Shown: in pieces, positions 1 to 64,000 of the stretch
Layout: each line of letters starts with the position of its first letter
Position numbering within the stretch: the first letter of the stretch is position 1
Origin: Candidatus Gastranaerophilales bacterium
GTDB taxonomy: Bacteria; Cyanobacteriota; Vampirovibrionia; Gastranaerophilales; Gastranaerophilaceae
Length of the DNA: 64,000 nucleotides
Direction of reading: 5' to 3'
NCBI GenBank assembly: GCA_944324345.1
Contig: CALUVT010000002.1
Coordinates: 1-64,000 of the forward strand
Notes under the pieces: model-generated
The model's input: the letters and a program-made list of their open reading frames with translations, nothing else
The model's database searches: none
Told to the model about the DNA's origin: nothing
Translations under genes and position numbers: made by a program

Positions 1-150
1 TTTTTAATGGCACCCCCAAGCGAATTCTCTTGCATCGTAGGCGAGCGACACGAGCCTAACGAGGCAGGATGCCCCAGAGTAGAATCGCTGTATATTTCGT
101 TTCGACAAACGAAATATACTCGATTCGAATTAAACCTTGCTAGTTTGAGC

Positions 151-176
151 CAAAAAAAAAAGACCTAAACAGGTCC
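151..176 (-). terminator. Rho-independent terminator, first repeat unit
   Basis: Read on the minus strand, the stem GGACCT/AGGTC with a short loop is followed by about ten T. It sits just past the tRNA-Glu-like 3' end, as a tRNA terminator would. In the uninterrupted chromosome this type of hairpin probably terminated the host tRNA-Glu. Confidence 0.55.
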
Positions 177-330
177 TATCTTTTTTAATGGTACCCCCAA
201 GCGAATTCTCTTGCATCGTAGGCGAGCGACACGAGCCTAACGAGGCAGGATGCCCCAGGGTAGAATCGCTGTATATTTCGTTTCGACAAACGAAATATAC
301 TCGATCCGAATTAAACCTTGCTAGTTTGTG

Positions 331-356
331 CAAAAAAAAAGACCTAAACAGGTCCT
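331..356 (-). terminator. Rho-independent terminator next to attL
   Basis: Same hairpin as in the first repeat unit: GGACCT, loop, AGGTC, then a T-run on the minus strand. It lies directly outside the left junction, so before integration it would have followed the tRNA-Glu gene now at 10382-10457. Confidence 0.55.
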
Positions 357-366
357 ATCTTTTTTA

Positions 367-376
367 ATGGTACCCC
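367..376. other. attL core
   Basis: ATGGTACCCC. The left flank (terminator plus TTTTTTA) is host sequence; the right flank (AAATAAGAAATA) is element sequence. Identical to 10381-10390. Confidence 0.75.
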
Positions 377-520
377 AAATAAGAAATAATTGGAACACTA
401 TTGTTACAGAAATTTACAATTTTTATGAACTTAGAAATGTTGCTTAATTATTTGTTGTATGCAAAAAATTTTTCTGCAAAAATTGATATAGCTTACTAGA
501 TATCAGAAACAAGGGTCATT

Positions 521-2329
521 ATGTCATTGCAGGAAATTCATGAGTATTTAGAAAATAATGTTAAAATATTAGACCATTTATATGATTTTGCCCAATTCCT
601 TATATCAAGAAAAGCGGAGTCTCTGACAGATACAGATAAAACGAAAATTGATATTGAAAATGCAATTTTTTCGATAATTGAGCATATTAAAACTAAACGC
701 TTAGATTGGATGAATAAGGCTTATGAAATTATTTCACAGGATTATGATTATGTCGCTCAAAGAATAGAACATACCCAAAATTCTTTATTAAAAGCAATCT
801 ATTCCGAGATATTGTATTATTCAAATGTACCGCAGTTTAAATCTTATATTAAATATGCGGTAGAAAATTACTATAATGTATTACAAATTTTTTATACAGA
901 ACTATCTGACAAGTCAACCGAAGACTTTATTCACAGTATGATAGATATTATAAGAAAACTTTTACATTTGGCGGTTATATCAAAGACATCCAAGATTAAA
1001 GATATAAAAGCATTAATTATTAAACTTACTCTAGTAGATAATAATATATCATTATCCCATTACTTGAAAGTTTCAATAATATCAGAAATGCTTGAATATA
1101 ATAAAACTTTTAAAAAAGCGGATTTTGAAGGGATTGATGATATATTTTGGGATTTAGTTCAGCGTAAATTTAAGGAAAAAGATTATCATTATGTAATAAG
1201 TATCATTTCACAATACGCACATGAGATTGATAAAAAAAGGGGGAAATTATCATATCCTTGGGATGATACGATGGGTAAGTGTTTTGAGAAATCAATGGCT
1301 ATTGCAGATTCCAATCTTGTTGCAAGACATTGGTGCATAAATGCTATAAAACATTACACTAGATTAAACAAGTATACAAATAAAATAAAACTGTTAGAAC
1401 AAAAGTATGTTTCATTTAAAGATAAATTAGAATTTTCAGAGTTAGGGGGAAAAATTGATAATACTCCTTTTATTGACTTAGCTAAAGATATTTTAAAACT
1501 CAAACCAGTAGAGATTTTTAAAATGTTATCTGCATCAAATATTTTTTATCCACCTTTAGAAAATCTAAAAAATCAAGACAGCACATTTGACGATATATTT
1601 CCAACATCATATCTTGACCATAACATGCATCCTTCCAAAATTTCAGATTTAAAAACTGAACAAGATTTATACCTTACTAATTACAGGATGTTTCGGCAGT
1701 TATATCAAACAACCATACAATACATTTTTATCGAGGGAGTTAAGGAAAATAAATTTAATCTTAAGGATTTAATAAATTATTTAATGGATTGTAGTAGCTT
1801 TTTTGATTTAATAACAAAATCTATATCAAAAAATAAACGGATACGGTACAATTGGAGTGCAACAATTATATCGATTTTTGAAACTTATTTTAAGGAATTA
1901 GAAAAGTGGTTTGAAAATCCTGAGGAATATTACCCTTATTTGGTAACAATAACTGACAGCTTTGTACTAAAATTTGAAACTTGGATTAGATATTATTTGG
2001 AATGCTACAAACAATCAACTATTTCTTCACTACCGCAGGAAAACGGTATTATCCGAGAAAAAGACTTGAATTATCTTTTATATGATGATTTTATAATTAA
2101 AAAATTTGATTTTAATGACCTATTATATTTTAGATACCTATTCATTGCAAAAGAAGGCTGGAATTTACGAAATGATATTGCTCATGGGATATTGAATCCT
2201 AAGCAATATACCGTTGAACTATTTAATTGGGTATTTTTTGCATTTTTAAGATTATCAAAGTATGATTTTCCGAATACGGAATATAACCGGTTTATAAAAA
2301 ATAGGACAAACCGATTTCTCAAAATATAA
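521..2329 (+). CDS. DUF4209-type protein with a HEPN-like RNxxxHG motif
   Basis: 602 aa, soluble, mostly helical by composition, no signal peptide. Near the C-terminus (about residue 550) it has GWNLRNDIAHG. This matches the conserved RNxxxHG motif of DUF4209 and also the R-x4-H spacing of HEPN ribonucleases. The large N-terminal part is not recognised. It is the first gene of a run with 2341-3039 and 3026-4195: 11 bp to the next gene, then an overlap. A weak AAGG lies upstream of the ATG. A nucleic-acid-targeting defence role is inferred from the HEPN-like motif and the neighbouring nuclease-type genes; the function is not established. Confidence 0.75.
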   Translation: MSLQEIHEYLENNVKILDHLYDFAQFLISRKAESLTDTDKTKIDIENAIFSIIEHIKTKRLDWMNKAYEIISQDYDYVAQRIEHTQNSLLKAIYSEILYYSNVPQFKSYIKYAVENYYNVLQIFYTELSDKSTEDFIHSMIDIIRKLLHLAVISKTSKIKDIKALIIKLTLVDNNISLSHYLKVSIISEMLEYNKTFKKADFEGIDDIFWDLVQRKFKEKDYHYVISIISQYAHEIDKKRGKLSYPWDDTMGKCFEKSMAIADSNLVARHWCINAIKHYTRLNKYTNKIKLLEQKYVSFKDKLEFSELGGKIDNTPFIDLAKDILKLKPVEIFKMLSASNIFYPPLENLKNQDSTFDDIFPTSYLDHNMHPSKISDLKTEQDLYLTNYRMFRQLYQTTIQYIFIEGVKENKFNLKDLINYLMDCSSFFDLITKSISKNKRIRYNWSATIISIFETYFKELEKWFENPEEYYPYLVTITDSFVLKFETWIRYYLECYKQSTISSLPQENGIIREKDLNYLLYDDFIIKKFDFNDLLYFRYLFIAKEGWNLRNDIAHGILNPKQYTVELFNWVFFAFLRLSKYDFPNTEYNRFIKNRTNRFLKI

Positions 2330-2340
2330 ACGGAGTTAAT

Positions 2341-3039
2341 ATGGCACAATGTATTTACTATAAAAACAGAATTGGTTTAACTTTTAACAAGCGAGAACAT
2401 ATCTTCCCAAAAGCAATTGGAGGGATTGAACGACTTGATGCAGGAATAGTATCCGACCAAGCAAATGAGTTCTTTGCAAATAATTTAGAAGTAAAAACCT
2501 TTCGCACTTCTGAAATCATAACAGCACGTTTAGTCCATGGATTTAACAAAAAACCTAGCAAAGAGAATAAAAAGAATAGGTTTGCACCTAAATATGTTTT
2601 TAATAGAGAGGCTGATTCTCGGACTTTTGGTAAAATTGCTTTAAACACTTTAGCAAAATTGATGGGAAAAGACTATGTTTTGCGTTCGGAATTTGATGAA
2701 TTTAGAAATTGGATTATGCAAGGTGATAATAATTGGTACCATTGTAAAATGGGTAAAGAATCTTTTGCTTGTACCACAATAGTACCAAAATTTGCTCATT
2801 ATTGTACCTTTGTAGATGATGGTGAATATATTATAGCGGATATTTGCCTATACAATTATTGGAGAAAAATGTTCGGTATCTGTAAAAAATTTGATGATAA
2901 TTTTGTTATTCCGCAAGGTTATATTTGCGATTGGAATAATAAAAGAGAGTTTACCCTTATAGATTTAATGCATGAAATTGCAAATGAAGAAGAATATAAA
3001 TATTTAAAATCAAAGGAGAATAGCAATGCTTTGGGATAA
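2341..3039 (+). CDS. HNH-like endonuclease with degenerate zinc cysteines
   Basis: 232 aa. The N-terminus carries REHIFPKAIGG (about residues 19-29), the EH-I-P-x-x-G-G core of HNH_5-type nucleases, followed by DQANEFF, where the family usually has a CxxCN segment. The usual two CxxC zinc pairs are mostly lost: the first is C-I-Y-Y at residues 4-7 and the second reads S-D-Q-A. The His and the later Asn are kept, so activity is possible with an altered metal site. CGGAG precedes the ATG. It overlaps the next gene by 14 bp, so the two are probably translated as a pair. Middle cassette member. Confidence 0.7.
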   Translation: MAQCIYYKNRIGLTFNKREHIFPKAIGGIERLDAGIVSDQANEFFANNLEVKTFRTSEIITARLVHGFNKKPSKENKKNRFAPKYVFNREADSRTFGKIALNTLAKLMGKDYVLRSEFDEFRNWIMQGDNNWYHCKMGKESFACTTIVPKFAHYCTFVDDGEYIIADICLYNYWRKMFGICKKFDDNFVIPQGYICDWNNKREFTLIDLMHEIANEEEYKYLKSKENSNALG

Positions 3040-4195
3040 TTTGTCGGCATCGGTAGAGAATGATTACATAGATTTTAAGCAGGAGTGGTACACTAATGAT
3101 AAACTAGGCGACGTTGATATGATACACGACATATTATGTATGAGTAACTCCCTTACTGATAGTTCTGACAGGTATATTATTATTGGAATAGAAGAAGATA
3201 AATCTACAAAAGAAAAAATAATTCATGATGTAAGTGGTGATAATAACTGCCGTAAAAGTGCTGATGTCATTCAAACTTTAAGAAATTATATGTCAGTTAT
3301 TCCAAATATTGAATTAATCAGAGAACAAACCGATTGCGGTTTTATTGATATTATAAAAATTATGACAGTTGCTAGGGAATTGCCGTATGTTTTGAATAAA
3401 GAGTGCCAAGCACAGAAACCTGATGGCAAAAAAGTTACAGTTAGGAAAGAATGGATATATTCACGAAATTCAGATAGAAATACTCCCAAAGATGAGTGTT
3501 GCACAAAAGCAGAATTAGAAGAATTATTTGCACGCAAGCGGGGAGAACATCTTCCTGTATTAGAAAGGTTCTCAATGTATCTTGATGATATTAAAAATTG
3601 GAAACGCCCTAGAAGATATGAAAATGAAGAAATTAGCGAAGATGCTTATTATTACACTAAAAATCACAAATTTAAAATAGTAATACATCCATTTACATAT
3701 GATAAATTAGTGAAAACAGAAAAAGCAGATAATTATGTTCAACTATTAACTGATACGGCATTATGTAAAGCCTATTGGGATTACAGAAACAAACCTAACC
3801 ATTCATGCTATGATGATTATTACTATTGGTTCAACGTAGAACTATGGGCAGATAATACATTGATTGATGTATATAGTTTGTTGCACATATTTATAAAATA
3901 TTTTTTAAGCGACAGTCATATAACTGAAAAACAGGTATTCTATATCCCGACAATTGAGGATTTAGGAAGAATACATAACCTAAAAGCCAAAAAAGATATT
4001 GAGAAATCTCTTGTCTGGAAAATTTGTAAATTAATCTTTTCTTCTGAATTAATAGGTGATAGTCATTTTTCGATTAATGATGCTTCTATAATATTGGATG
4101 AATTGAACTATGATTATTTACAAAACCCATGGAATTATATTAAAGAAAATAAAGATTGGATTTATCAACCGGTAATACAAAGAAATTCTGATTAA
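3026..4195 (+). CDS. Schlafen-type AlbA_2 domain protein
   Basis: 389 aa. Residues about 8-130 match the AlbA_2 (Schlafen-like, formerly divergent AAA_4) pattern: an acidic residue then DYIDFKQEW, ILCMSNSL, and the strand RYIIIGIEED. Such domains occur in bacterial regulators, nucleases and phage-defence genes. The C-terminal 200 residues are rich in Tyr/Trp and not recognised. AAAGGAG precedes the ATG inside the end of the HNH-like gene, so translation is coupled. Its stop overlaps that of the convergent PDZ gene. Probably the effector or sensor partner of the two preceding genes; that role is inferred. Confidence 0.75.
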   Translation: MLWDNLSASVENDYIDFKQEWYTNDKLGDVDMIHDILCMSNSLTDSSDRYIIIGIEEDKSTKEKIIHDVSGDNNCRKSADVIQTLRNYMSVIPNIELIREQTDCGFIDIIKIMTVARELPYVLNKECQAQKPDGKKVTVRKEWIYSRNSDRNTPKDECCTKAELEELFARKRGEHLPVLERFSMYLDDIKNWKRPRRYENEEISEDAYYYTKNHKFKIVIHPFTYDKLVKTEKADNYVQLLTDTALCKAYWDYRNKPNHSCYDDYYYWFNVELWADNTLIDVYSLLHIFIKYFLSDSHITEKQVFYIPTIEDLGRIHNLKAKKDIEKSLVWKICKLIFSSELIGDSHFSINDASIILDELNYDYLQNPWNYIKENKDWIYQPVIQRNSD

Positions 4196-5445
4196 AAGTT
4201 AATAAAATAATATTTTTGCGGTCTAATTCTGTTCCAATATTCTTCTTGTGGGATTTCTTTAAATTTGTAAATCTTATTTACAATTCCGAGTGCATTTTTA
4301 TAACTGTAATAGCCGTCAAAAACCATAAACAAATTGTCTTTAATCCAATCATTATCAGCATACTGCCTCTTAGATAATATATAAATTATTCTTGGATTGA
4401 CTGACAATCTAGTCGGTTGAGCAGTTACCAAAAACCCCCCGCTAACAGATTGTAATATGTATGCTCCTGTTCCTGAAGATATTACATAAATACCATTCTT
4501 TTGAGGTTGTTTTTGCATTTGCCATCCCCAAAGGATTTCTCTAAAATCCACATTATCTATAAAATATGGGGTAGTAATTTTTGAAGTTGTTTTTTCCCGT
4601 TTTGTTTCGTAAGCGACACTATAATCTTTAATGTCTTTAGCCATTGTTGTCCAAGTTTTTATTCTTTCTTTTCTTCTGTTTATAGAATTATTAATAAAAT
4701 ATTCTGAATTAGTTATATTTAGCTTTTTTACATCATTTATAACTTCCTCTTCGGATGCGGTATCAGATATTTTATCATACGAAACTAAAATGTTTTTCAA
4801 GTCATTAATTTCCCATTCATTTATTTCTTTATACTGTTTTATAAATGTGTTTATTCCATCATAAAGTTTTTTATTAAATTCCATATTGTTTTTGTTATTT
4901 AGGTATGCCTGATAAGGTTTTTGTATTTTTTTAATGTCTTCATTATCGATTTCTTTATTTGTTAGATTACTCCATTTATAATCAGGGTTTCTTGTATAAA
5001 AATATTGAGATAATAAGTTTTCGAGAGAATTTTCATGTTTTAGTATTGGATAAATACGATTTTTAGACAAATTTTTGAGAGGAATTTTCAAGTCTGCTTT
5101 TTGGGTAGAAAATCCTTTTTTATTTATTATAGTCAAAGTTTGCTTATTAGAAAAATCAAATTCTGAAACTTCAAGTTTTACTTCTTTATTCCTATTAAGA
5201 ATAGACAGACATTCTTCTAAAGTCATTGTATTTGTTTCTTTAGTATTAATCTTTAAAATTAAATTATCAGCTTTTAATCCTAACGTATCAGCAGGAGAAG
5301 CAGCTTCAACATTAGTAATTAATAAAGGCATTTTTAGGTTAGTATTATAAATTTTGTATATTTCGATACCATAACCACTTTCTTTAGCCGTTGTAACCAA
5401 CTGTAAACTAAACATAAGAAATAAAAATATAACAAACTTTTTCAT
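4192..5445 (-). CDS. Secreted or periplasmic PDZ-domain protein
   Basis: 417 aa from the ATG at 5445, chosen because AAGGGGTGA precedes it and because a signal peptide then starts the protein (MKKFVIFLFLMFSLQLVTTA, probable cleavage after TTA). A longer frame exists but lacks these signs. Residues about 30-105 form a PDZ domain (SPADTLGLKADNLILKIN). The remainder is Lys/Asn-rich with no protease triad visible, so it may be an adaptor or sensor rather than an HtrA-type protease. It has a good promoter at 5469-5496. Presence in a defence-like island is unusual. Confidence 0.7.
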   Translation of the reverse strand: MKKFVIFLFLMFSLQLVTTAKESGYGIEIYKIYNTNLKMPLLITNVEAASPADTLGLKADNLILKINTKETNTMTLEECLSILNRNKEVKLEVSEFDFSNKQTLTIINKKGFSTQKADLKIPLKNLSKNRIYPILKHENSLENLLSQYFYTRNPDYKWSNLTNKEIDNEDIKKIQKPYQAYLNNKNNMEFNKKLYDGINTFIKQYKEINEWEINDLKNILVSYDKISDTASEEEVINDVKKLNITNSEYFINNSINRRKERIKTWTTMAKDIKDYSVAYETKREKTTSKITTPYFIDNVDFREILWGWQMQKQPQKNGIYVISSGTGAYILQSVSGGFLVTAQPTRLSVNPRIIYILSKRQYADNDWIKDNLFMVFDGYYSYKNALGIVNKIYKFKEIPQEEYWNRIRPQKYYFINF

Positions 5446-5468
5446 AAATTTCACCCCTTTATATCCAC

Positions 5469-5496
5469 ATATTACAAATTTAAACTGTATTGTCAA
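5469..5496 (-). promoter_or_regulatory. Sigma70-type promoter of the PDZ gene
   Basis: On the minus strand TTGACA (5491-5496), 16-bp spacer, TAATAT (5469-5474), with the ATG 24 bases after the -10 box. The -35 box abuts the conserved element at 5493-5521. Confidence 0.6.
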
Positions 5497-5521
5497 GCTA
5501 AAACTACATTTTAAATTTGTA
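5493..5521. promoter_or_regulatory. Shared element A, putative operator
   Basis: About 29 bp matching 7040-7070 (consensus TCAAGCYAAAACTMCATTTT, then RAATTT). It overlaps the -35 boxes of two divergent promoters here. Both copies sit in divergent intergenic regions of the island, so a common regulator, perhaps the XRE protein at 7126, is likely. Confidence 0.55.
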
Positions 5522-5545
5522 TTTATAACTAAAGTAGTGTAATAT
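5517..5545 (+). promoter_or_regulatory. Promoter of the 124-aa gene, probably leaderless
   Basis: TTGTAT (5517-5522), 17-bp spacer, TAATAT (5540-5545), then six bases to the ATG at 5552. No Shine-Dalgarno is present, so the transcript probably starts at or next to the start codon. Confidence 0.5.
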
Positions 5546-5551
5546 ATTAGT

Positions 5552-5926
5552 ATGACTTATTCATTAGAAGATTTTACAAATTATATCAGTAGTAAGACTT
5601 GGAAAAATGCAAAGACTTTTGAAAACTTTGCTCCGCATGAATACATTTTAAGTTTTCCTTGTGAAAAAACAAAAACTGAGGGGAAATGCACAAATAACTG
5701 CGACATCTGCAAAGCTGAACGAAAGGCCTTTGAGGATGCTGTTATATTTATTCGACAAAACGGCGAACGAGCAAAATTTCAAAAACGCATTTACACAATG
5801 CTTTGTATCGAAGATTATCAATACTGGACGATGGGAGACCCGCTTGAAACTACTTGGGTACTTAATAAAGCTTTAATTAATGACCCTCGCTGTAAAGTAA
5901 AAACATACTGGCTTGATAGAGCCTAA
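5552..5926 (+). CDS. Unrecognised 124-aa protein with a Cys cluster
   Basis: I do not recognise the family with certainty. The protein has CTNNCDICK around residues 47-55, a cluster that could bind a metal, followed by a FIRQNGE/YWTMGDPLETT segment that resembles small proteins seen near DNA-modification genes. It is divergent from the PDZ gene across a shared regulatory element. It is convergent with, and overlaps by 4 bp, the PD-(D/E)XK gene. Translation probably starts on a leaderless mRNA because a -10 box lies six bases before the ATG and no ribosome binding site exists. Confidence 0.6.
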   Translation: MTYSLEDFTNYISSKTWKNAKTFENFAPHEYILSFPCEKTKTEGKCTNNCDICKAERKAFEDAVIFIRQNGERAKFQKRIYTMLCIEDYQYWTMGDPLETTWVLNKALINDPRCKVKTYWLDRA

Positions 5927-6957
5927 AGAAGGTCAATATACTCTTTTGCTTGTTTTATCAAGTCATCAACCATTTCAAACTCATTTGTATTGCGTTTGGG
6001 ATAAAGTGGTACAATCAGCATATCTGACTTATCAGATTTTTCAATTATGAATTTTTTGCCCTTATCATCCAAGTTGTAACGGAGTTTTGGTGAATATGCA
6101 ACCCAATTATTGTTTTCATCAATAGTTTTAAATGTCATCCAAAATGGAGTTGTTTTTCCGCAAATCCCTTTTTGCCATAAATTACAACTAAATTGAATGC
6201 TTAAGCCAGTCGAAGGATTATCTATTCTTAAGTAGCGACAGTACCCACCTTTTTGTGGAGTGGCTTTAACACCTTTTGAATTACAAATTTTATGAATTAA
6301 AAGACTATCAGCAATTTTGTCAACAATTCTGTAGTAATCTACGATGCGATTTGCCATGTTAGAGCTTAAATCACCTGCTGAAAACGGCTTAAAATTCTGA
6401 TTATCCATTTCTCCTGTAAGCCCTTTTAACTGCAGCAAATCATTATATAAAATATCTTCCTGTAAAACATTATCAAGCAGATTAAGGACTTCTTCCCATG
6501 ATAAAACGAGCATTGGAGGCTTGCCTTCTTTTAGCAATAACCTGCCTTGTGGTTTTTCGTATTCTGCGGAAGCTGCAAGTTCATCAACGAGCGATATAAT
6601 TCTTGATTTAGGGCATACAAATATAAGTCCTTTCCCACCCTTTTTCTCCAAGCGTTCAAGGTAGGTATTTGGTTGATTATCAGTTAAATTTGCCCAAAAC
6701 TTCATCTCAAAAATAAGGATTTCATCATTATGCGTATTCCTTAAAGACATATCAGGTCTTTCAAGATTTTCTCCGCATGATTGAAGCTCAAAATGTAAAT
6801 CTTTTTCAAACGGGAGACCTAATTCAGTTCCGATATAGTCCAATAAAGTATCACGAGCAGTTGTCGAATTTTGTAGGATATAATGCAGACTCATTGTTGC
6901 AATATCTTCAGTTGATGTTCCAACACTATTAGCAATATGACACAATAATAAACTCAT
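5923..6957 (-). CDS. PD-(D/E)XK nuclease-superfamily protein
   Basis: 344 aa. Residues about 65-110 carry the nuclease core: ERPDMSLRN supplies the Asp and ILIFEMKFWA the E-x-K, followed by LTDNQPNTYLERL, as in restriction-like enzymes that cut DNA with a metal ion. The C-terminal half looks like a separate, unrecognised domain. AAAGGAG precedes the ATG, and TTGATT/TATAAT form its promoter. It is divergent from the XRE regulator, an arrangement seen in restriction or toxin loci under autoregulation. No methyltransferase is nearby, so it is not an ordinary type II restriction system. Confidence 0.75.
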   Translation of the reverse strand: MSLLLCHIANSVGTSTEDIATMSLHYILQNSTTARDTLLDYIGTELGLPFEKDLHFELQSCGENLERPDMSLRNTHNDEILIFEMKFWANLTDNQPNTYLERLEKKGGKGLIFVCPKSRIISLVDELAASAEYEKPQGRLLLKEGKPPMLVLSWEEVLNLLDNVLQEDILYNDLLQLKGLTGEMDNQNFKPFSAGDLSSNMANRIVDYYRIVDKIADSLLIHKICNSKGVKATPQKGGYCRYLRIDNPSTGLSIQFSCNLWQKGICGKTTPFWMTFKTIDENNNWVAYSPKLRYNLDDKGKKFIIEKSDKSDMLIVPLYPKRNTNEFEMVDDLIKQAKEYIDLL

Positions 6958-7013
6958 TGCGTTCTCCTTTCAAGTTCAACTGTAAAAATAACTAAAATCT
7001 CTAATTCAAAATG

Positions 7014-7043
7014 ATTATATCTCAACTGAAACAATTTAATCAA
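7014..7043 (-). promoter_or_regulatory. Sigma70-type promoter of the PD-(D/E)XK gene
   Basis: Minus strand TTGATT (7038-7043), 18-bp spacer, TATAAT (7014-7019). The -35 overlaps the shared element at 7040-7070, the same geometry as at the PDZ promoter. Confidence 0.6.
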
Positions 7044-7070
7044 GCCAAAACTCCATTTTGAATTTATGTA
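7040..7070. promoter_or_regulatory. Shared element B, putative operator
   Basis: Second copy of the ~29-bp sequence at 5493-5521, differing at only a few positions and placed identically relative to a minus-strand -35 box. Confidence 0.55.
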
Positions 7071-7071
7071 A

Positions 7072-7104
7072 ATTAACATTTTAATTTAATACCATGATGT
7101 TAAT
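7072..7104. promoter_or_regulatory. Inverted repeat upstream of the XRE gene
   Basis: ATTAACAT (7072-7079) and ATGTTAAT (7097-7104) are perfect 8-bp inverted arms 17 bp apart, 22 bp before the XRE start. This is a plausible site for autoregulation. Confidence 0.4.
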
Positions 7105-7125
7105 GCTTAAATTGAGGTATTAACA

Positions 7126-7440
7126 GTGGATAACAGAAAATTATTAGGGTTAAGAATAAAAGAATTACGCAAAAGAGCTTCACTAAGCCAAGAAGTTCTG
7201 GCAGAGAAAGCAGGAATTGAACCAACATCACTCAGTAATATTGAAAATGGTAGAAATTTCCCGTCATTTATTACATTAGAAAATATTATGCGTGTATTAG
7301 AAGTAGGATATTTTGATGTTTTTCAGTTTGCACAATATGCACCTGCTGATGATTTAATCAAAGAAATCACAACAATTTTAAAAGATAATCCTGAACGGAT
7401 AAAAGATGCTTATAGAATTATAAAAGCTCTTGTTGATTAA
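7126..7440 (+). CDS. XRE-family HTH regulator
   Basis: 104 aa with a GTG start, chosen from the preceding GAGG. Residues about 6-60 are a classic helix-turn-helix: LGLRIKELRKRASLSQEVLA, then TSLSNIENGRNFPS. The size and arrangement resemble controller (C) proteins and phage Cro/CI-like repressors. The C-terminal 40 residues probably dimerise. It is divergent from the PD-(D/E)XK gene, with a shared element and an 8-bp inverted repeat in between. It probably represses itself and the island's cargo promoters; that is inferred. Confidence 0.85.
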   Translation: MDNRKLLGLRIKELRKRASLSQEVLAEKAGIEPTSLSNIENGRNFPSFITLENIMRVLEVGYFDVFQFAQYAPADDLIKEITTILKDNPERIKDAYRIIKALVD

Positions 7441-7494
7441 TTTAACGGTGGCTTACGGTGGAGTTTGTAAAATTTTATTAAATCTCTAAAGAAT

Positions 7495-7510
7495 TATACT
7501 TGCATGTATG
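7495..7510. promoter_or_regulatory. Operator-like inverted repeat O1
   Basis: TATACT-TGCA-TGTATG, a 6-4-6 imperfect palindrome, 39 bp upstream of the matching site O2. Confidence 0.4.
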
Positions 7511-7533
7511 ATTTAACTATGTCAATATAAAAC

Positions 7534-7551
7534 TATACATTGGTGTATAAT
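7534..7551 (+). promoter_or_regulatory. Operator-like inverted repeat O2 over a -10 box
   Basis: TATACA-TTGG-TGTATA (7534-7549) is a perfect 6-4-6 inverted repeat whose right arm forms part of TATAAT (7546-7551). The MerR-type gene starts 20 bp later. No good -35 is seen, which fits a promoter needing an activator. Confidence 0.45.
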
Positions 7552-7570
7552 TTTCAAAGAGGTTATTAAT

Positions 7571-8443
7571 ATGACAAGTTCTAAAAAGCTAAGTTCCATA
7601 AGTCAAAAGACATTTTTGCAAATTAATTCCCTTTTGGAATTTGATAACATAGTTGGAACTATAGATTATGAAAAAGTCTTATCCGAAGTTGAAAATGTTA
7701 ATAAACCTCGTTACTATCCTCAACAAATTATTAAATTAATACCCGAAATAACATCACGAAAATTAAACGATTGGGATGCTAAGGGATTACTGGTTAAACA
7801 TCGAGAGAGTAACAACGGCTGGCGGTTGTTTTCACTTGCTGATGTCGTTCGGTTACGGATTATTCAGGATTTAAAAACTTATGGAATGTCTAATATTCAA
7901 ATACAAAAAGCACTGACTGGTATTTTTGAATTAAACGACACGAAACGACAGTATTTATTTGAAACATTTTTAAATATATGTGCGACAGCAAGAAAAGTCG
8001 TTATTATTGTGGAATTTGATGGGAGTGCATCTTTGTATCTTGAGGACTCTGCTTACGTTAATTTAAAAATGGATAAAAACTGTTGTAAACCTGTTTTAAT
8101 TCTGCCATTTTACGACTACTGTATGCCATTTATGCCACATAACGGTTATAAAATGACTGTAACTACCTCTGAGGTTGTAAACGAGCAAGATAGTGTAAGA
8201 ATTGATGCTGTGGCTGATAAATTAATTGATGATAGAAATAAAAGTATTAACATAGAAAGAAAAAATAATAGAGGGAAAGAGTATTTAATAATGAAAACAA
8301 CATCAACGGAGGTAAATTTAGATTTATCACCCGAAGAGTTGATGGATAGGGTTAAAGGTAGACCTTATACAAAAACAATACCTTTCGTTGATAAAAATGG
8401 ACTAATGTCTATTACAACAGAGGTAACTGATAAAATTAAATAA
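7571..8443 (+). CDS. MerR-type HTH transcriptional regulator
   Basis: 290 aa. Residues about 55-125 resemble the winged helix of MerR proteins: ITSRKLNDWDAKGLL, then NGWRLFSLADVVRLRIIQDL and a helix containing YGMSNIQIQKAL. Unlike classic MerR proteins the HTH is not at the N-terminus but follows ~50 residues. The C-terminal part is not recognised. GAGG precedes the ATG. Two 6-4-6 inverted repeats lie upstream, one over the -10, which suggests self-regulation. Probably controls excision genes or cargo. Confidence 0.7.
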   Translation: MTSSKKLSSISQKTFLQINSLLEFDNIVGTIDYEKVLSEVENVNKPRYYPQQIIKLIPEITSRKLNDWDAKGLLVKHRESNNGWRLFSLADVVRLRIIQDLKTYGMSNIQIQKALTGIFELNDTKRQYLFETFLNICATARKVVIIVEFDGSASLYLEDSAYVNLKMDKNCCKPVLILPFYDYCMPFMPHNGYKMTVTTSEVVNEQDSVRIDAVADKLIDDRNKSINIERKNNRGKEYLIMKTTSTEVNLDLSPEELMDRVKGRPYTKTIPFVDKNGLMSITTEVTDKIK

Positions 8444-8548
8444 TTTCAGTGGCTAAAAAATAGAGCTGGATTATTAGTATAACAAAATATTTTAAGGCGG
8501 CAACAAGAGACGTTGAACCTTAATACAAAGGCAAAAGGATGGATAACC

Positions 8549-8734
8549 ATGCTTAGTATTAAGGCGTGCAGACGTAGTCTTGGAAAGTATGCCAAAAATT
8601 TGGATGATAGCGAAGTTGAGGCTATCAGGGATTTAATGTACCAATTAGCATTTGTAGTGGTAGAAGATTACCTAAATAAATGCTCTAAAGTTGTGCCGAT
8701 TACGGCAGAAAGGAAGAAAAATGAAAGACGATGA
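8549..8734 (+). CDS. Small unknown protein upstream of the recombinase
   Basis: 61 aa from the ATG at 8549, preceded by AAAGGAT; the longer frame from 8513 lacks a better site. Residues include LGKYAKNLDDSEVEAIRDLM and a hydrophobic helix (LAFVVVEDYL). No family is recognised. Its end overlaps the start of the next small gene, so three genes (this, 8721 and the recombinase) look co-transcribed. Small proteins in this position often help recombinase directionality, but nothing in the sequence proves that. Confidence 0.5.
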   Translation: MLSIKACRRSLGKYAKNLDDSEVEAIRDLMYQLAFVVVEDYLNKCSKVVPITAERKKNERR

Positions 8735-8900
8735 TTTTATGAAGTTATTACAAAACCCTGAGTTTAAAAACTCTCCCATAGGAGAACTTCAAAATAGTTT
8801 ACAGGAGGCTTTTAAAAGGTACGAATGGAGAATGAGAAGTGAACGCATAAAAGCAGGAATTAGAGAAGCAAAATTAAGAAAAGCTGGTAAGGCGGAGTAA
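8721..8900 (+). CDS. Small Lys/Arg-rich protein
   Basis: 59 aa from the ATG at 8721, preceded by AAAGGAAG and overlapping the preceding gene by 14 bp. Highly charged with a basic C-terminal helix (ERIKAGIREAKLRKAGK), compatible with nucleic-acid binding. The ERIKAGI stretch is reminiscent of the end of resolvase catalytic domains, but the protein is too short to be one. Ends 28 bp before the recombinase start, so probably the same operon. An excisionase-like helper is possible but not shown. Confidence 0.5.
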   Translation: MKDDDFMKLLQNPEFKNSPIGELQNSLQEAFKRYEWRMRSERIKAGIREAKLRKAGKAE

Positions 8901-8928
8901 TTCCGCCTCAAAATGAAAGGAGAAATTT

Positions 8929-10422
8929 ATGAGTAATGCAATTATTTATACAAGAGTTTCAACGAAAAATCAGGCAGAAGAAGGTTACAGTTTAGCAGGT
9001 CAAGAAAAAGACTGTAAGTCATTTGCTGAGATGAATGGGTATAAGGTGTCAAAAGTGTTTGTAGAAAAAGGTGAAAGTGCTAAAACACAGGATAGACCCG
9101 AATTACAAAATCTTATGAAATTTTGTGTTGCAAACAAAAAGAATATTGATGCAATCATAATCTGGAAAATTGATAGATTAACCAGAGATATCAAGGATTT
9201 TTACGACTTACAGGGATTTTTTACAAAGTTAAATATTAGAGTTTTATTTGCGAGAGAGAATAACGGAAATTCTGCAACCGATAAATTAACCCGAAATTTG
9301 ATGGGAGTTTTAGCTCAATACGAAAATGACCAAAAAGCAGAAAGAGTAACCAACGGCATGAAAACCGCTTTTTTACAAGGTCATTGGATGTGGAAAGCAC
9401 CTATCGGGTACATTATGAAAAACGGTAACATTGAACCAGACCCCAAAACTGCACATCATATCAAAAAGATTTTTAAACTTTTTGCAACTGGTTTGTATCA
9501 GCAGGTGCAAATAATTAAAATAATGGCTGATGATGGATTAAAGATTAATACTAATATGCTATGTCGTATGCTGAAAAATCCGCTTTATAACGGTTATATG
9601 TACAAAAAGGAATGGTCTGAGGAACCCATTAGAGGAATTTTCGAACCACTTATATCAGAAGACGAATTTAAAAAAGTTCAGGATATATTGATGGGCAGAA
9701 GACCACTTATTACTGCATATAAGCGGAATAATCCCGAGTTTCCGCTAAGGCAGTTCATTACCTGTCCTAATTGCAACCAACCATTAACAGGTAGTAAATC
9801 TAAAGGTAGAAAAGAAAAGTATCCATATTATCACTGTCATAATAAAGATTGTTCTATCCATTTTAGGATAAGAAAAGAAAGATTAGAAGAGATGTTTGTA
9901 GATTATTTGAATTACATTAAACCTGAACAGAATTTACTTAATTTGTTTGAGGCTACCGTAAAAGATATTTATAACGAAAAATTATCAGTAAGATTAAACA
10001 GTCAAAAACGAGTGCAAGACAAACTAATTGAACTTAAAAATAAAAAGAGTAAGTTAATTGATTTTAGAATAGATGGAACAATAAGCGAAGAAGATTATAA
10101 GTTCAAAACAGAGCAATTAGCAGAGGAAATACAAGAGCAGGAGTTCCGCTTACGTGAATTTGAAGTGCATGACGAAGATTTATCAAAGTGTCTTAAATAT
10201 GCCTGTAGAGCAATTAGCAATATTGATACATTATGGGAAAATGGTGATTTAGACTTGAAACAAAGATTGCAGAGATTAATTTTCCCTAAAGGTTTGAGGT
10301 ATTTTTCAAATGATTTTCGAACCGCTGAAATCTCAAGCCTATTCATTAAAAAAGACACCTTTAAGGTGTCTTATAATCATATGGTACCCCCAAGCGAATT
10401 CGAATCGCTGTCTACACCGTGA
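8929..10422 (+). CDS. Large serine recombinase (integrase)
   Basis: 497 aa, typical for the family. Residues 1-150 are the resolvase catalytic domain, with YTRVSTKNQAEEGYS containing the nucleophile Ser11 and WKIDRLTRD. Residues about 170-260 form the recombinase DNA-binding domain. About residue 279 a zinc ribbon begins with CPNC and closes with CHNKDC, followed by a Lys/Glu-rich coiled coil (about 340-420). AAAGGAG precedes the ATG. The last 13 codons and the stop come from the complement of tRNA-Glu, across the att core, so the protein's tail depends on the integration state. It should integrate and excise the island. Confidence 0.93.
   Translation: MSNAIIYTRVSTKNQAEEGYSLAGQEKDCKSFAEMNGYKVSKVFVEKGESAKTQDRPELQNLMKFCVANKKNIDAIIIWKIDRLTRDIKDFYDLQGFFTKLNIRVLFARENNGNSATDKLTRNLMGVLAQYENDQKAERVTNGMKTAFLQGHWMWKAPIGYIMKNGNIEPDPKTAHHIKKIFKLFATGLYQQVQIIKIMADDGLKINTNMLCRMLKNPLYNGYMYKKEWSEEPIRGIFEPLISEDEFKKVQDILMGRRPLITAYKRNNPEFPLRQFITCPNCNQPLTGSKSKGRKEKYPYYHCHNKDCSIHFRIRKERLEEMFVDYLNYIKPEQNLLNLFEATVKDIYNEKLSVRLNSQKRVQDKLIELKNKKSKLIDFRIDGTISEEDYKFKTEQLAEEIQEQEFRLREFEVHDEDLSKCLKYACRAISNIDTLWENGDLDLKQRLQRLIFPKGLRYFSNDFRTAEISSLFIKKDTFKVSYNHMVPPSEFESLSTP
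10353..10371 (-). terminator. Terminator of tRNA-Glu inside the recombinase gene
   Basis: AGACACC-TTTAA-GGTGTCT hairpin; on the minus strand it is followed by TTTTTTAAT. It lies directly past the tRNA-Glu 3' end and is supplied by the element, replacing the host terminator displaced to 331-356. It also encodes recombinase residues near KKDTFKVS. Confidence 0.7.
10381..10390. other. attR core
   Basis: ATGGTACCCC, identical to 367-376, overlapping the CCA end of tRNA-Glu. The left flank is element sequence, the right flank host tRNA. Confidence 0.75.
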
Positions 10423-10457
10423 AAGGGTGTTGTCCTAGGCCTCTAGACGATGGGGGC
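10382..10457 (-). tRNA. tRNA-Glu(UUC)
   Basis: 76 nt including an encoded CCA. Acceptor GCCCCCA/TGGGGGT with a G1-U72 wobble, D-arm GTCTAGAGGCCTAGGAC, anticodon loop CTTTCAC (anticodon UUC), T-arm AGCGA-TTCGAAT-TCGCT. It is the integration target of the island and remains intact. It is the only minus-strand tRNA here that encodes CCA; the Lys, Leu and Gln genes do not. Confidence 0.95.
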
Positions 10458-10533
10458 TTATTTCTTTCGACAAGTTCAATTCTACATGAAGCAAAATTAA
10501 ATGTCAACCACTTTGTTTTATTTTTTTATACTA

Positions 10534-10562
10534 TTGAAAGTTTTTTGTTTTTTATGTAAAAT
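10534..10562 (+). promoter_or_regulatory. Sigma70-type promoter of clpC
   Basis: TTGAAA (10534-10539), 17-bp spacer, TAAAAT (10557-10562), followed by AGGAG before the ATG at 10601. No CIRCE or CtsR-type repeat is evident. Confidence 0.55.
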
Positions 10563-10600
10563 ATATATATAATTTGAGAGAGATAGGAGTAAATATTTAA

Positions 10601-13096
10601 ATGTTTGAACGTTTTACCGAAAAAGCTATAAAAGTTATTATGTTGGCTCAAGAAGAAGCGAGACGTTTGGGACACAATTTTGTCGGAACAGAACAAGTTT
10701 TGCTTGGTCTTATCGGCGAAGGAACAGGTGTTGCAGCTAAAACTCTTAAGTCAATGGGAGTCACCTTAAAAGATGCAAGAGCCGAAGTCGAAAAAATTAT
10801 CGGCAGAGGTTCCGGTTTTGTTGCTGTAGAAATCCCTTTTACTCCAAGGGCTAAAAGAGTTTTGGAATTGTCATGGGATGAAGCAAGACAGCTCGGCCAT
10901 AATTATATCGGAACAGAACATCTTTTACTTGGACTTATTAGAGAAGGCGAGGGTGTTGCCGCAAGAGTACTGGAAAATTTGGGTGTAGATTTAAATAAGA
11001 TTAGAAGCAATGTAGTTAAAATGCTTGGAGAATCTAAACCGCAGACGGTTTCTTCAGGGAGTTCAAGTTCTTCATCTTCTACTGGTGGAAAGACAAAAAC
11101 CCCAAGTTTGGATGAATTCGGTCGCGATTTGACTCTTGCAGCTCAGGAGTTGAGACTTGATCCTGTTGTGGGTAGAGAAAAAGAAATTGAACGTGTTATT
11201 CAAATTCTTGCAAGACGTACTAAAAACAACCCTGTTTTAATAGGTGAACCTGGAGTTGGTAAAACAGCTGTCGCAGAAGGACTTGCAACGAGAATTGTGA
11301 ATGCTGAAGTACCTGATATTTTGGATGGCAAAAAAGTAATTCAGCTTGATATGGGTCTTTTGGTTGCCGGAACGAAATATCGTGGTGAATTTGAAGAACG
11401 TTTGAAAAAAATTATGGATGAAATTCGTCAAGCAGGTAATATTATACTTGTAATTGACGAAATGCATACTTTAATTGGTGCAGGTGCTGCAGAAGGAGCT
11501 ATAGATGCTGCAAATATTTTAAAACCTGCTTTGTCAAGGGGTGAAATTCAGGTTATTGGTGCTACGACTCTTGATGAATACAGAAAGTATGTGGAAAAGG
11601 ATTCTGCTCTTGAACGCCGTTTTCAACCTGTTATAATTGACGAACCTACGGAAGAGGAATCCATAGAGATTATAAAAGGTTTAAAACCTAAATACGAAGA
11701 ACACCATAAATTAATAATTTCTGATGAAGCCATAGTCGCTGCTGTCAAATTGTCTAACAAATACATAACAGACAGATTTTTGCCTGATAAGGCTATTGAC
11801 GTCATTGATGAGGCATCTTCAAAAGTTCGTTTGAAGGTTTCTAATCTTTCACCGGAAGGAAAGGAACTCGAAAAAGAACTCCGTGTATTAATAAAGGAAA
11901 AAGAAGAAGCTATAAGAAATCAGGAATTTGAAAAAGCATCTCAGTTAAGAGATGATGAAGCTGATTTGAAAGATAGAATCAGAGAAATGGCTCAAAAATA
12001 CAAAGAAGAACATGAGGCTAACAAACCTACTGTAACGGCTGAAAATGTAGCAGAAGTTATTTCTACAATGACTGGTGTTCCTGTAACTAAATTAACTGAG
12101 GGTGAAAGTGAAAGGCTCTTGAAACTTGAAGATACACTACATCAGCGTGTAATAGGCCAACATGATGCGGTTGTTGCCATATCAAAGGCTATAAGACGTG
12201 CAAGAGTTGGTTTGAAAAGTCCAAATAGACCGATTGGAAGCTTTATTTTCTGTGGTCCGACAGGTGTTGGTAAAACTGAGCTTGCAAAGGCATTGGCAGA
12301 AGCTGTCTTTGGCTCGGAAGATAACATGATAAGGGTTGATATGTCTGAATTTATGGAAAAACATTCAACTGCAAAACTTATCGGATCGCCTCCGGGATAC
12401 GTCGGTTACGATGATGGCGGACATTTGACAGAGCTTGTACGTAAGAAACCTTACAGTGTAATCCTTTTTGATGAAATTGAAAAAGCTCATCCTGATGTAT
12501 TTAATATAATGCTCCAAATCCTTGATGATGGACGTTTAACAGATGCTAAGGGACGCCATATAAATTTCAAAAACACTATTATAATTATGACATCAAATGT
12601 TGGTGCAAGCATGATTACTACTACATCAAAACTAGGTTTCTCAACTAGTGAGGATGAATCAAAAGACAAATATGAAAAACTTAAAGAAACAGTTACTGAA
12701 GAGATGAAAAAAGCATTCAGACCTGAATTTTTAAATCGTATTGATGAAACAATTGTATTCTCTCACTTGTCACAGGAAGAAATCAGACAGATTGTTGATT
12801 TGATGTTGAAAGACTTGTTCAAACGTTTGGCAGAAAGAGAGTTGTCTGTTGAAGTTACTGATGAAGTAAAAGATCATTTGGCTAAGAACGGATACTCGGA
12901 AGCCTACGGTGCAAGACCTTTGAGACGCTTAATTCAAAGAAAAATCGAGGATATGCTTGCAGAAGAAATTTTGTCAGGGAAATATAAAGCAGGCGATACA
13001 ATTGTAATAAAGCTTGTCGATGACAAAATTGCATTTGAAAAAAAGGCTAAACGAGCTAAGAAAGAAAGCTCTGAGCCTTCTGAAGTTGTTCAATAG
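10601..13096 (+). CDS. clpC: ATP-dependent Clp protease ATPase subunit ClpC
   Basis: 831 aa, full length. Two Clp_N repeats (1-145) start [23 protein letters not shown]-1 has GEPGVGKT near 215 and a UVR coiled coil lies near 430-465 ([20 protein letters not shown]). AAA-2 has GPTGVGKT near 555, then the ClpB_D2 small domain. The hexamer unfolds substrates for ClpP in the cytosol; no clpP is in the window. It stands alone between its own promoter and a strong terminator, without the ctsR-mcsAB genes found beside clpC in Firmicutes. This fits a cyanobacterial-type clpC. Confidence 0.97.
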
Positions 13097-13102
13097 TTTG
13101 AG

Positions 13103-13131
13103 AGTTCCGCTTAACAGGCGGAACTTTTTTA
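13103..13131 (+). terminator. clpC terminator
   Basis: GTTCCGC-TTAACAG-GCGGAAC followed by TTTTTT, directly after the clpC stop. Confidence 0.85.
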
Positions 13132-13173
13132 TTGATATTTTTATTTTTATGGTTTAAAGTATTAACATTGGTT

Positions 13174-14415
13174 ATGTCAAAATTTCATTATATGGCGTTA
13201 AAAAATAATAGTGAAATTGTCAAGGGCGAAGTAGAGGCTTCGTCTTTGCGAGATGCTCGTGAAAAAATCAGACTTTTAGGTTTTGTTCCGACAAAAGTTT
13301 ATATGGAAGATACCTCTTCACAAGCTTTAAAAGACGGAGTTTCTCACACATCAGAAAAAGAAAGTCAAGAATTATCTTTTCTCAGTTTAAATGACAAAAT
13401 TAGTTTTACCAGTGAATTAGAAGTTCTGTTGTCATCCGGAATTTCTATTTTAGAAGCTTTGGAGACTTTAGAGATAAATTCGCCATCATCAAAGATAAAA
13501 TCTATCTGCACAGAGTTAAAACAAAAAATAATGGAAGGTATGACATTTTCACAGGCGTTGAATTCCTTGTATGGGAATGTTTTTGGGCCGGTGTATACAT
13601 CTCTTATTGCTTCGGGAGAACATTCGGGGGAATTGGAAGTAACTTTGGGACGTATGTTAAAGCTGTTAAAAAATCAAGATAATATTAAAGGAAAAATCAT
13701 AAGAGCTTCAATTTATCCTGCAATTTTATTGTTGTTGATGTTTGGAGTACTTTTGCTGTTTGCAAAAGTTATATTTCCTGCTTTTTATGGGGTGATTGCT
13801 TTTTCAGGCGGAACAATTCCTCTAATGGCACAAATTTTAATAAACTTATGTACATTTGTTGGAAATTTCTGGTGGTTAATTTTAATAGCATTTGGAGCTT
13901 TTGGGTTTGTTGTTTCGTCGCTTTTGAAAGATGAAGGATTTAAAAGCAGGGTAGATAAGTTTATTCTGAGTATTCCTGTTGTGTCAAATTTTATAAAATA
14001 TATAAATTTATCAAATTATTTAACTGTTTTACAAATTTCTTACGATGCAGGGTTGCCGATTATGTCCGGTCTGGAGTTGTCTGAAAAAACTTTGGGAAAT
14101 CTTTTAATGAAAAAACAGGCTTGTGAGACAACAAAGTTTGCAAAAAAAGGCAAGTCCTTAACGGAATCTTTTCAACTATCTCAACTTATTCCCGGTGCTT
14201 TAATGACTATGATTGCAACTGGTGAAAAGTCCGGAACTCTCGGGAAAATGCTTAAAGATGCAGCCGATGTTGTTGAAAAAAAAGTGGACTTGGCTTTAGA
14301 AGCTTTATTGAAAATGTTTGAGCCTGCAATAATTATAATTATGGGAGGTTTTGTACTGTTTATTGCAGTTGCATTTTATCAGCTTTATGCAAGTATGTTG
14401 GGCTCTATTTTTTAG
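13174..14415 (+). CDS. pilC: Type IV pilus / type II secretion inner-membrane protein (PilC/GspF family)
   Basis: 413 aa from the ATG at 13174 (MSKFHYMALKNN, typical of GspF N-termini); the open frame continues to a TTG at 13132 but adds an unlikely extension. Two T2SSF domains (about 80-200 and 280-405), each with the four-helix pattern, and three membrane segments near 185-210, 235-260 and 385-410. This protein is the platform for pilin assembly in the inner membrane. It is the natural partner of the prepilin-like genes elsewhere in the window, but no pilB, pilT or pilD is adjacent. No clear Shine-Dalgarno. Confidence 0.9.
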   Translation: MSKFHYMALKNNSEIVKGEVEASSLRDAREKIRLLGFVPTKVYMEDTSSQALKDGVSHTSEKESQELSFLSLNDKISFTSELEVLLSSGISILEALETLEINSPSSKIKSICTELKQKIMEGMTFSQALNSLYGNVFGPVYTSLIASGEHSGELEVTLGRMLKLLKNQDNIKGKIIRASIYPAILLLLMFGVLLLFAKVIFPAFYGVIAFSGGTIPLMAQILINLCTFVGNFWWLILIAFGAFGFVVSSLLKDEGFKSRVDKFILSIPVVSNFIKYINLSNYLTVLQISYDAGLPIMSGLELSEKTLGNLLMKKQACETTKFAKKGKSLTESFQLSQLIPGALMTMIATGEKSGTLGKMLKDAADVVEKKVDLALEALLKMFEPAIIIIMGGFVLFIAVAFYQLYASMLGSIF

Positions 14416-14459
14416 TCAGATTTGTTATTTTTCATCAATTTGAAATTTAATGAAATGTT

Positions 14460-15860
14460 TTAGTCTTTATTGAACCATTTCATAATCTTATCAATGAAGC
14501 CTTCTTCTTCCTGCATTTCTGTATTATTAAGCTTTTCAAGTTTATGCTGAATCTTTGAATAGTCAGGGTTTCCTTTTCCTATTTCAAGATATTTTTGATA
14601 ACATTCAACTGCAGCGGGTTTATTCCTAAGTTTTTCATAAGCTTCGCCGAGTTTTCTTACTGTTGTAGAATTCCTTTTATCCAGATGATAAAGTTTCAAA
14701 AGATAATCAGCCTGTGCCTTATAATCGCCTATGCTTTCTCTAAATTCAGCAAGTTTTTCTAAGGCTTTTTTATCATTTTCATCCAGTTTAGAAATTCTTT
14801 CGTAAAACTCCATTGCATGGTTTTTGTCACCTGATTCTTCCAAAAGCATTGCAAGAGTGTTTAACAAGTCTAAATCGTCATTTTTGAGTTGAAAAGCGTT
14901 TAAATATTCATTAATCGCTATATCTTTGTTCCCTCTTACTAAGTTATATTTTCCCCAGTTAAGATGTGCATTATAATCATCATTTTTCTCTTCATAAATC
15001 AATGCTCGCATTTGATATACAAGCGGAGAATTTTTCTCAAATTCGTCATATTTATCTACGCACTCAAGAGCTTTGTCAAAGTCTTTTGTTATGTAGTAGT
15101 ATTGAGCCTTTAAAGCGTGAAATTGTGGAATATGATTGTATTCATTTTCCATTTCTACAAGCTTTGTGTATGCTTCTTTTTCTTTATTCATGTCGAGAAG
15201 GCATTTAACTTTCGTTAATTCATCAGATGTAACTTCAATAGCCTTTTCAGGGTTCCCGTTTTTTAGATACAAATCTGCAAGTTGTTCTTTTATCTCCGTT
15301 GAATTAAGCCCGCTTTTGCGTCCTCTTTCAAGAATTTCTATTGCACTTGGAGTTGCATCTTCTTTAACGTATAAATTAGAAAGTTTTGTGTAAGCTTCTT
15401 GAGGAGCATCATCGTAGTCCAGAACTTTCAAATACTCATCAATTGCTTTTAAATTGTTTCCTGTTTGTTCGTAAAGTGTTGCCAAAACAAATCTTGCTGA
15501 AAGAATTTCTTTATCTTCTTGGGCAACATTAATAGCTTTTTTATAATCATTTATTGCGTGTTCAAGTTTATGTTCAACAGAGTGCATATTCCCTCTGTAT
15601 ATGTAATATTTGTATTTGTCTTTTGTTACATAAATGTCCATTAATTGTTCATATGCAAGAACATTTGTTGTATCGAATTCCAAAATTTTGGAGTAATATT
15701 CTGCAGCTTGATCTTTGTTATCCAACAACATTGAAATATGACCGAGTCTTTCCAGTAAACTCAAATCTTTAGGATTTCTGTTATAAAGTTTTTGGTATTC
15801 TTCAAAAGCTTGTGTATATTGTTCGTTTTCTTCAAACTGTTCTGCTGTTTGTAAACTCAT
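14460..15860 (-). CDS. TPR repeat protein
   Basis: 466 aa consisting almost wholly of tetratricopeptide repeats of 34 residues (for example YTQAFEEYQKLYNRNP, DQAAEYYSKILEFDT, AVECYQKYLEIGKGNP). No signal peptide, so probably a cytosolic scaffold. AAAGGAG precedes the ATG. It lies 45 bp from the convergent pilC end and 54 bp downstream of pth, with which it may be co-transcribed. Function unknown; its repeat layout resembles the 552-aa TPR protein at 55503. Confidence 0.85.
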   Translation of the reverse strand: MSLQTAEQFEENEQYTQAFEEYQKLYNRNPKDLSLLERLGHISMLLDNKDQAAEYYSKILEFDTTNVLAYEQLMDIYVTKDKYKYYIYRGNMHSVEHKLEHAINDYKKAINVAQEDKEILSARFVLATLYEQTGNNLKAIDEYLKVLDYDDAPQEAYTKLSNLYVKEDATPSAIEILERGRKSGLNSTEIKEQLADLYLKNGNPEKAIEVTSDELTKVKCLLDMNKEKEAYTKLVEMENEYNHIPQFHALKAQYYYITKDFDKALECVDKYDEFEKNSPLVYQMRALIYEEKNDDYNAHLNWGKYNLVRGNKDIAINEYLNAFQLKNDDLDLLNTLAMLLEESGDKNHAMEFYERISKLDENDKKALEKLAEFRESIGDYKAQADYLLKLYHLDKRNSTTVRKLGEAYEKLRNKPAAVECYQKYLEIGKGNPDYSKIQHKLEKLNNTEMQEEEGFIDKIMKWFNKD

Positions 15861-15914
15861 TTTTACTCCTTTTTTTATAATTATATCCTAAAAATATTTA
15901 ATTATATAGGTTAA

Positions 15915-16460
15915 TTAGTTAAACTTATTTTGAGCCTTTGCAATTCCGTTATCAAGATAGAATTCAACAGCTTCAATCGCTTTATTTAAGACGCTTTTAA
16001 GTTCTGGAAGCTGGTCTTTAGGAAAATTTTGTAAAACATAATTTTCTGAAGGAATGTTGGGTTGCGGCCCGATTCCGATTTTAAGTCTGTCAAATTCTTT
16101 TGTCCCAATATGTTTGATAATTGATTTAATCCCGTTGTGGCCACCATCAGAGCCATTTGAACGGAATCTTATGGTCCCTAAATCAAGTGCAATGTCATCA
16201 TAAATTATTAGTAAGTCTTTTACATCAATTTTGTAATAGTCCATAACTGCACGAACAGCTTCTCCCGACAAATTCATAAATGTAGTAGGTTTAATGAGAA
16301 TGTTTTCACCCATTTTTGCAATAAGACATTTTAGTTTTTTATCTTCTTTAAATGAAACATTGTTATCCATTGTCCATTTATCAATTACCATAAATCCTGC
16401 ATTATGTCTTGTAAAACAATATTTTTCACCTATATTACCAAGTCCTGTTATTAGCTTCAT
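15915..16460 (-). CDS. pth: Peptidyl-tRNA hydrolase
   Basis: 181 aa, normal length. TGLGNIGEKY near the start, catalytic His19 in TRHNAGFMV, KPTTFMNLSGEAV, and DDIALDLGTIRFRSNGSDGGHNGIKSI. It releases tRNA from prematurely terminated peptidyl-tRNA in the cytosol. It heads a short minus-strand unit with the TPR gene downstream. Confidence 0.97.
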   Translation of the reverse strand: MKLITGLGNIGEKYCFTRHNAGFMVIDKWTMDNNVSFKEDKKLKCLIAKMGENILIKPTTFMNLSGEAVRAVMDYYKIDVKDLLIIYDDIALDLGTIRFRSNGSDGGHNGIKSIIKHIGTKEFDRLKIGIGPQPNIPSENYVLQNFPKDQLPELKSVLNKAIEAVEFYLDNGIAKAQNKFN

Positions 16461-16588
16461 TTTTATTCACCTTTTATATTTATTATTTTAACTTAAATAA
16501 ATATTACCACACTTGTTTACCGTCTTTACGCTTAACAAAATGATAAATAACTTTTATTTTGATAGTACTAAAAGATGAGGATAAAATT

Positions 16589-17152
16589 ATGAAAAATAAA
16601 CCAATTATACAAGAGAAAAGTTCAGAAAAAGTTGCAAAGTTTTTAGAAAAGAATTCTTTACATAAAAAAGATTTTGCCGAAATGATTGGGGTAACTCTTT
16701 CTTATGTCTATAATTTAATAGATAATGCAATCCCATTTTCAACAAGGACAACTACATTAGAACGGATTGCAACCGTTATGGAAATTGAACCTGAGGAATT
16801 TGAGGAATATAAAATTCCTCAGGAACCGATTTTGATAGATGATTCGGTAGAGTTTTTTAAAGGAGTTATGAAAGAAAAGGGGATGTCTGTCATAAACTTT
16901 TTAAAAGCATTCCCTCGCAAAAAACGTCTTGATATTGTGGATATGCTTCGAGGGACGTTGCCAATTCCTATAGATTTTAAAGAATTAACCATGATTGCTC
17001 AGGTTTTAGACTTGTCAAAAGATGATATTTATTCTATGTGGGAAAAACGCATGAAACAGGTTCTTGAAAGTAACGGAATGAATATTTATTCAAACGCAGC
17101 ACTGGTAAATTCAATGTTTGATTGTGCTAAAAAGTTTATACACCTTAAATAA
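16589..17152 (+). CDS. Double HTH (XRE-like) regulator
   Basis: 187 aa from the ATG at 16589, preceded by GAGG. Residues about 15-65 form an XRE-type helix-turn-helix (HKKDFAEMIGVTLSYVYNLI). A second segment (about 105-155; MSVINFLKAFPRKKRLDIVD) repeats the same plan, so the protein looks like two diverged HTH units. No ligand domain. Single gene, terminated by the perfect 18-bp hairpin that also serves tRNA-Lys. Targets unknown. Confidence 0.75.
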   Translation: MKNKPIIQEKSSEKVAKFLEKNSLHKKDFAEMIGVTLSYVYNLIDNAIPFSTRTTTLERIATVMEIEPEEFEEYKIPQEPILIDDSVEFFKGVMKEKGMSVINFLKAFPRKKRLDIVDMLRGTLPIPIDFKELTMIAQVLDLSKDDIYSMWEKRMKQVLESNGMNIYSNAALVNSMFDCAKKFIHLK

Positions 17153-17172
17153 CAAGTATATTATAATAAAAT

Positions 17173-17211
17173 GCAAAATAAAAGGAAGGTGTTACCTTCC
17201 TTTTATTTTGC
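17173..17211. terminator. Bidirectional terminator, perfect 18-bp stem
   Basis: GCAAAATAAAAGGAAGGT (17173-17190), loop GTT, and its exact complement (17194-17211). It serves the XRE-like gene (+) and tRNA-Lys (-). The right arm overlaps the last three bases of the tRNA gene. Confidence 0.85.
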
Positions 17212-17281
17212 GCTTGGCGCGATTCGAACGCGCGACCTATCCCTTAAAAGGGGAGTGCTCTACCTGCTGAGCTACAAGCGC
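17209..17281 (-). tRNA. tRNA-Lys(UUU)
   Basis: 73 nt without CCA. Acceptor GCGCTTG/CAAGCGC with discriminator A, D-arm GCTC...GAGC, anticodon loop CTTTTAA (UUU), T-arm GCGCG-TTCGAAT-CGCGC. Confidence 0.95.
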
Positions 17282-17395
17282 GAAAACCAGTGCTATTCAT
17301 TTTCGCCAGTAAGATCATTCTATCAAGAACAATTTTTGTTGTCAACAGTTTTTTATGTTTATTTATTTTACTATTGTATTCTGAGTTTAAAATGT

Positions 17396-17401
17396 GATAA
17401 T
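17396..17401 (+). promoter_or_regulatory. -10 box of the DUF3137-like gene
   Basis: GATAAT, seven bases before a GTG (17409). A TTGTAT lies 16 bp upstream (17374-17379). There is no Shine-Dalgarno, so the mRNA is probably leaderless. Confidence 0.4.
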
Positions 17402-17408
17402 ATAGCCT

Positions 17409-18317
17409 GTGATGATGGAAGTTGATTTTAAAAAGACGTATTATAATCATTTGAGTGACAATATTGATGTCATCTCTTCAGTTGAAAATTATAGATTAAA
17501 ACTTCTTTTAAAGGTGCTTTGTGTTTCTTTATTTTTTTTCTTTTGTGCTTGTTTTGTCCTTGTTGTTATATGTTTAATGGTTTTGAACAGAGAGTATAAC
17601 CCTTTTTTATTTCCTATTTTTCTCTTTTTACTTTACATATTCTCATTAAAATCTATTACGGGTGTGATTTTGGCTGATAGAAAGTTTCAACAAAAATTTA
17701 ATGAAAAAATATTACCTTTGCTTTTGGAACCGGTGGCAAACTTTAAGAAATGGCCAAAAAATAAAAATACAGACGTGATTGTTGATTCTATGCTTTTCCC
17801 AAATTTTGATACTCAAGAGGATGATTTTTCCGTTTTTGGTTACTATAAAAGTATAAGTATCACGATTTCTGATACAAGAATTACTTTACCTGTAAAAGCT
17901 TCTGGTAAACCGGATATATTTAAAGGTATTATTATTCAGGCGGATTTGGAAAAATATATAAAAAATCATGTTATTCTTATCTCAAAGAATGAATACAAAA
18001 ATAACCCGTATAAAGCTATAAAAACAAATGTTGAAGATATGAATGAAAATTTGTATACTTTTGTACAAAATGATTCCGCAATAACATTTTTAAATGAAAA
18101 ATTTTGGGAAATAGTAAAGAAAATTGCATCAGCATATAGTGCAAAAAGTTTTTCTTTTTCATACAAAAATGAAAAAATGCTAATTGCAATGAAACAGCGA
18201 AAAGCAATGCCGTTTGGCTATATTTTTAAGTCTTTAAAAAATCCAAAAAATTACGATGAATTTATTGAAAAACTCATCGTAATTTATGAAATTGTTGATT
18301 ATATGAACAACAACTAA
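17409..18317 (+). CDS. DUF3137-like membrane protein
   Basis: 302 aa. Two adjacent membrane helices (about 30-58 and 63-85) precede a soluble domain with the DUF3137-like pattern (FSVFGYYKSISI, DIFKGIIIQADLEKYI). Start is GTG/ATG/ATG at 17409-17417; GTG at 17409 fits a leaderless start. Overlaps by 4 bp the stop of the convergent glycosyltransferase-like gene. Function of the family is unknown. Confidence 0.7.
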   Translation: MMMEVDFKKTYYNHLSDNIDVISSVENYRLKLLLKVLCVSLFFFFCACFVLVVICLMVLNREYNPFLFPIFLFLLYIFSLKSITGVILADRKFQQKFNEKILPLLLEPVANFKKWPKNKNTDVIVDSMLFPNFDTQEDDFSVFGYYKSISITISDTRITLPVKASGKPDIFKGIIIQADLEKYIKNHVILISKNEYKNNPYKAIKTNVEDMNENLYTFVQNDSAITFLNEKFWEIVKKIASAYSAKSFSFSYKNEKMLIAMKQRKAMPFGYIFKSLKNPKNYDEFIEKLIVIYEIVDYMNNN

Positions 18318-21106
18318 GCTACTTTATCAATCTTGTTTGTTTTTTCAATATCCTTTGATTCTGTTGCTGTTTGTGTTGTTTCAGATTGAGTTGTATTAGA
18401 AGTTGCTGCAGGTTGAGTTTTTGCTTTTTTGAAGAATGTTTTTCCATTCTTTTTAGCATATGCATAAGCTGCTCCTGCTGCTGCAAAGGTAACTCCAACA
18501 CCTATGGCCGCTTTAACCCATTTATTCTTAGTGTTCTTAATTTCTTTTTCAGCATTCTTCACAGTTTGAACAACTTTTTCTTCAACTGCTTCTTTAGCCT
18601 TTTCTACAGCTGAGACAACACCTCTTTGCATGTCCTCAGCAGATGCACCTACAAGACGACGCATTGGAGATTTATCTCTGGCTTCCATTCCCTCATTTAT
18701 GTGCCAGATATCATTTATATACATCTCGTTAGCGGTTTTACCTCCATTGTATTCAGAATTGTTATGCCAATCGCATTTTTCTTCAATATTCTTTTTGCAT
18801 CTTGCTATGTAACTTGGTTTGTCATTGAAATATTCATCTGTCATTTGTTTCAAGCAGTCTGAAACTTCATCGGAGGCTCTTGCAATTCTTGCATCGTCTA
18901 TCTTGTCTGCAGGAGTATCCCATGTTAATTCATCACAGTTTGGATTTAATTCCGGTGCGGTTTTAGTGAGCCAACCGTTTTCTTTGTTTGTATAATCAAC
19001 AGGACCGCCAGCTGCTGTTGAGACATAAGGTACTCCGGCTGTTTTTGATTCAAATGGTGTGATTCCGCAAATTTCATCACGGGATGTAAATATACAATGT
19101 GTTGCACATCCGACAAGCTTGTTTGGGAAACGCCCGTCAGCTAACATTAAACTACCTTTATAAGCTCCGTCGTCAAGTTCCTGTATTTCTCCAAAAATTT
19201 TGGAAATAAGTTTCCATTCCCTTGAGTTTTTATCAAATGGTAAATCGCCCCAACCTACAAGTAGATGTACCCTTCGCTTAACTTCTTTAGGAATATCTTC
19301 TCGCATTAGAAACTTTTTGAAGCCTTCAAGAGTAATAGGAAATCCCTTTTGCTCATCAGGTCTTCCCCAGCCCATCATAAGCATATCGCCTTTTTTATAA
19401 TTGGAAAGACTGCCTAAAACACTTCTTCCCTGTTCAATTTGCAAATCGTTGTAGAATACTTTATTTAATGCATTTGCTCCGTCTTGCTCTGCTGTATTTA
19501 AAATATCTGTGAGCCAAACTGCATTATCTTCTCTTTTTTTGATAATTTCTTCTATATTTGTTCCGTCGTATTCAAATGGTGTAAATCCTTTTTTATTATC
19601 GGATAAAGTATTATTTCCACGTCCAAAATTGCCATCATTATTATTTAAACCTAAATTAGCAGGAGTAGAGCCATTTAGCGGACTTGTAGTCTCTATTTCT
19701 CTTAAATCAGCTCCAAGGCCTGGTGCTACATCCATATCAGGATTTTTCATCTGTCTGTCAAAGTTTGGGGACACTGTTCCAACGGAAATATTATTAGGGT
19801 TTACTTTTTTTGCATTTAGTGCAATTTTTGTTATGTTGTACGTGCCAAAAAAGTCTTTAAATTGACCAATGTAAGGTTCAAATGCCTTTCTTACAAAATT
19901 TCTTTCAACTTCGGTCAAATTTTCCCAGCCTCTTGCGTTAAAGTTTTGAAGCAGGTCGTATTGAGGATGGTTTCTTATGCTTTCAACATCTTGCGGTGAA
20001 AAAATCATTCTGGCAAATTCAAACGGATTGTCAGTATTACCTTGATATGCCCTTCTTGGATTATGCATTGTAAAATGAGTTATTGTACCGTTGTAAAAAT
20101 CGTTGCCCATGGCTGATTCATCGGCAATAAGGCTCAAAAATGTTGAAACAGGTCTGTCGTGTCCCCAAAAACTTGCAGGATTAAAATATCCGAATTCTTC
20201 AGTATTCATTTGTTCTCCGGCTTTTAGTACCGCACGGCAAAAATCGGAATTAATTATTTCCGAATTCATTCCGCCATGTCCTTCAGGACCGTAAGTGTAT
20301 GGTTTTGGAATTTTGGCAAGCTCTTCTGTGTACATCCAATAATTAGGGCTTGTTGAAAGTTTGTTATATGGCGGATTTTGTTCTGAAATTTTAAATAATT
20401 GGTATCTAACCTTTTGAGTTTTACCAATATCTATATCAGACATTCTTTCAAACTCACCTTTGGCACTTGTCGGTTCAATTAAGCAGTAATTTGATAAGCT
20501 AGTAGCTTCTTTACCGTTAGGCTCACTTTGAATTACGTATCTCAAATCTTCAGGGTTGTAGTCATGTTGTTTTGCAAATTCTTCAAGTGTTTGACCTGGT
20601 TCTCCTGATAAGAACCATCTCGCTTCAATCTCTTTTGGTAACACTATTCTTTCAACAACTTCACCTTCGGGTGTTTTTTCTTTTAGGGTTTGTTTTATAT
20701 CTCTGATTAGTAAGAATTTGAAGCCGCCTTTTGGGTTGTTATATTGGTGGAAAGGCATGATACTCCGAACATCAAGACCTTCATGCTTTCTAAAGCTTGC
20801 CGGAGCTTCTGCTGTTACAACCCCAAGACCACCTTGAGAATCTTCTGCCAAGCCTGTTGCTTTGTTTTCAAAGGGAAGTGACAGGATCTGTTTGATATTC
20901 TTATCCCCTCCGGTAAAGGTTATGTAGGATATGCCTTGAGTATTACTTGTCTTATTAAGGTATAATGCTATAGGATACAATGCATTGGATGTATTAAGAT
21001 CATGGGTTCTGTTATTGTTACTTTGTTTTGAAACATTCGATGTTACGTTCATGCCATTTTTGACAAAAAGCTGGTTTTGATACGCATTGATTGAATTTAC
21101 TCGCAT
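18314..21106 (-). CDS. Membrane-anchored glycogen/starch synthase-like glycosyltransferase (930 aa)
   Basis: Twice the normal GlgA length. An Asn/Ser-rich N-terminal extension (1-75) ends in ITFTGG. Residues about 85-140 match the GT5 N-lobe (GGLGVVTAEAPASFRKHEGL, then VRSIMPFHQYNN), but the Lys of the usual K-x-G-G-L is Ser (DSQGGLG). An Asn/Gly-rich linker lies near 490-520. The GT-B C-lobe keeps the E-x7-E pair (EICGITPFE, about 705) and STAAGGPVDY. Near 870-895 there is a single hydrophobic helix, then a Thr/Gln/Lys-rich tail. Activity is uncertain because of the Lys change. Probably polysaccharide synthesis at the membrane. Confidence 0.75.
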   Translation of the reverse strand: MRVNSINAYQNQLFVKNGMNVTSNVSKQSNNNRTHDLNTSNALYPIALYLNKTSNTQGISYITFTGGDKNIKQILSLPFENKATGLAEDSQGGLGVVTAEAPASFRKHEGLDVRSIMPFHQYNNPKGGFKFLLIRDIKQTLKEKTPEGEVVERIVLPKEIEARWFLSGEPGQTLEEFAKQHDYNPEDLRYVIQSEPNGKEATSLSNYCLIEPTSAKGEFERMSDIDIGKTQKVRYQLFKISEQNPPYNKLSTSPNYWMYTEELAKIPKPYTYGPEGHGGMNSEIINSDFCRAVLKAGEQMNTEEFGYFNPASFWGHDRPVSTFLSLIADESAMGNDFYNGTITHFTMHNPRRAYQGNTDNPFEFARMIFSPQDVESIRNHPQYDLLQNFNARGWENLTEVERNFVRKAFEPYIGQFKDFFGTYNITKIALNAKKVNPNNISVGTVSPNFDRQMKNPDMDVAPGLGADLREIETTSPLNGSTPANLGLNNNDGNFGRGNNTLSDNKKGFTPFEYDGTNIEEIIKKREDNAVWLTDILNTAEQDGANALNKVFYNDLQIEQGRSVLGSLSNYKKGDMLMMGWGRPDEQKGFPITLEGFKKFLMREDIPKEVKRRVHLLVGWGDLPFDKNSREWKLISKIFGEIQELDDGAYKGSLMLADGRFPNKLVGCATHCIFTSRDEICGITPFESKTAGVPYVSTAAGGPVDYTNKENGWLTKTAPELNPNCDELTWDTPADKIDDARIARASDEVSDCLKQMTDEYFNDKPSYIARCKKNIEEKCDWHNNSEYNGGKTANEMYINDIWHINEGMEARDKSPMRRLVGASAEDMQRGVVSAVEKAKEAVEEKVVQTVKNAEKEIKNTKNKWVKAAIGVGVTFAAAGAAYAYAKKNGKTFFKKAKTQPAATSNTTQSETTQTATESKDIEKTNKIDKVA

Positions 21107-21309
21107 TAATACACCCCTTACTTTACCCTATTTTAATATCACTTAGCAGAAAATCCTTCCCGCCCTCTATAATAAGGCTCAAGCAAATATTTTTTCAATA
21201 GTCAGATGGATATTCTTTAAGAAATATTAAGTAAAGTTTTTTTTAATATTTAAAGTTTTTTTATTTCATTTCAAGTACAATTAAATCGTAGATTTTATGA
21301 AGGTATGTA

Positions 21310-22590
21310 ATGGACAGATTTTTTGGATTTTTGGGAATTATTTTGATATTTGGAATAGCTTTTTTGATGTCTAACAACAGAAAGGCTATAAACTACAAGA
21401 CTGTCGGAGCAGGTTTTGCTTTGCAAATATTGCTCGCGGTATTTATTTTTAAGGTGCCTTTGGGTAGAGCGATATTTTTCAATATAGGTTTATTTATCCA
21501 AAAAATTCTTGAATTCGCAAAAGAGGGAGGAGCATTCGTATTTGGACCTTTGATGACTGAGCATAAAATAACTGCGATTTTTGGAGAAGGTGCCCAGGTT
21601 TTTGCTCTTCAGCTTATTGCTTCGCTTATTTTTATGATGATTTTAGTCAATATTTTGTATTATTACGGAATTATGCAAAGAATTGTTCCTTTGTTTGGAA
21701 AGGCAATGAACAAGTTGATGGGTGTTAGCGGAGCAGAAGCTTTATCAAATGTGGCAAGTGCCTTTGTCGGACAAATTGCTGCTCAAATTATGATAAGACC
21801 ATATCTTGCAAAATTGACGCGTTCAGAACTTTTAGCATCAATGGCAGGAAGTATGGCATGTATTTCAGGAGCTACGATGCCAATTTATATAGGCATGGGG
21901 ATTCCTGCACAATATCTTTTGGCTTCATGCATAATGGCTGCTCCGGGAGCACTTGTTATTTCTAAAATCGTTTATCCTGAGACTTCTACTCCTGAAACAA
22001 GTGAAGATATACATATTAACTACAGCAAAAGGAAAAAACCTTATATAAATCTTTTTGATGCAATTTCTGCAGGTGCATCAGAAGGTATGAAGGTTGCAAT
22101 CAATGTTACGGCAATGATTTTGGCACTCGTTGCTTTAGTGGCTATGATTGACTGGTTTTTAGGTTGTGCAGGGAATTTGGTTGTTAAGTATTTACATATA
22201 AATTTTGCGTCATTTGATTTAACTCATCTTTCATTAAAGCTTATATTAGGTAAAATATTCGCTGTATTTGCGTATTTTATGGGGGTGCCGTTAAGCGAAG
22301 CTACAACTGTTGGAAGTTTAATGGGTACAAAACTCGTATTGAATGAAATGGTTGCGTATTTTGATTTAACAAACCTGCCTGTTGCGTTATCTGACAAAAG
22401 CTTTTTGATTGCAAGTTTTGCATTGTGCAGTTTTGGAAATTTCGGATCTATTGCAATTCAATTAGGTGGTATTGGAGAGCTTGCTCCGAACCAACGCAAA
22501 AATCTGGCAAGACTCGGTGTTAGAGCCTTGATATGTGGAACTTTAACCTGCTATTTGTCAGCTGCAATTGTTGGAATTTTATTTAACTGA
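21310..22590 (+). CDS. nupC: NupC-type concentrative nucleoside transporter
   Basis: 426 aa with about ten hydrophobic segments in the CNT fold. Family hallmarks are the N-terminal membrane hairpin, VSGAEALSNVASAFVGQ, the central gate region (SGATMPIYIGMG) and the C-terminal FGNFGSIAIQLGGIGELAP. It imports nucleosides by ion symport across the inner membrane. GAAGG precedes the ATG. Single gene; a small zinc-ribbon gene converges from the other side. Confidence 0.93.
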   Translation: MDRFFGFLGIILIFGIAFLMSNNRKAINYKTVGAGFALQILLAVFIFKVPLGRAIFFNIGLFIQKILEFAKEGGAFVFGPLMTEHKITAIFGEGAQVFALQLIASLIFMMILVNILYYYGIMQRIVPLFGKAMNKLMGVSGAEALSNVASAFVGQIAAQIMIRPYLAKLTRSELLASMAGSMACISGATMPIYIGMGIPAQYLLASCIMAAPGALVISKIVYPETSTPETSEDIHINYSKRKKPYINLFDAISAGASEGMKVAINVTAMILALVALVAMIDWFLGCAGNLVVKYLHINFASFDLTHLSLKLILGKIFAVFAYFMGVPLSEATTVGSLMGTKLVLNEMVAYFDLTNLPVALSDKSFLIASFALCSFGNFGSIAIQLGGIGELAPNQRKNLARLGVRALICGTLTCYLSAAIVGILFN

Positions 22591-22609
22591 GCAAGAGTAG
22601 ATAATTTTT

Positions 22610-22915
22610 TTATTTCGGCAGATGCTTTTGCCAATCAGCTTCAAGACTTTGGATAAAACGGTGAGCATCAATAACATCGTCGTAATTTATAGGTTCTGGC
22701 CCTTCTTGAACTTCTAAAGGCTCATAATTTTTTACGTCGATGTCTGTAAAACCTACAAATGCAATTCCAAAACTTTTCCCGCAATGTTTGCACTGGAGGC
22801 TGACAACCATCAAACCTTCTTCTTCTCTTTTTATGATGACTGAATCCTCGTCAAAGCTGTTTTTACAATATGAACAGCAGAGATTATTAAATAATTTTTC
22901 TATTTTCTTCTTCAT
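22610..22915 (-). CDS. Small zinc-ribbon-like protein
   Basis: 101 aa. Two CxxC knuckles (CSYC at about 14-17 and CKHC at about 42-45) with a hydrophobic strand after each form a zinc ribbon. The C-terminal part is acidic (VQEGPEPINYDDVIDAHRFI). GAGG precedes the ATG. Isolated minus-strand gene. Function unknown; possibly a regulatory or assembly cofactor. Confidence 0.7.
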   Translation of the reverse strand: MKKKIEKLFNNLCCSYCKNSFDEDSVIIKREEEGLMVVSLQCKHCGKSFGIAFVGFTDIDVKNYEPLEVQEGPEPINYDDVIDAHRFIQSLEADWQKHLPK

Positions 22916-22981
22916 AAATTCCTCTTTTTATATTATAATAAACATGTTAATTTCCTAGTGAGCATGGGAATAATATAAGTG

Positions 22982-23013
22982 TAGCGAATTATATATGTCG
23001 TTTCGGTTCGCTA
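22982..23013. repeat. Inverted repeat upstream of the 31-codon ORF
   Basis: TAGCGAA (22982-22988) and TTCGCTA (23007-23013) could form a 7-bp stem in the 5' leader of the tiny ORF at 23037. The rest of 22916-23036 shows nothing else that I recognise. Confidence 0.35.
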
Positions 23014-23036
23014 AAGCTAACAGATAGGAGTTTATC

Positions 23037-23132
23037 ATGGAAGCTATTAATTTAATTCTATTCGGATTTATTGTTTACACTGCGTTAATCGTAGTACCAA
23101 GTATCTGGGAAGAATTAACTACAGAAGGGTAA
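23037..23132 (+). CDS. 31-aa single-helix membrane peptide
   Basis: ATG with AGGAG seven bases upstream opens a 31-codon frame ending in TAA. Residues 4-23 are hydrophobic (INLILFGFIVYTALIVVPSI) and the tail is acidic (WEELTTEG), the layout of small membrane-complex subunits. Not recognised by name. A strong ribosome site and clean helix-tail design in an otherwise empty 340-bp gap support its reality; conservation would decide. Confidence 0.5.
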   Translation: MEAINLILFGFIVYTALIVVPSIWEELTTEG

Positions 23133-23256
23133 ATCCTTTTAAAATTTAAGACGAAATATCTGAGTGGGAGTTCCTTTTTTCGTCAAAAAATTTGCCAAGC
23201 GTGTGTGGTGTCCGTTTTAAAAAGTGTATTTTATACGTTAAATTTCTTTAACGCTG

Positions 23257-24609
23257 TTACTTTTTTGCGGGTAAAATCGAGTTGAGACATTTGAGGGCAA
23301 TGTCTGTGACTTTGTCCATTTCTTCTCTTGTAATTACGAGCGGCGGGTTAAAGTATATCACATTACCCAAAGGTCTTAAAATCACTCCCTCCATCAAAGC
23401 CTTTTTGTATATTTGATAACCTATTCTGAGATCCGGTGCAAAAGGCTTTTTTCTTTGCTTCTCTTCTACAAGTTCTATCGCATTTATTAGACCTATGTGC
23501 CTAACTTCACCCACATTTGGGTGTGGTAGAAATTTTTCTTTAATCAGGTTATTAAAATATAGAGCGTTTTTATTTGCTTGTTCTAGAATACGCCCGTCTT
23601 CAAGCAAGTCTAAAACGGCATTTGCAGCAGAGCATGCAAGAGGATTGCCGCTATAGGTGTGGCTGTGCATAAAGGCTTTGCCTGTGTTGTACTCATCGTA
23701 AAAGGCATCATAAATCTTTTGTGTTGTCACAAATATTGCCATTGGCATGTAACCACCTGTTAGGCCTTTTGATAAACACATAATATCCGGTGAAACACCA
23801 GCATGCTCAAATGCAAACATTTTTCCCGTTCTTCCAAATCCTGTTGCTATCTCGTCTGCAATCAGATGAACATTGTATTTATTACATAATTCACGAAGTT
23901 TTTTTAAATATAAAGGCGGGTAGATTTTCATTCCGGCAGATCCTTGTAACAAAGGTTCAACAAGAATGGCTGATGTTTGCTCTCCATATTTTTCAAATGT
24001 CTTTTCAGCATGTTCAAAACATTCACATTCACAATTATCACGATTTTTCCTGTAAGGACACCTAAAACAATCCGGCCCCTTTACTCTTACTATATCCATT
24101 AAAATTGGTTTGTATAATTTTGTGTAAAGGTCGCAATCCCCAACAGATAGTGCACCTATTGTTTCTCCGTGATAAGCTTCTGTTAGTGCCATAAATTTTG
24201 TTTTCTGCGGATTACCTGTTTGTTGGTGATACTGAAAACTTACTTTCATAGCCGCTTCAACAGCAGATGATCCGTTGTCTGTAAAATTGAACTTGCACAA
24301 TCCTTTCGGTAGGATTTTAGATAACCTTTCGCATAATCTTATTGCTTGTTTATGAGTAAAGTTCGCAAAAATTACATGTTCTATAGTCTCCGCTTGCTTT
24401 TTAACAGCCTTGCTTATATGCGGGTTGCAATGTCCAAGAAGATTGCACCACCAAGAACTTATAACATCATAGTATTTTTTTCCGTCTGTATCGTATAGAT
24501 AAATCCCTTCCCCCTTTTCTATAACGATAGGCGGAAGAGTCTCGTAATCTTTCATTTGCGAGCATGGATGCCATATATATTTTAAATCTTTTTCAATCCA
24601 ATTATTCAT
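23257..24609 (-). CDS. bioA: Adenosylmethionine-8-amino-7-oxononanoate aminotransferase
   Basis: 450 aa, normal length. Class III aminotransferase: WHPCSQMKDYE near the start, the PLP lysine in CLSKGLTGGYMPMA (about residue 280), LIADEIATGFGRTGKMFA, and HSHTYSGNPLA. It converts KAPA to DAPA in biotin synthesis using SAM as amino donor. It follows bioD directly: the bioD stop abuts the bioA ATG, with GGAGAGG inside the end of bioD. No bioB or bioF is in the window. Confidence 0.97.
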   Translation of the reverse strand: MNNWIEKDLKYIWHPCSQMKDYETLPPIVIEKGEGIYLYDTDGKKYYDVISSWWCNLLGHCNPHISKAVKKQAETIEHVIFANFTHKQAIRLCERLSKILPKGLCKFNFTDNGSSAVEAAMKVSFQYHQQTGNPQKTKFMALTEAYHGETIGALSVGDCDLYTKLYKPILMDIVRVKGPDCFRCPYRKNRDNCECECFEHAEKTFEKYGEQTSAILVEPLLQGSAGMKIYPPLYLKKLRELCNKYNVHLIADEIATGFGRTGKMFAFEHAGVSPDIMCLSKGLTGGYMPMAIFVTTQKIYDAFYDEYNTGKAFMHSHTYSGNPLACSAANAVLDLLEDGRILEQANKNALYFNNLIKEKFLPHPNVGEVRHIGLINAIELVEEKQRKKPFAPDLRIGYQIYKKALMEGVILRPLGNVIYFNPPLVITREEMDKVTDIALKCLNSILPAKK

Positions 24610-25284
24610 TTAAACCTCTCCAAAAAACTCTGATAAATCGTCAATTGTATCAGCTCCGTCCTGAACTGTCGACACTACTTTTATACCGGTTAAGACTTCA
24701 ATTTGTTTTTTGTTGTCTTTGTGCATTAGGTCATTTTCATTGTAATTATTTAAAATTATGCCCCTGACATTTATTCCAAGACTTTTAGCGTATTCTACTG
24801 TTAACAGAGTGGAGTTTATTGTCCCAAGGCTTGCAGATGCAACAATGAGAATATCTAAATTTAAAGCCTTTATTACATCAGTTAACATAAGTTTTTCTTC
24901 CTTCAAATTAAAAGGGCAACAGATCCCTCCGGCTCCTTCAACAACGATATAGTCATATTCTTTTTGAATTCTATTAAAGTCGTTTTTAATTTTTTCAAGC
25001 TTAATCGGTCTATTTTCAATTTCTGATGCAAGATGAGGTGAAACAGCGTTCTTAAATATATAGGATACATAATTTGACGGATTAGAGGTGATTCCTGCTT
25101 GTTTTAAAACGTATTTACAGTCTCCTGGGATAATTTCTCCTTCTATAATTTCGGCACCGCTCAATGCAGGCTTAAAATACCCGCAGTTAATCCCTATTTT
25201 TCTTAATTTTTTTACAATAAGAGCTGATATATAAGTTTTCCCTACATCGGTTCCTGTTGCTGTTACAAAAATCCCTTTTGCCAA
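24610..25284 (-). CDS. bioD: Dethiobiotin synthetase
   Basis: 224 aa. P-loop TATGTDVGKTYISAL at about 7-21, KPALSGAE, and VVEGAGGICCPF. It makes dethiobiotin from DAPA, CO2 and ATP. The start is TTG at 25284, chosen because GGGAGG lies five bases upstream and the protein then begins in register with the family. First gene of the bioD-bioA operon. Confidence 0.96.
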   Translation of the reverse strand: MAKGIFVTATGTDVGKTYISALIVKKLRKIGINCGYFKPALSGAEIIEGEIIPGDCKYVLKQAGITSNPSNYVSYIFKNAVSPHLASEIENRPIKLEKIKNDFNRIQKEYDYIVVEGAGGICCPFNLKEEKLMLTDVIKALNLDILIVASASLGTINSTLLTVEYAKSLGINVRGIILNNYNENDLMHKDNKKQIEVLTGIKVVSTVQDGADTIDDLSEFFGEV

Positions 25285-25304
25285 CTTTACCTCCCTGCCT
25301 GTAA

Positions 25305-25335
25305 CAAAAAATGCGGCAACTCTATGTTACCGCAT
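25305..25335 (-). terminator. Terminator of the FhaC/ShlB-type gene
   Basis: Minus strand ATGCGGTAAC-ATAGA-GTTGCCGCAT, a 10-bp stem with one G-T pair, followed by TTTTTTG. It separates the transporter from bioD. Confidence 0.85.
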
Positions 25336-25358
25336 AATTTTTATAATTCAATCTCCAA

Positions 25359-27335
25359 CTACAATGAGCCTCCGCCTCCATCGTAGAAGTAATCATAATG
25401 TCTGATATCATCATAGTTATTAATATATTCCGCTTCAACATTCTTCTGGAACTGAGTTTTTGGAACTGCAGCCGTACTTCTTGAAGCAAGTAGTGCATCT
25501 ATATTTGGAGAAAGTGTCAATTCGAAGTGGAAACGTCCCATTTTACTGTATGGTTCGTTGTAGTTACGAATTAGTGGGAAGCCCCAATATAATCTTGCAC
25601 TCAAATCAGCAGGAAGTTGAATTCTTAACCCCATACCAAGAGATGCCGCAAAATAACTACCTTGCATGTAATCTTCTGAAGCTGCTGGGAAAATACCTGC
25701 TGTATCAGCAAATACCGCACCTTTTACATATCTTCCCAAAAATGGAATTCTTTCTCCTGTTCTTGGACTTGTAATTTCTCTTGGTAAAATCGGGAACATT
25801 AACTCACCACTGATAAAATATCCGTTTTTACCAATCATCAAACCTTCAGAATACCCCCTAACAGTTGCTAAACCACCGGTTTGCATTTGGTCAAGATAAG
25901 GTATTTGTTTATCTCCCGGAATGATTTGGTAATTAGCTCTTAATTGACCTATTATGCCGTGAGAAAAATCGTGCAATCTTACAACACTACCACTATATTT
26001 GAAATAGTTGTTGTCACGATCACTGTTAAATATTGGGAATGAATAATAAGCATCCTGATTTAAATACCAAATACCGTATTTAGTATCCTTTCTCATCATT
26101 AAAGCGACTTCTGCGGATGTAATATTATCGACATTTTTTAGAACATCGCCATACCCAGGGAATACCAAATCAGAGAATGTTCTGGCTCTTTTATAGTTTA
26201 AAGCTCCATAAGCTTTTAATTCAAACCCTGGTTTTCTGACGATAGGCTGCATATAATACAATGAATATTGATATGCATTACTGCCTAGTCCCCAGTCTTT
26301 ATAAGGTCCGTATTTTATGTCTGCAAATGTTGATGAGAACATAAATCCGACACGCCCGTCATGCTTGTTAACAGGTATGTTATAATCGAAGAACGGGCTC
26401 TGTGCACCCTTTGAAAAATAAGAACCTAAAGACATTCTGTCACGTCTGCCGAACAAACTGTCAGCATACAACATTGCACCGCCTCTTAGGCTACCTGTGT
26501 TATAACGACCCGCGTTATCAAATATACCCATAACGTGGAATGGGAATGTTTCATCCGCAACGACTTCAACGTCTGTTGTCCCGGGTTTTTGACCTGCTTT
26601 AAGGTTCGCAGATAATTTTACACCTTCATTGTATCTGTTGAAGTCCAAAATATCTTTTTCAAGTTCGACAATATCAAATAAATCACCCTCTTTTTGAGGT
26701 AATCTGTCCGTAATATATTTGTCTTTAGTCCATCTGTTTTCTTGGACTGTAATACTTCCAATTCTACTTTCAGTCAATGCAATGTATATATTGCCGTTTT
26801 CAACTGTCTGTTCGGGTAAAAATGCTCTTGCAGTAACAAAACCCTTTTCTGCGTATAAGTTGTTGATACTGTCAATAACTTTTTGAATATCTTCAATAAA
26901 CACATTTTTACCGACAATAGGTTGTACAAGATTGTTTATCTCTTCTTTTGTAAGAATTTCAGAAGGAGCAACCTCTACAGAGTTTACAAAAACTCCTTTA
27001 GTATTCAGTTCTTCTACAGTAGCCTGTTGAACAGAACCGCCATTATAATTCTGAATTACCTGATTTTCTTTGCTACCTGGGTTTTTGTCTAATTCCTTTT
27101 TTCTTTGGTAGTATTGATAATCTTCGTTTCTATAATTTTCCTGGTATCTTTCTCTAAGATAATTGTTATCATGAGTCTGATTCAACCCTCCTTGCATACC
27201 TGCTTCTTGAATAATCTGCGGAACAGCAGGGGCGTCAAAGGCTTTCGCCGGAAGACTAAGTGCAGGAAACGTAAAAGCAGCACAGGCAAGTACTGCTGTG
27301 CTTAGAACATTTTTTCTTAATCTAATCTTTTTCAT
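25359..27335 (-). CDS. Two-partner-secretion outer-membrane transporter (FhaC/ShlB/HecB family)
   Basis: 658 aa. A signal peptide (about 1-32, ending PAKAFDA) and a Tyr/Asn-rich linker precede a POTRA_2 domain (about 110-200; VNSVEVAPSEILTKEEINNL). A second POTRA-like segment (about 200-270) leads into a 16-strand barrel with GIFDNAGRYNTGSLRGG and the lid-loop VRGYSEG motif near 485. The protein ends in a short Gly-rich tail. It exports a large exoprotein across the outer membrane, but no partner TpsA gene is adjacent. A good promoter lies at 27363-27391. Confidence 0.9.
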   Translation of the reverse strand: MKKIRLRKNVLSTAVLACAAFTFPALSLPAKAFDAPAVPQIIQEAGMQGGLNQTHDNNYLRERYQENYRNEDYQYYQRKKELDKNPGSKENQVIQNYNGGSVQQATVEELNTKGVFVNSVEVAPSEILTKEEINNLVQPIVGKNVFIEDIQKVIDSINNLYAEKGFVTARAFLPEQTVENGNIYIALTESRIGSITVQENRWTKDKYITDRLPQKEGDLFDIVELEKDILDFNRYNEGVKLSANLKAGQKPGTTDVEVVADETFPFHVMGIFDNAGRYNTGSLRGGAMLYADSLFGRRDRMSLGSYFSKGAQSPFFDYNIPVNKHDGRVGFMFSSTFADIKYGPYKDWGLGSNAYQYSLYYMQPIVRKPGFELKAYGALNYKRARTFSDLVFPGYGDVLKNVDNITSAEVALMMRKDTKYGIWYLNQDAYYSFPIFNSDRDNNYFKYSGSVVRLHDFSHGIIGQLRANYQIIPGDKQIPYLDQMQTGGLATVRGYSEGLMIGKNGYFISGELMFPILPREITSPRTGERIPFLGRYVKGAVFADTAGIFPAASEDYMQGSYFAASLGMGLRIQLPADLSARLYWGFPLIRNYNEPYSKMGRFHFELTLSPNIDALLASRSTAAVPKTQFQKNVEAEYINNYDDIRHYDYFYDGGGGSL

Positions 27336-27362
27336 TTATAGGTCACCTTTAAAATTAAAAAA

Positions 27363-27391
27363 AATATATATATTTGTTTAAAGTTTGTCAA
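27363..27391 (-). promoter_or_regulatory. Promoter of the FhaC/ShlB-type gene
   Basis: Minus strand TTGACA (27386-27391), 17-bp spacer, TATATT (27363-27368), with an A-tract GCAAAAAATATTT directly upstream that could act as an UP element. The same GCAAAAAATATTTTGAC occurs upstream of the 59255 gene. Apart from this promoter, 27392-27595 shows no gene. Confidence 0.6.
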
Positions 27392-27595
27392 AATATTTTT
27401 TGCGTAGTTGTTACAACATTTCTTAATTTTTATTACAATATCTTCATAAAAATTAATTATATTTACAAAACCTATTCTGACCTGTTATTATTATATAGAA
27501 TATTGTTGGTCTTGTAAAGATGTTAATTATAAACTCATTCTTTAGATGTATCAATTTAAAAAGAAATAGTATAGACAGTGTATAAAGGAGAAAAT

Positions 27596-28057
27596 ATGGA
27601 TAACAAATTTAGATTTTTAGCTGTTGTTGTTGCAGCTTTCATTGTCGGTTTTTCAGTAAATAATTTTGCTATGTCTGATGTTCCTTCAAAGATTGCGGTA
27701 GTTGATGTAGGACAAGTTGTCGCATCGTCTTCTCAGGTTCAGGCTTTGAGAAAAGAGCAGCAGGCAAAGGCAAAGGAACTTGTAGCTTTTGTTGAAAAAG
27801 CAAGAAAAGAAGTTGCAGCTACAACTGATGTAAAGAAAAAACAGGCTTTGGAAGATAAATATAATAAAGAGTTGAACAGTAAGAAAGCTGCTATGGACAA
27901 AAATTATGCTTCCAAATTAGAGTCTATAGACAAGAATATTTCTGCAAAAATTAATGAGCAGGCAAAAGCAGGAAATTACGATATTGTTCTTGCAAAAGGC
28001 GTTGTTCTCTATGGCGGAACAGATATAACAGATGCTGTTAAAAAAGCTGTTAAATAA
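27596..28057 (+). CDS. skp: Periplasmic chaperone Skp/OmpH family
   Basis: 153 aa from the ATG at 27596 (AAAGGAG upstream); an in-frame GTG at 27578 has no ribosome site. N-terminal membrane or signal segment (about 6-27), then KIAVVDVGQVVASSSQVQAL and a long Lys/Ala/Glu-rich coiled coil (tentacles), ending NYDIVLAKGVVLYGGTDITD. It holds unfolded outer-membrane proteins in the periplasm. It is divergent from the outer-membrane transporter, a sensible pairing. Confidence 0.92.
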   Translation: MDNKFRFLAVVVAAFIVGFSVNNFAMSDVPSKIAVVDVGQVVASSSQVQALRKEQQAKAKELVAFVEKARKEVAATTDVKKKQALEDKYNKELNSKKAAMDKNYASKLESIDKNISAKINEQAKAGNYDIVLAKGVVLYGGTDITDAVKKAVK

Positions 28058-28082
28058 TTTTGCTATAATCGAATATTTTTAT

Positions 28083-28112
28083 AAAAAGGCAGTGTGGATT
28101 GACTGTCTTTTT
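28083..28112 (+). terminator. skp terminator
   Basis: GGCAGT-GTGGATTG-ACTGTC followed by TTTTTA. Confidence 0.65.
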
Positions 28113-28171
28113 ATTTGTGTTTTTTAATAAGTGGCTTTCAAAATCTTGCTTGATATTTTAAAATTGAAATC

Positions 28172-28200
28172 TTGCAAAATCTTTAAAATTTTGTTAAAGT
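28172..28200 (+). promoter_or_regulatory. Promoter of prepilin-like gene 1
   Basis: TTGCAA (28172-28177), 17-bp spacer, TAAAGT (28195-28200). The expected start leaves about 24 nt before the ATG at 28231, the same spacing as at the other G-tract genes. Confidence 0.5.
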
Positions 28201-28230
28201 TGATATGTAGGTTAAGAAAGGAATTCGACT

Positions 28231-29027
28231 ATGAAAAGATTTAAAAATGCTGGAATTTCGGGGGGGGGGCACTTTTAAGCTTTTCTAAACCCTTCCGCAG
28301 TTTACTTTTGAATGGGTTCACGCTCGCTGAAATGCTTATTACTATGGCTATTATTGGTGTTGTTTCTGCCGTTATAATGCCTGTTTTGATTAACTATTTG
28401 AGTGGCAGCTATATTCGTCAAGCTCAAGAGATGTATTCTGTTGTTACAAAAATTGTGAGAGGTGCAGAAAATAATGCAGGGCCTATTCAATCTTGGCCAG
28501 ATTACCTATGTGCTGATGAAGAATTTTTTAAAGAATACATAGAGCCTCAAATGAAATACACAATAAAGGTATCAAAACCAACAAATACTATGCCTGAATG
28601 TCCTCCTGAATTAGCACATATGTGTACAAATGGTTCTGATAGTGTTTTGGCACATTATAATTCTTCAAAAGCCCAGGTTTATCTTTTAGCTAATGGGGCA
28701 GCTCTTGGCTTTTATACAACAGGAGCAAATTCAACATTTATTGTTTTTGATGTTAATGGTGTTGAAGAACCCAACAGAACAGGTGTAGATATATATGTTA
28801 TGTCTTTGATAAATTCTGATACTGTTGAAGTTGAAGGAATAAGATTACCAATAGGGCTTAATCCTGTTGGTGTTGGTTTAGACAAAGATGATAAAATTAA
28901 GTATTGTACAAAATCACCATATATAAGTCCGTATTACAATGCATACAGTAGAATGACCTGTTTAGCATTGTTAATAGAGGATGGATTTACAGACAAAAAT
29001 TACCCTATAAAATCTTGGGGAAAATAA
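28231..29027 (+). CDS. Prepilin-like protein 1, frame interrupted by a G10 tract
   Basis: ATG 28231 (AAAGGAA upstream) reads ten codons, MKRFKNAGIS, then enters the G run and stops at TAA 28276. With one extra G (or two fewer) the frame continues ALLSFSKPFRSLLLNG into FTLAEMLITMAIIGVVSAVI, the type IV prepilin motif, giving 265 aa. The only possible start in the pilin frame before the motif is TTG 28308 without a ribosome site, so the upstream ATG is the real start. The mature part has paired cysteines and ends near NYPIKSWGK. As sequenced it should be off or need slippage. Confidence 0.8.
28260..28269 (+). repeat. G10 homopolymer in prepilin-like gene 1
   Basis: Ten G, starting within codon 10 (tcG). 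Followed by CACTTTTAAGC. Confidence 0.9.
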
Positions 29028-29040
29028 TTCTGTTACAAAA

Positions 29041-29068
29041 AAAATCGGATTGTTTAAAATCCGATTTT
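29041..29068. terminator. Bidirectional terminator between prepilin 1 and hydA
   Basis: AAAATCGGATT-GTTTAA-AATCCGATTTT with A-run and T-run flanks. Confidence 0.85.
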
Positions 29069-29093
29069 TTTATCCTTTTATTTATCTTCGTAT

Positions 29094-30845
29094 TTACACA
29101 TCTTTATACGAACCTACAAACCTGTTTGTATAAATTGTGTGGAGCAATTCGTGAGCTTTATGAGAATTTGGATGTTCCAAATATTCTTGATAAAGTTTTT
29201 GAATTGAAGGGTTCATGTGAGATTTTCTCACAGGCAAGGCTGAATCTTCCTTATAAAGCCCTTGTGCACGTTCTTCTTTTATTTTTGAATTGTCACAGCT
29301 TCTTGGCTGTCCGCCTCCGTTTATACAGCCACCTGGACATGCCATAACTTCAAGCATTTGGAATTTTGCTTTGCCCTCTTTAATTTCTTTTAAAGATTTT
29401 TCAGCTTCTTTTAGGGTAGAAACAACCCTTACAACAAGCTTGGTTCCTTTTAAATCAAGCTCAATATCTTTGCATCTGTTTGAAGTCCCACGCATTTGCT
29501 TTATATCCACGTCTTGAAGGATTTCTCCCGTTGCAAATTCATATGCAGTTCTAACGGCAGCTTCTGCAACTCCGCCTGATGCTCCGAAGATTGTTCCTGC
29601 ACCGGTATATTCTCCAAACGGTGAATCATGATCTTCAACGTCTAACTTATCAAAGTTTATGCCGGCTTCTTTAATCATTCTGCCAAGTTCTTGAGTTGTC
29701 AAAACGTAATCTGTATCAAAGCGTCCATTTCGAGCAAATTCCGAACGTTTACATTCATATTTTTTTGCAGTGCAAGGCATTATCCCAACTACTACAAGAT
29801 TTTCTCTTTCAACGTTGAAGTGTTTAGGTACAAGTTCAACCAAAACAGGCGATAACATTGACATTGGAGATTTGCAGCTTGAAAGGTGATCTAACATTTC
29901 GGGATGTTGATCTTCCAAATATTTTACCCAAGCAGGGCAGCAAGAAGTGAATAATGGTAAATTTTTCCCTGATTTTAATCTTTCCAAAAATTCTGTTGCT
30001 TCTTCCATAATAGTTAAATCTGCACCAAAGTTGGTATCAAATACAAGATTAAATCCGATTTTTCTCAGTGCGGCATTCATTTTTCCAATAGAGTTGACTC
30101 CCGGTTCAAGCCCGAACATTTCACCTATTGCAACACGAGTTGCGGGAGCCATTTGGACAACGACTGTTTTTTGAGGATTTGTAATTTCTTTCCAAACTTG
30201 TTCAACGTCAGATTTTATTGTCAGTGCTCCCGTCGGGCAAACCGCAACGCATTGTCCGCAGTTTACACAATCAACTTGACCAAGTGGACGTCCGTTCATT
30301 GGTTGTACAACAGTCTTTGAGCCTCTGTTTGCAAACCCTAATACGGCATGTCCCTGAAATTCACTGCATGCTCTGACACAAGCCCCGCAAAGTATACACT
30401 TATTAGGGTCTCTAACTATTGAAGGGCTGGATGCGTCAATTAAATGATATTCATCAAGTTCTTTGTCAGGGTAGCGAATTGTTCTTATACCGTATTCTTC
30501 AGCGTATTGTTGTAATTCGCAATTGCCTGATTTTTCACAAGTAAGGCAGTTTCTGTCGTGGTTTGCCAGAAGAAGTTCTAATACTGTTTTTCTTATTCTT
30601 CTGGTTCTTTCTGTATTTAAATGAATTTTCAAACCTGCTTCAGGCGGCATCGTACAGGAAGATTGAATGCCTCTGCCTTCAACTTCAACAACGCACATCC
30701 TGCAAGCTCCAAACGATGTTAAATCCGGACGATAGCAAAATGTCGGAACATTCATACCTGCTTTTCTTATAACTTCAAGCAAGTTTGGTTCGTTTGTAAA
30801 TTCTACTTCTTTTCCGTCTATAAATAATGTTTTCTTATCTGTCAT
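29094..30845 (-). CDS. hydA: [FeFe]-hydrogenase catalytic subunit HydA (electron-bifurcating type)
   Basis: 583 aa. [2Fe-2S] domain (Cys37, 48, 51, 64), a His/Cys [4Fe-4S] site (HDRNCLTCEKSGNC), two [4Fe-4S] motifs (CILCGACVRAC, CVNCGQCVAVC), then the H-cluster domain with all three signatures: TSCCPAWVK, MPCTAKKYE and MACPGGCINGGGQP. It makes or oxidises H2 in the cytosol. With hydB and hydC upstream it should form the trimer that couples NADH and ferredoxin to H2. The maturases HydEFG are not in the window. Confidence 0.97.
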   Translation of the reverse strand: MTDKKTLFIDGKEVEFTNEPNLLEVIRKAGMNVPTFCYRPDLTSFGACRMCVVEVEGRGIQSSCTMPPEAGLKIHLNTERTRRIRKTVLELLLANHDRNCLTCEKSGNCELQQYAEEYGIRTIRYPDKELDEYHLIDASSPSIVRDPNKCILCGACVRACSEFQGHAVLGFANRGSKTVVQPMNGRPLGQVDCVNCGQCVAVCPTGALTIKSDVEQVWKEITNPQKTVVVQMAPATRVAIGEMFGLEPGVNSIGKMNAALRKIGFNLVFDTNFGADLTIMEEATEFLERLKSGKNLPLFTSCCPAWVKYLEDQHPEMLDHLSSCKSPMSMLSPVLVELVPKHFNVERENLVVVGIMPCTAKKYECKRSEFARNGRFDTDYVLTTQELGRMIKEAGINFDKLDVEDHDSPFGEYTGAGTIFGASGGVAEAAVRTAYEFATGEILQDVDIKQMRGTSNRCKDIELDLKGTKLVVRVVSTLKEAEKSLKEIKEGKAKFQMLEVMACPGGCINGGGQPRSCDNSKIKEERAQGLYKEDSALPVRKSHMNPSIQKLYQEYLEHPNSHKAHELLHTIYTNRFVGSYKDV

Positions 30846-30903
30846 TTTAGTATTCCTTTTTTCTTTTATTGAAGGGTTATAACTGTAATTTTTGTATTTT
30901 ATG

Positions 30904-32766
30904 TTACTCTAAAACTATTGCTTTAAACGGGCAATTAGTTAAGCAAGCTTCGCATTTAATACATTTGTCCTGATTAATATGATGCGGATGTTTAATAGTC
31001 CCTTCAATTGCACCTACCGGGCACAATCTTGCACATTTTGTGCAACCTCTGCAAGCAGATTCGTTTATTACAATCTTTTTCATTGCAGTACAAACACCTG
31101 CAGGGCATTTTTTGTCTTTAATGTGTGCGATATATTCATCTCTAAAGTATTTTAAAGTTGAAAGTACAGGATTTGGTGCAGTTTTACCAAGTCCGCACAA
31201 TGAGCCGTCTTTTACAGCCTGTGCAAGTTCTTCCAGCAATTCTAAATCTTGCATGGTGCCTTTACCTGCAACAATTTTTTCCAAAATCTTTAGCATATTT
31301 TTGGTCCCTTCACGGCAAGGAACGCATTTCCCGCAGCTTTCATGTTGAGTAAAGTTCATGAAAAATCTTGCAACTTCTACAATACAAGTCTTTTCACTCA
31401 TTACAACAAGACCGCCTGAACCTACCATTGCACCTGCTTTGATTAAGTTGTCATAATCCATTGGGATATCTAAATGTTCTTCTGTTAAACATCCGCCTGA
31501 TGGGCCGCCGATTTGAACGGCTTTAAATTTTTTACCGTCACGCATTCCACCGCCGATATCAAAAACAATTTCTCTTAAAGTTGTTCCCATAGGAACCTCT
31601 ATAAGACCTGTATTGTTTACTTCTCCGGTTAGTGCAAATGTTTTTGTACCCTTAGAAGTTTCCGTTCCCATTGATGCAAACCAGTCTGCACCATTTAATA
31701 TGATTAGAGGGACATTAGCAAGTGTTTCGACGTTATTAATTAACGTTGGTCTGCCAAATAGCCCTTTGTTTGCAGGAAATGGCGGTTTCGGACGAGGCAT
31801 ACCTCGTTCTCCTTCTATTGACGCGATTAAAGCGGTTTCTTCCCCGCAAACAAATGCTCCTGCACCTTCTTTAATGTGAATTTCGAATGAAAAGTCACTT
31901 CCCATGATGTTTTTACCAAGGTAGTTTCTTTCTTCGGCATCTTTTATAGCTTTTTTCAAACGTTTGATAGCAAGAGGGTATTCTGCTCTAACGTAAATAT
32001 AGCCCTCGTCTGCTCCTATTGCAAAGGCTGCTATTGCCATACCTTCAAGAAGTTTATGCGGGTCGCCTTCCATAACGGATCTGTCCATAAATGCTCCTGG
32101 GTCGCCTTCATCACCGTTGCAGACGACATAAGATTTCCCGCCTCTGTTGGCAGCTGTAAATCTCCACTTGCGACCGGTTGGAAAACCTCCGCCACCTCTG
32201 CCTCTTAATCCTGATTTTTCAATTGTTTCTATTACTCCATCAGGGTTGTTTTCTTCTATAACTTTTGATAACGCTTCATAACCTCTTACTGCAAGTGCTT
32301 CATCTATGCATTCTGCATTTATATTACCGCAATTTGCAAGAGCTGTTCTTGTTTGTTTTGCGTAAAAATTAATATGTTCATCATCTTGAACACGTTCGTG
32401 TGTTTTAGGGTCAACGTAGAGTAATCGTTCTACAGGTTTGTTATTCTTGATGTGGCTTTCATAAATCTCTTCTACATCTTTTTCTTTTACTTTTACATAA
32501 GTAACATGCTTGTCAGGAATTGCAACAAGAACACCTTGTTCGCAAAAACCGTGGCATCCTGTTGGAACAATTGTCATTTTATCGTAATCACTAAGAACAG
32601 AAACATCGGCCCCTAGCTCTCTGAATTTATCTATAACCTTCAAAGCACCGTTTGCAACGCAGCCTGTGCCGGCACAGACCAAAACTCGTAAACCTTGAGA
32701 TTTAACAAGTTCTTGGGCTTTTTTTTGTTCTTCTTTTATGTTTATTTTTAATGTTGTCTTTTCCAT
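30904..32766 (-). CDS. hydB: Hydrogenase subunit HydB (NuoF-like flavoprotein)
   Basis: 620 aa. N-terminal thioredoxin-like [2Fe-2S] domain (VLVCAGTGC...GCHGFCEQG), FMN/NADH-binding core (GRGGGGFPTGRKW; GDEGDPGAFMDR), the [4Fe-4S] site SCGKCVPCREGT, and a C-terminal pair of [4Fe-4S] motifs (CRGCTKCARLCPVGAI; CIKCEACLTNCPF). This is the NAD(H)-reacting, flavin-bifurcating subunit. Its ATG overlaps the hydC stop by one base (TAATG), so the two are translationally coupled; 58 bp separate it from hydA. Confidence 0.97.
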   Translation of the reverse strand: MEKTTLKINIKEEQKKAQELVKSQGLRVLVCAGTGCVANGALKVIDKFRELGADVSVLSDYDKMTIVPTGCHGFCEQGVLVAIPDKHVTYVKVKEKDVEEIYESHIKNNKPVERLLYVDPKTHERVQDDEHINFYAKQTRTALANCGNINAECIDEALAVRGYEALSKVIEENNPDGVIETIEKSGLRGRGGGGFPTGRKWRFTAANRGGKSYVVCNGDEGDPGAFMDRSVMEGDPHKLLEGMAIAAFAIGADEGYIYVRAEYPLAIKRLKKAIKDAEERNYLGKNIMGSDFSFEIHIKEGAGAFVCGEETALIASIEGERGMPRPKPPFPANKGLFGRPTLINNVETLANVPLIILNGADWFASMGTETSKGTKTFALTGEVNNTGLIEVPMGTTLREIVFDIGGGMRDGKKFKAVQIGGPSGGCLTEEHLDIPMDYDNLIKAGAMVGSGGLVVMSEKTCIVEVARFFMNFTQHESCGKCVPCREGTKNMLKILEKIVAGKGTMQDLELLEELAQAVKDGSLCGLGKTAPNPVLSTLKYFRDEYIAHIKDKKCPAGVCTAMKKIVINESACRGCTKCARLCPVGAIEGTIKHPHHINQDKCIKCEACLTNCPFKAIVLE

Positions 32767-33260
32767 TAATTATCCTCCTTCATCAAAGTGTCAAGCACAA
32801 TAGTTATAGCATCTGATGTCATTTGAGGATATACTTTATCGTTTATAACAACAACTGGAGCAAGACCGCAGGCCCCAAGACAACTAACTGTTTCAAGAGA
32901 AAACAGTCCGTTGTCACTTGTTAGTTGACCGGCCGGAATATTTAATTTTGCTCTTATTGCGTTAAGTACAGGCATTGAACCTCTAACGTGGCAGGCTGTA
33001 CCATCGCATACTTTTATTTCATATTTTCCCTTAGGTTCAAGAGAAAATTGTGCGTAAAATGTTGCAACTCCAAAAACAGTGGCCGGAGAAAGACCTTCCA
33101 TTTTTGTCCCGATATAAATCATCGCTTCTTCAGGAAGATATCGGTATTTTTCCTGAACTTTTTGTAAAATCGCAATCAAATTAGACTTTTTGCCGCCATA
33201 AGACTCTATGATTTCATCTAACTTAGATGTGTCGATTTTATGAGGATTTTGTACACTCAT
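32766..33260 (-). CDS. hydC: Hydrogenase subunit HydC (NuoE-like)
   Basis: 164 aa. Thioredoxin-like [2Fe-2S] protein with helical N-terminus (IDTSKLDEIIESYGGKKSNL), CDGTACHVRGS and CLGACGLAPV supplying the four cysteines. It passes electrons in the HydABC complex. First gene of the hydCBA operon. Confidence 0.96.
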   Translation of the reverse strand: MSVQNPHKIDTSKLDEIIESYGGKKSNLIAILQKVQEKYRYLPEEAMIYIGTKMEGLSPATVFGVATFYAQFSLEPKGKYEIKVCDGTACHVRGSMPVLNAIRAKLNIPAGQLTSDNGLFSLETVSCLGACGLAPVVVINDKVYPQMTSDAITIVLDTLMKEDN

Positions 33261-33371
33261 CTCGAACTCCTATGTATCATTTCATTTAACCCCGATTGTA
33301 TTATATATAGAAAAGGTAAATAAAGTACAATCTTACCAATATCTTCACATAAAAGTTCTTTTAAATCAAGT

Positions 33372-33869
33372 TTATTTTGCCTTTTTGCCTTTTAAATCCC
33401 CTGTTAATTTATCTATTGTGCGGAACAGGTTTCTTATGAATGTATCTTCATGAGAAGATTCTATGTATCTGTATATTTTTTTTGCTTCATTATTTTTGTT
33501 TACGACAATAAATCCAGTTTTCTCGTTTACATAAGTGTCAAAGGTAAAGCTGGGAACCAGTGTTTGTGACTGTTTATTATCTGATAAATCAGTAACTGTT
33601 ACAAATAGTTTGTTTGCAACTTTGTTTTCTTCTACTATAGAACATAAATCATCAAGGATATATGATCCGTTATATATGTCAACTTTTACATTATTTTTCT
33701 TAGCAAAATTGCCTATAGTTATTCTTGCGTTAACAATTTCTCTAAGAGTATCATCATTTATAACGTTACCATGAACTTGCAAGTGCTTTTTTGCAACAGC
33801 TTCCAATCTGTTCATTTTGTGTATTTGTACTTTATTGCTGATGTTTGATATGATGGAATTTATTTTCAT
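33372..33869 (-). CDS. Unrecognised 165-aa protein, MKINSI-type N-terminus
   Basis: No known domain. The beginning MKINSIISNISNK resembles the N-termini of the unrelated proteins at 18314 (MRVNSINAYQ), 48332 (MLISPIQNTN) and 62837 (MRIYPTNNNN), so it may share their localisation. The body is mixed alpha/beta and basic at the C-terminus. AAAAGGAG precedes the ATG, and a TATAAT lies farther upstream. Single gene downstream of nth. Confidence 0.65.
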   Translation of the reverse strand: MKINSIISNISNKVQIHKMNRLEAVAKKHLQVHGNVINDDTLREIVNARITIGNFAKKNNVKVDIYNGSYILDDLCSIVEENKVANKLFVTVTDLSDNKQSQTLVPSFTFDTYVNEKTGFIVVNKNNEAKKIYRYIESSHEDTFIRNLFRTIDKLTGDLKGKKAK

Positions 33870-33946
33870 AAACTTCTCCTTTTTTTTCTTGTATGAAATT
33901 ATATGAAAAAATTTTTTGCTATTTCTCTAAAAATTTGTTAAGAAAT

Positions 33947-34579
33947 TTATATTAATTTTTTGCAGAACTCTTTTATAGGACATTCTTCACATTTTGGTTT
34001 GATTGGCTTGCAGATATTTTGACCATGTGTTACAAGAAGCGTATTTATATCAATCCAGTATTTTATCGGTAGTTTTTCTCTTAGAGCAAATTCTGTTTCT
34101 TCCGGAGTTTTCGTTTTTATGTAGCCTATACGGTTAAATATACGATGAACATGCACATCCACGCATATCGCAGGTTCATTGAACCCTCTTGAAATAGTTA
34201 AATTTGCGGTTTTTCGTCCAACTCCGTTGAATTTACACAATTCATCAATTGATTTTGGGACTTTGGAGTTGTATTTTTCTACAAGAATTTTGGAAAGTTC
34301 AATTATTTGTGTTGCCTTGTTAGTGTAAAACCCAACAGGATAAATTGCTTTTTCTAATTCTTTTACATTGCAATTAGCAAAATCTTTGGGAGTTTTACCA
34401 AGCTTGAGCATTCTTAATGTCGCAGGATAAGTCGTTTTATCATTTGTTCTTAAACTTAGAATACAAGCGATAAGAACAAGATAAGGATCGTTAAAACTAT
34501 CCATCAATTTAACAAAGTCACTTTTGGGTTGTTTTGCTTGTTTTAGTAATTCAACAATCTTGTTAATATCAATATCCAT
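33947..34579 (-). CDS. nth: Endonuclease III (DNA glycosylase/AP lyase)
   Basis: 210 aa, standard length. Helix-hairpin-helix with catalytic Lys (FNGVGRKTANLTISRGF), catalytic Asp in VDVHVHRIFNRIGY, and the [4Fe-4S] loop C-x6-C-x2-C-x5-C near the C-terminus (CKPIKPKCEECPIKEFC). It removes oxidised pyrimidines in base-excision repair. There is no Shine-Dalgarno: TATAAT lies six bases before the ATG, so the mRNA is probably leaderless. Confidence 0.96.
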   Translation of the reverse strand: MDIDINKIVELLKQAKQPKSDFVKLMDSFNDPYLVLIACILSLRTNDKTTYPATLRMLKLGKTPKDFANCNVKELEKAIYPVGFYTNKATQIIELSKILVEKYNSKVPKSIDELCKFNGVGRKTANLTISRGFNEPAICVDVHVHRIFNRIGYIKTKTPEETEFALREKLPIKYWIDINTLLVTHGQNICKPIKPKCEECPIKEFCKKLI

Positions 34580-34585
34580 AAAATA

Positions 34586-34614
34586 ATTATACTATTAACA
34601 TAATATATTGATAA
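34586..34614 (-). promoter_or_regulatory. Promoter of nth, leaderless type
   Basis: Minus strand TTATCA (34609-34614), 17-bp spacer, TATAAT (34586-34591), N6, ATG at 34579. Its -35 region overlaps the -35 of the divergent prepilin gene 2 (TTGATA, 34608-34613). Confidence 0.5.
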
Positions 34615-34636
34615 ATTGAAAAATATATGTTAGTTT
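34608..34636 (+). promoter_or_regulatory. Weak promoter of prepilin-like gene 2
   Basis: TTGATA (34608-34613), 17-bp spacer, TAGTTT (34631-34636). Confidence 0.35.
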
Positions 34637-34660
34637 AGAAGAAACATGTAGGAGGCAATT

Positions 34661-35463
34661 ATGGTAATTATGAAAAGTACTAGAAACTTCGGGGGGGGGG
34701 CACTTTCAGCTTAAACTCCTTTGTTTCGGCTTGCAAAGAATGTAAAAAGTGTTATAATAGTGATATGTTATATCACAGAAGATTTGGATTTACTTTAGCA
34801 GAAGTTTTGATAACTTTAGGAATAGTTGGAGTTGTTGCGGCTTCAACTTTACCTGTTTTGATTGGTAATTACAAAAAAGCACAGACGATATCGAAGTTAA
34901 AGGTTGCTTATACTTTAATAAATGATGCATTTAAACTTGCGGTTGTAGATTACGGTGATATGAAAAATTGGGATTATGTTGAAAATTTTTCTGACGCAGA
35001 TTCTCGCAAGGCTTTTATAGATAAGTATCTAATTCCATATGTAAAAGGTGCCGAACCATCAAGTGAAAGTGCTTACAATGCAGTAGGACTTGGGTATCCG
35101 TCATCAACATCAAAATACTTCCCTCATCAACCTAATGGCAGTATTGTCGGAATGAGTTCACAAAATTATTACCCCATAGGGCTCTTAAATGGTATTTTTT
35201 ATTATGCCGGCCCTGACGGTTATGGTAATCTTGTTTTTCATGCAGATTTGAACGGTGTTAACAAACCTAATCTATACGGTTATGATTTATTTCAGTTTAT
35301 TCTTGTTCCTGATATAAATACTATTAAAATGCACACATATCAATATCGCTACATTACTGATAATGCTTATACTTACTGTAAAGATTCAAATGCATTTGGA
35401 TGTGGGCTTGTTATTGAAAAAAACAGCTGGGATATTCCGAATGACTATCCTATAAAATTTTAA
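34661..35463 (+). CDS. Prepilin-like protein 2, frame interrupted by a G10 tract
   Basis: ATG 34661 has a perfect TAGGAGG upstream and reads ten codons (MVIMKSTRNF) into the G run, then stops at TAA 34712 (GGGALSA, stop). With one more G (or two fewer) it continues GTFSLNSFVSACKECKKC into RRFGFTLAEVLITLGIVGVV, 267 aa. A second ATG at 34765 (MLYHRRFG) gives a normal short prepilin leader. It has no Shine-Dalgarno but is preceded by a leaderless-type promoter, so two routes of expression are possible. Ends in YPIKF. The stop overlaps that of lpxK. Confidence 0.85.
34691..34700 (+). repeat. G10 homopolymer in prepilin-like gene 2
   Basis: Ten G after TTC, followed by CACTTTCAGCTTAAACTC, an 18-bp string identical after the tract at 60726. 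Confidence 0.9.
34731..34758 (+). promoter_or_regulatory. Internal leaderless-type promoter in prepilin-like gene 2
   Basis: TTGCAA (34731-34736), 16-bp spacer, TATAAT (34753-34758), N6, ATG 34765. The same spacing occurs at 60766-60793. The stretch also encodes conserved residues (KKCxNxDM), so the match could be partly due to coding. Confidence 0.45.
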
Positions 35464-36473
35464 TCAGAAAGTACCGAAGTAACGTCTATTTCAGTTTTTA
35501 ATTTTAGTGCGTAGATGTCTTCGCGGTTAAAATTTTGCATCTTTACTGCATCTTTTTCCGTTGTTACAACTGTACCTGTAGGAATTTCACTTTCTGTGTA
35601 TGAATGATGATCGTCAAATGATAAAGTTTGTTTTATGTTATAGTTGTTTAGAAATTTGTAAAACTGTTCGGGTTGACCGATTGCACTTATTGCAATTATG
35701 TCACTGTCATTTTCTAAAGTAGTACCTGTTTTGATATTGTACACATAATCCGGTTCTGTTTTGCAGAGGAAGGTTTTAAGATTTAATCTTTTTGACATAA
35801 CTTTTGCAAGTTTTTCCGCTCTTGTATGGTCTGTATTTTTACTTACTATAACCAATTTATCTATTCTTGAAAAGGCTTCTTTCCCTTCTCTTAAAGGTCC
35901 TGCAGGTAATAGCTTTTCATTTCCAAGAATTTTTTCACTATCTATCAAAACTATATCTAAATCCCTATGAAGTTTTCTATGCTGAAAACCGTCATCAAGA
36001 ATAATCTTTGTTACTCCAAAATTTTCTACGGCATACTTTGCAGCTTTGTAACGGTTCTTTGATGTTATGACAATGGCTCCTTTTACGTTTTTACTCAGCC
36101 AAAAGGGTTCATCTCCCGCAAGTCTTGCATTATAAAAAACATTTTCACCATCAGATATGACGTTAATATTTTTATTTGAAAGTTTTCCGCCATAACCGCG
36201 TGAAATTATGGCTGTTTTTTCTCCCTTAGCTATGAAATATTTTGCAAACTCTGCAACAACAGGAGTTTTACCAACCCCGCCGGTTGTAAGATTCCCTATG
36301 GAAACTACGAATGCATCTACCTTTTGGGGCTTTATTATATTTGAGTCATACAATTTGTTTTTGAACCCGCTTGCCAGTGCGTAAAATACAGAGGCAAATT
36401 CAAGAAACTTTATAAAGAATCCGCTTGCATTTTTATCGTAGTGAATTTCGGTAATTTTTGTCTTCAAATTCAT
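35460..36473 (-). CDS. lpxK: Tetraacyldisaccharide 4'-kinase
   Basis: 337 aa. P-loop in GNLTTGGVGKTPVVAEFA (about 62-79), SRGYGGK, LAGDEPFWL, and DDGFQHRKLHRDLDIVLID. It phosphorylates the lipid A precursor at the inner membrane, showing that the organism makes lipid A. Downstream of the MCE gene (40 bp), and its stop overlaps that of prepilin-like gene 2 (TTAA). Confidence 0.96.
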   Translation of the reverse strand: MNLKTKITEIHYDKNASGFFIKFLEFASVFYALASGFKNKLYDSNIIKPQKVDAFVVSIGNLTTGGVGKTPVVAEFAKYFIAKGEKTAIISRGYGGKLSNKNINVISDGENVFYNARLAGDEPFWLSKNVKGAIVITSKNRYKAAKYAVENFGVTKIILDDGFQHRKLHRDLDIVLIDSEKILGNEKLLPAGPLREGKEAFSRIDKLVIVSKNTDHTRAEKLAKVMSKRLNLKTFLCKTEPDYVYNIKTGTTLENDSDIIAISAIGQPEQFYKFLNNYNIKQTLSFDDHHSYTESEIPTGTVVTTEKDAVKMQNFNREDIYALKLKTEIDVTSVLSD

Positions 36474-36513
36474 TTGGCTTTTATCTGACTTTCAAAAATT
36501 TTATCTATTCTTT

Positions 36514-37875
36514 TTAGAACATCAAACGCCAGAGTAAAAATCTCTTGTTGAGTTTTTCGGAGAACTTTCTTAGATTGCAGGTAGTTGCTCTGGTATTTTC
36601 AACAATTGATTCCAGTTCGGTTTTGTTCTCTGGTGTAACTTTATTCACGGCATCAAGAGCCTTTGAAATATCTATCATTGCGTTATTAATGTTATTTACA
36701 GCTCTATTTATGTCATTTTTCAATTGATCATCTTTGGTTAAAGTATTAACGTAGCTGCTGATTTCGTTTAAGTTATGCGTAATCGCTCTGATATCTTCAG
36801 CCATTTGTTGTGCTTCTTTTTCGTCTCCTATAATCTTATTTAGATTTTGTGACAATTTATCAATAGAATTTGCTGTAGACATCATTGTTGTCTTAAATTG
36901 CGGATCGCCGATTATATTGTTAATATTATACGAAAGTATATTAAAGTCTGTTGTAGCTTTATCCATCATTACCATAAGCTGATTTAAGTCGCCTTTGGAT
37001 GTATCAATGAGATCATTTAATTTTGCCATTGTATCACTTGTTTGTCCGGTAAGAGCGTTTATATGTGATACAGACATTTTCAATTCAGCGATAACTTGAT
37101 CAGAAAGCAGGTCATTAATTTTCTTATTCGTTTCAGTCAAAGATTCTGCAGCTCTGTACTGCCAATCCATAAAATCTGCTATTCGCATAGGTTCTACTAT
37201 TGTGTATGGAGATTTCTGGGTTGGATAAGGTAAAGTAATGTCATCAAGTGTAGAAATTCTCAATACGTTAGTTCCGTTTTCTTTTACAACTTTACCTTTT
37301 AAAAATTCGGGGAGAATAAGACCTGGCAAATTTATCACGTAATCTACTTTGTACGCAAAATTTGTTTTAATATTATCTTTTATTGCGAATGGAATAACAT
37401 CTTTCGATACAACTTCAATATCTGTTATTTTGCCGACATTATAATATTTTTTGTCCAGTTTCATTTGAACATTGTCATCTTTATACAGAATATCTTTTGT
37501 CAGCATGGGTACGAAGACGGTTCTTGTTTTAGGCGGTGTGATTTCCAAAAACAGCTCACCTATAAGCCCTGATTGTTGTATTGAAAGCATTGACGCTTTA
37601 GGAATATCAACATTTGGTTCTGTGATAACAAATTTCACTTTTACGTAACTGTTTTCACCATCAATTACCGGGGTGATTTCTTCTACTTGACCAACACGAA
37701 GCCCCATCATTTGCACGCCTGCTCCTGGACGAAGACCGTTTACATCTTTGAACTGAACTTCAACCCTATCTGCTGAAGAAAACGTTCTGCCCTTAACCTT
37801 AAAGACTACACCTATCAATAAAACTAATGCGAGTAAAGTTAGTAGTCCTACTTTAAAAGATGATGAAAATTTCAT
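36514..37875 (-). CDS. MCE/MlaD-domain lipid-transport protein
   Basis: 453 aa. One N-terminal membrane helix (about 8-26), then an MCE domain (RVEVQFKDVNGLRPGAGVQM, MGLRVGQVEEITPV, SGLIGELFLEI) interrupted by an ~85-residue insert. A long alpha-helical C-terminal region (about 230-440) follows. It probably spans the periplasm as part of a phospholipid-transport channel between membranes. It is upstream of lpxK in the same direction, so both serve the outer membrane. No MlaE or MlaF gene is adjacent. Confidence 0.88.
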   Translation of the reverse strand: MKFSSSFKVGLLTLLALVLLIGVVFKVKGRTFSSADRVEVQFKDVNGLRPGAGVQMMGLRVGQVEEITPVIDGENSYVKVKFVITEPNVDIPKASMLSIQQSGLIGELFLEITPPKTRTVFVPMLTKDILYKDDNVQMKLDKKYYNVGKITDIEVVSKDVIPFAIKDNIKTNFAYKVDYVINLPGLILPEFLKGKVVKENGTNVLRISTLDDITLPYPTQKSPYTIVEPMRIADFMDWQYRAAESLTETNKKINDLLSDQVIAELKMSVSHINALTGQTSDTMAKLNDLIDTSKGDLNQLMVMMDKATTDFNILSYNINNIIGDPQFKTTMMSTANSIDKLSQNLNKIIGDEKEAQQMAEDIRAITHNLNEISSYVNTLTKDDQLKNDINRAVNNINNAMIDISKALDAVNKVTPENKTELESIVENTRATTCNLRKFSEKLNKRFLLWRLMF

Positions 37876-37948
37876 TTGCTACCTTTCTTACTTTAAAATT
37901 ATTGTAGCAAAAACAACAAAATTGTGCAAAATTGTTAATTAAACAATA

Positions 37949-38656
37949 CTACAGATAGTTTGCAAGGATGTTTCTGACATAATTTTGAGTTTCTTTGTAA
38001 GGCGGAACGCCGTCATATTTATCAACTGCTCCGGGACCGGCATTATAGGCTGCAAGGGCTAATATCATGTTCCCGTTATATTTATCAAGCATGGATTTTA
38101 AATACTTCACTCCGCCTTCAACATTTTGAACTATGTTGTAAGGATCTCTTACTCCAAGATTTTTTGCTGTTGAAGGCATTAACTGCATTAATCCCATTGC
38201 TCCGGCTTTTGATTTTGCTTTAGGGTTAAAGCCTGACTCTTGTTTTATAAGAGCTTGAACCAATTTCTCATCTACACCGTGTTTTTTTGAAATTTGGGAT
38301 ACAACATTCAAAATCTGGGATTTGCTTGCAGGTTGAGTGTTGGCCTGAATTGCCATAGCTTCATTAATCGAATTTGTTAAACTTATTTGCGGAGATTGTC
38401 TTACAATGTCTGCATTGACCGATTTGAGCTGAGGGTTAAGAAGAAGAGTTCCAAAATTCGATTTTGTTGTTGATTGTAGTACTTTTTCAAAGGATGGGGT
38501 ATTAGTTTTGTTATTAGGGTATATTGCATCTAAAGGGTTTTGCGGCTCACTGGAGGCTGTCAGGTTGTTAACCTTGTTTGCAATTTGGGCGTAACGTTCC
38601 ATTGCTTGTGCTTGACCGCCTGTATTTAATAAGTTTTGAATAAAGTTTGAAAACAT
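37949..38656 (-). CDS. Lytic transglycosylase (SLT family 1)
   Basis: 235 aa. The C-terminal domain (about 125-235) has catalytic Glu in ALIKQESGFNPKAKS, then GAMGLMQLMPSTAKNLGV and ALAAYNAGPGAVDKYDGVPP. The N-terminal 120 residues are low-complexity and have no obvious signal peptide, a layout shared with proteins exported with flagella or pili. It cleaves the glycan strand of peptidoglycan. GGGTG precedes the ATG. Confidence 0.9.
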   Translation of the reverse strand: MFSNFIQNLLNTGGQAQAMERYAQIANKVNNLTASSEPQNPLDAIYPNNKTNTPSFEKVLQSTTKSNFGTLLLNPQLKSVNADIVRQSPQISLTNSINEAMAIQANTQPASKSQILNVVSQISKKHGVDEKLVQALIKQESGFNPKAKSKAGAMGLMQLMPSTAKNLGVRDPYNIVQNVEGGVKYLKSMLDKYNGNMILALAAYNAGPGAVDKYDGVPPYKETQNYVRNILANYL

Positions 38657-38791
38657 TTTGACACCCTTATATATTTACATCACAAAGAGAATATAAAAAC
38701 CTTCCTCCAATTATATTCTATACATAATCGGAATTTTGCGTATCCTCTATTTGAATTAATGATTTTAAAAGATTTGTCAAATATTCTACTT

Positions 38792-39838
38792 TTATTTTAT
38801 ATACATGCAATCACCATAGGAAAAGAATCGATATTTATTTTCGATAGCTTCTCTATAAGCTTTGAATATAAAATCTTTGCCAGCCAGTGCACTAACAAGC
38901 ATTAAAAGGGTTGATTTTGGCAGGTGAAAATTTGTTATTAGATTATCAATTACTTTGAACTCATAAGGCGGGTAAATAAATAATTCAGAATGATCATGGC
39001 AAGGCTTTATGCATCCGTATTTTTGATATGCCGTTTCGAGAGTTCTTACTGTTGTTGTTCCTACGGCAACTATTTTTTTCCCCTTGGCTTTAGCCTCATT
39101 AATTTGGGTTGCTGCTTTTTCTGAAATTTCAAATGTTTCGGAGTGCATTTTGTGATCTTCAATATTGTCGCATTGAACAGGCCTGAATGTTCCAAGTCCA
39201 ACATTTAAAGTTATGTATGCAAGCTCTACCCCTTTGTTTTCCAGTTTTTGTAAAATCTCTTTAGTAAAATGTAAACCTGCAGTAGGAGCTGCGACGGACT
39301 TTTCATCTTCTGCGTAAACTGTTTGATAACGTTCAAAATCAAGTTTTTTTAAGTCTTCATCAGGGGTTTTTCTTTCAATGTATGGTGGTAATGGGATTTG
39401 ACCGTTTCGGTGAAGAACATCAAGTATGTTATTACTTTCATATATTAGCTCCACAAGCCATTCCCCGTTTTCTTCCAGTCTTTTGACGGCTTTTACAGAC
39501 AACTCATCACTTATTTTTATAACTGTATCAGGCTTGATTCTTTTAGAAGGTTTAATTAATACATCCCAGAGTTTTCCTTCCTTTTGCGACAGTAAAAAAA
39601 CTTCTATCTTCGCACCGGTATCTTTGTGACCTATAAGGCGTGCAGGTAGAACTCTGGTGTTATTCATTACAAGCAAAGTATCTTTTTCCAAAATATCGAC
39701 TATGTCATAAAAATGCTTATGAGTAATGGTTCCGTTTTTCCTGTCAAGAACCATCATTCTGGAATTTTCTCTTTTGTCCGCAGGCATTTGTGCTATTAAA
39801 TTTTCGGGCAAATTGTAATCATAATCAGATAAAAGCAT
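38792..39838 (-). CDS. queA: S-adenosylmethionine:tRNA ribosyltransferase-isomerase
   Basis: 348 aa, normal length. DYNLPENLIAQMPADKRENS at the start, then VMNNTRVLPARL, SVAAPTAGLHFT and FHLPKSTLLMLVSALAG. It adds the cyclopentene precursor to preQ1 in queuosine synthesis on tRNA. It is 32 bp downstream of yidC on the same strand. Confidence 0.97.
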   Translation of the reverse strand: MLLSDYDYNLPENLIAQMPADKRENSRMMVLDRKNGTITHKHFYDIVDILEKDTLLVMNNTRVLPARLIGHKDTGAKIEVFLLSQKEGKLWDVLIKPSKRIKPDTVIKISDELSVKAVKRLEENGEWLVELIYESNNILDVLHRNGQIPLPPYIERKTPDEDLKKLDFERYQTVYAEDEKSVAAPTAGLHFTKEILQKLENKGVELAYITLNVGLGTFRPVQCDNIEDHKMHSETFEISEKAATQINEAKAKGKKIVAVGTTTVRTLETAYQKYGCIKPCHDHSELFIYPPYEFKVIDNLITNFHLPKSTLLMLVSALAGKDFIFKAYREAIENKYRFFSYGDCMYIK

Positions 39839-39870
39839 ATATTTTCTCTCTATTGTAAAACCCTGCGAAA

Positions 39871-40959
39871 CTACTGCTTTGGCTCTATTTTTTTTGCATT
39901 GCCGATATCGCTGTCCGTAACAATATTTTTAGTTCTTTCTTGTTCCATATCTATCTGTTTATTAACAATTACTGTCTGCAAAATTTGTATGACATTACTT
40001 GTTACAAGGTAAAGTAAAACACCTGCAGGTATAGGAATTATAACAAAAGTTCCGATAATCATAATAGGCATAAATGTTCCCATCGACTTTTGTATGGCTT
40101 CCTGCGTAGGATCAAGTGCTCCGTCTTTCGGTTTGTTTGTCGCCATCATAACCTTTTGAGATGCAAACATTGTAAGTGCAAACAATGCAATTAACACAAA
40201 TACATCCCAGTGGAAGGTTCTCTCAGCAACGGTTGTTGGGACAGAAGCTGCAAGAACGCTACCTTCTTTTTTGAATGTTATATTTTCAATCTCTTTATTT
40301 GACATATCAGTGACAGCTATTTCAGCTTTTTCAATCTGATCCAATTGTGCAAACTTTAAGTTTAAATGATCCAAATCAATTTTAAAATCAACATTTTCTC
40401 CGGGCTTAAATTCCCCTTGAATTTCAATAGCTTTGTTCGGGTCTTTAATCTTTACATCATCAATTGTTTCATTTGGCAGGTAAACTTTAGCAGTTTTGGC
40501 AAGAATAAAAGTATCACCCTGAGATACACCAAAATTGCCGTCGTAAGAACGTCCTGCTGTTGCTCTCAAGGTAGTATCTAATCTTCCCAGAAACCCGAAA
40601 GATGTATCGCCTGCAATTTTGATAAATTGCGGACTCATCAAGGCCGAATATAAAAGAATGAATATAGGTAATTGAATTAATAAAGGCAGACAGCCTCCCA
40701 TCGGATTAAACTTATGTTCTTTATAGAACTCCATAAGTTTTTGCTGCATTTTTTGCGGGTCGCTTTTATATCTGTCTTGTATAGCTTTTATTTTAGGTTG
40801 AAGAGTTTGCATCATCTTCATGGAACGTTGTTGAGAAACGTTTAGCGGCCACATAGCCAATCTAACAACGACAGTCAATAAAATAATAGCAACACCGTAA
40901 TTGCCAACAACAGAAGCCAACGCTTTTAATGCTTCAATAGTTAAAGTTGTAAAATCCAA
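39871..40959 (-). CDS. yidC: Membrane protein insertase YidC/Oxa1 with a large insert
   Basis: 362 aa. A first membrane helix (about 18-38), the cytosolic hairpin PKIKAIQDRYKSDPQKMQQK, NPMGGCLPLLIQLPIFILLY, then an insert of about 110 residues (about 120-235), then the remaining helices (WDVFVLIALFALTMFASQKV; FMPIMIIGTFVIIPIPAGVL). There is no long N-terminal domain as in E. coli. The insert after helix 2 resembles the position of the extra domain in cyanobacterial YidC. It inserts membrane proteins into the inner membrane. Confidence 0.95.
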   Translation of the reverse strand: MDFTTLTIEALKALASVVGNYGVAIILLTVVVRLAMWPLNVSQQRSMKMMQTLQPKIKAIQDRYKSDPQKMQQKLMEFYKEHKFNPMGGCLPLLIQLPIFILLYSALMSPQFIKIAGDTSFGFLGRLDTTLRATAGRSYDGNFGVSQGDTFILAKTAKVYLPNETIDDVKIKDPNKAIEIQGEFKPGENVDFKIDLDHLNLKFAQLDQIEKAEIAVTDMSNKEIENITFKKEGSVLAASVPTTVAERTFHWDVFVLIALFALTMFASQKVMMATNKPKDGALDPTQEAIQKSMGTFMPIMIIGTFVIIPIPAGVLLYLVTSNVIQILQTVIVNKQIDMEQERTKNIVTDSDIGNAKKIEPKQ

Positions 40960-41110
40960 TTTCCCTAATCCTCATTTAATAGTGTAAAATCTCTCTCCAA
41001 AAGTGTATTATAAAATAACATTATAGTCAACTTTAAATAATCACTGATAAAAAATTATAAATTTCTATTGACTTTCTATTATTTTTTGTATAAATTTAAA
41101 AATGCACTGT

Positions 41111-41187
41111 CGGGATGTGGCGCAGCTTGGTAGCGCACCTCGCTTGGGACGAGGGGGTCGCACGTTCAAATCGTGTCATCCCGACCA
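41111..41187 (+). tRNA. tRNA-Pro(UGG)
   Basis: 77 nt with encoded CCA. Acceptor CGGGATG/CATCCCG, anticodon loop CTTGGGA (UGG), T-arm GCACG-TTCAAAT-CGTGT. Confidence 0.95.
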
Positions 41188-41189
41188 TT

Positions 41190-41222
41190 TAAAAAGAGAT
41201 TGATTTAATCAATCTCTTTTTT
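41190..41222 (+). terminator. tRNA-Pro terminator
   Basis: AAAGAGATTGATT/AATCAATCTCTTT perfect stem followed by T8. The symmetrical A-run may also stop the minus-strand gene at 41223. Confidence 0.85.
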
Positions 41223-42035
41223 TTATTCTTTATTGCTTAACAAACTTTGTTTTGCTGCAACTCCAAGACCTATGCCTGCTATTAAGTATGTTAACCAGGC
41301 AAAGAAGTAATTTCTCTTGAGTGGTGCGAGATTAACAGCTTTACCTAAAGTTTCTTTTGCAGCTTTTACTCCTCTTATTGAGGCTAATCCTTCTTCAACA
41401 ATTGTTGGAAGGAATGATGCAAAACCTATTAGTCCGGCATTTCTTTCAATAAAGTTCTTTTTGTTATCTTTATCTTTAGGTATAGCACCATTAAGCAGCA
41501 AAAGAACTGTTGGTACAGCCGAAACATAACCGCGGGACTTTTGTAGAAATTTTAAAAATTTACCTTTATGTGCGTTTATAGCATGTCCCAATTCATGCAA
41601 GATAAGAGAAGGTTTACTTTTTGGTGCAACTGCAAGTTTTAGTTCATCTGTGTAAAAAGCATTTTCTCCCCTTGCAACTGGTTTTAAAGCTTCGCGAATA
41701 GAACCGCCGTAGTTATTGATGTTTCTGTTGTCAATAAAATCAACGGTTACATTAAGGTTATTTTTATTAACCATATTTTGGGCAGTTTTGTAGATGTTTT
41801 CTGCTGAGGTAAATTCCTTTCCTCGCATAAGTTTATTGCCGCACCATTGCGATGCCTTTTGCAAAAACATTGCTATCCCTTGAAGTATACCTGCTGTAAC
41901 AAGTGTTTTGGCTGTATTTTGCTCTTGAGGAACTCCTTCATAAGAAGGCATGCCAATGTAGCCGTTATCAGGATGATTCCAAGTGCGGCCGTAGTAATTG
42001 CCAAAATTAGGTTGTACACTACTTAAACTATTCAC
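41223..42035 (-). CDS. Zincin-like membrane protein (HELGH)
   Basis: 270 aa. LILHELGHAINAH (about 142-154) is an HExxH metalloprotease motif. Hydrophobic segments are present near 45-60, 170-185 and 240-262. Residues about 60-140 (SAENIYKTAQNMV; NNYGGSIREAL) are unrecognised. The N-terminus QPNFGNYYG belongs to the short F-G motif group discussed in the findings. Exact protease family not identified; a membrane-bound zinc peptidase is the best reading. Confidence 0.7.
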   Translation of the reverse strand: MNSLSSVQPNFGNYYGRTWNHPDNGYIGMPSYEGVPQEQNTAKTLVTAGILQGIAMFLQKASQWCGNKLMRGKEFTSAENIYKTAQNMVNKNNLNVTVDFIDNRNINNYGGSIREALKPVARGENAFYTDELKLAVAPKSKPSLILHELGHAINAHKGKFLKFLQKSRGYVSAVPTVLLLLNGAIPKDKDNKKNFIERNAGLIGFASFLPTIVEEGLASIRGVKAAKETLGKAVNLAPLKRNYFFAWLTYLIAGIGLGVAAKQSLLSNKE

Positions 42036-42073
42036 AAGTTTATTAAAACAAGAAAATGTTAAAAATTGCTAAT

Positions 42074-42208
42074 TTATTCAACTTTGCTAAACATATCTTT
42101 ACCTACCCCGCAAACCGGGCAAACCCAATCTTCAGGCAGTTCTTCAAATTTCTTACCTTCTTTTTCTTCGTCGAATATCCATCCGCATGCGTTACATTTG
42201 TACTTCAT
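42074..42208 (-). CDS. Short rubredoxin-like protein
   Basis: 44 aa. [17 protein letters not shown] at the start and [17 protein letters not shown] at the end give the two C-x2-C knuckles that bind one iron. It is about ten residues shorter than classic rubredoxin because the middle loop is missing. AAAGGAGG lies upstream of the ATG. A small electron carrier, plausible in an anaerobe for peroxide or superoxide defence. Its start region faces the promoter of the divergent thioesterase gene. Confidence 0.9.
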
Positions 42209-42227
42209 TTATTTACCTCCTTTGTGT

Positions 42228-42233
42228 TATAAT
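42228..42233 (+). promoter_or_regulatory. -10 box of the thioesterase operon
   Basis: TATAAT nine bases before the ATG at 42243, with no Shine-Dalgarno. Transcripts should have almost no leader. Confidence 0.45.
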
Positions 42234-42242
42234 GTTTTTGTT

Positions 42243-42668
42243 ATGAAAAATGTTTTTGAAACTAAAGTTTATTATTCTGACACTGATGCTTATGGTGTTG
42301 TCTGGCATGGCTCATATTTAAGGTGGCTTGAAAAAGGAAGAGTTGACCTGTGTGATTCAATGGGGCTTGATTTGGTAACATTGAAAAATTCAGATATTCT
42401 TTTGCCTGTTACAAATATGAATGTCAGATATAAGGCGTCTGCCAGATTGAATGATACAGTTATTATTGAAACTTGGATTGAAAAATTCAATAGTCTGTCG
42501 ATTACTTTTAAGCAGGTTATTAAATCTAAAGAAACAGGTAAAATATTTATTGAAGCATTATTTGATGTTGTCGCAATAACCGAAGCAGGCAAGTTATATA
42601 GAAGATTACCTGATGTCATTTCAAATGTTTTAGATAAGGGTTTTGAAAAATGTCCGCAACTCGTTTAA
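42243..42668 (+). CDS. Acyl-CoA thioesterase, YbgC/4-hydroxybenzoyl-CoA type
   Basis: 141 aa from the ATG at 42243; an open frame runs back to 42066 but overlaps the rubredoxin on the other strand and contains no family sequence. Hotdog fold with the active-site pattern VYYSDTDAYGVVWHGSYLRW and the typical core NVRYKASARLNDTVIIETWI. It hydrolyses acyl-CoA esters in the cytosol. It overlaps the next gene by 19 bp; first gene of a three-gene operon with the pseudouridine synthase and coaE. Confidence 0.92.
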   Translation: MKNVFETKVYYSDTDAYGVVWHGSYLRWLEKGRVDLCDSMGLDLVTLKNSDILLPVTNMNVRYKASARLNDTVIIETWIEKFNSLSITFKQVIKSKETGKIFIEALFDVVAITEAGKLYRRLPDVISNVLDKGFEKCPQLV

Positions 42669-43381
42669 ACAAATATATAGCCTCCTGCGGTATTTGTTCA
42701 AGACGAAAGGCAGATGAGTTAATTGAACAAGGCTGTGTAAATGTAAACGGAAAAATTGTAAAAGAACTCGGTTATCTTGTGCAGCCAAAGGATAAAGTTT
42801 TTGTTAATCAAAAGCTGATTAGACCTGTAAAGCATGAGTATTACAGGTTTTATAAACCTGCCGGTTATATCACGACAAGTGATGATGAAAAGGGACGTAA
42901 AACTATATATGATTTGCTGCCTGAGTCGATGTTCGGTTTAAAACCTGTTGGCAGACTAGATAAAGATTCAACAGGGTTGCTTATTTTAACTAATGATGGA
43001 GATTTAATAAATTCTCTTACTCATCCGTCTGTAAAAGTTCCTAAGGTATATCTGGTTACGGTTGATGCAAGGGTTCAGAAGCAAGAATTAGAGAAAATGG
43101 CTCAAGGTATAGAAATAGAACCTGGAAAAACTGCTTATGCAGACATACAAGTTCTTGATATCGACAGTAAACATACTGAGATGCAAATTATTTTATACCA
43201 AGGTATGAACAGGCAGATTAGAAAGATGTTTGAGCATTTTGGGTACGAAGTTAAGACTTTGAAACGAATTCAGCATGCGACGATAACTCTTGACGGCCTA
43301 AGAAGAGGTGAATTTAAACCGATTAAGCCTATTCAAATCAGGGAGTTAAAAAACTTTTTAAACAGGATTTCAAATTCATGA
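42650..43381 (+). CDS. rluB: 23S rRNA pseudouridine synthase, RluB/RsuA family
   Basis: 243 aa. An S4 RNA-binding domain (RLNKYIASCGICSRRKADEL), then the catalytic motif VGRLDKDSTGLLILTNDGDL with the nucleophilic Asp, and NRQIRKMFEHFGYEV. It modifies uridine in large-subunit rRNA (RluB type by size). It overlaps both neighbours, so translation is coupled. Confidence 0.93.
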   Translation: MSATRLNKYIASCGICSRRKADELIEQGCVNVNGKIVKELGYLVQPKDKVFVNQKLIRPVKHEYYRFYKPAGYITTSDDEKGRKTIYDLLPESMFGLKPVGRLDKDSTGLLILTNDGDLINSLTHPSVKVPKVYLVTVDARVQKQELEKMAQGIEIEPGKTAYADIQVLDIDSKHTEMQIILYQGMNRQIRKMFEHFGYEVKTLKRIQHATITLDGLRRGEFKPIKPIQIRELKNFLNRISNS

Positions 43382-43950
43382 AAAAAATAGCTGTTTGCGG
43401 AAATATTGCTTCAGGTAAGTCAACTGTACAGAATTTTTTAGAAAAACAGGGGTTTAAGGTTCTTGATACTGATGAAGTTGCACATAAACTTCTGACAGTT
43501 GCAAATGTTGATTTATACAATACTTTTAAAGAATACGATGTCTTTGAAAACGGAGAGTTCTCAAGGTTGAAAGTCGGTAAACTTGTTTTCAGTGATAAAG
43601 ATGCAAAGTTGAAATTGGAAGCGCTTTTGCATCCGCAAATTAAAAAAGAGATTGAAAAGTTTTTTGATATAAATAGCTCGGAAAAACTTTTGTTTGTCGG
43701 AATTCCTCTCCTCTTTGAAGCCAATATGCAAGATATGTTTGATAAGATTATTTTTGTGTACGCTGATGATAAACTAAGACTTCAAAGGTTAATAGAGCGT
43801 AACGGTTATTCTATCGATTATGCAAAACAAAGAATTAATTCTCAACTTTCGCAAGATGAAAAGATAAATTTTTCAGATTATATAATTCGAAATAACGGTT
43901 CTATGTCAGAATTAGAAAAATCTTTAACCAAAGTTGTTGAAAAACTTTAA
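43378..43950 (+). CDS. coaE: Dephospho-CoA kinase
   Basis: 190 aa. P-loop CGNIASGKSTVQNFLEKQG, DTDEVAHKLL, and VGIPLLFEANM. It performs the last step of coenzyme A synthesis. Start ATGA overlaps the previous stop by four bases; its own stop overlaps that of the convergent CHAP-like gene by four (TTAA). Confidence 0.95.
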   Translation: MKKIAVCGNIASGKSTVQNFLEKQGFKVLDTDEVAHKLLTVANVDLYNTFKEYDVFENGEFSRLKVGKLVFSDKDAKLKLEALLHPQIKKEIEKFFDINSSEKLLFVGIPLLFEANMQDMFDKIIFVYADDKLRLQRLIERNGYSIDYAKQRINSQLSQDEKINFSDYIIRNNGSMSELEKSLTKVVEKL

Positions 43951-44642
43951 ACCGGGACGAATACTCTGGCACCTTCCCTTATATTTTTGGTTAGCCCATC
44001 GCTTGCGGCTTGTCCGTTTCCTAAAGTTATTTCAACATGTCCATATTTTTTGCTGTATCCTGCTGTACCTCTGCCATATACCAGAACACATCCTGCTGGA
44101 AGGCTTGATAAATCTAGTCCATCGGTGGAAATTTCTTTAAAGTTTTTATTTTGGCTAAGTATATCTGCATATTGATAACCGTTACCTCTGGCACCTGTTC
44201 CTAATCCGCAAGCCTCAAGTGCTAGTCTGACATTATATGCACAGTCGCCATTAAACCCTTTAATACGTCGTTTTACAGCACTAGCAAGCATTTCTCCTTT
44301 GTATGAACTATATCCGACTTCGGATAGTGACAATGTTGCTTTTGAGTTCTTTTTCGATGGTGAGAAACTCAATATTGAATTAAAATCAAATAGAGGTTTG
44401 AAAGAAATATTAAAATTAAAAGGATTAAAATTAAATATTGGAGTTGATGTATAAAAATTGTTAAAGTAATTCAAGTTTGGGTTAAAGTACGGATTAAAAT
44501 ACTGATTGTACAAACAAAATACACTTGGCATACATGTAGAGGAATATGGGTTAGCGACAAAACCAGATCTGTTTGCACTTTGAGATGCTCCAAGTGCAAA
44601 TTCAGCTTTCTTTTTAGCTTCATTAACATTAATTAAACTCAA
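43947..44642 (-). CDS. CHAP-like amidase/peptidase-fold protein
   Basis: 231 aa. The C-terminal domain (about 115-231) has a cysteine in FNGDCAYNVRLALE and a histidine in KYGHVEITLG, the Cys/His pair of CHAP-type peptidoglycan hydrolases. The middle (about 40-90) is low complexity, dominated by Asn, Phe, Pro and Tyr repeats (FNPFNFN). No classic signal peptide. Probably a cell-wall hydrolase; export route unclear. Confidence 0.7.
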   Translation of the reverse strand: MSLINVNEAKKKAEFALGASQSANRSGFVANPYSSTCMPSVFCLYNQYFNPYFNPNLNYFNNFYTSTPIFNFNPFNFNISFKPLFDFNSILSFSPSKKNSKATLSLSEVGYSSYKGEMLASAVKRRIKGFNGDCAYNVRLALEACGLGTGARGNGYQYADILSQNKNFKEISTDGLDLSSLPAGCVLVYGRGTAGYSKKYGHVEITLGNGQAASDGLTKNIREGARVFVPV

Positions 44643-44720
44643 AATATTCCCCTTTTAATTTTTCCTCTACTTATATAAAGTATTTTTTTGAGAAAAAATT
44701 GCCTAAATTTTAAGGGAATT

Positions 44721-45044
44721 TTAATATTTAAGAAAACTTGCTTCAGCTTTTCCCATGTCAATAGCGTTTATTGCTTTTTCAAAATCATCTGTTTCTTCAA
44801 AATCAGAGGGGGTTAAACTTAATATTTCTTCGATTTTGGCATCACCCTGAAACAGATAAAATTTATTCACATTCTTCATATATAGGCCGAAATAATTTTC
44901 TTTTTTGAGTTGTTTGAAAAATTCTTGTTTTATATCATTTTTGGAAAACCCGTCAAATGTAAAATCTTTTATAAGTTTGCAATTCTTTTTCAATGTTTCC
45001 AAAAGAACGTAAGGCTCAATCCACTTAGTGACTATCTTGTTCAT
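44721..45044 (-). CDS. Unrecognised 107-aa protein
   Basis: No known family seen. The protein is soluble and acidic at the C-terminus (LTPSDFEETDDFEKAINAI). GAGG lies upstream of the ATG. It sits 35 bp downstream of the msbA-type gene on the same strand and may be co-transcribed with it. Confidence 0.6.
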   Translation of the reverse strand: MNKIVTKWIEPYVLLETLKKNCKLIKDFTFDGFSKNDIKQEFFKQLKKENYFGLYMKNVNKFYLFQGDAKIEEILSLTPSDFEETDDFEKAINAIDMGKAEASFLKY

Positions 45045-45079
45045 AACTTTCCTCTCAAAAGATTTATTGTCAAATTTCG

Positions 45080-46921
45080 TTAATTTGTAGTTATTTGTTC
45101 TTGTTCTTGATTTTTGAATTGCATTTCGTAAAGGTTTTTGTATTTACCGTTTTCTATTTGCATTAACTCATCATGCGTACCAAGTTCAACAAGTTCTCCC
45201 TCATTTATCACAGCAATTCTGTTAGCATTTTTTATTGTTGATAATCTGTGAGCAATTACAAAAACTGTTTTATTTTGGATTAAATTATCTAAAGCTTTTT
45301 GTACGATTGCTTCGGATTTATTATCAAGAGCAGACGTAGCTTCGTCAAGAATAACAATCGGAGCATCTTTTAACATTGCTCTTGCAATTGCTATTCGTTG
45401 TCTTTGTCCTCCGGATAGTGTTGTACCTCTTTCTCCAACGTAAGTATCAAGACCTTTTTCCAATGTAGATATAAATTCATCAAGGTGAGCCATTTGTATT
45501 ACTCTTTCAACATCAACATCGCTTGCATGTTCATTACCCATCAAAATATTTTCTTTAATTGTCCCCGAGAATAAGAAGTTATCTTGGAATACGAAAGATA
45601 TTTGGCTTCTTAGGGAATTAAGGTCAAATTTTCTTATATCAATCCCGTCAAATTCAACAGAACCTGAAGTTACGTCGTAAAACCTTGGCAAAAGACTAAC
45701 AACAGTACTTTTCCCGCCACCGGAATTCCCGACAAGAGCTATTGTTTCATTTTTGTTTACGTTAAGGCTAAAGTTTTTCAAAACTAAAGCGTCAGGTTCA
45801 TACTCAAAATATACATTCTTAAACTGTATTGATTTTTCCAAACCTGCTAATTTTATAGCATTTTGTGGGGATTTTATCTGAGGCTCTATGTCAAATAATT
45901 CAAATACTCTTCCCATAGCAACAAATACTCCCTGTAAATTGGTTAAGGTATTCCCCAGAGTTTTTGTAGGCTTGTAGAGTAATAGAAGTGATGTTACAAA
46001 AGATGCAAAACTTCCGGCAGTCATCTGGCCTGTGAGTATTAAATGGTTCCCGTAAGCCATAACAAGTGCTATACCGATAGAGCATACAAAATACATGATA
46101 GGCGACATCCAGCCCACACGTTTGGTTAATGACATTGCCAAATGAAATTGTTCATGTACTTGATTTTCGAATTTTGTATTTTGATCTTCTTGTAAGTTAT
46201 ACGCAGTTATAATTTTGTTGCCGGCAAATGTTTCGTTAAAGTTTGTTGTCATATTACCGCCAACAACCATTGTTGCATTAGAGACTTTTTTAATTCTTTT
46301 TCTGATTAATGTAACAGGAGTAATTGCAATGGCCATAATTGTCACCCCTATTATTGCAAGCTTCCATGAGTTATAAAGAAGTACTGCAACCAATCCGATA
46401 AGTCCAAAAAATGTTGCGATAAATGATTTTAGCATTTCAATTATATTTTTAGATGCGGTATCAGGATCGGTTAAAAACCTTGTTAAAACAAGACCGGAAG
46501 AATTCACATCAAAAAACTGCGGATCCATTTTGGTAAGTCTTCTAAATAAATCTATTTTCAAAGAATTTGATATCTTAAGTCCTGTCCAGTCAGTCAAGTA
46601 GTTGCTCAAATATTTTAGAACTCCTTGAAACAGTGCAAAAGCAACTATTCCAAACGGGATTATAGCAGCAAGCCATGCTTGTGAATGCACTGTAAATCCC
46701 ATAAATGTCCAGGTATGATTTGGATCACCATTAATAACATAATCGAGATACGGCTTTAAAGAGAGGGCAACTACACCGTCTAAAAGTCCCAAAGGTATTG
46801 CAATAATAAGGTTTATAATTGCTCTTCCAAGGACCGGTCTTATATATGGATATATTTTTTTCAACAAATATCCATATTTAAAAGCGTCTTTAGATACTGT
46901 GTTTTGCAATTTGTAGTCCAT
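45080..46921 (-). CDS. msbA: ABC transporter, MsbA-like lipid flippase
   Basis: 613 aa, fused membrane and ATPase domains. Six membrane helices (about 30-330), then Walker A GNSGGGKSTVVSLLPRFYD, ABC signature LSGGQRQRIAIARAML and Walker B VILDEATSALD. It probably flips lipid A or a related glycolipid across the inner membrane, in keeping with lpxK and the MCE protein. Single-gene assignment to MsbA is by similarity of layout; other lipid or drug exporters of the family cannot be excluded. Divergent from ugd. Confidence 0.88.
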   Translation of the reverse strand: MDYKLQNTVSKDAFKYGYLLKKIYPYIRPVLGRAIINLIIAIPLGLLDGVVALSLKPYLDYVINGDPNHTWTFMGFTVHSQAWLAAIIPFGIVAFALFQGVLKYLSNYLTDWTGLKISNSLKIDLFRRLTKMDPQFFDVNSSGLVLTRFLTDPDTASKNIIEMLKSFIATFFGLIGLVAVLLYNSWKLAIIGVTIMAIAITPVTLIRKRIKKVSNATMVVGGNMTTNFNETFAGNKIITAYNLQEDQNTKFENQVHEQFHLAMSLTKRVGWMSPIMYFVCSIGIALVMAYGNHLILTGQMTAGSFASFVTSLLLLYKPTKTLGNTLTNLQGVFVAMGRVFELFDIEPQIKSPQNAIKLAGLEKSIQFKNVYFEYEPDALVLKNFSLNVNKNETIALVGNSGGGKSTVVSLLPRFYDVTSGSVEFDGIDIRKFDLNSLRSQISFVFQDNFLFSGTIKENILMGNEHASDVDVERVIQMAHLDEFISTLEKGLDTYVGERGTTLSGGQRQRIAIARAMLKDAPIVILDEATSALDNKSEAIVQKALDNLIQNKTVFVIAHRLSTIKNANRIAVINEGELVELGTHDELMQIENGKYKNLYEMQFKNQEQEQITTN

Positions 46922-47023
46922 GAATACCCCCTCTTTGTGTCTAATTTATGATATACATTATCTCATGAAAAAATTTTTTGTGCTATTCTATCATTAAAGT
47001 TAACTTTTTGAACAGGAGTAGAG

Positions 47024-48346
47024 ATGAAAATTTGTGTTATAGGAACAGGTTATGTAGGATTGGTTGCCGGAACTTGTCTTGCGGATATGGGAAATGAAGT
47101 TATTTGTGTAGACAATGATTTGAATAAATTGGAAAAATTAAAAAATGGTGTCATTCCTATTTATGAACCCGGTCTTGAAGAACTTATAAAATCTAATGTT
47201 ATGGAAGGAAGACTTGTTTTCTCTGACAATTTAGCGGATGCTGTTGAAAAATCATTAGTTTGCTTTATTGCGGTAGGAACTCCTCAAAGTGAAGATGGTT
47301 CAGCAGATTTACATTATGTAGAGCAGGTCGCAGAAAGTATTGGAAAGGCTATCAAAAGTTACAAAGTTATTGTAAACAAATCAACCGTACCTGTAGGAAC
47401 TGCACAAAGAGTTACGAATATTATTAAAAGATTTTACGACGGGGAATTTGATGTTGTATCTAATCCTGAATTTTTAAAACAAGGTGCCGCCGTTGAAGAC
47501 TTTTTAAAACCTGACAGAGTCGTTATAGGTTCAAATTCTTCCAGAGCAACAGCTATAATGCAGGAGGTTTATGCACCGTTTTTCAGAACTGCAAGCCGTT
47601 TTGTAATTATGGATGTTAAATCTGCCGAGATGACAAAATATGCCGCTAATTCTTTTTTAGCTTTAAAAATATCTTATGCAAATGAAATTGCAAATATTTG
47701 TGAGGCTGTTGGTGCTGATGCTGAAATGGTAAGAATAGGAATGAGCCTGGATAAGCGTATCGGATCTCAGTTTTTGTTTCCGGGACTAGGTTATGGCGGG
47801 AGTTGTTTCCCAAAAGATGTGAAGGCTTTGTTGAAAACAGCTGTCGATAATAATTGCGGGCATCGCTTGATAGAGGCAGCTGATGAGGTTAATAAAGAGC
47901 AGAGAGTTATTTTCATTACAAAGATATTACAAAGATTTGGGGCAGATTTGTCCGGAAAAACTTTTGCTGTTTGGGGGTTGACTTTTAAGCCAAAAACAAA
48001 TGATATGAGGATGTCTCCCTCTATTACAATAGTCAATGCTTTACTTGAGCTTGGAGCAAATGTTCAAGCTTATGACCCTAAAGGGTTTGAACAGGCAAAA
48101 TCAATATGGGGCGACAGAATTACTTATGCTAACAGCTCTTATGGTGCTTTAGTTTTGGCTGATTGCTTGCTGTTATTAACAGAATGGAATGAATTTAGAC
48201 GTCCTGACTTTGATAAGGTAAAAGAACTTATGAAATCACCTGTTATATTTGACGGCAGGAACCAATATGATGGAGAAAGGCTTATACAAAAAGGTTTTGA
48301 ATATCATTGTATAGGGAAAAGATTTAATTCTTTAAATCCCGTTTAG
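47024..48346 (+). CDS. ugd: UDP-glucose 6-dehydrogenase
   Basis: 440 aa. N-terminal Rossmann motif VIGTGYVGLVAGTCLADMG, NKSTVPVGTA, VSNPEFLKQGAAVEDF, catalytic Cys in GLGYGGSCFPKDVKAL, and WGLTFKPKTNDMR. It makes UDP-glucuronate for surface polysaccharides. CAGGAG lies upstream of the ATG. The end overlaps the convergent hydrolase by 15 bp. Confidence 0.96.
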   Translation: MKICVIGTGYVGLVAGTCLADMGNEVICVDNDLNKLEKLKNGVIPIYEPGLEELIKSNVMEGRLVFSDNLADAVEKSLVCFIAVGTPQSEDGSADLHYVEQVAESIGKAIKSYKVIVNKSTVPVGTAQRVTNIIKRFYDGEFDVVSNPEFLKQGAAVEDFLKPDRVVIGSNSSRATAIMQEVYAPFFRTASRFVIMDVKSAEMTKYAANSFLALKISYANEIANICEAVGADAEMVRIGMSLDKRIGSQFLFPGLGYGGSCFPKDVKALLKTAVDNNCGHRLIEAADEVNKEQRVIFITKILQRFGADLSGKTFAVWGLTFKPKTNDMRMSPSITIVNALLELGANVQAYDPKGFEQAKSIWGDRITYANSSYGALVLADCLLLLTEWNEFRRPDFDKVKELMKSPVIFDGRNQYDGERLIQKGFEYHCIGKRFNSLNPV

Positions 48347-49255
48347 TTTACTAAATGCATTAATTTTTTCAGGATCTATAGAGTGTCCGCCTGTTTTTAG
48401 GATAACTAGTTCTTTAAGATTTCTTGAACAATTCGCAAGTTCTTGTGTGGAACTTGTTGATATGATTTTGTCATTTTCAGAGTGAATGAAGTAAACAGGC
48501 AATTTTAAAGATTTTACCTTTTTTAAAGTTTGAAAAGACCAGTCCAAAGTTTTGATTAGTGGAGGGAATTTTTCTATCAGGTACTTGAAAGCCTTAGGAA
48601 GCTTGACAGTACTCCCTTTAAGCAAAACTTGCGTCTCATTTTGTAAAGAGTTAAAGGGAGATATAAGGACAAGGAATTTCAAATCTTTATTATTATGGGC
48701 AAGCGTTACGGCCGGGTAACTCCCTAAGCTAAACCCGACTACACCTATATCATCTCTTTTAATACCTTTATCAATGAGATATTTAATAGCACCTATTGTA
48801 TTTTGTCTAATTGATGATGCTGTAACAGTTCCGCTGCTTTCTCCAAAACCGCCGTATTCGGGAGCAAACACTCCATACCCCTTTTTTATCATTGTTTTGT
48901 ATAGCTCTTGGTTAGAGGTAATATTTTGCCCGATGCCGTGGTAAAATATTATGTATTTTTTCGAATTGTTTGGATTTATATCCCAAGCTTGAGAAGTCCC
49001 TTTCCCTGTTTTTATAGAAACAATTTTGAGAGAGCTTATAAAATCTTTGTCAATATTAAATTTTCGAACTTTTGATATATTCGTAAATCTGCCTAGAATT
49101 CCTCTCATGCAATATTTAAGCGGTGATAAATGTTCCAAAGTTCCGTTTATCCCGTTAAAAGACGTAGAAGCACTTCTCAAATCGTTTTTTCTCCCGACGA
49201 GATTGTAATTTTTATAATCTGAATAATTCGTATTTTGAATAGGGCTTATTAACAT
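48332..49255 (-). CDS. Alpha/beta hydrolase
   Basis: 307 aa from the ATG at 49255 (the frame opens at a TTG at 49270). The core (about 95-300) has IIFYHGIGQNITSN (oxyanion region), the nucleophile elbow GVVGFSLGSYPAV, then HSENDKIISTSS with the acid and a late GGHSID histidine, so the triad is complete. The N-terminal 60 residues (LISPIQNTN...STSFNGING) belong to the recurrent N-terminal group of this window. Substrate unknown. Confidence 0.82.
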   Translation of the reverse strand: MLISPIQNTNYSDYKNYNLVGRKNDLRSASTSFNGINGTLEHLSPLKYCMRGILGRFTNISKVRKFNIDKDFISSLKIVSIKTGKGTSQAWDINPNNSKKYIIFYHGIGQNITSNQELYKTMIKKGYGVFAPEYGGFGESSGTVTASSIRQNTIGAIKYLIDKGIKRDDIGVVGFSLGSYPAVTLAHNNKDLKFLVLISPFNSLQNETQVLLKGSTVKLPKAFKYLIEKFPPLIKTLDWSFQTLKKVKSLKLPVYFIHSENDKIISTSSTQELANCSRNLKELVILKTGGHSIDPEKINAFSKLNGI

Positions 49256-49277
49256 ATATTTGGCTCTCAAAAGTAAA

Positions 49278-49306
49278 AACCTTATTTCAGTTAAATAAGG
49301 TTTAAA
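49278..49306 (-). terminator. tRNA-Leu terminator
   Basis: AAACCTTATTT-AACTG-AAATAAGGTTT followed on the minus strand by TTACTTTT. Confidence 0.7.
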
Positions 49307-49337
49307 TCTTTAGTAAGTATTTTTTTATTGAATAAAA

Positions 49338-49416
49338 TGGGCATGAAGAGACTCGAACTCCCACGCGTTAGCACTAGTTCCTAAGACTAGCGTGTCTACC
49401 ATTCCACCACATGCCC
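49338..49416 (-). tRNA. tRNA-Leu(UAG)
   Basis: 79 nt, no CCA. Acceptor GGGCATG/CATGCCC with discriminator A, anticodon loop CTTAGGA (UAG), a class II variable arm and T-loop TTCGAGT. Confidence 0.9.
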
Positions 49417-49487
49417 ATATTTAGTTTTCAATCAGTCTAAAAGACCTCCGTCACGTAAATCAAAGTTATACCAAAAATACTTGAAAG

Positions 49488-49640
49488 TCAAGAACGTTTT
49501 TCTATTCTTTCGGGATGTGCAGAATTTGAAAGGATAATTTCGTAATATTCATTCTTGTCAATATCTACACCCATGGTCTTTGGATTTGCGAAAATTTTTT
49601 TCTTTTTTTTGTTTAACAATTTTTTGTAATCACCTGACAT
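49488..49640 (-). CDS. Possible 50-aa Lys-rich protein
   Basis: ATG 49640 to TGA 49488. The start is basic (MSGDYKKLLNKKKKKIF), followed by ANPKTMGVDIDKNEYYEIIL. No clear Shine-Dalgarno. The composition looks protein-like rather than random, but no family is recognised. The rest of 49417-49789 holds only the leader of rplS. Confidence 0.45.
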   Translation of the reverse strand: MSGDYKKLLNKKKKKIFANPKTMGVDIDKNEYYEIILSNSAHPERIEKRS

Positions 49641-49789
49641 ATCTTAATTATATTACAAAATTTTAAAATCCGCTTGAAATTTTTATACATTTGTTTTACG
49701 ATACTCTTACGTGCGTCGGTGTATTTGTGGAACATCGATTTAAGGAATTTTAAAAAGTACGAAATATAAAGATATAAAGGAATTGTGAA

Positions 49790-50143
49790 ATGAACCCTAT
49801 TATTGATGAATTAGAAAAACCATATTTAAGAGAAAACCTCCCAGAAACAAATCCGGGTGATACTGTGAAGGTTTTTGTAAGAATTGTTGAAGGAAACAAA
49901 GAAAGAATTCAGGCTTTTGAAGGAACTGTTATTAAAAAACACGGTTCTGGTATAAACAAAACAATCACTGTAAGAAAGGTTTTCCAAGGTGTTGGTGTTG
50001 AACGTGTTTTCTTACTAAACTCACCAAGAATTGAAAAAATTAATGTTCTTAGAAAAGGTGATGTAAGACGTTCTAAACTTTACTACTTGAGAGAACGTTC
50101 CGGTAAAGCAACTCGTATCAAGGAAAAAATTGAAAAAAGATAA
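49790..50143 (+). CDS. rplS: 50S ribosomal protein L19
   Basis: 117 aa, normal size. [57 protein letters not shown] and [15 protein letters not shown] are characteristic. It binds at the subunit interface of the ribosome. AAAGGAATTG lies upstream of the ATG after a ~110-nt leader. It overlaps the next gene by 14 bp, forming an rplS-rbgA-rnhB operon, so ribosome production and assembly are co-expressed. Confidence 0.98.
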
Positions 50144-50972
50144 GCTTCATATTCACTGGTATCCCGGACACATTGCTAAAGCTGAAAAACAATTGAAATC
50201 TCAGCTTTCTTTGGTGGATGCAGTTATTGAAGTTGTTGATGCGAGATTACCGTTTTCAAGTTGTTATGACAATATTACGAGGCTTTTAGGTGAAAAGCCT
50301 CGTTTAATTTTGTTGAATAAAGCTGATTTAACAGATTCCGCGGAACTGGAAAAGTTCGTAAAATCATTAAAAGAGAGTACAAGTTTCCCTGTAATGTGTT
50401 CTGATGCAAAAAACAGCAAAGACTTAAATGCTGTAATAAAAAAGGTTATAGAGCTTTCTGAACCCCGTATCCAAGCGATTATGGCAAAAGGTTTGTTAAG
50501 ACGTCCGGCAAGAGTTATGGTTGTCGGAATGCCAAATGTAGGAAAATCAAGTATAATCAATAAATTAACAAAGTCTTCAAAGACAAAAATCGGAGCTAAA
50601 GCAGGAGTTACAAGACAGCAACAGTGGGTGCGTATAAATCCGAAATTAGATTTGTTGGACACTCCTGGGATTATTCCTATGAAGCAGGAGGATCAAGTTA
50701 GAGCTAAAAAGCTTGCCTTTGTAAATTCTGTATCTGAAAATGCTTATTCAAATGAAATTGTTGCCAAAGAATTGTTAGGTCTTTTGGAACAAAAATATCC
50801 GCAGCAAGTGAAAGATTTTTATAGAATTGATAATATTGCTCTTGAAGATATTGCAAAGTCGAGAAATTGGATTACCTCTAAGGGAGCTTTTGATATTGAA
50901 AGAACGGCTGTTTTTGTACTGCGAGATTTTAGAGAAGGTAAAATAGGCAAATTTATTCTGGATGAAATATAA
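50130..50972 (+). CDS. rbgA: Ribosome biogenesis GTPase A (RbgA/YlqF)
   Basis: 280 aa. Circularly permuted GTPase: G4 LLNKADLT (about 65) precedes G1 [14 protein letters not shown] (about 132) and G3 [25 protein letters not shown] opens the protein. It helps late assembly of the large ribosomal subunit. Overlaps rplS and abuts rnhB (stop and start share one base). Confidence 0.96.
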
Positions 50973-51763
50973 TGAGAAATTGTAAAAATTCTGGTCAAGA
51001 AGCATTGGAAAATGCTGTTGAAAACTTACAAAAAAATAATAGAGGTAAAAAAGTTTTGAAAACAGATTCGGCTGTTACTTCAAAAGTTGTTCAATTATTT
51101 GCTTTTGACGCTGAGCAGGGAAGAAAGTTTGTAATAGGTACTGATGAAGCAGGAAGAGGCTGTGGAGCAGGTGGAGTATTTGCAAGTGCAGTATGCTTTA
51201 AAGATTTTTCAGAAGAGCTTTTTGAAAAATTGGAAGATTTAAATGACAGTAAAAAACTTTCTCCTAAAAAACGTGAAATTTTATACGATATTATCAAAGA
51301 AAATTCAATAAATTCTACTATCTGTATAGAGGTTGATGAGATTGAAAAAATAAACATATTGAACGCATCTTTAAAAGCTATGCGTTTAGCTATTGAAAAC
51401 GTTGTAGAACAGTTGTGTTTAGATTGTAATTCTAAAAAAGATACTTTAGATAGCGACGAAATTACTGTATTGGTTGATGGTAATAAGCGTATTTATAATT
51501 TAGAGTATTCACAAAAATATGTTGTGAAGGGTGATGGAAAATCTGCATCTATTGCAGCAGCAAGTATTTTAGCAAAAGTTAGCCGTGACAGGTATATGCT
51601 GAAACTAGATGAAGAATTTCCACAATATAACTGGAAGGAAAATGCGGGGTACTTGACAAAAGAGCATATGTCCCTAATAGATAAATACGGGCTTTGTAAA
51701 TACCATAGACCTTCTTATTTGCAAAAACATTTTGCAAAACAAGAACAGTTAAATTTGTTTTAA
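50972..51763 (+). CDS. rnhB: Ribonuclease HII
   Basis: 263 aa with an unusual N-terminal extension of about 50 residues before the core. GTDEAGRGCGAGGVFASAV supplies the Asp-Glu pair and VDGNKRIYNL the next Asp. A ~20-residue insert (NSKKDTLDSDEITV) lies before that strand. It removes RNA primers and misincorporated ribonucleotides from DNA. Third gene of the rplS operon; the frame ends QEQLNLF, a plausible sliding-clamp-binding tail (QxxLxLF). Confidence 0.95.
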   Translation: MRNCKNSGQEALENAVENLQKNNRGKKVLKTDSAVTSKVVQLFAFDAEQGRKFVIGTDEAGRGCGAGGVFASAVCFKDFSEELFEKLEDLNDSKKLSPKKREILYDIIKENSINSTICIEVDEIEKINILNASLKAMRLAIENVVEQLCLDCNSKKDTLDSDEITVLVDGNKRIYNLEYSQKYVVKGDGKSASIAAASILAKVSRDRYMLKLDEEFPQYNWKENAGYLTKEHMSLIDKYGLCKYHRPSYLQKHFAKQEQLNLF

Positions 51764-52049
51764 AGCCGTTTGAAAGTTTCTAAGGCAGACAATCAAAATA
51801 TTTTTTATCATTGTCAATAGTTTTGGTTTGTTAAAATGTAAGTTGTGACGTGTTTTTAGACTAAGTAAGCAAAACAAACCCTCGCAAAATTTTAGTCTAA
51901 ATTTTTTGTCTGGTATAAAGCTGTCAGTTTAAATACATGTATAATCTAAACTTTAGAAGGTTTAGGTAATTTTGGACTTCTTAATTTTAAATATAATAAC
52001 TCCTCTCAATTCCTAATAGCTCACATTATCTATGATTGTGTAATTTTTG
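51764..52049. other. 286-bp intergenic region with a long-range stem
   Basis: No ORF of note. TTTAGACTAA (about 51855-51864) pairs with TTAGTCTAAA around a ~35-nt loop, followed by T-rich sequence. A TTGTCA and a TAAAAT lie upstream. This could be a small RNA or merely the ends of two convergent transcripts. Confidence 0.35.
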
Positions 52050-53093
52050 TCAAGCTATTTGGTATTTGTAGTTTGGATTAGATTTTAACTTTTCTTCTAT
52101 CTGTTCAAATGTTAACAGCCCTTGAGTTGCACCAAATTCTGAAACTACACCTGATGAGTTTACTGAAGCATACATCAAAGCCTCTCCTATGTTCCTGTCG
52201 GTTCTGTTTAAAGCTGCACAGAAAGTGGATGCAAAAGCATCTCCTGCACCGAGGGTTGAAACTACAGGGCCATCAAAAACAGGACAATAATAGTAATTTT
52301 TGCCATCGTAAGCATAAGCACCTTTACCACCGTCTGTTATAACTATTACTTGGTAATCACATACTTTTAGCTTTTTTAGCATTTCTTTTACATCGGGATG
52401 TATTAGTTCATCGGAGAATTTTTCTTCTCTTGTATCCGGTCTAACCTGAATTTGGGTTGCAAGTGAAGCTTCCTCTTTGTTCATAACAACTACATTTGCG
52501 TTTTCAAGAATTGTTTTTAAATAATTAAAGCCCTTTTTCAAACTTGATGAACCGGCATTAAAGCAAACAAAAACATTATTTTCCCTTGCGAAATTTGCAA
52601 TGTCATCAAGAACTTTTGTACTGTCACCATTTAGTGGTGCAATGTACAATAATTTTGCATTTTTAATGGCGTCAAAATTAATGTCTGATTTTTTTAATTG
52701 AGCGTTAGCCCCCCTGTGTGCTAGGACTGTTCTATCTCCCTGGAAACTTACCAATATGATGGAAAAGCCTGTGCTCAATTCTTTGTCCTGAATAATATTT
52801 GACAAATCTACTTTCTTATCTTTAAATGATTCCAAAATCCCTGCAGAATAAATATCATCACCAATTTTGAAAATAGCACTGGTGCTGTAACCAAGGTTTG
52901 CAAAATTAACTGCAGTATTTATTCCTCCTCCACCAACTTTTGAAGTAAAATCTGTAATTTCAACTTTGGCACCATACGGATAGCTCATAAATTCAGATTT
53001 TTTATTTTTAGTTGAGACAGAAACTATGTTGGCATCGTCGCTTTCTACGAATACGTCCATAGTTGCACTACCAATTGTTATAACATCATGCAT
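52050..53093 (-). CDS. PfkB-family carbohydrate kinase
   Basis: 347 aa. GSATMDVFVES at the start, VGGGGINTAVNFANLGY, and the catalytic anion hole with STLGAGDAFASTFCAAL (about residue 285). It phosphorylates a sugar or nucleoside; the exact substrate cannot be told. It is downstream of pnp on the same strand but separated by a strong terminator. Confidence 0.9.
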   Translation of the reverse strand: MHDVITIGSATMDVFVESDDANIVSVSTKNKKSEFMSYPYGAKVEITDFTSKVGGGGINTAVNFANLGYSTSAIFKIGDDIYSAGILESFKDKKVDLSNIIQDKELSTGFSIILVSFQGDRTVLAHRGANAQLKKSDINFDAIKNAKLLYIAPLNGDSTKVLDDIANFARENNVFVCFNAGSSSLKKGFNYLKTILENANVVVMNKEEASLATQIQVRPDTREEKFSDELIHPDVKEMLKKLKVCDYQVIVITDGGKGAYAYDGKNYYYCPVFDGPVVSTLGAGDAFASTFCAALNRTDRNIGEALMYASVNSSGVVSEFGATQGLLTFEQIEEKLKSNPNYKYQIA

Positions 53094-53140
53094 GATATCA
53101 TCCTCCAGTTGATTTCAGCTTAGCATAAAATATTTCGTAA

Positions 53141-53174
53141 AAAAAGACCGGTTTTTATAAAAACCGGTCTTTTT
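53141..53174. terminator. pnp terminator
   Basis: AAAAAGACCGGTTTTT (53141-53156), AT, and its complement: 16-bp perfect stem with A/T runs on both sides, functional in both directions. Confidence 0.88.
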
Positions 53175-53178
53175 TTTA

Positions 53179-55320
53179 TTAATTTAGTTTGGCTTTTTCT
53201 TCTTCGGTTACACCTTTTATAGTAAGATTAACCCTTCCTTTATCGTCAATTTTAATTACTTTAACGATTACCTCATCTCCAATATGCAGATGTGGTTCAA
53301 TTGTTTCTATTCTTTCCTGACAAACTTGAGATATGTGTACCATACCGTCTTTGCCCGGAGCTAATTCTACAAACGCACCTATTGGAATGATTCTGACAAC
53401 TTTTCCTTTTAAAACCATACCTTGTTCAGGTTTGAAAGTTAAGTCCTGTATCATTTTCTTAGCGATTTGTGCACCTTCTTGATCATTTGATGTAATTGTT
53501 ACAACTCCTGAGTCTTGAATATCAATTTCTGCACCTGATGCGTCAATAATTGCTCTGATTTGTTTGCCGCCTGGTCCGATTACTGTACCGATATCTTCAA
53601 CAGGAATTGTCATTGTTGTAATGCTTGGAGCATAAGGTGACAAGTGATCTGCCGGAGCAGAGATAACTTCTCTCATTTTACCTAAGATATGAAGTCTTCC
53701 TTCTTTAGCTTGTGCCAAAGCTCTACGCAATGTATCATTTGCAATACCTTTTGCTTTCATATCCATTTGTAAAGCTGTGATACCTGTATCGTTACCTGTG
53801 ACTTTGAAGTCCATATCGCCTAAGAAGTCTTCAATACCTTGGATATCGGTTAATACAACAGGTTCTTTACCTTCTTCAGTTATCATACCCATTGCAACGC
53901 CTCCAATCATGCATTTTACGGGGACGCCCGCATTCATTAATGCCATTGAAGAGCCGCAAGTCGATGCCATTGATGTAGAACCGTTTGATTCTAATACATC
54001 TGATGTTACACGAATTGTGTATCCAAATTCTTCTTGAGATGGAAGAGCCGGTACATTAGCTCTTTCTGCTAAATTTCCATGGCCTACTTCACGTCTTCCG
54101 GGGCCTCTTAGAGGTTTAACTTCACCTACTGAAAAACCTGGGAAGATATATTTATGCATATATGTCTTTTCTGTTTGCGGGTCAACTCCGTCCAATTCTT
54201 GTTTCATTCCAGGTCCTGCCAGGGTTGCGACAGAAAGAACCTGAGTTTGACCTCTTGTAAATACGGCTGATCCGTGTGCTCTTGGTAAAACACCTACTTC
54301 GCACCAGATAGGACGGACTTCATTTGGTTTTCTTCCGTCAGCTCTTACGCCTTCATCAAGAATCATTGTACGCATAATATGTTTTTCAGCATTTTTAAAT
54401 TCTTCTGCAACAAAGTCGATACCTGTTTCTTCCATAATTTTTTTGCTGTAGTCGTCATCAGGAAGTGCATCGATTTTTTCTTTAACAAGTTTTTTAGCTT
54501 CTTCCAGTTTTTCTTGTCTGTATGTTCTATCAAAATTGTGATATGCATCAAAAATCATATCATGAGCTGTTTCTTCAATTATTTTCTTAATTTCTGTTGT
54601 GTCATAAGGATTTACAAATTCTTCTTTTTCTACTCCGCATTCTTTTGCAAAAGCAAGTTGTGCGTCGCATTGTTTTCTTATTTCAACCTGTGCAAACTCA
54701 ACAGCATTCATAATATCGTCTTCTGTCACAAATTTACATCCTGCTTCAACCATAATTACAGAATCATGTGTACCTGCAACTACGATATCTAAATCGGATT
54801 TGTCAGCTTGTTGATGTGTAGGATTTGCTATCATGTTGCCATTTTCGTCTCTTGAAACTCTTACAGCTCCTATAGGACCTTCAAACGGAGCTCCTGAAAG
54901 CATTAATGCACAAGATGCACCTAACATTGCCAATGTATCAGGCTGATTTTGCTGATCATAGCTGAATAATTGAGCTACAATTTGTATATCATTTCTGTAA
55001 CCTTTTGGGAATAAAGGTCTTATAGGTCTATCAATAAGTCTTGAAATAAGTATTGCTTTATCACCGGCTTTACCTTCAGAACGGTTATAACCACCGGGGA
55101 TGCGGCCAATTGAAGACATTCTTTCTTCATAGTCTATTAACAGTGGGAAGAAATCTATCCCTACTCTGGGTTCTTTTGATACTACGCAGTGTACAAATAA
55201 CATTGTATCGCCGCATCTTACCGTAACTGAACCATTTGTTGATTGGGCGTATTTACCTGTTTCTACAGTTACGGTTTTTCCCCCAATTTCAATTTCAAAT
55301 TTTTTTGTTTCAGGTACCAT
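53179..55320 (-). CDS. pnp: Polyribonucleotide nucleotidyltransferase (PNPase)
   Basis: 713 aa from the ATG at 55320 (AAAGGAAAATT upstream); the frame runs 35 codons further but those are not family sequence. Two RNase PH domains (FFPLLIDYEERMSSIGRIPG; SNGSTSMASTCGSSMALMNA), a KH domain (VIGPGGKQIRAIIDASGA) and an S1 domain (VKVIKIDDKGRVNLTIK). It degrades RNA 3'-5' with phosphate. Single gene. Confidence 0.98.
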   Translation of the reverse strand: MVPETKKFEIEIGGKTVTVETGKYAQSTNGSVTVRCGDTMLFVHCVVSKEPRVGIDFFPLLIDYEERMSSIGRIPGGYNRSEGKAGDKAILISRLIDRPIRPLFPKGYRNDIQIVAQLFSYDQQNQPDTLAMLGASCALMLSGAPFEGPIGAVRVSRDENGNMIANPTHQQADKSDLDIVVAGTHDSVIMVEAGCKFVTEDDIMNAVEFAQVEIRKQCDAQLAFAKECGVEKEEFVNPYDTTEIKKIIEETAHDMIFDAYHNFDRTYRQEKLEEAKKLVKEKIDALPDDDYSKKIMEETGIDFVAEEFKNAEKHIMRTMILDEGVRADGRKPNEVRPIWCEVGVLPRAHGSAVFTRGQTQVLSVATLAGPGMKQELDGVDPQTEKTYMHKYIFPGFSVGEVKPLRGPGRREVGHGNLAERANVPALPSQEEFGYTIRVTSDVLESNGSTSMASTCGSSMALMNAGVPVKCMIGGVAMGMITEEGKEPVVLTDIQGIEDFLGDMDFKVTGNDTGITALQMDMKAKGIANDTLRRALAQAKEGRLHILGKMREVISAPADHLSPYAPSITTMTIPVEDIGTVIGPGGKQIRAIIDASGAEIDIQDSGVVTITSNDQEGAQIAKKMIQDLTFKPEQGMVLKGKVVRIIPIGAFVELAPGKDGMVHISQVCQERIETIEPHLHIGDEVIVKVIKIDDKGRVNLTIKGVTEEEKAKLN

Positions 55321-55502
55321 AATTTTCCTTTCTTGTTTCCAGCGAACTTTCTGGAAACTTTGCACTTTTCTGGTGCACTTAGTTATACACTTCTTATGTT
55401 CTTTTTTATTATACCTTAAAAACAAAAAATTAAAATAACAATAAGAAAACTTCTTTTCTTATTATCATTAATAGTGACTAATTATGTGAAAAATTATTGA
55501 TA

Positions 55503-57158
55503 CTAGATTTCAAATAACTTGTGTAAACGATTTTGAATATCTTCTTCGTCAAGATCCTGTGTGATTTTGTTTAAGTCTATTGCCATCTGGTAATAATTTG
55601 CGGCATCATTTATAAAACCCATTGCTTGAGATGCTCTTGCTGCGTTGAAGTATGCAAGTGTGTAATTCGGGTTTAGTTCGACCGCAGTTTCAAAATATTC
55701 AAGTGCTTCTTCGGCATCTCCCAATCCATCAAGGTACAATATTCCCAGATTATTTTGAGCGTATTCATTATCAGGATTTAAATCAATGGCTTTATGGAAA
55801 GATACAAGTGCTTCTTCTAAATAATCCTTTTCCCATAGTGCAATCCCTGCTTTTGAATATCCGCGGTAGTCTGCTGGGTTAAGAGTAATTGCATCACAAT
55901 ATGCTCTTATTGCGTTGTCAAGGTCGTATGCTGCCATATGTATATCGCCTAATGCAAGATATAGATCATAATTATTAGGGTCAAGTATTATACCGGCTTG
56001 ATATGTGGAAACTGCTGCATCTACATTTCCTTTAACTTCTGCATAAATTGAACCAAGTGCTTGACATACTATGGAAGTCCATTCTTTATCAGGATTAATG
56101 GCAATAGCTTTTTGGTAATGTTCTATTGCTTCATCGTACAATTCCGCTTTTGAATATGCGTATGCAAGAGAATTGTTGTAGAAAGGATTTTCGGGATCTC
56201 TTTCTACTGCAAGTTTAAATGCACTCATTGAATTGATTTTATCTTCTTTTTTCAAGTATAGATGACCGAGTTCGTAGTAAATTTGTGGAACATCAATGTC
56301 AAATTCTAAAAGTTTTTCATAGCAGTCAATTGCTTCATCCGTATTTTCAGGGAAGTACGTTTGAAGAACCGTGGCAAGTTTTATTAAAACTTCACGATTT
56401 AACGGATTTGCTTCTAAAACTTTCCTATAACAATCGACGGTCAAATCCATCTCTTTATTTTTTAGAGCTAAATCTCCCATTTTGTTATAAAAAATTTCGC
56501 TGTGATTTGTTTTTGTTACTGCCTGTCGGTATATGTTTTCTGCTGTCGGATAAAGCTTAAATTTTTCTAAAAATTTACCAATAGTGTTATAAGTAAATAC
56601 CGAAAAATCATCAGAAATGTTTTTGTAAAACATTTTCATTGACGGTCTGTCCCAAGCAAGCATGAGGCTTCCTGACAGAAAGTAGTATAAAAAGCTTAAA
56701 TAATCTCCAACATTACCGTTTTGAGAGTTAATTTTTTGTAATATTGATTGAGAAAGTATTAAGCGAGGGCGAGCTGAATTCATTTTACCCATCTTGATAG
56801 CAGACTTAAATTCCGATTCAGCTGATTTAAAATCTTGGGCAAGTTTCATGAAAAAGCCGGTATATAAATGGGCATTGATATTTTGAGGAGCAAGACTGAC
56901 AGCCGTTTTACACTGCTCAATTGCAGTATCAATACTTATTTGGCCCTGTTCCCACATTAAAGTTGCCAGTCTATAGTACGCTTCCGGCATAGTTGGGTCA
57001 TATTTAACGGCGTCGACATAATATTCTATAGCATCTTGCAAATCCTTGTTTTGCTGTCTGATTAAGTATCGTTCATGTGCTATTCTGGCTTTTTCCAAAG
57101 ATTCTTTTGCTTTGTCTATATTTGCCGCTATCGGCTGTAGTAAAATTTGTTCTGACAT
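55503..57158 (-). CDS. TPR repeat protein (552-aa class)
   Basis: 551 aa from the ATG at 57158, with GGAG seven bases upstream. About twelve tetratricopeptide repeats fill the protein (for example AAKYYQ-type units: AIEYYVDAVKYDPTMPEAYY, AIRAYCDAITLNPADYRGYS, ALEYFETAVELNPNYTLAYF). No signal peptide. Likely a cytosolic scaffold; role not identified. Flanked by pnp and the divergent mnmG. Confidence 0.88.
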   Translation of the reverse strand: MSEQILLQPIAANIDKAKESLEKARIAHERYLIRQQNKDLQDAIEYYVDAVKYDPTMPEAYYRLATLMWEQGQISIDTAIEQCKTAVSLAPQNINAHLYTGFFMKLAQDFKSAESEFKSAIKMGKMNSARPRLILSQSILQKINSQNGNVGDYLSFLYYFLSGSLMLAWDRPSMKMFYKNISDDFSVFTYNTIGKFLEKFKLYPTAENIYRQAVTKTNHSEIFYNKMGDLALKNKEMDLTVDCYRKVLEANPLNREVLIKLATVLQTYFPENTDEAIDCYEKLLEFDIDVPQIYYELGHLYLKKEDKINSMSAFKLAVERDPENPFYNNSLAYAYSKAELYDEAIEHYQKAIAINPDKEWTSIVCQALGSIYAEVKGNVDAAVSTYQAGIILDPNNYDLYLALGDIHMAAYDLDNAIRAYCDAITLNPADYRGYSKAGIALWEKDYLEEALVSFHKAIDLNPDNEYAQNNLGILYLDGLGDAEEALEYFETAVELNPNYTLAYFNAARASQAMGFINDAANYYQMAIDLNKITQDLDEEDIQNRLHKLFEI

Positions 57159-57350
57159 CAATGAGCTCCAATAAGATGTATATTCAATATGTATTTTATT
57201 CGGTCGTTACAAATTATAATAATCTTTAGTAATTTGAATTAATATCATCCATTTGGAGTAGATGGGTGGTTAATTTGTTTTTACCAATTGTAATTAAAAA
57301 CTTTTTATTTGTATTATAATGTTTGTGTTAGCCGATTAGGAATATAAAGT

Positions 57351-59234
57351 ATGAATTATCTGAATAATAAATATGATGTAATAGTTGTAGGAGCAGGACA
57401 TGCAGGATGTGAAGCCGCAATTTCCTGTGCAAAATTAGGGGCCAAAGTCCTTTTGGCAACTTTGGATGTAGATCATATAGCTCTTATGCCCTGTAACCCT
57501 GCAATTGGCGGCCCTGCAAAGTCTACTCTGGTTAGAGAAATTGACGCTTTAGGCGGAGTTATGGGAGAAGTTGCAGATGCAACTTATATTCAGATGAAAA
57601 TGTTGAATTCATCAAAAGGCCCTGCTGTAAGAGCCCTGCGTGCTCAGTCTGACAAGAAACAGTATATGGATTATATGAGAAATATTATTGAGAATAACGA
57701 AAATATTTTTCTGCGTCAGGCTTGTATAACAGATTTGCTTGTTAAGGATAATGAAATTATCGGAGCTGTCGATGAGTATGGGATTGAATACTCTGCACGT
57801 GCAGTAATTTTAACAACAGGAACATCTCTAAACGGGAAAATTTTTGTCGGGTTACGTTCATATAGTGCAGGCAGGTTGGGCGAAAAAGCTGCTTATGGAC
57901 TTTCAGAATCGCTCGTTAAACACGGAATAAATATTAAAAAATTAAAAACAGGTACCCCTCCGAGGGTTGATAAACGTACAATTGATTATTCAAAAATGAC
58001 TATTCAGCCCGGAGATGATAATATTCATTTTTACTCATTTAAACCCAACAGACCTGTTCGTCCTCAATATCCTTGTTACCTTACAAGGACAAATGAAAAA
58101 ACTCATGAAATTATTAGGGCAAATCTGGATAAATCCCCAATGTTTCAAGGGTTAATTCAGGGAGTAGGCCCTCGTTACTGTCCTTCTATCGAGGACAAAG
58201 TTGTAAGATTTAGCGAGAATCCTTCTCATCATATTTTTATTGAACCTGAAGGATTAGGAACTTATGAAGTTTATATTCAAGGTTTTTCAAGCAGTTTGCC
58301 TGCGGATGTTCAAGTTCAGATGTTGAGGACTCTTCCAGGACTTGAAAAGGCTCATGTTATCAAACCCGCTTATGCTGTAGAATATGATTATGTTCCTGCA
58401 GTTCAAACAACACATTCTTTGATGTCAAAGAGTATAAAGGGATTGTTCTTTGGCGGGCAGATAAACGGAACAAGCGGTTATGAAGAGGCAGCTGCACAGG
58501 GACTTGTTGCAGGGATTAATGCATTTAATTATTTGAATGGTTCTGAAATGCTTGAACTTTCAAGAAGTTCTTCATATATTGGAACGTTGATTGATGATCT
58601 GGTTACAAAAGATATTCAAGACCCTTACAGGATGCTCACTTCCCGTTCAGAATACAGACTTTTATTGAGACAGGATAATGCTGATGCAAGGCTTACTCCA
58701 ATTGGCAGAAAATATGGGCTTATAGATGATAAACAATTTAAAGTTTTTACAGACAAGCAGGAAGCTATTGAAAAAGAATTACTAAGGATAAAAGATGCAA
58801 AAATTCCTGCAACAGATGAAATAAATGCTATTCTAGCAAAATACAATCAGCATATTGAACGAGGAATGAAAATTGCAGAACTTTTGAAACGTCCCGACAT
58901 TGATTACAATGTTATAAAAGAAATTGATACTCAAACAAAAGATTTAAATATTCCTTTTGATGTAGCTGAGCAGGTAGAAATTCTTGTAAAATATGACGGG
59001 TATTTGAAACGTCAGGAATTTCAGGTAGAACAGGCATCAAAGTTAGATAAATTTAAAATCCCTGATGACATTGATTATTCAAGTTTGGAACATATTTCAT
59101 CAGAGACTTGTGATAAACTTTCTAAAATAAGGCCAAAGACTTTAGCTCAAGCCTCTCGTATCGGAGGGGTAAAACCTGCAGATATATCAATTTTGATGGT
59201 AATGCTTGAACGCCATCAATATTCAAAGGTTTAA
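57351..59234 (+). CDS. mnmG: tRNA uridine-5-carboxymethylaminomethyl modification enzyme MnmG (GidA)
   Basis: 627 aa, normal length. FAD-binding VIVVGAGHAGCEAAISCAKL, CNPAIGGPAKSTLVREID, the catalytic-cysteine region PSIEDKVVRF, GQINGTSGYEEAAAQG, and TSRSEYRLLLRQDNADARL. With MnmE it modifies U34 of several tRNAs. Well-isolated single gene; a TATAAT lies about 35 bp upstream of the ATG. Confidence 0.98.
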   Translation: MNYLNNKYDVIVVGAGHAGCEAAISCAKLGAKVLLATLDVDHIALMPCNPAIGGPAKSTLVREIDALGGVMGEVADATYIQMKMLNSSKGPAVRALRAQSDKKQYMDYMRNIIENNENIFLRQACITDLLVKDNEIIGAVDEYGIEYSARAVILTTGTSLNGKIFVGLRSYSAGRLGEKAAYGLSESLVKHGINIKKLKTGTPPRVDKRTIDYSKMTIQPGDDNIHFYSFKPNRPVRPQYPCYLTRTNEKTHEIIRANLDKSPMFQGLIQGVGPRYCPSIEDKVVRFSENPSHHIFIEPEGLGTYEVYIQGFSSSLPADVQVQMLRTLPGLEKAHVIKPAYAVEYDYVPAVQTTHSLMSKSIKGLFFGGQINGTSGYEEAAAQGLVAGINAFNYLNGSEMLELSRSSSYIGTLIDDLVTKDIQDPYRMLTSRSEYRLLLRQDNADARLTPIGRKYGLIDDKQFKVFTDKQEAIEKELLRIKDAKIPATDEINAILAKYNQHIERGMKIAELLKRPDIDYNVIKEIDTQTKDLNIPFDVAEQVEILVKYDGYLKRQEFQVEQASKLDKFKIPDDIDYSSLEHISSETCDKLSKIRPKTLAQASRIGGVKPADISILMVMLERHQYSKV

Positions 59235-59254
59235 AAAAGGGATAATCTTAAAAG

Positions 59255-59539
59255 TTATGCCATATAGTTAATTGTTGAAGGCTTTTTTTCAAACAAAATT
59301 CCGTTGTTTTTCAGAACTGATTCAAAAGCTTTGTCTTTATAATCCTTTACATTGATGTCAACTTTCCCATATACACCAGTACTTCTTATCCTGTTAAAGG
59401 TTGTAAGGGTGTTATTTATCCAGAAATTGTTCATCAACGCCCCAAGCGTAAAAATCTGCTGTTTAGATGTGGCTGTGCCTGTGTCAACTGTATATGTACT
59501 TTTGAATGCAGGAGAAGTATAATTATTATTTATGTTCAT
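59255..59539 (-). CDS. Unrecognised 94-aa protein with SPAFKS N-terminus
   Basis: The start ATG at 59539 is chosen over an in-frame upstream start because TATTAT lies exactly six bases before it, a leaderless-type arrangement, and there is no ribosome site in either case. The N-terminus MNINNNYTSPAFKSTYTV fits the Asn-rich, aromatic-motif group discussed in the findings. The rest is not recognised. Confidence 0.5.
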   Translation of the reverse strand: MNINNNYTSPAFKSTYTVDTGTATSKQQIFTLGALMNNFWINNTLTTFNRIRSTGVYGKVDINVKDYKDKAFESVLKNNGILFEKKPSTINYMA

Positions 59540-59610
59540 ATTTATATAATACCGGTCAAAATATTTTTTGCTATTAGATATTTTTACTATGTATAAATTG
59601 ATTAACGTAG

Positions 59611-59639
59611 TTGTCAATTATAATTAAATCAATTATAAT
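59611..59639 (+). promoter_or_regulatory. Promoter of prepilin-like gene 3
   Basis: TTGTCA (59611-59616), 17-bp spacer, TATAAT (59634-59639); about 25 nt to the ATG at 59672. Confidence 0.7.
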
Positions 59640-59671
59640 GATTGCGGTAGGAAGATATAAAGGAGAATACT

Positions 59672-60390
59672 ATGGATGATAGACAATTAAGAACTTCGGG
59701 GGGGGGGCATTTTTAGCTTATTCTCCTGAATCAGAAGCTTTTTGTAATCGAGAAAATAACAATATTTCGTTAAAAAAAGGATTTACACTTGCAGAGGTCT
59801 TGATAACTTTAGGCGTAATTGGAGTGGTTGCTGCTTTGACAATGCCTGTTTTAATAACCGATTATCAAAAAAAGACTACTGCTAAAAAGGTTTCCAGATT
59901 TTACACGATGATGTACAACGCTATAAATGCAACCAATAGTGAGGAAGGAAATTCCTTGTGGATAGATGAATACCCGTATAAAGATGATAAAAAAAGCAAG
60001 GAGTTTTATGATAGATATTTAGATAATAAGATTGTTGCGTATAAAAAATTAGATTGGTATGGTAATTATGTTATTGGGCTTTCTGATGGATCTGCATTTA
60101 TTCCATGGTTTGGTACTTTAGGTGAAAAATATGTATTTTTTACATATTGTACTACTTTTGAGCATTGTAAGACTCATAGAGATCAAGGCTATGATGGTAT
60201 AAATGGTTTTTTGTTTATATACGATAAAACCAGAAAATTTACATCTTATTGTTCCTTGAATGATAGTAGAGATAAACTATTGAGTAGTTGTGAGGCGAAA
60301 AAAGCCAATGATCATAACAAATCTCATTGTTGCTCAGCTCTATTAATGAAAGATAATTGGGAAATTGAAAAAGATTATCCTTGGAAATAA
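59672..60390 (+). CDS. Prepilin-like protein 3, frame interrupted by a G10 tract
   Basis: ATG 59672 (AAAGGAG upstream) reads nine codons, MDDRQLRTS, through the G run and stops at TAG 59714. Adding one G (or removing two) opens the frame AFLAYSPESEAFCNRENN into KKGFTLAEVLITLGVIGVVA, 239 aa. No ATG, GTG or TTG occurs in the pilin frame between the tract and the motif; the first is a TTG inside the hydrophobic helix. The upstream ATG is therefore the only credible start. Ends CCSALLMKDNWEIEKDYPWK. Confidence 0.85.
59698..59707 (+). repeat. G10 homopolymer in prepilin-like gene 3
   Basis: Ten G, starting within codon 9 (tcG), followed by CATTTTTAGCTTATTCTCC. Confidence 0.9.
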
Positions 60391-60476
60391 TTTCACTTAA
60401 TTAATAAGAATTGAAACATTATTAGAATGACTTTTTCAAAAAATTAGACCATTATAAAAATAAAATCACAAAAAAA

Positions 60477-60547
60477 TTCCCGGAGATGGATTCGAACCAC
60501 CGTTGGAAGAGCCAGAATCTTCAGTCCTGCCACTAGACGATCCGGGA
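60477..60547 (-). tRNA. tRNA-Gln(CUG)
   Basis: 71 nt, no CCA. Acceptor TCCCGGA/TCCGGGA with the U1-A72 pair usual in tRNA-Gln. Anticodon stem GAAGA/TCTTC with loop TTCTGGC (CUG), T-arm GGTGG-TTCGAAT-CCATC. A T-run follows directly. Confidence 0.92.
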
Positions 60548-60635
60548 GCGTTTGCAAATATATTCTAATTCAGACAAAATTTTATTGCAAGGGAATTTTT
60601 TGTTTGTGAGTTTCAATTAATCAGATATTACAAAC

Positions 60636-60664
60636 TTGAAAAAGCTCATAAAAAATGGTACAAT
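60636..60664 (+). promoter_or_regulatory. Promoter of prepilin-like gene 4
   Basis: TTGAAA (60636-60641), 17-bp spacer, TACAAT (60659-60664); about 25 nt to the ATG at 60696. Confidence 0.6.
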
Positions 60665-60695
60665 TTTTTGAGTAAACTTTTGCAAGGAGGAATTT

Positions 60696-61534
60696 ATGAG
60701 TATGAAAAGATTTGTTGACAGCTCCGGGGGGGGGGCACTTTCAGCTTAAACTCTAGTTTTTGGACTTGCTTAAGTAATAAAAAATGTCATAATTGTGATA
60801 TGAAGTGTCACAAAAAGTTTGGTTTTACTTTAGCGGAAGTTTTAATAACTCTTGGGATAATAGGGGTTGTTGCAGCTTTGGTTATTCCAAGTTTTGTTTC
60901 AAATTACAGGAAACATGTCATAGCTGCTCAATTGGAAAAGACTTACGCAGACTTGGAAAAATGGATTAAAGCAAGTGAAGTTGATAATGGCCCTTTTGAA
61001 AGTTGGGACTATTCAATTCCCAGTAAAGATTTTGTTCAAAAATATTTTGCGCCGTATATGGAACTCATAAGTTGTTCGTCAGCTAAGGGGGGCATATGTT
61101 TTACAGGAGAATATGGTAACATGTGGAAAAAATCAAATGGGGAGATTGAAACAGGTGGGGCTTGGTATGCCTACACTCCGCGTTATATTATGTCTGATGG
61201 GAGATATTTTGCACTTTACAATAAATATTATTATGCTGGTGTAGGTTCGTATGGTAGTGATTGGAAGTATGTTAACTTTATCATTGATGTGGATGGGCCC
61301 AGAGGAGAGAGTATTTTAGGCAAAGATGTTTATGCATTTACTTTATTTAATTATAAAAAGGGACAGATAGATCATAAAGGTTTAAAAATTGGAACTATAC
61401 ATAGCGGAGATGGTGACTATAGAGAAACCAATGAACAAATACGACGCGATTGTGTAAGTTCCGGCTATTCTTGCGGCCTGCTAATTCAACGTAACGGCTG
61501 GAAAGTCCCCAGTAATTATCCGATAAAAATATAA
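60696..61534 (+). CDS. Prepilin-like protein 4, frame interrupted by a G10 tract
   Basis: ATG 60696 (AAGGAGG upstream) reads ten codons, MSMKRFVDSS, into the G run and ends GGGALSA, stop at 60747. One more G (or two fewer) gives GTFSLNSSFWTCLSNKKC and then KKFGFTLAEVLITLGIIGVV, 279 aa. As in gene 2, a second ATG (60800, MKCHKKFG) follows a leaderless-type promoter. The two proteins share the CxxxKKCxNxDM segment, so the region is under coding constraint. Ends CGLLIQRNGWKVPSNYPIKI. Confidence 0.85.
60726..60735 (+). repeat. G10 homopolymer in prepilin-like gene 4
   Basis: Ten G after TCC, followed by CACTTTCAGCTTAAACTC, identical to the sequence after the 34691 tract. Confidence 0.9.
60766..60793 (+). 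promoter_or_regulatory. Internal leaderless-type promoter in prepilin-like gene 4
   Basis: TTGCTT (60766-60771), 16-bp spacer, CATAAT (60788-60793), N6, ATG 60800. Same spacing as 34731-34758. Confidence 0.4.
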
Positions 61535-61537
61535 ATT

Positions 61538-62635
61538 TTATTTTGAAACTTTTTTGTTTTGAATTTTTTCTAATTTTTGATTTTGTTCTTCATCTGCGTA
61601 ATCGGTTACGAATTTGACCGTACCGTTATTTAGTCTTTTGAGAACAAGTTTATTACCTTCATCTTCGGGTAGTATGTATAGTGTAGAGCCTACTTTTATT
61701 CCATATTGGGTTTCCATTTCTTTAAAGTTGTCGATTGAAATATTTACGCAGCCCATACTTTGTCTGTTGTCTTCAAGGTTATCGTTGTCATAGTAAATGT
61801 CTCGAACGTTAGTGTTTGCAGTAGCATGAAGTGCTTGGAATACATATCCCAATTTTTTCTTCCCGTTGCTTCCTGGAACATCAGGTCTTAACTCTATATC
61901 AGGGTCAAATGTTTCGTTTGCATTTCCCAGAAAATACATTCCGCCAAATGTGTTCCTTTTGCCAGATAATTTAAATTCACCCGGAACTGTGGTGTATGTC
62001 CTTTCTGAATATTCTTTTGCAAATGCTTTTGACAAATTATCACCTTTGTCTTGCCCAAGAAGTATTTCATAAGATTTTAATTCTTGTCCGTCTTTATTGT
62101 AAATTGTTGCAGTACATGTTTTTTTATCTACTATTACATAGTTACTGTTACCATGTTTTTTGTTATATTGAATTATTTTTTCAGCATCGTTTTCCAGCCT
62201 GTTTATTTCATCTATATCTTTGTCTAATTCAATTTCTTTTTTAGCCAGTTTTGCCCTATTGGTAAAGTATTTTTCTATAGGGTCGCTTGATTTTAAAGGT
62301 TGTAATGAATAACCTCCTATTGTAAAAATACTGTCTTGTTCTTTTTCAGAAACTGATTTTACGGAGTCTGGTTTATTTTTATAGTTGTTTTTATTTATTT
62401 CATCAATGTTTAGAACTTTTTCTTTAACAACTATTTCTTGCCCGATTTTAGTGAAATATTTTTTGCCAAAATCTTCCACAGAATTGCATCCGTTCAGAAG
62501 TGATAACCTGTTCAATTCCTTTATAATTTCTTCATTAGAAGCTTTCTTGCCCTGTTGTTCTAAACTTTGTCTTGCAACAGCCCAAGGATAGTCTCCAATT
62601 CTTACTTTATATTTATCAACCTCGATTTTTGACAT
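61538..62635 (-). CDS. L,D-transpeptidase-like protein with a LysM-like N-terminus
   Basis: 365 aa. Residues 1-75 resemble LysM (VRIGDYPWAVARQSLEQQG, ending GQEIVVKEK). The catalytic domain (about 165-320) has NYVIVDKKTCTATIYNKDG, the histidine in QALHATANTNVRD and the cysteine in QSMGCVNISIDNF, as in YkuD proteins. There is no visible signal peptide, which is odd for a wall cross-linking enzyme. Its stop lies 3 bp from the prepilin 4 stop. Confidence 0.8.
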   Translation of the reverse strand: MSKIEVDKYKVRIGDYPWAVARQSLEQQGKKASNEEIIKELNRLSLLNGCNSVEDFGKKYFTKIGQEIVVKEKVLNIDEINKNNYKNKPDSVKSVSEKEQDSIFTIGGYSLQPLKSSDPIEKYFTNRAKLAKKEIELDKDIDEINRLENDAEKIIQYNKKHGNSNYVIVDKKTCTATIYNKDGQELKSYEILLGQDKGDNLSKAFAKEYSERTYTTVPGEFKLSGKRNTFGGMYFLGNANETFDPDIELRPDVPGSNGKKKLGYVFQALHATANTNVRDIYYDNDNLEDNRQSMGCVNISIDNFKEMETQYGIKVGSTLYILPEDEGNKLVLKRLNNGTVKFVTDYADEEQNQKLEKIQNKKVSK

Positions 62636-62740
62636 AATATTCTCTTAAATTTTCCTTATATATATAAAAAAGTAAACAACTGTCTGTTATTTAACTCAAA
62701 ATTATAAAATTTTACAAAAATTAATATATTTATATAAAAA

Positions 62741-62776
62741 AGCCCAAAATTATTTTTAATTTAATGATTTTGGGCT
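62741..62776 (-). terminator. Terminator of the GNAT-like gene
   Basis: AGCCCAAAAT/ATTTTGGGCT stem followed on the minus strand by TTTTTTATA. The remainder of 62636-62836 shows nothing else. Confidence 0.8.
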
Positions 62777-62836
62777 TCTTAGTTTAACAATTTATAAAAA
62801 TTAGCTTTCTGCTAAATTATCGATGATAAATTGTTT

Positions 62837-63481
62837 TTAATCCAAAGTGACAATTTTTGATAAATCTTCCGATTTTGAATCTTCGATATTTTTATAGGTA
62901 AACTTATCTAAAAGTTCTCTTAATTGTGTTTTTATGTCTTTAGAGTATATCGACATTTGATCCCTTTCGTATTCATTTTCAAAGTCAAAACCGAATTTAT
63001 AATAAAATATTTCGGAATCAAACGCAGGAGTCAGATTAATGCTATTTTTGTTTTCGTACTTGTTGAATATAAAATTAATTAAATCTCTTCCCCCATTTTT
63101 TATTTTAGTTAAGTCAGGTGTTTTCCAAGTTAGCAGATATTTTAAATGTGCTTCATTATCGGAATTGTTAGAAAGAATTGATAAAAGCCCAAACGGCTTG
63201 TTATTTCTTACCCCTATTGCAGAATAATCTGATATGGCAAATGAGTCAAATGCACTTCTTACAAAATTTTTAATATTTGGGTTACTAACCTGCATTCTTT
63301 CAGGATTTGATTGAATAAGGCGATTTTTTAACATTCTACAAAAATCAAAATCTTTGTTTTTTTCTATTCTGTATATGAATGTTGTCTCTTCTTTGTTTAT
63401 TCTGGAGGTAATTTGTGCGACTCTAAGTGCACCAAAATTAACAGAATAATTATTGTTATTATTCGTAGGGTATATTCTCAT
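62837..63481 (-). CDS. GNAT-like acetyltransferase (tentative)
   Basis: 214 aa. The central part (about 75-165) follows a GNAT pattern: a strand with GVRNNKPFGLLSIL, then AHLKYLLTW, GGRDLINFIFNKY and FYYKFGFDF near the end, but the acetyl-CoA loop is poorly conserved. The N-terminus MRIYPTNNNNNYSVNFGALR carries the Asn-rich, F-G-A motif seen in several unrelated proteins here. Substrate unknown. Confidence 0.55.
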   Translation of the reverse strand: MRIYPTNNNNNYSVNFGALRVAQITSRINKEETTFIYRIEKNKDFDFCRMLKNRLIQSNPERMQVSNPNIKNFVRSAFDSFAISDYSAIGVRNNKPFGLLSILSNNSDNEAHLKYLLTWKTPDLTKIKNGGRDLINFIFNKYENKNSINLTPAFDSEIFYYKFGFDFENEYERDQMSIYSKDIKTQLRELLDKFTYKNIEDSKSEDLSKIVTLD

Positions 63482-63519
63482 TGTTTTTTTATTCTAACAT
63501 AAATAAATCCGCACACGCT

Positions 63520-64000
63520 TTATCTTTTATTTTTTTTGTAATTGAAGTTATAATTTTTTATATAATCATTAATTGGAAATTTTTTTACGGTTGCATTATA
63601 CGTCATTCTTCTTACTTTCCCTGTGATGTAGTAGTCTTTGAATGCTCTATCATGGAGTCCCCCAATTGCCCATAGTATTCCAACGTATCCATTTGAACCG
63701 GGAGAATCAAAGGAATATTTATCATTAAGATAAATAGCTGTTTTTATAGCTATTTCAGGTGTGTAACTCCATTCTAATATTTTTTTTGCCCAGTACATTC
63801 TTAAGTATCCGTGTATTTTTCCCTCTTGCATAAGCTGGGTTTGAGATGCATTCCAAATCCTATCATGTGTTTCAGCATTCTCCAGTTCTTTTTTTGAGTA
63901 AATATAATTTCTGATATCTTTTTTGTGGTTTTTAAGGGATGTTTTTGCCCAATTAGGTGTACCGTTTATGTTTTTGAAATTTTTATTGTAAAGACAAAAG
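63520..64000 (-). CDS. phrB: Class II deoxyribodipyrimidine photolyase, partial
   Basis: C-terminal part of the gene; the open frame runs off the right edge of the window without a stop (upstream reads NINGTPNWAKTSLKNHKKD, then ENAETHDRIWNASQTQL). The motifs HGYLRMYWAKKILEWSYTPE, LNDKYSFDSPGSNGYVG and WAIGGLHDRAF are those of class II CPD photolyases. It repairs UV pyrimidine dimers using light and FAD. A light-dependent enzyme in a likely gut anaerobe is a noteworthy ancestral trait. Confidence 0.93.
   Translation of the reverse strand, partial: FCLYNKNFKNINGTPNWAKTSLKNHKKDIRNYIYSKKELENAETHDRIWNASQTQLMQEGKIHGYLRMYWAKKILEWSYTPEIAIKTAIYLNDKYSFDSPGSNGYVGILWAIGGLHDRAFKDYYITGKVRRMTYNATVKKFPINDYIKNYNFNYKKNKR

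What the first reader, a model, noticed from the sequence alone, without database searches (positions are those of the whole stretch)
34661..34790. Prepilin 2: two possible starts, one gated by the G tract, one leaderless
A perfect AGGAGG serves the ATG at 34661 upstream of G10. TTGCAA-16-TATAAT-6-ATG (34731-34767) could give a leaderless transcript starting at the second ATG, which encodes a short basic prepilin leader. If both work, the tract would switch between a long and a short N-terminus instead of on and off.
Basis: partly seen in the sequence, partly recalled or inferred. Interest (0 to 1): 0.75.

Follow-up and report, generated by a model that had tools for sequence, protein, structure and literature searches.

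The report
Poly-G-gated pilin gene, one base short
In a gut relative of the cyanobacteria, about 45 pilus-protein genes carry a run of exactly ten Gs that leaves each gene one base out of frame, a parked-off switch whose orientation follows DNA replication, and this gene may also keep a weak second way of being expressed.

Summary
In detail: AGGAGG-ATG (34661), G10 (34691-34700) and TTGCAA-16-TATAAT-6-ATG (34765) are all present. The locus is one of about 45 such prepilin genes in this Gastranaerophilales genome. Across 197 tract-bearing prepilins in several genera, 183 would be in frame from the upstream Shine-Dalgarno-borne ATG only with a tract of 11 (mod 3). The actual length is 10 in 109 of 120 loci sampled without exact-length selection. 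The stretch between tract and pilin is open only in the pilin frame (7 stops in 4,756 codons, against 377 and 548). In G000 the G-run lies on the leading strand at 48/48 sites; seven genes on the lagging strand carry the element inverted, as C10. This favours a default-OFF replication-slippage switch (10 = OFF, 11 = ON); a near-identical paralog is at G11. Fixed-length programmed slippage is the main rival. The second start is only partly supported: a promoter-like block is conserved in about half the loci with room for it, but the ATG is often ATA, it has no Shine-Dalgarno, and 50/152 loci have no internal start. Both starts share one G|F cleavage site, so the tract gates expression, not the mature N-terminus.

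The parts
34650..34655 (+). Shine-Dalgarno AGGAGG of the upstream start
   Evidence: SD-borne ATG at this place in nearly all tract loci
34661..34714 (+). short ORF read at G10 (MVIMKSTRNFGGGALSA*), the OFF state
   Evidence: in 161 of 173 out-of-frame loci the stop lies within 6 codons of the tract
34688..34712 (+). conserved element TTC-G10-CACTTTCAGCTT
   Evidence: on the leading strand at 48/48 sites in G000
34691..34700 (+). G10 tract; 11 would fuse the upstream ATG to the pilin frame
34661..35463 (+). long ORF that would result with one more G (43-residue leader plus pilin)
   Evidence: frame open between tract and pilin family-wide
34731..34758 (+). internal promoter-like block TTGCAA-16-(TGT)TATAAT
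34760..34776 (+). palindrome GTGATATGTTATATCAC around the second ATG
34765..35463 (+). prepilin ORF from the second ATG (8-residue leader MLYHRRFG, cleavage predicted after 34788)
   Evidence: N_methyl PF07963; AlphaFold2, pLDDT 85: long N-terminal helix, then a beta region
28231..28269 (+). upstream ATG and G10 of another member (prepilin 28308-29027)
59672..59707 (+). upstream ATG and G10 of another member
60696..60735 (+). upstream ATG and G10 of another member (prepilin 60800-61534)

Best explanation
This is a default-OFF, slipped-strand contingency switch at the 5' end of a type IV-like prepilin gene. Translation from the Shine-Dalgarno-borne ATG at 34661 stops just after the tract when it has 10 Gs (OFF). 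A +1 slip during DNA replication gives G11 and fuses that ATG to the pilin (ON); the 43-residue leader is then removed by prepilin peptidase at RRFG|F. About 45 genes of the genome share this design, so each cell would show a sparse, changing set of pilins. The internal block TTGCAA-16-TATAAT-6-ATG may give a low, tract-independent supply of the same mature pilin at this copy, but that is secondary. Shown from sequence: the shared frame relation, the open frame, the tract length, the strand rule, and a G10/G11 pair of paralogs. Inferred: that the tract slips in vivo, that ON cells are a minority, and that the leader is cleaved at the usual site.
For: Frame: in-frame class is 11 in 183/197 loci, p about 1e-69 against 1/3; it holds for G-sense and C-sense tracts and in another genus with unrelated flanks, 20/20. 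Translation across the tract: 7 stops in 4,756 codons in the pilin frame against 377 and 548 in the other two, the 7 in three damaged loci. 50/152 loci have no other start. Length does change: target G10 against its 92%-identical paralog L035 at G11 and in frame; L044 G11 against L053 G10; L154 G11 against G10. Replication link: the G-run is on the leading strand at 48/48 sites in G000, and all 7 genes on the lagging strand carry the element inverted, about 1e-8 by chance; one-switch strand domains along the largest contigs in G014, G028 and G030; ordinary G runs of 3-6 are only about 54:46. E. coli frameshifts at (G.C)6 differ 1.5-5-fold between leading and lagging strand (Gawel 2002, as cited in PMC3306285). 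A tested precedent for G-tract slippage gating pili is Bifidobacterium breve (PMC9187656).
Against: Tract length is far tighter than in known phase-variable poly-G loci: 109/120 at 10 here against 431/988 in C. jejuni colonies (PMC4965091). G9 or G12 would be just as OFF, yet they are nearly absent. Conserved length with conserved out-of-frame state is also what programmed slippage predicts. MutS proteins are present. Assemblies show only the majority length; no reads could be examined.
Confidence: 0.6

Rival explanations
1. Programmed recoding: the tract is kept at 10 and RNA polymerase (or the ribosome, by -1 shifting) adds one register step on G10 or C10 in a fraction of events, so all copies are made at a set low level without any DNA change.
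For: Fixed length 10 and fixed one-base-short state across several genera; none of 20 loci in G060 is in frame (though its tracts were fetched by an exact-G10 pattern); mismatch-repair genes present. The strand rule could then serve to keep the tract stable.
Against: Six or more loci are in frame at 11 and some at 10; near-identical paralogs differ in length; the sense RNA is G10 in some genes and C10 in others, with orientation set by replication rather than transcription. From general knowledge, elongation slippage in E. coli is described for A/T runs.
Confidence: 0.25
2. One reading: the tract-gated ATG1 gives a long form, while the promoter at 34731-34758 gives a leaderless short form from ATG 34765, both functional. 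(Compatible with the best explanation, not exclusive of it.)
For: The promoter-like block is conserved at DNA level: 58/118 loci against 4.1 in shuffles with fixed 16/17 spacing; all 35 Ser codons in it are AGT and TAC is never used; the -35/-10 pair is kept in C-sense loci whose amino acids there differ. The 8-residue basic leader is a canonical prepilin leader.
Against: The ATG is ATA in 17 of 81 copies and is missing in loci that lack the block; no Shine-Dalgarno; tractless prepilins mostly start from ordinary SD-ATG; the mature product is the same, so it is not an N-terminus switch.
Confidence: 0.3
3. A decayed pilin gene with an accidental frameshift, or a homopolymer assembly error.
For: Homopolymers are error-prone; three loci do carry stops in the pilin frame.
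Against: The same state recurs in about 180 loci from independent assemblies, and the frame stays open on both sides.
Confidence: 0.03

Closest known systems
G-tract switch of sortase-dependent pilus operons in Bifidobacterium breve (bbr_0113, bbr_1889; PMC9187656)
   Same: Gut commensal; G tract of 9-12 near the 5' end of a pilin gene splits it into a signal-bearing ORF and the rest; replication slippage joins them.
   Different: Sortase pilins, one or two loci per genome, lengths vary between strains (9-12); here a type IV-like prepilin family of about 45 loci, length almost always 10, always one base short, orientation tied to the replichore.
Poly-G/poly-C contingency loci of Campylobacter jejuni (PMC4965091)
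   Same: Intragenic poly-G/poly-C, many loci per genome, reading frame decides ON or OFF.
   Different: There tract lengths spread over G8-G12 and in-frame lengths differ between genes; here both are almost invariant.
Programmed transcriptional slippage (for example Shigella mxiE, IS elements; reviewed in PMC5009743)
   Same: Conserved tract length and conserved out-of-frame state.
   Different: Known cases use mainly A/T runs in single genes; here G10 or C10, with some DNA-level in-frame alleles and a replication strand rule.

Membership tests
Slipped-strand phase-variable (contingency) gene | Homopolymer in the coding region whose length sets the frame | tested here: met
   183/197 in frame only at 11 mod 3; pilin frame open between tract and pilin
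Slipped-strand phase-variable (contingency) gene | Tract length varies between copies or relatives | tested here: inconclusive
   G10/G11 differences between close paralogs, but 109/120 at exactly 10
Slipped-strand phase-variable (contingency) gene | Length varies within one population | not testable with these tools
   no reads and no second strain of the species available
Type IV-like prepilin | Class III leader: basic n-region, G|F, Glu at +5, hydrophobic helix | tested here: met
   RRFG|FTLAEVLITLG; PF07963 over cut-off; AlphaFold2 helix 11-63 then beta region
Type IV-like prepilin | Fold match to a solved pilin | tested here: inconclusive
   Foldseek against PDB gave no significant match
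Type IV-like prepilin | Prepilin peptidase present in the genome | tested here: met
   PF06750 in G000, E 3.7e-36
Leaderless internal start | Promoter with -10 six nt before an ATG | tested here: met
   TTGCAA-16-TATAAT-6-ATG; block conserved at DNA level
Leaderless internal start | ATG conserved with the promoter | tested here: not met
   ATG 47 of 81, ATA 17
Programmed transcriptional slippage | mRNA tract longer than the DNA tract | not testable with these tools
   no RNA data

The most novel reading that the evidence does not exclude
Not an ordinary drifting microsatellite but a dedicated, replication-oriented frame gate: the tract is held at exactly 10 (by selection, a mutational attractor or an unknown factor), always on the leading strand, always one base short, so that a genus-wide to family-wide pilin repertoire is parked OFF and released either by a tuned 10-to-11 slip or by programmed recoding at G10/C10.
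Probability: 0.4. Interest if true: 0.88.

Novelty: new variant of a known kind. Interest (0 to 1): 0.74.

Why it matters
It points to a large pilin-switching system in an uncultured gut lineage. The papers searched gave no report of it there, though the library holds open-licence papers only. It also offers natural replicates (about 45 per genome in many species) for asking how replication direction and tract length set slippage. The combination of fixed length, fixed out-of-frame state and replichore-locked orientation is not what classic phase-variable loci look like, and it makes the choice between DNA slippage and programmed recoding directly testable.

Tried and rejected
A viral-contig scan for the element gave only three unrelated hits; the one long run inspected is G8. 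I first thought the element was limited to one genus: true for the AGCTT-type flanks, but G10 tracts occur in other genera of the family, and in G060 they gate prepilins with different flanks. I considered a stem-loop around the second ATG: its arms are nearly invariant, so pairing could not be tested by covariation. Foldseek gave no significant match. Loci L079-L128 and L285-L304 were fetched with an exact-G10 pattern and are left out of the length statistics. GC skew on 8-kb loci was too noisy to classify single loci (19/29 positive in both classes).

Full report
What is there. At G10 the upstream frame gives MVIMKSTRNFGGGALSA*. One more G would give MVIMKSTRNFGGGGTFSLNSFVSACKECKKCYNSDMLYHRRFG|FTLAEVLITLG.... 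The ORF is a prepilin: PF07963 over cut-off, and an AlphaFold2 model (pLDDT 85) with one long N-terminal helix and a beta region. No solved structure matched significantly.

It is one of a family. The genome (1.76 Mb, 5 contigs) has about 70 prepilin hits and 48 elements of the form C-G10, nearly all just before prepilins; all four in the window are of this kind. Records found with the element sequence are named Candidatus Gastranaerophilales or Melainabacteria, apart from uncultured bacteria and one record labelled Fusobacterium sp. CAG:439. About 20 tractless prepilins of the genome mostly start with ordinary SD-ATG and short leaders.

The frame relation is shared. For 197 tract loci with an SD-borne upstream ATG, the pilin is in frame only at 11 (mod 3) in 183. 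This holds for G-sense and C-sense tracts and in another genus, G060, whose flanks are unrelated (20/20). Between tract and pilin the pilin frame has 7 stops in 4,756 codons, all in three damaged loci; the other frames have 377 and 548. Some leaders run past 100 residues and still stay open. So translation from the upstream ATG across the tract is under selection, although the assembled sequence is one base short. At 10 the upstream ORF ends within 6 codons of the tract in 161 of 173 out-of-frame loci.

Length. Where fetching did not require exactly ten Gs, the length is 10 in 109/120, 11 in 7, 9 in 3 and 13 in 1. C. jejuni phase-variable loci, by contrast, were G8 257, G9 214, G10 431, G11 77, G12 9 (PMC4965091). 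Yet length does change: the target's 92%-identical paralog at C2:100994 (L035) has G11 and is in frame. In G000 three loci are in frame at 11 and two at 10; a further C10 locus, an acyltransferase-like gene, is also in frame.

Orientation follows replication. In G000 the G-run lies on the G-rich (leading) strand at 48/48 sites by GC skew of 20-kb samples. Forty-one genes on that strand have G-sense tracts. All seven genes on the other strand have the element inverted, so the mRNA carries C10 (about 1e-8 by chance). In G014, G028 and G030 the tract strand is constant over long stretches and switches once within the largest contigs; sampled skew agrees in G014 wherever elements were sampled. Ordinary G runs of 3-6 are only about 54:46. 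The element is therefore tied to replication, not to transcription sense. That favours DNA slippage, though a need to keep the tract stable could give the same rule. Frameshifts at (G.C)6 in E. coli are known to differ between leading and lagging strand (Gawel 2002, as cited in PMC3306285).

The second start. The block TTG(T/C)AA or TTGACA, 16/17 nt, (TGY)TATAAT, GTGAT-N7-ATCAC recurs. It scores as a promoter in 58 of 118 loci with room for it, against 4.1 in shuffles. Constraint is at DNA level: every Ser codon in it is AGT, TAC is never used, and the -35/-10 pair persists in C-sense loci whose amino acids there differ; shared ancestry weakens this somewhat. But the ATG is kept in only 47 of 81 copies (ATA in 17), there is no Shine-Dalgarno, and 50 of 152 loci have no internal start codon. 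A bypass at this copy is possible; it cannot be the general design. Because both leaders end at the same G|F site and a prepilin peptidase is encoded, the mature pilin would be the same from either start.

How it most likely works. A default-OFF slipped-strand switch, 10 OFF and 11 ON, repeated over a pilin repertoire. Confidence is 0.6, because the tightness of the length is odd for a drifting tract and programmed recoding is not excluded. The closest tested precedent is the G-tract control of sortase pili in Bifidobacterium breve (PMC9187656).

Limits. No reads, RNA or second strain of the species were available. Most loci outside G000 come from metagenome assemblies. Start choice was made by Shine-Dalgarno score. 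Paralogs are not independent, so p-values are indicative.

Noticed in passing
G000 C3:52089 (L048): The inverted element with C10 at the start of an acyltransferase-like membrane protein, in frame at 10: the element is not confined to prepilins.
   Followed up: partly
L166, L175 (G012, G013): Non-prepilin genes of unknown function with the same TC-G10-CAATTC element after about 24 codons, also one base short.
   Followed up: no
L300-L304 (G061): A sister genus with 57 exact-G10 tracts that, in the eight sampled, do not precede prepilins; what they gate is unknown.
   Followed up: no
L113, L119, L125, L161: Prepilin leaders of 100-200 codons that appear to contain translated dispersed repeats (CHCEGVERPSQSQN, HPELVSGSQ-like), kept in frame.
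   Followed up: no
window 34760-34776 and about 60 related loci: Palindrome GTGAT-N7-ATCAC right at the putative internal transcription start; looks like an operator, regulator unknown.
   Followed up: partly
L065 (G000 C1:380030 region): A copy of the inverted element whose C run is interrupted (CCCCCTCCCG): apparently a dead tract.
   Followed up: no
ends of contigs C1 and C3 (L029, L045): Same T9-G9 sequence at two contig ends, probably an assembly break in a repeat.
   Followed up: no
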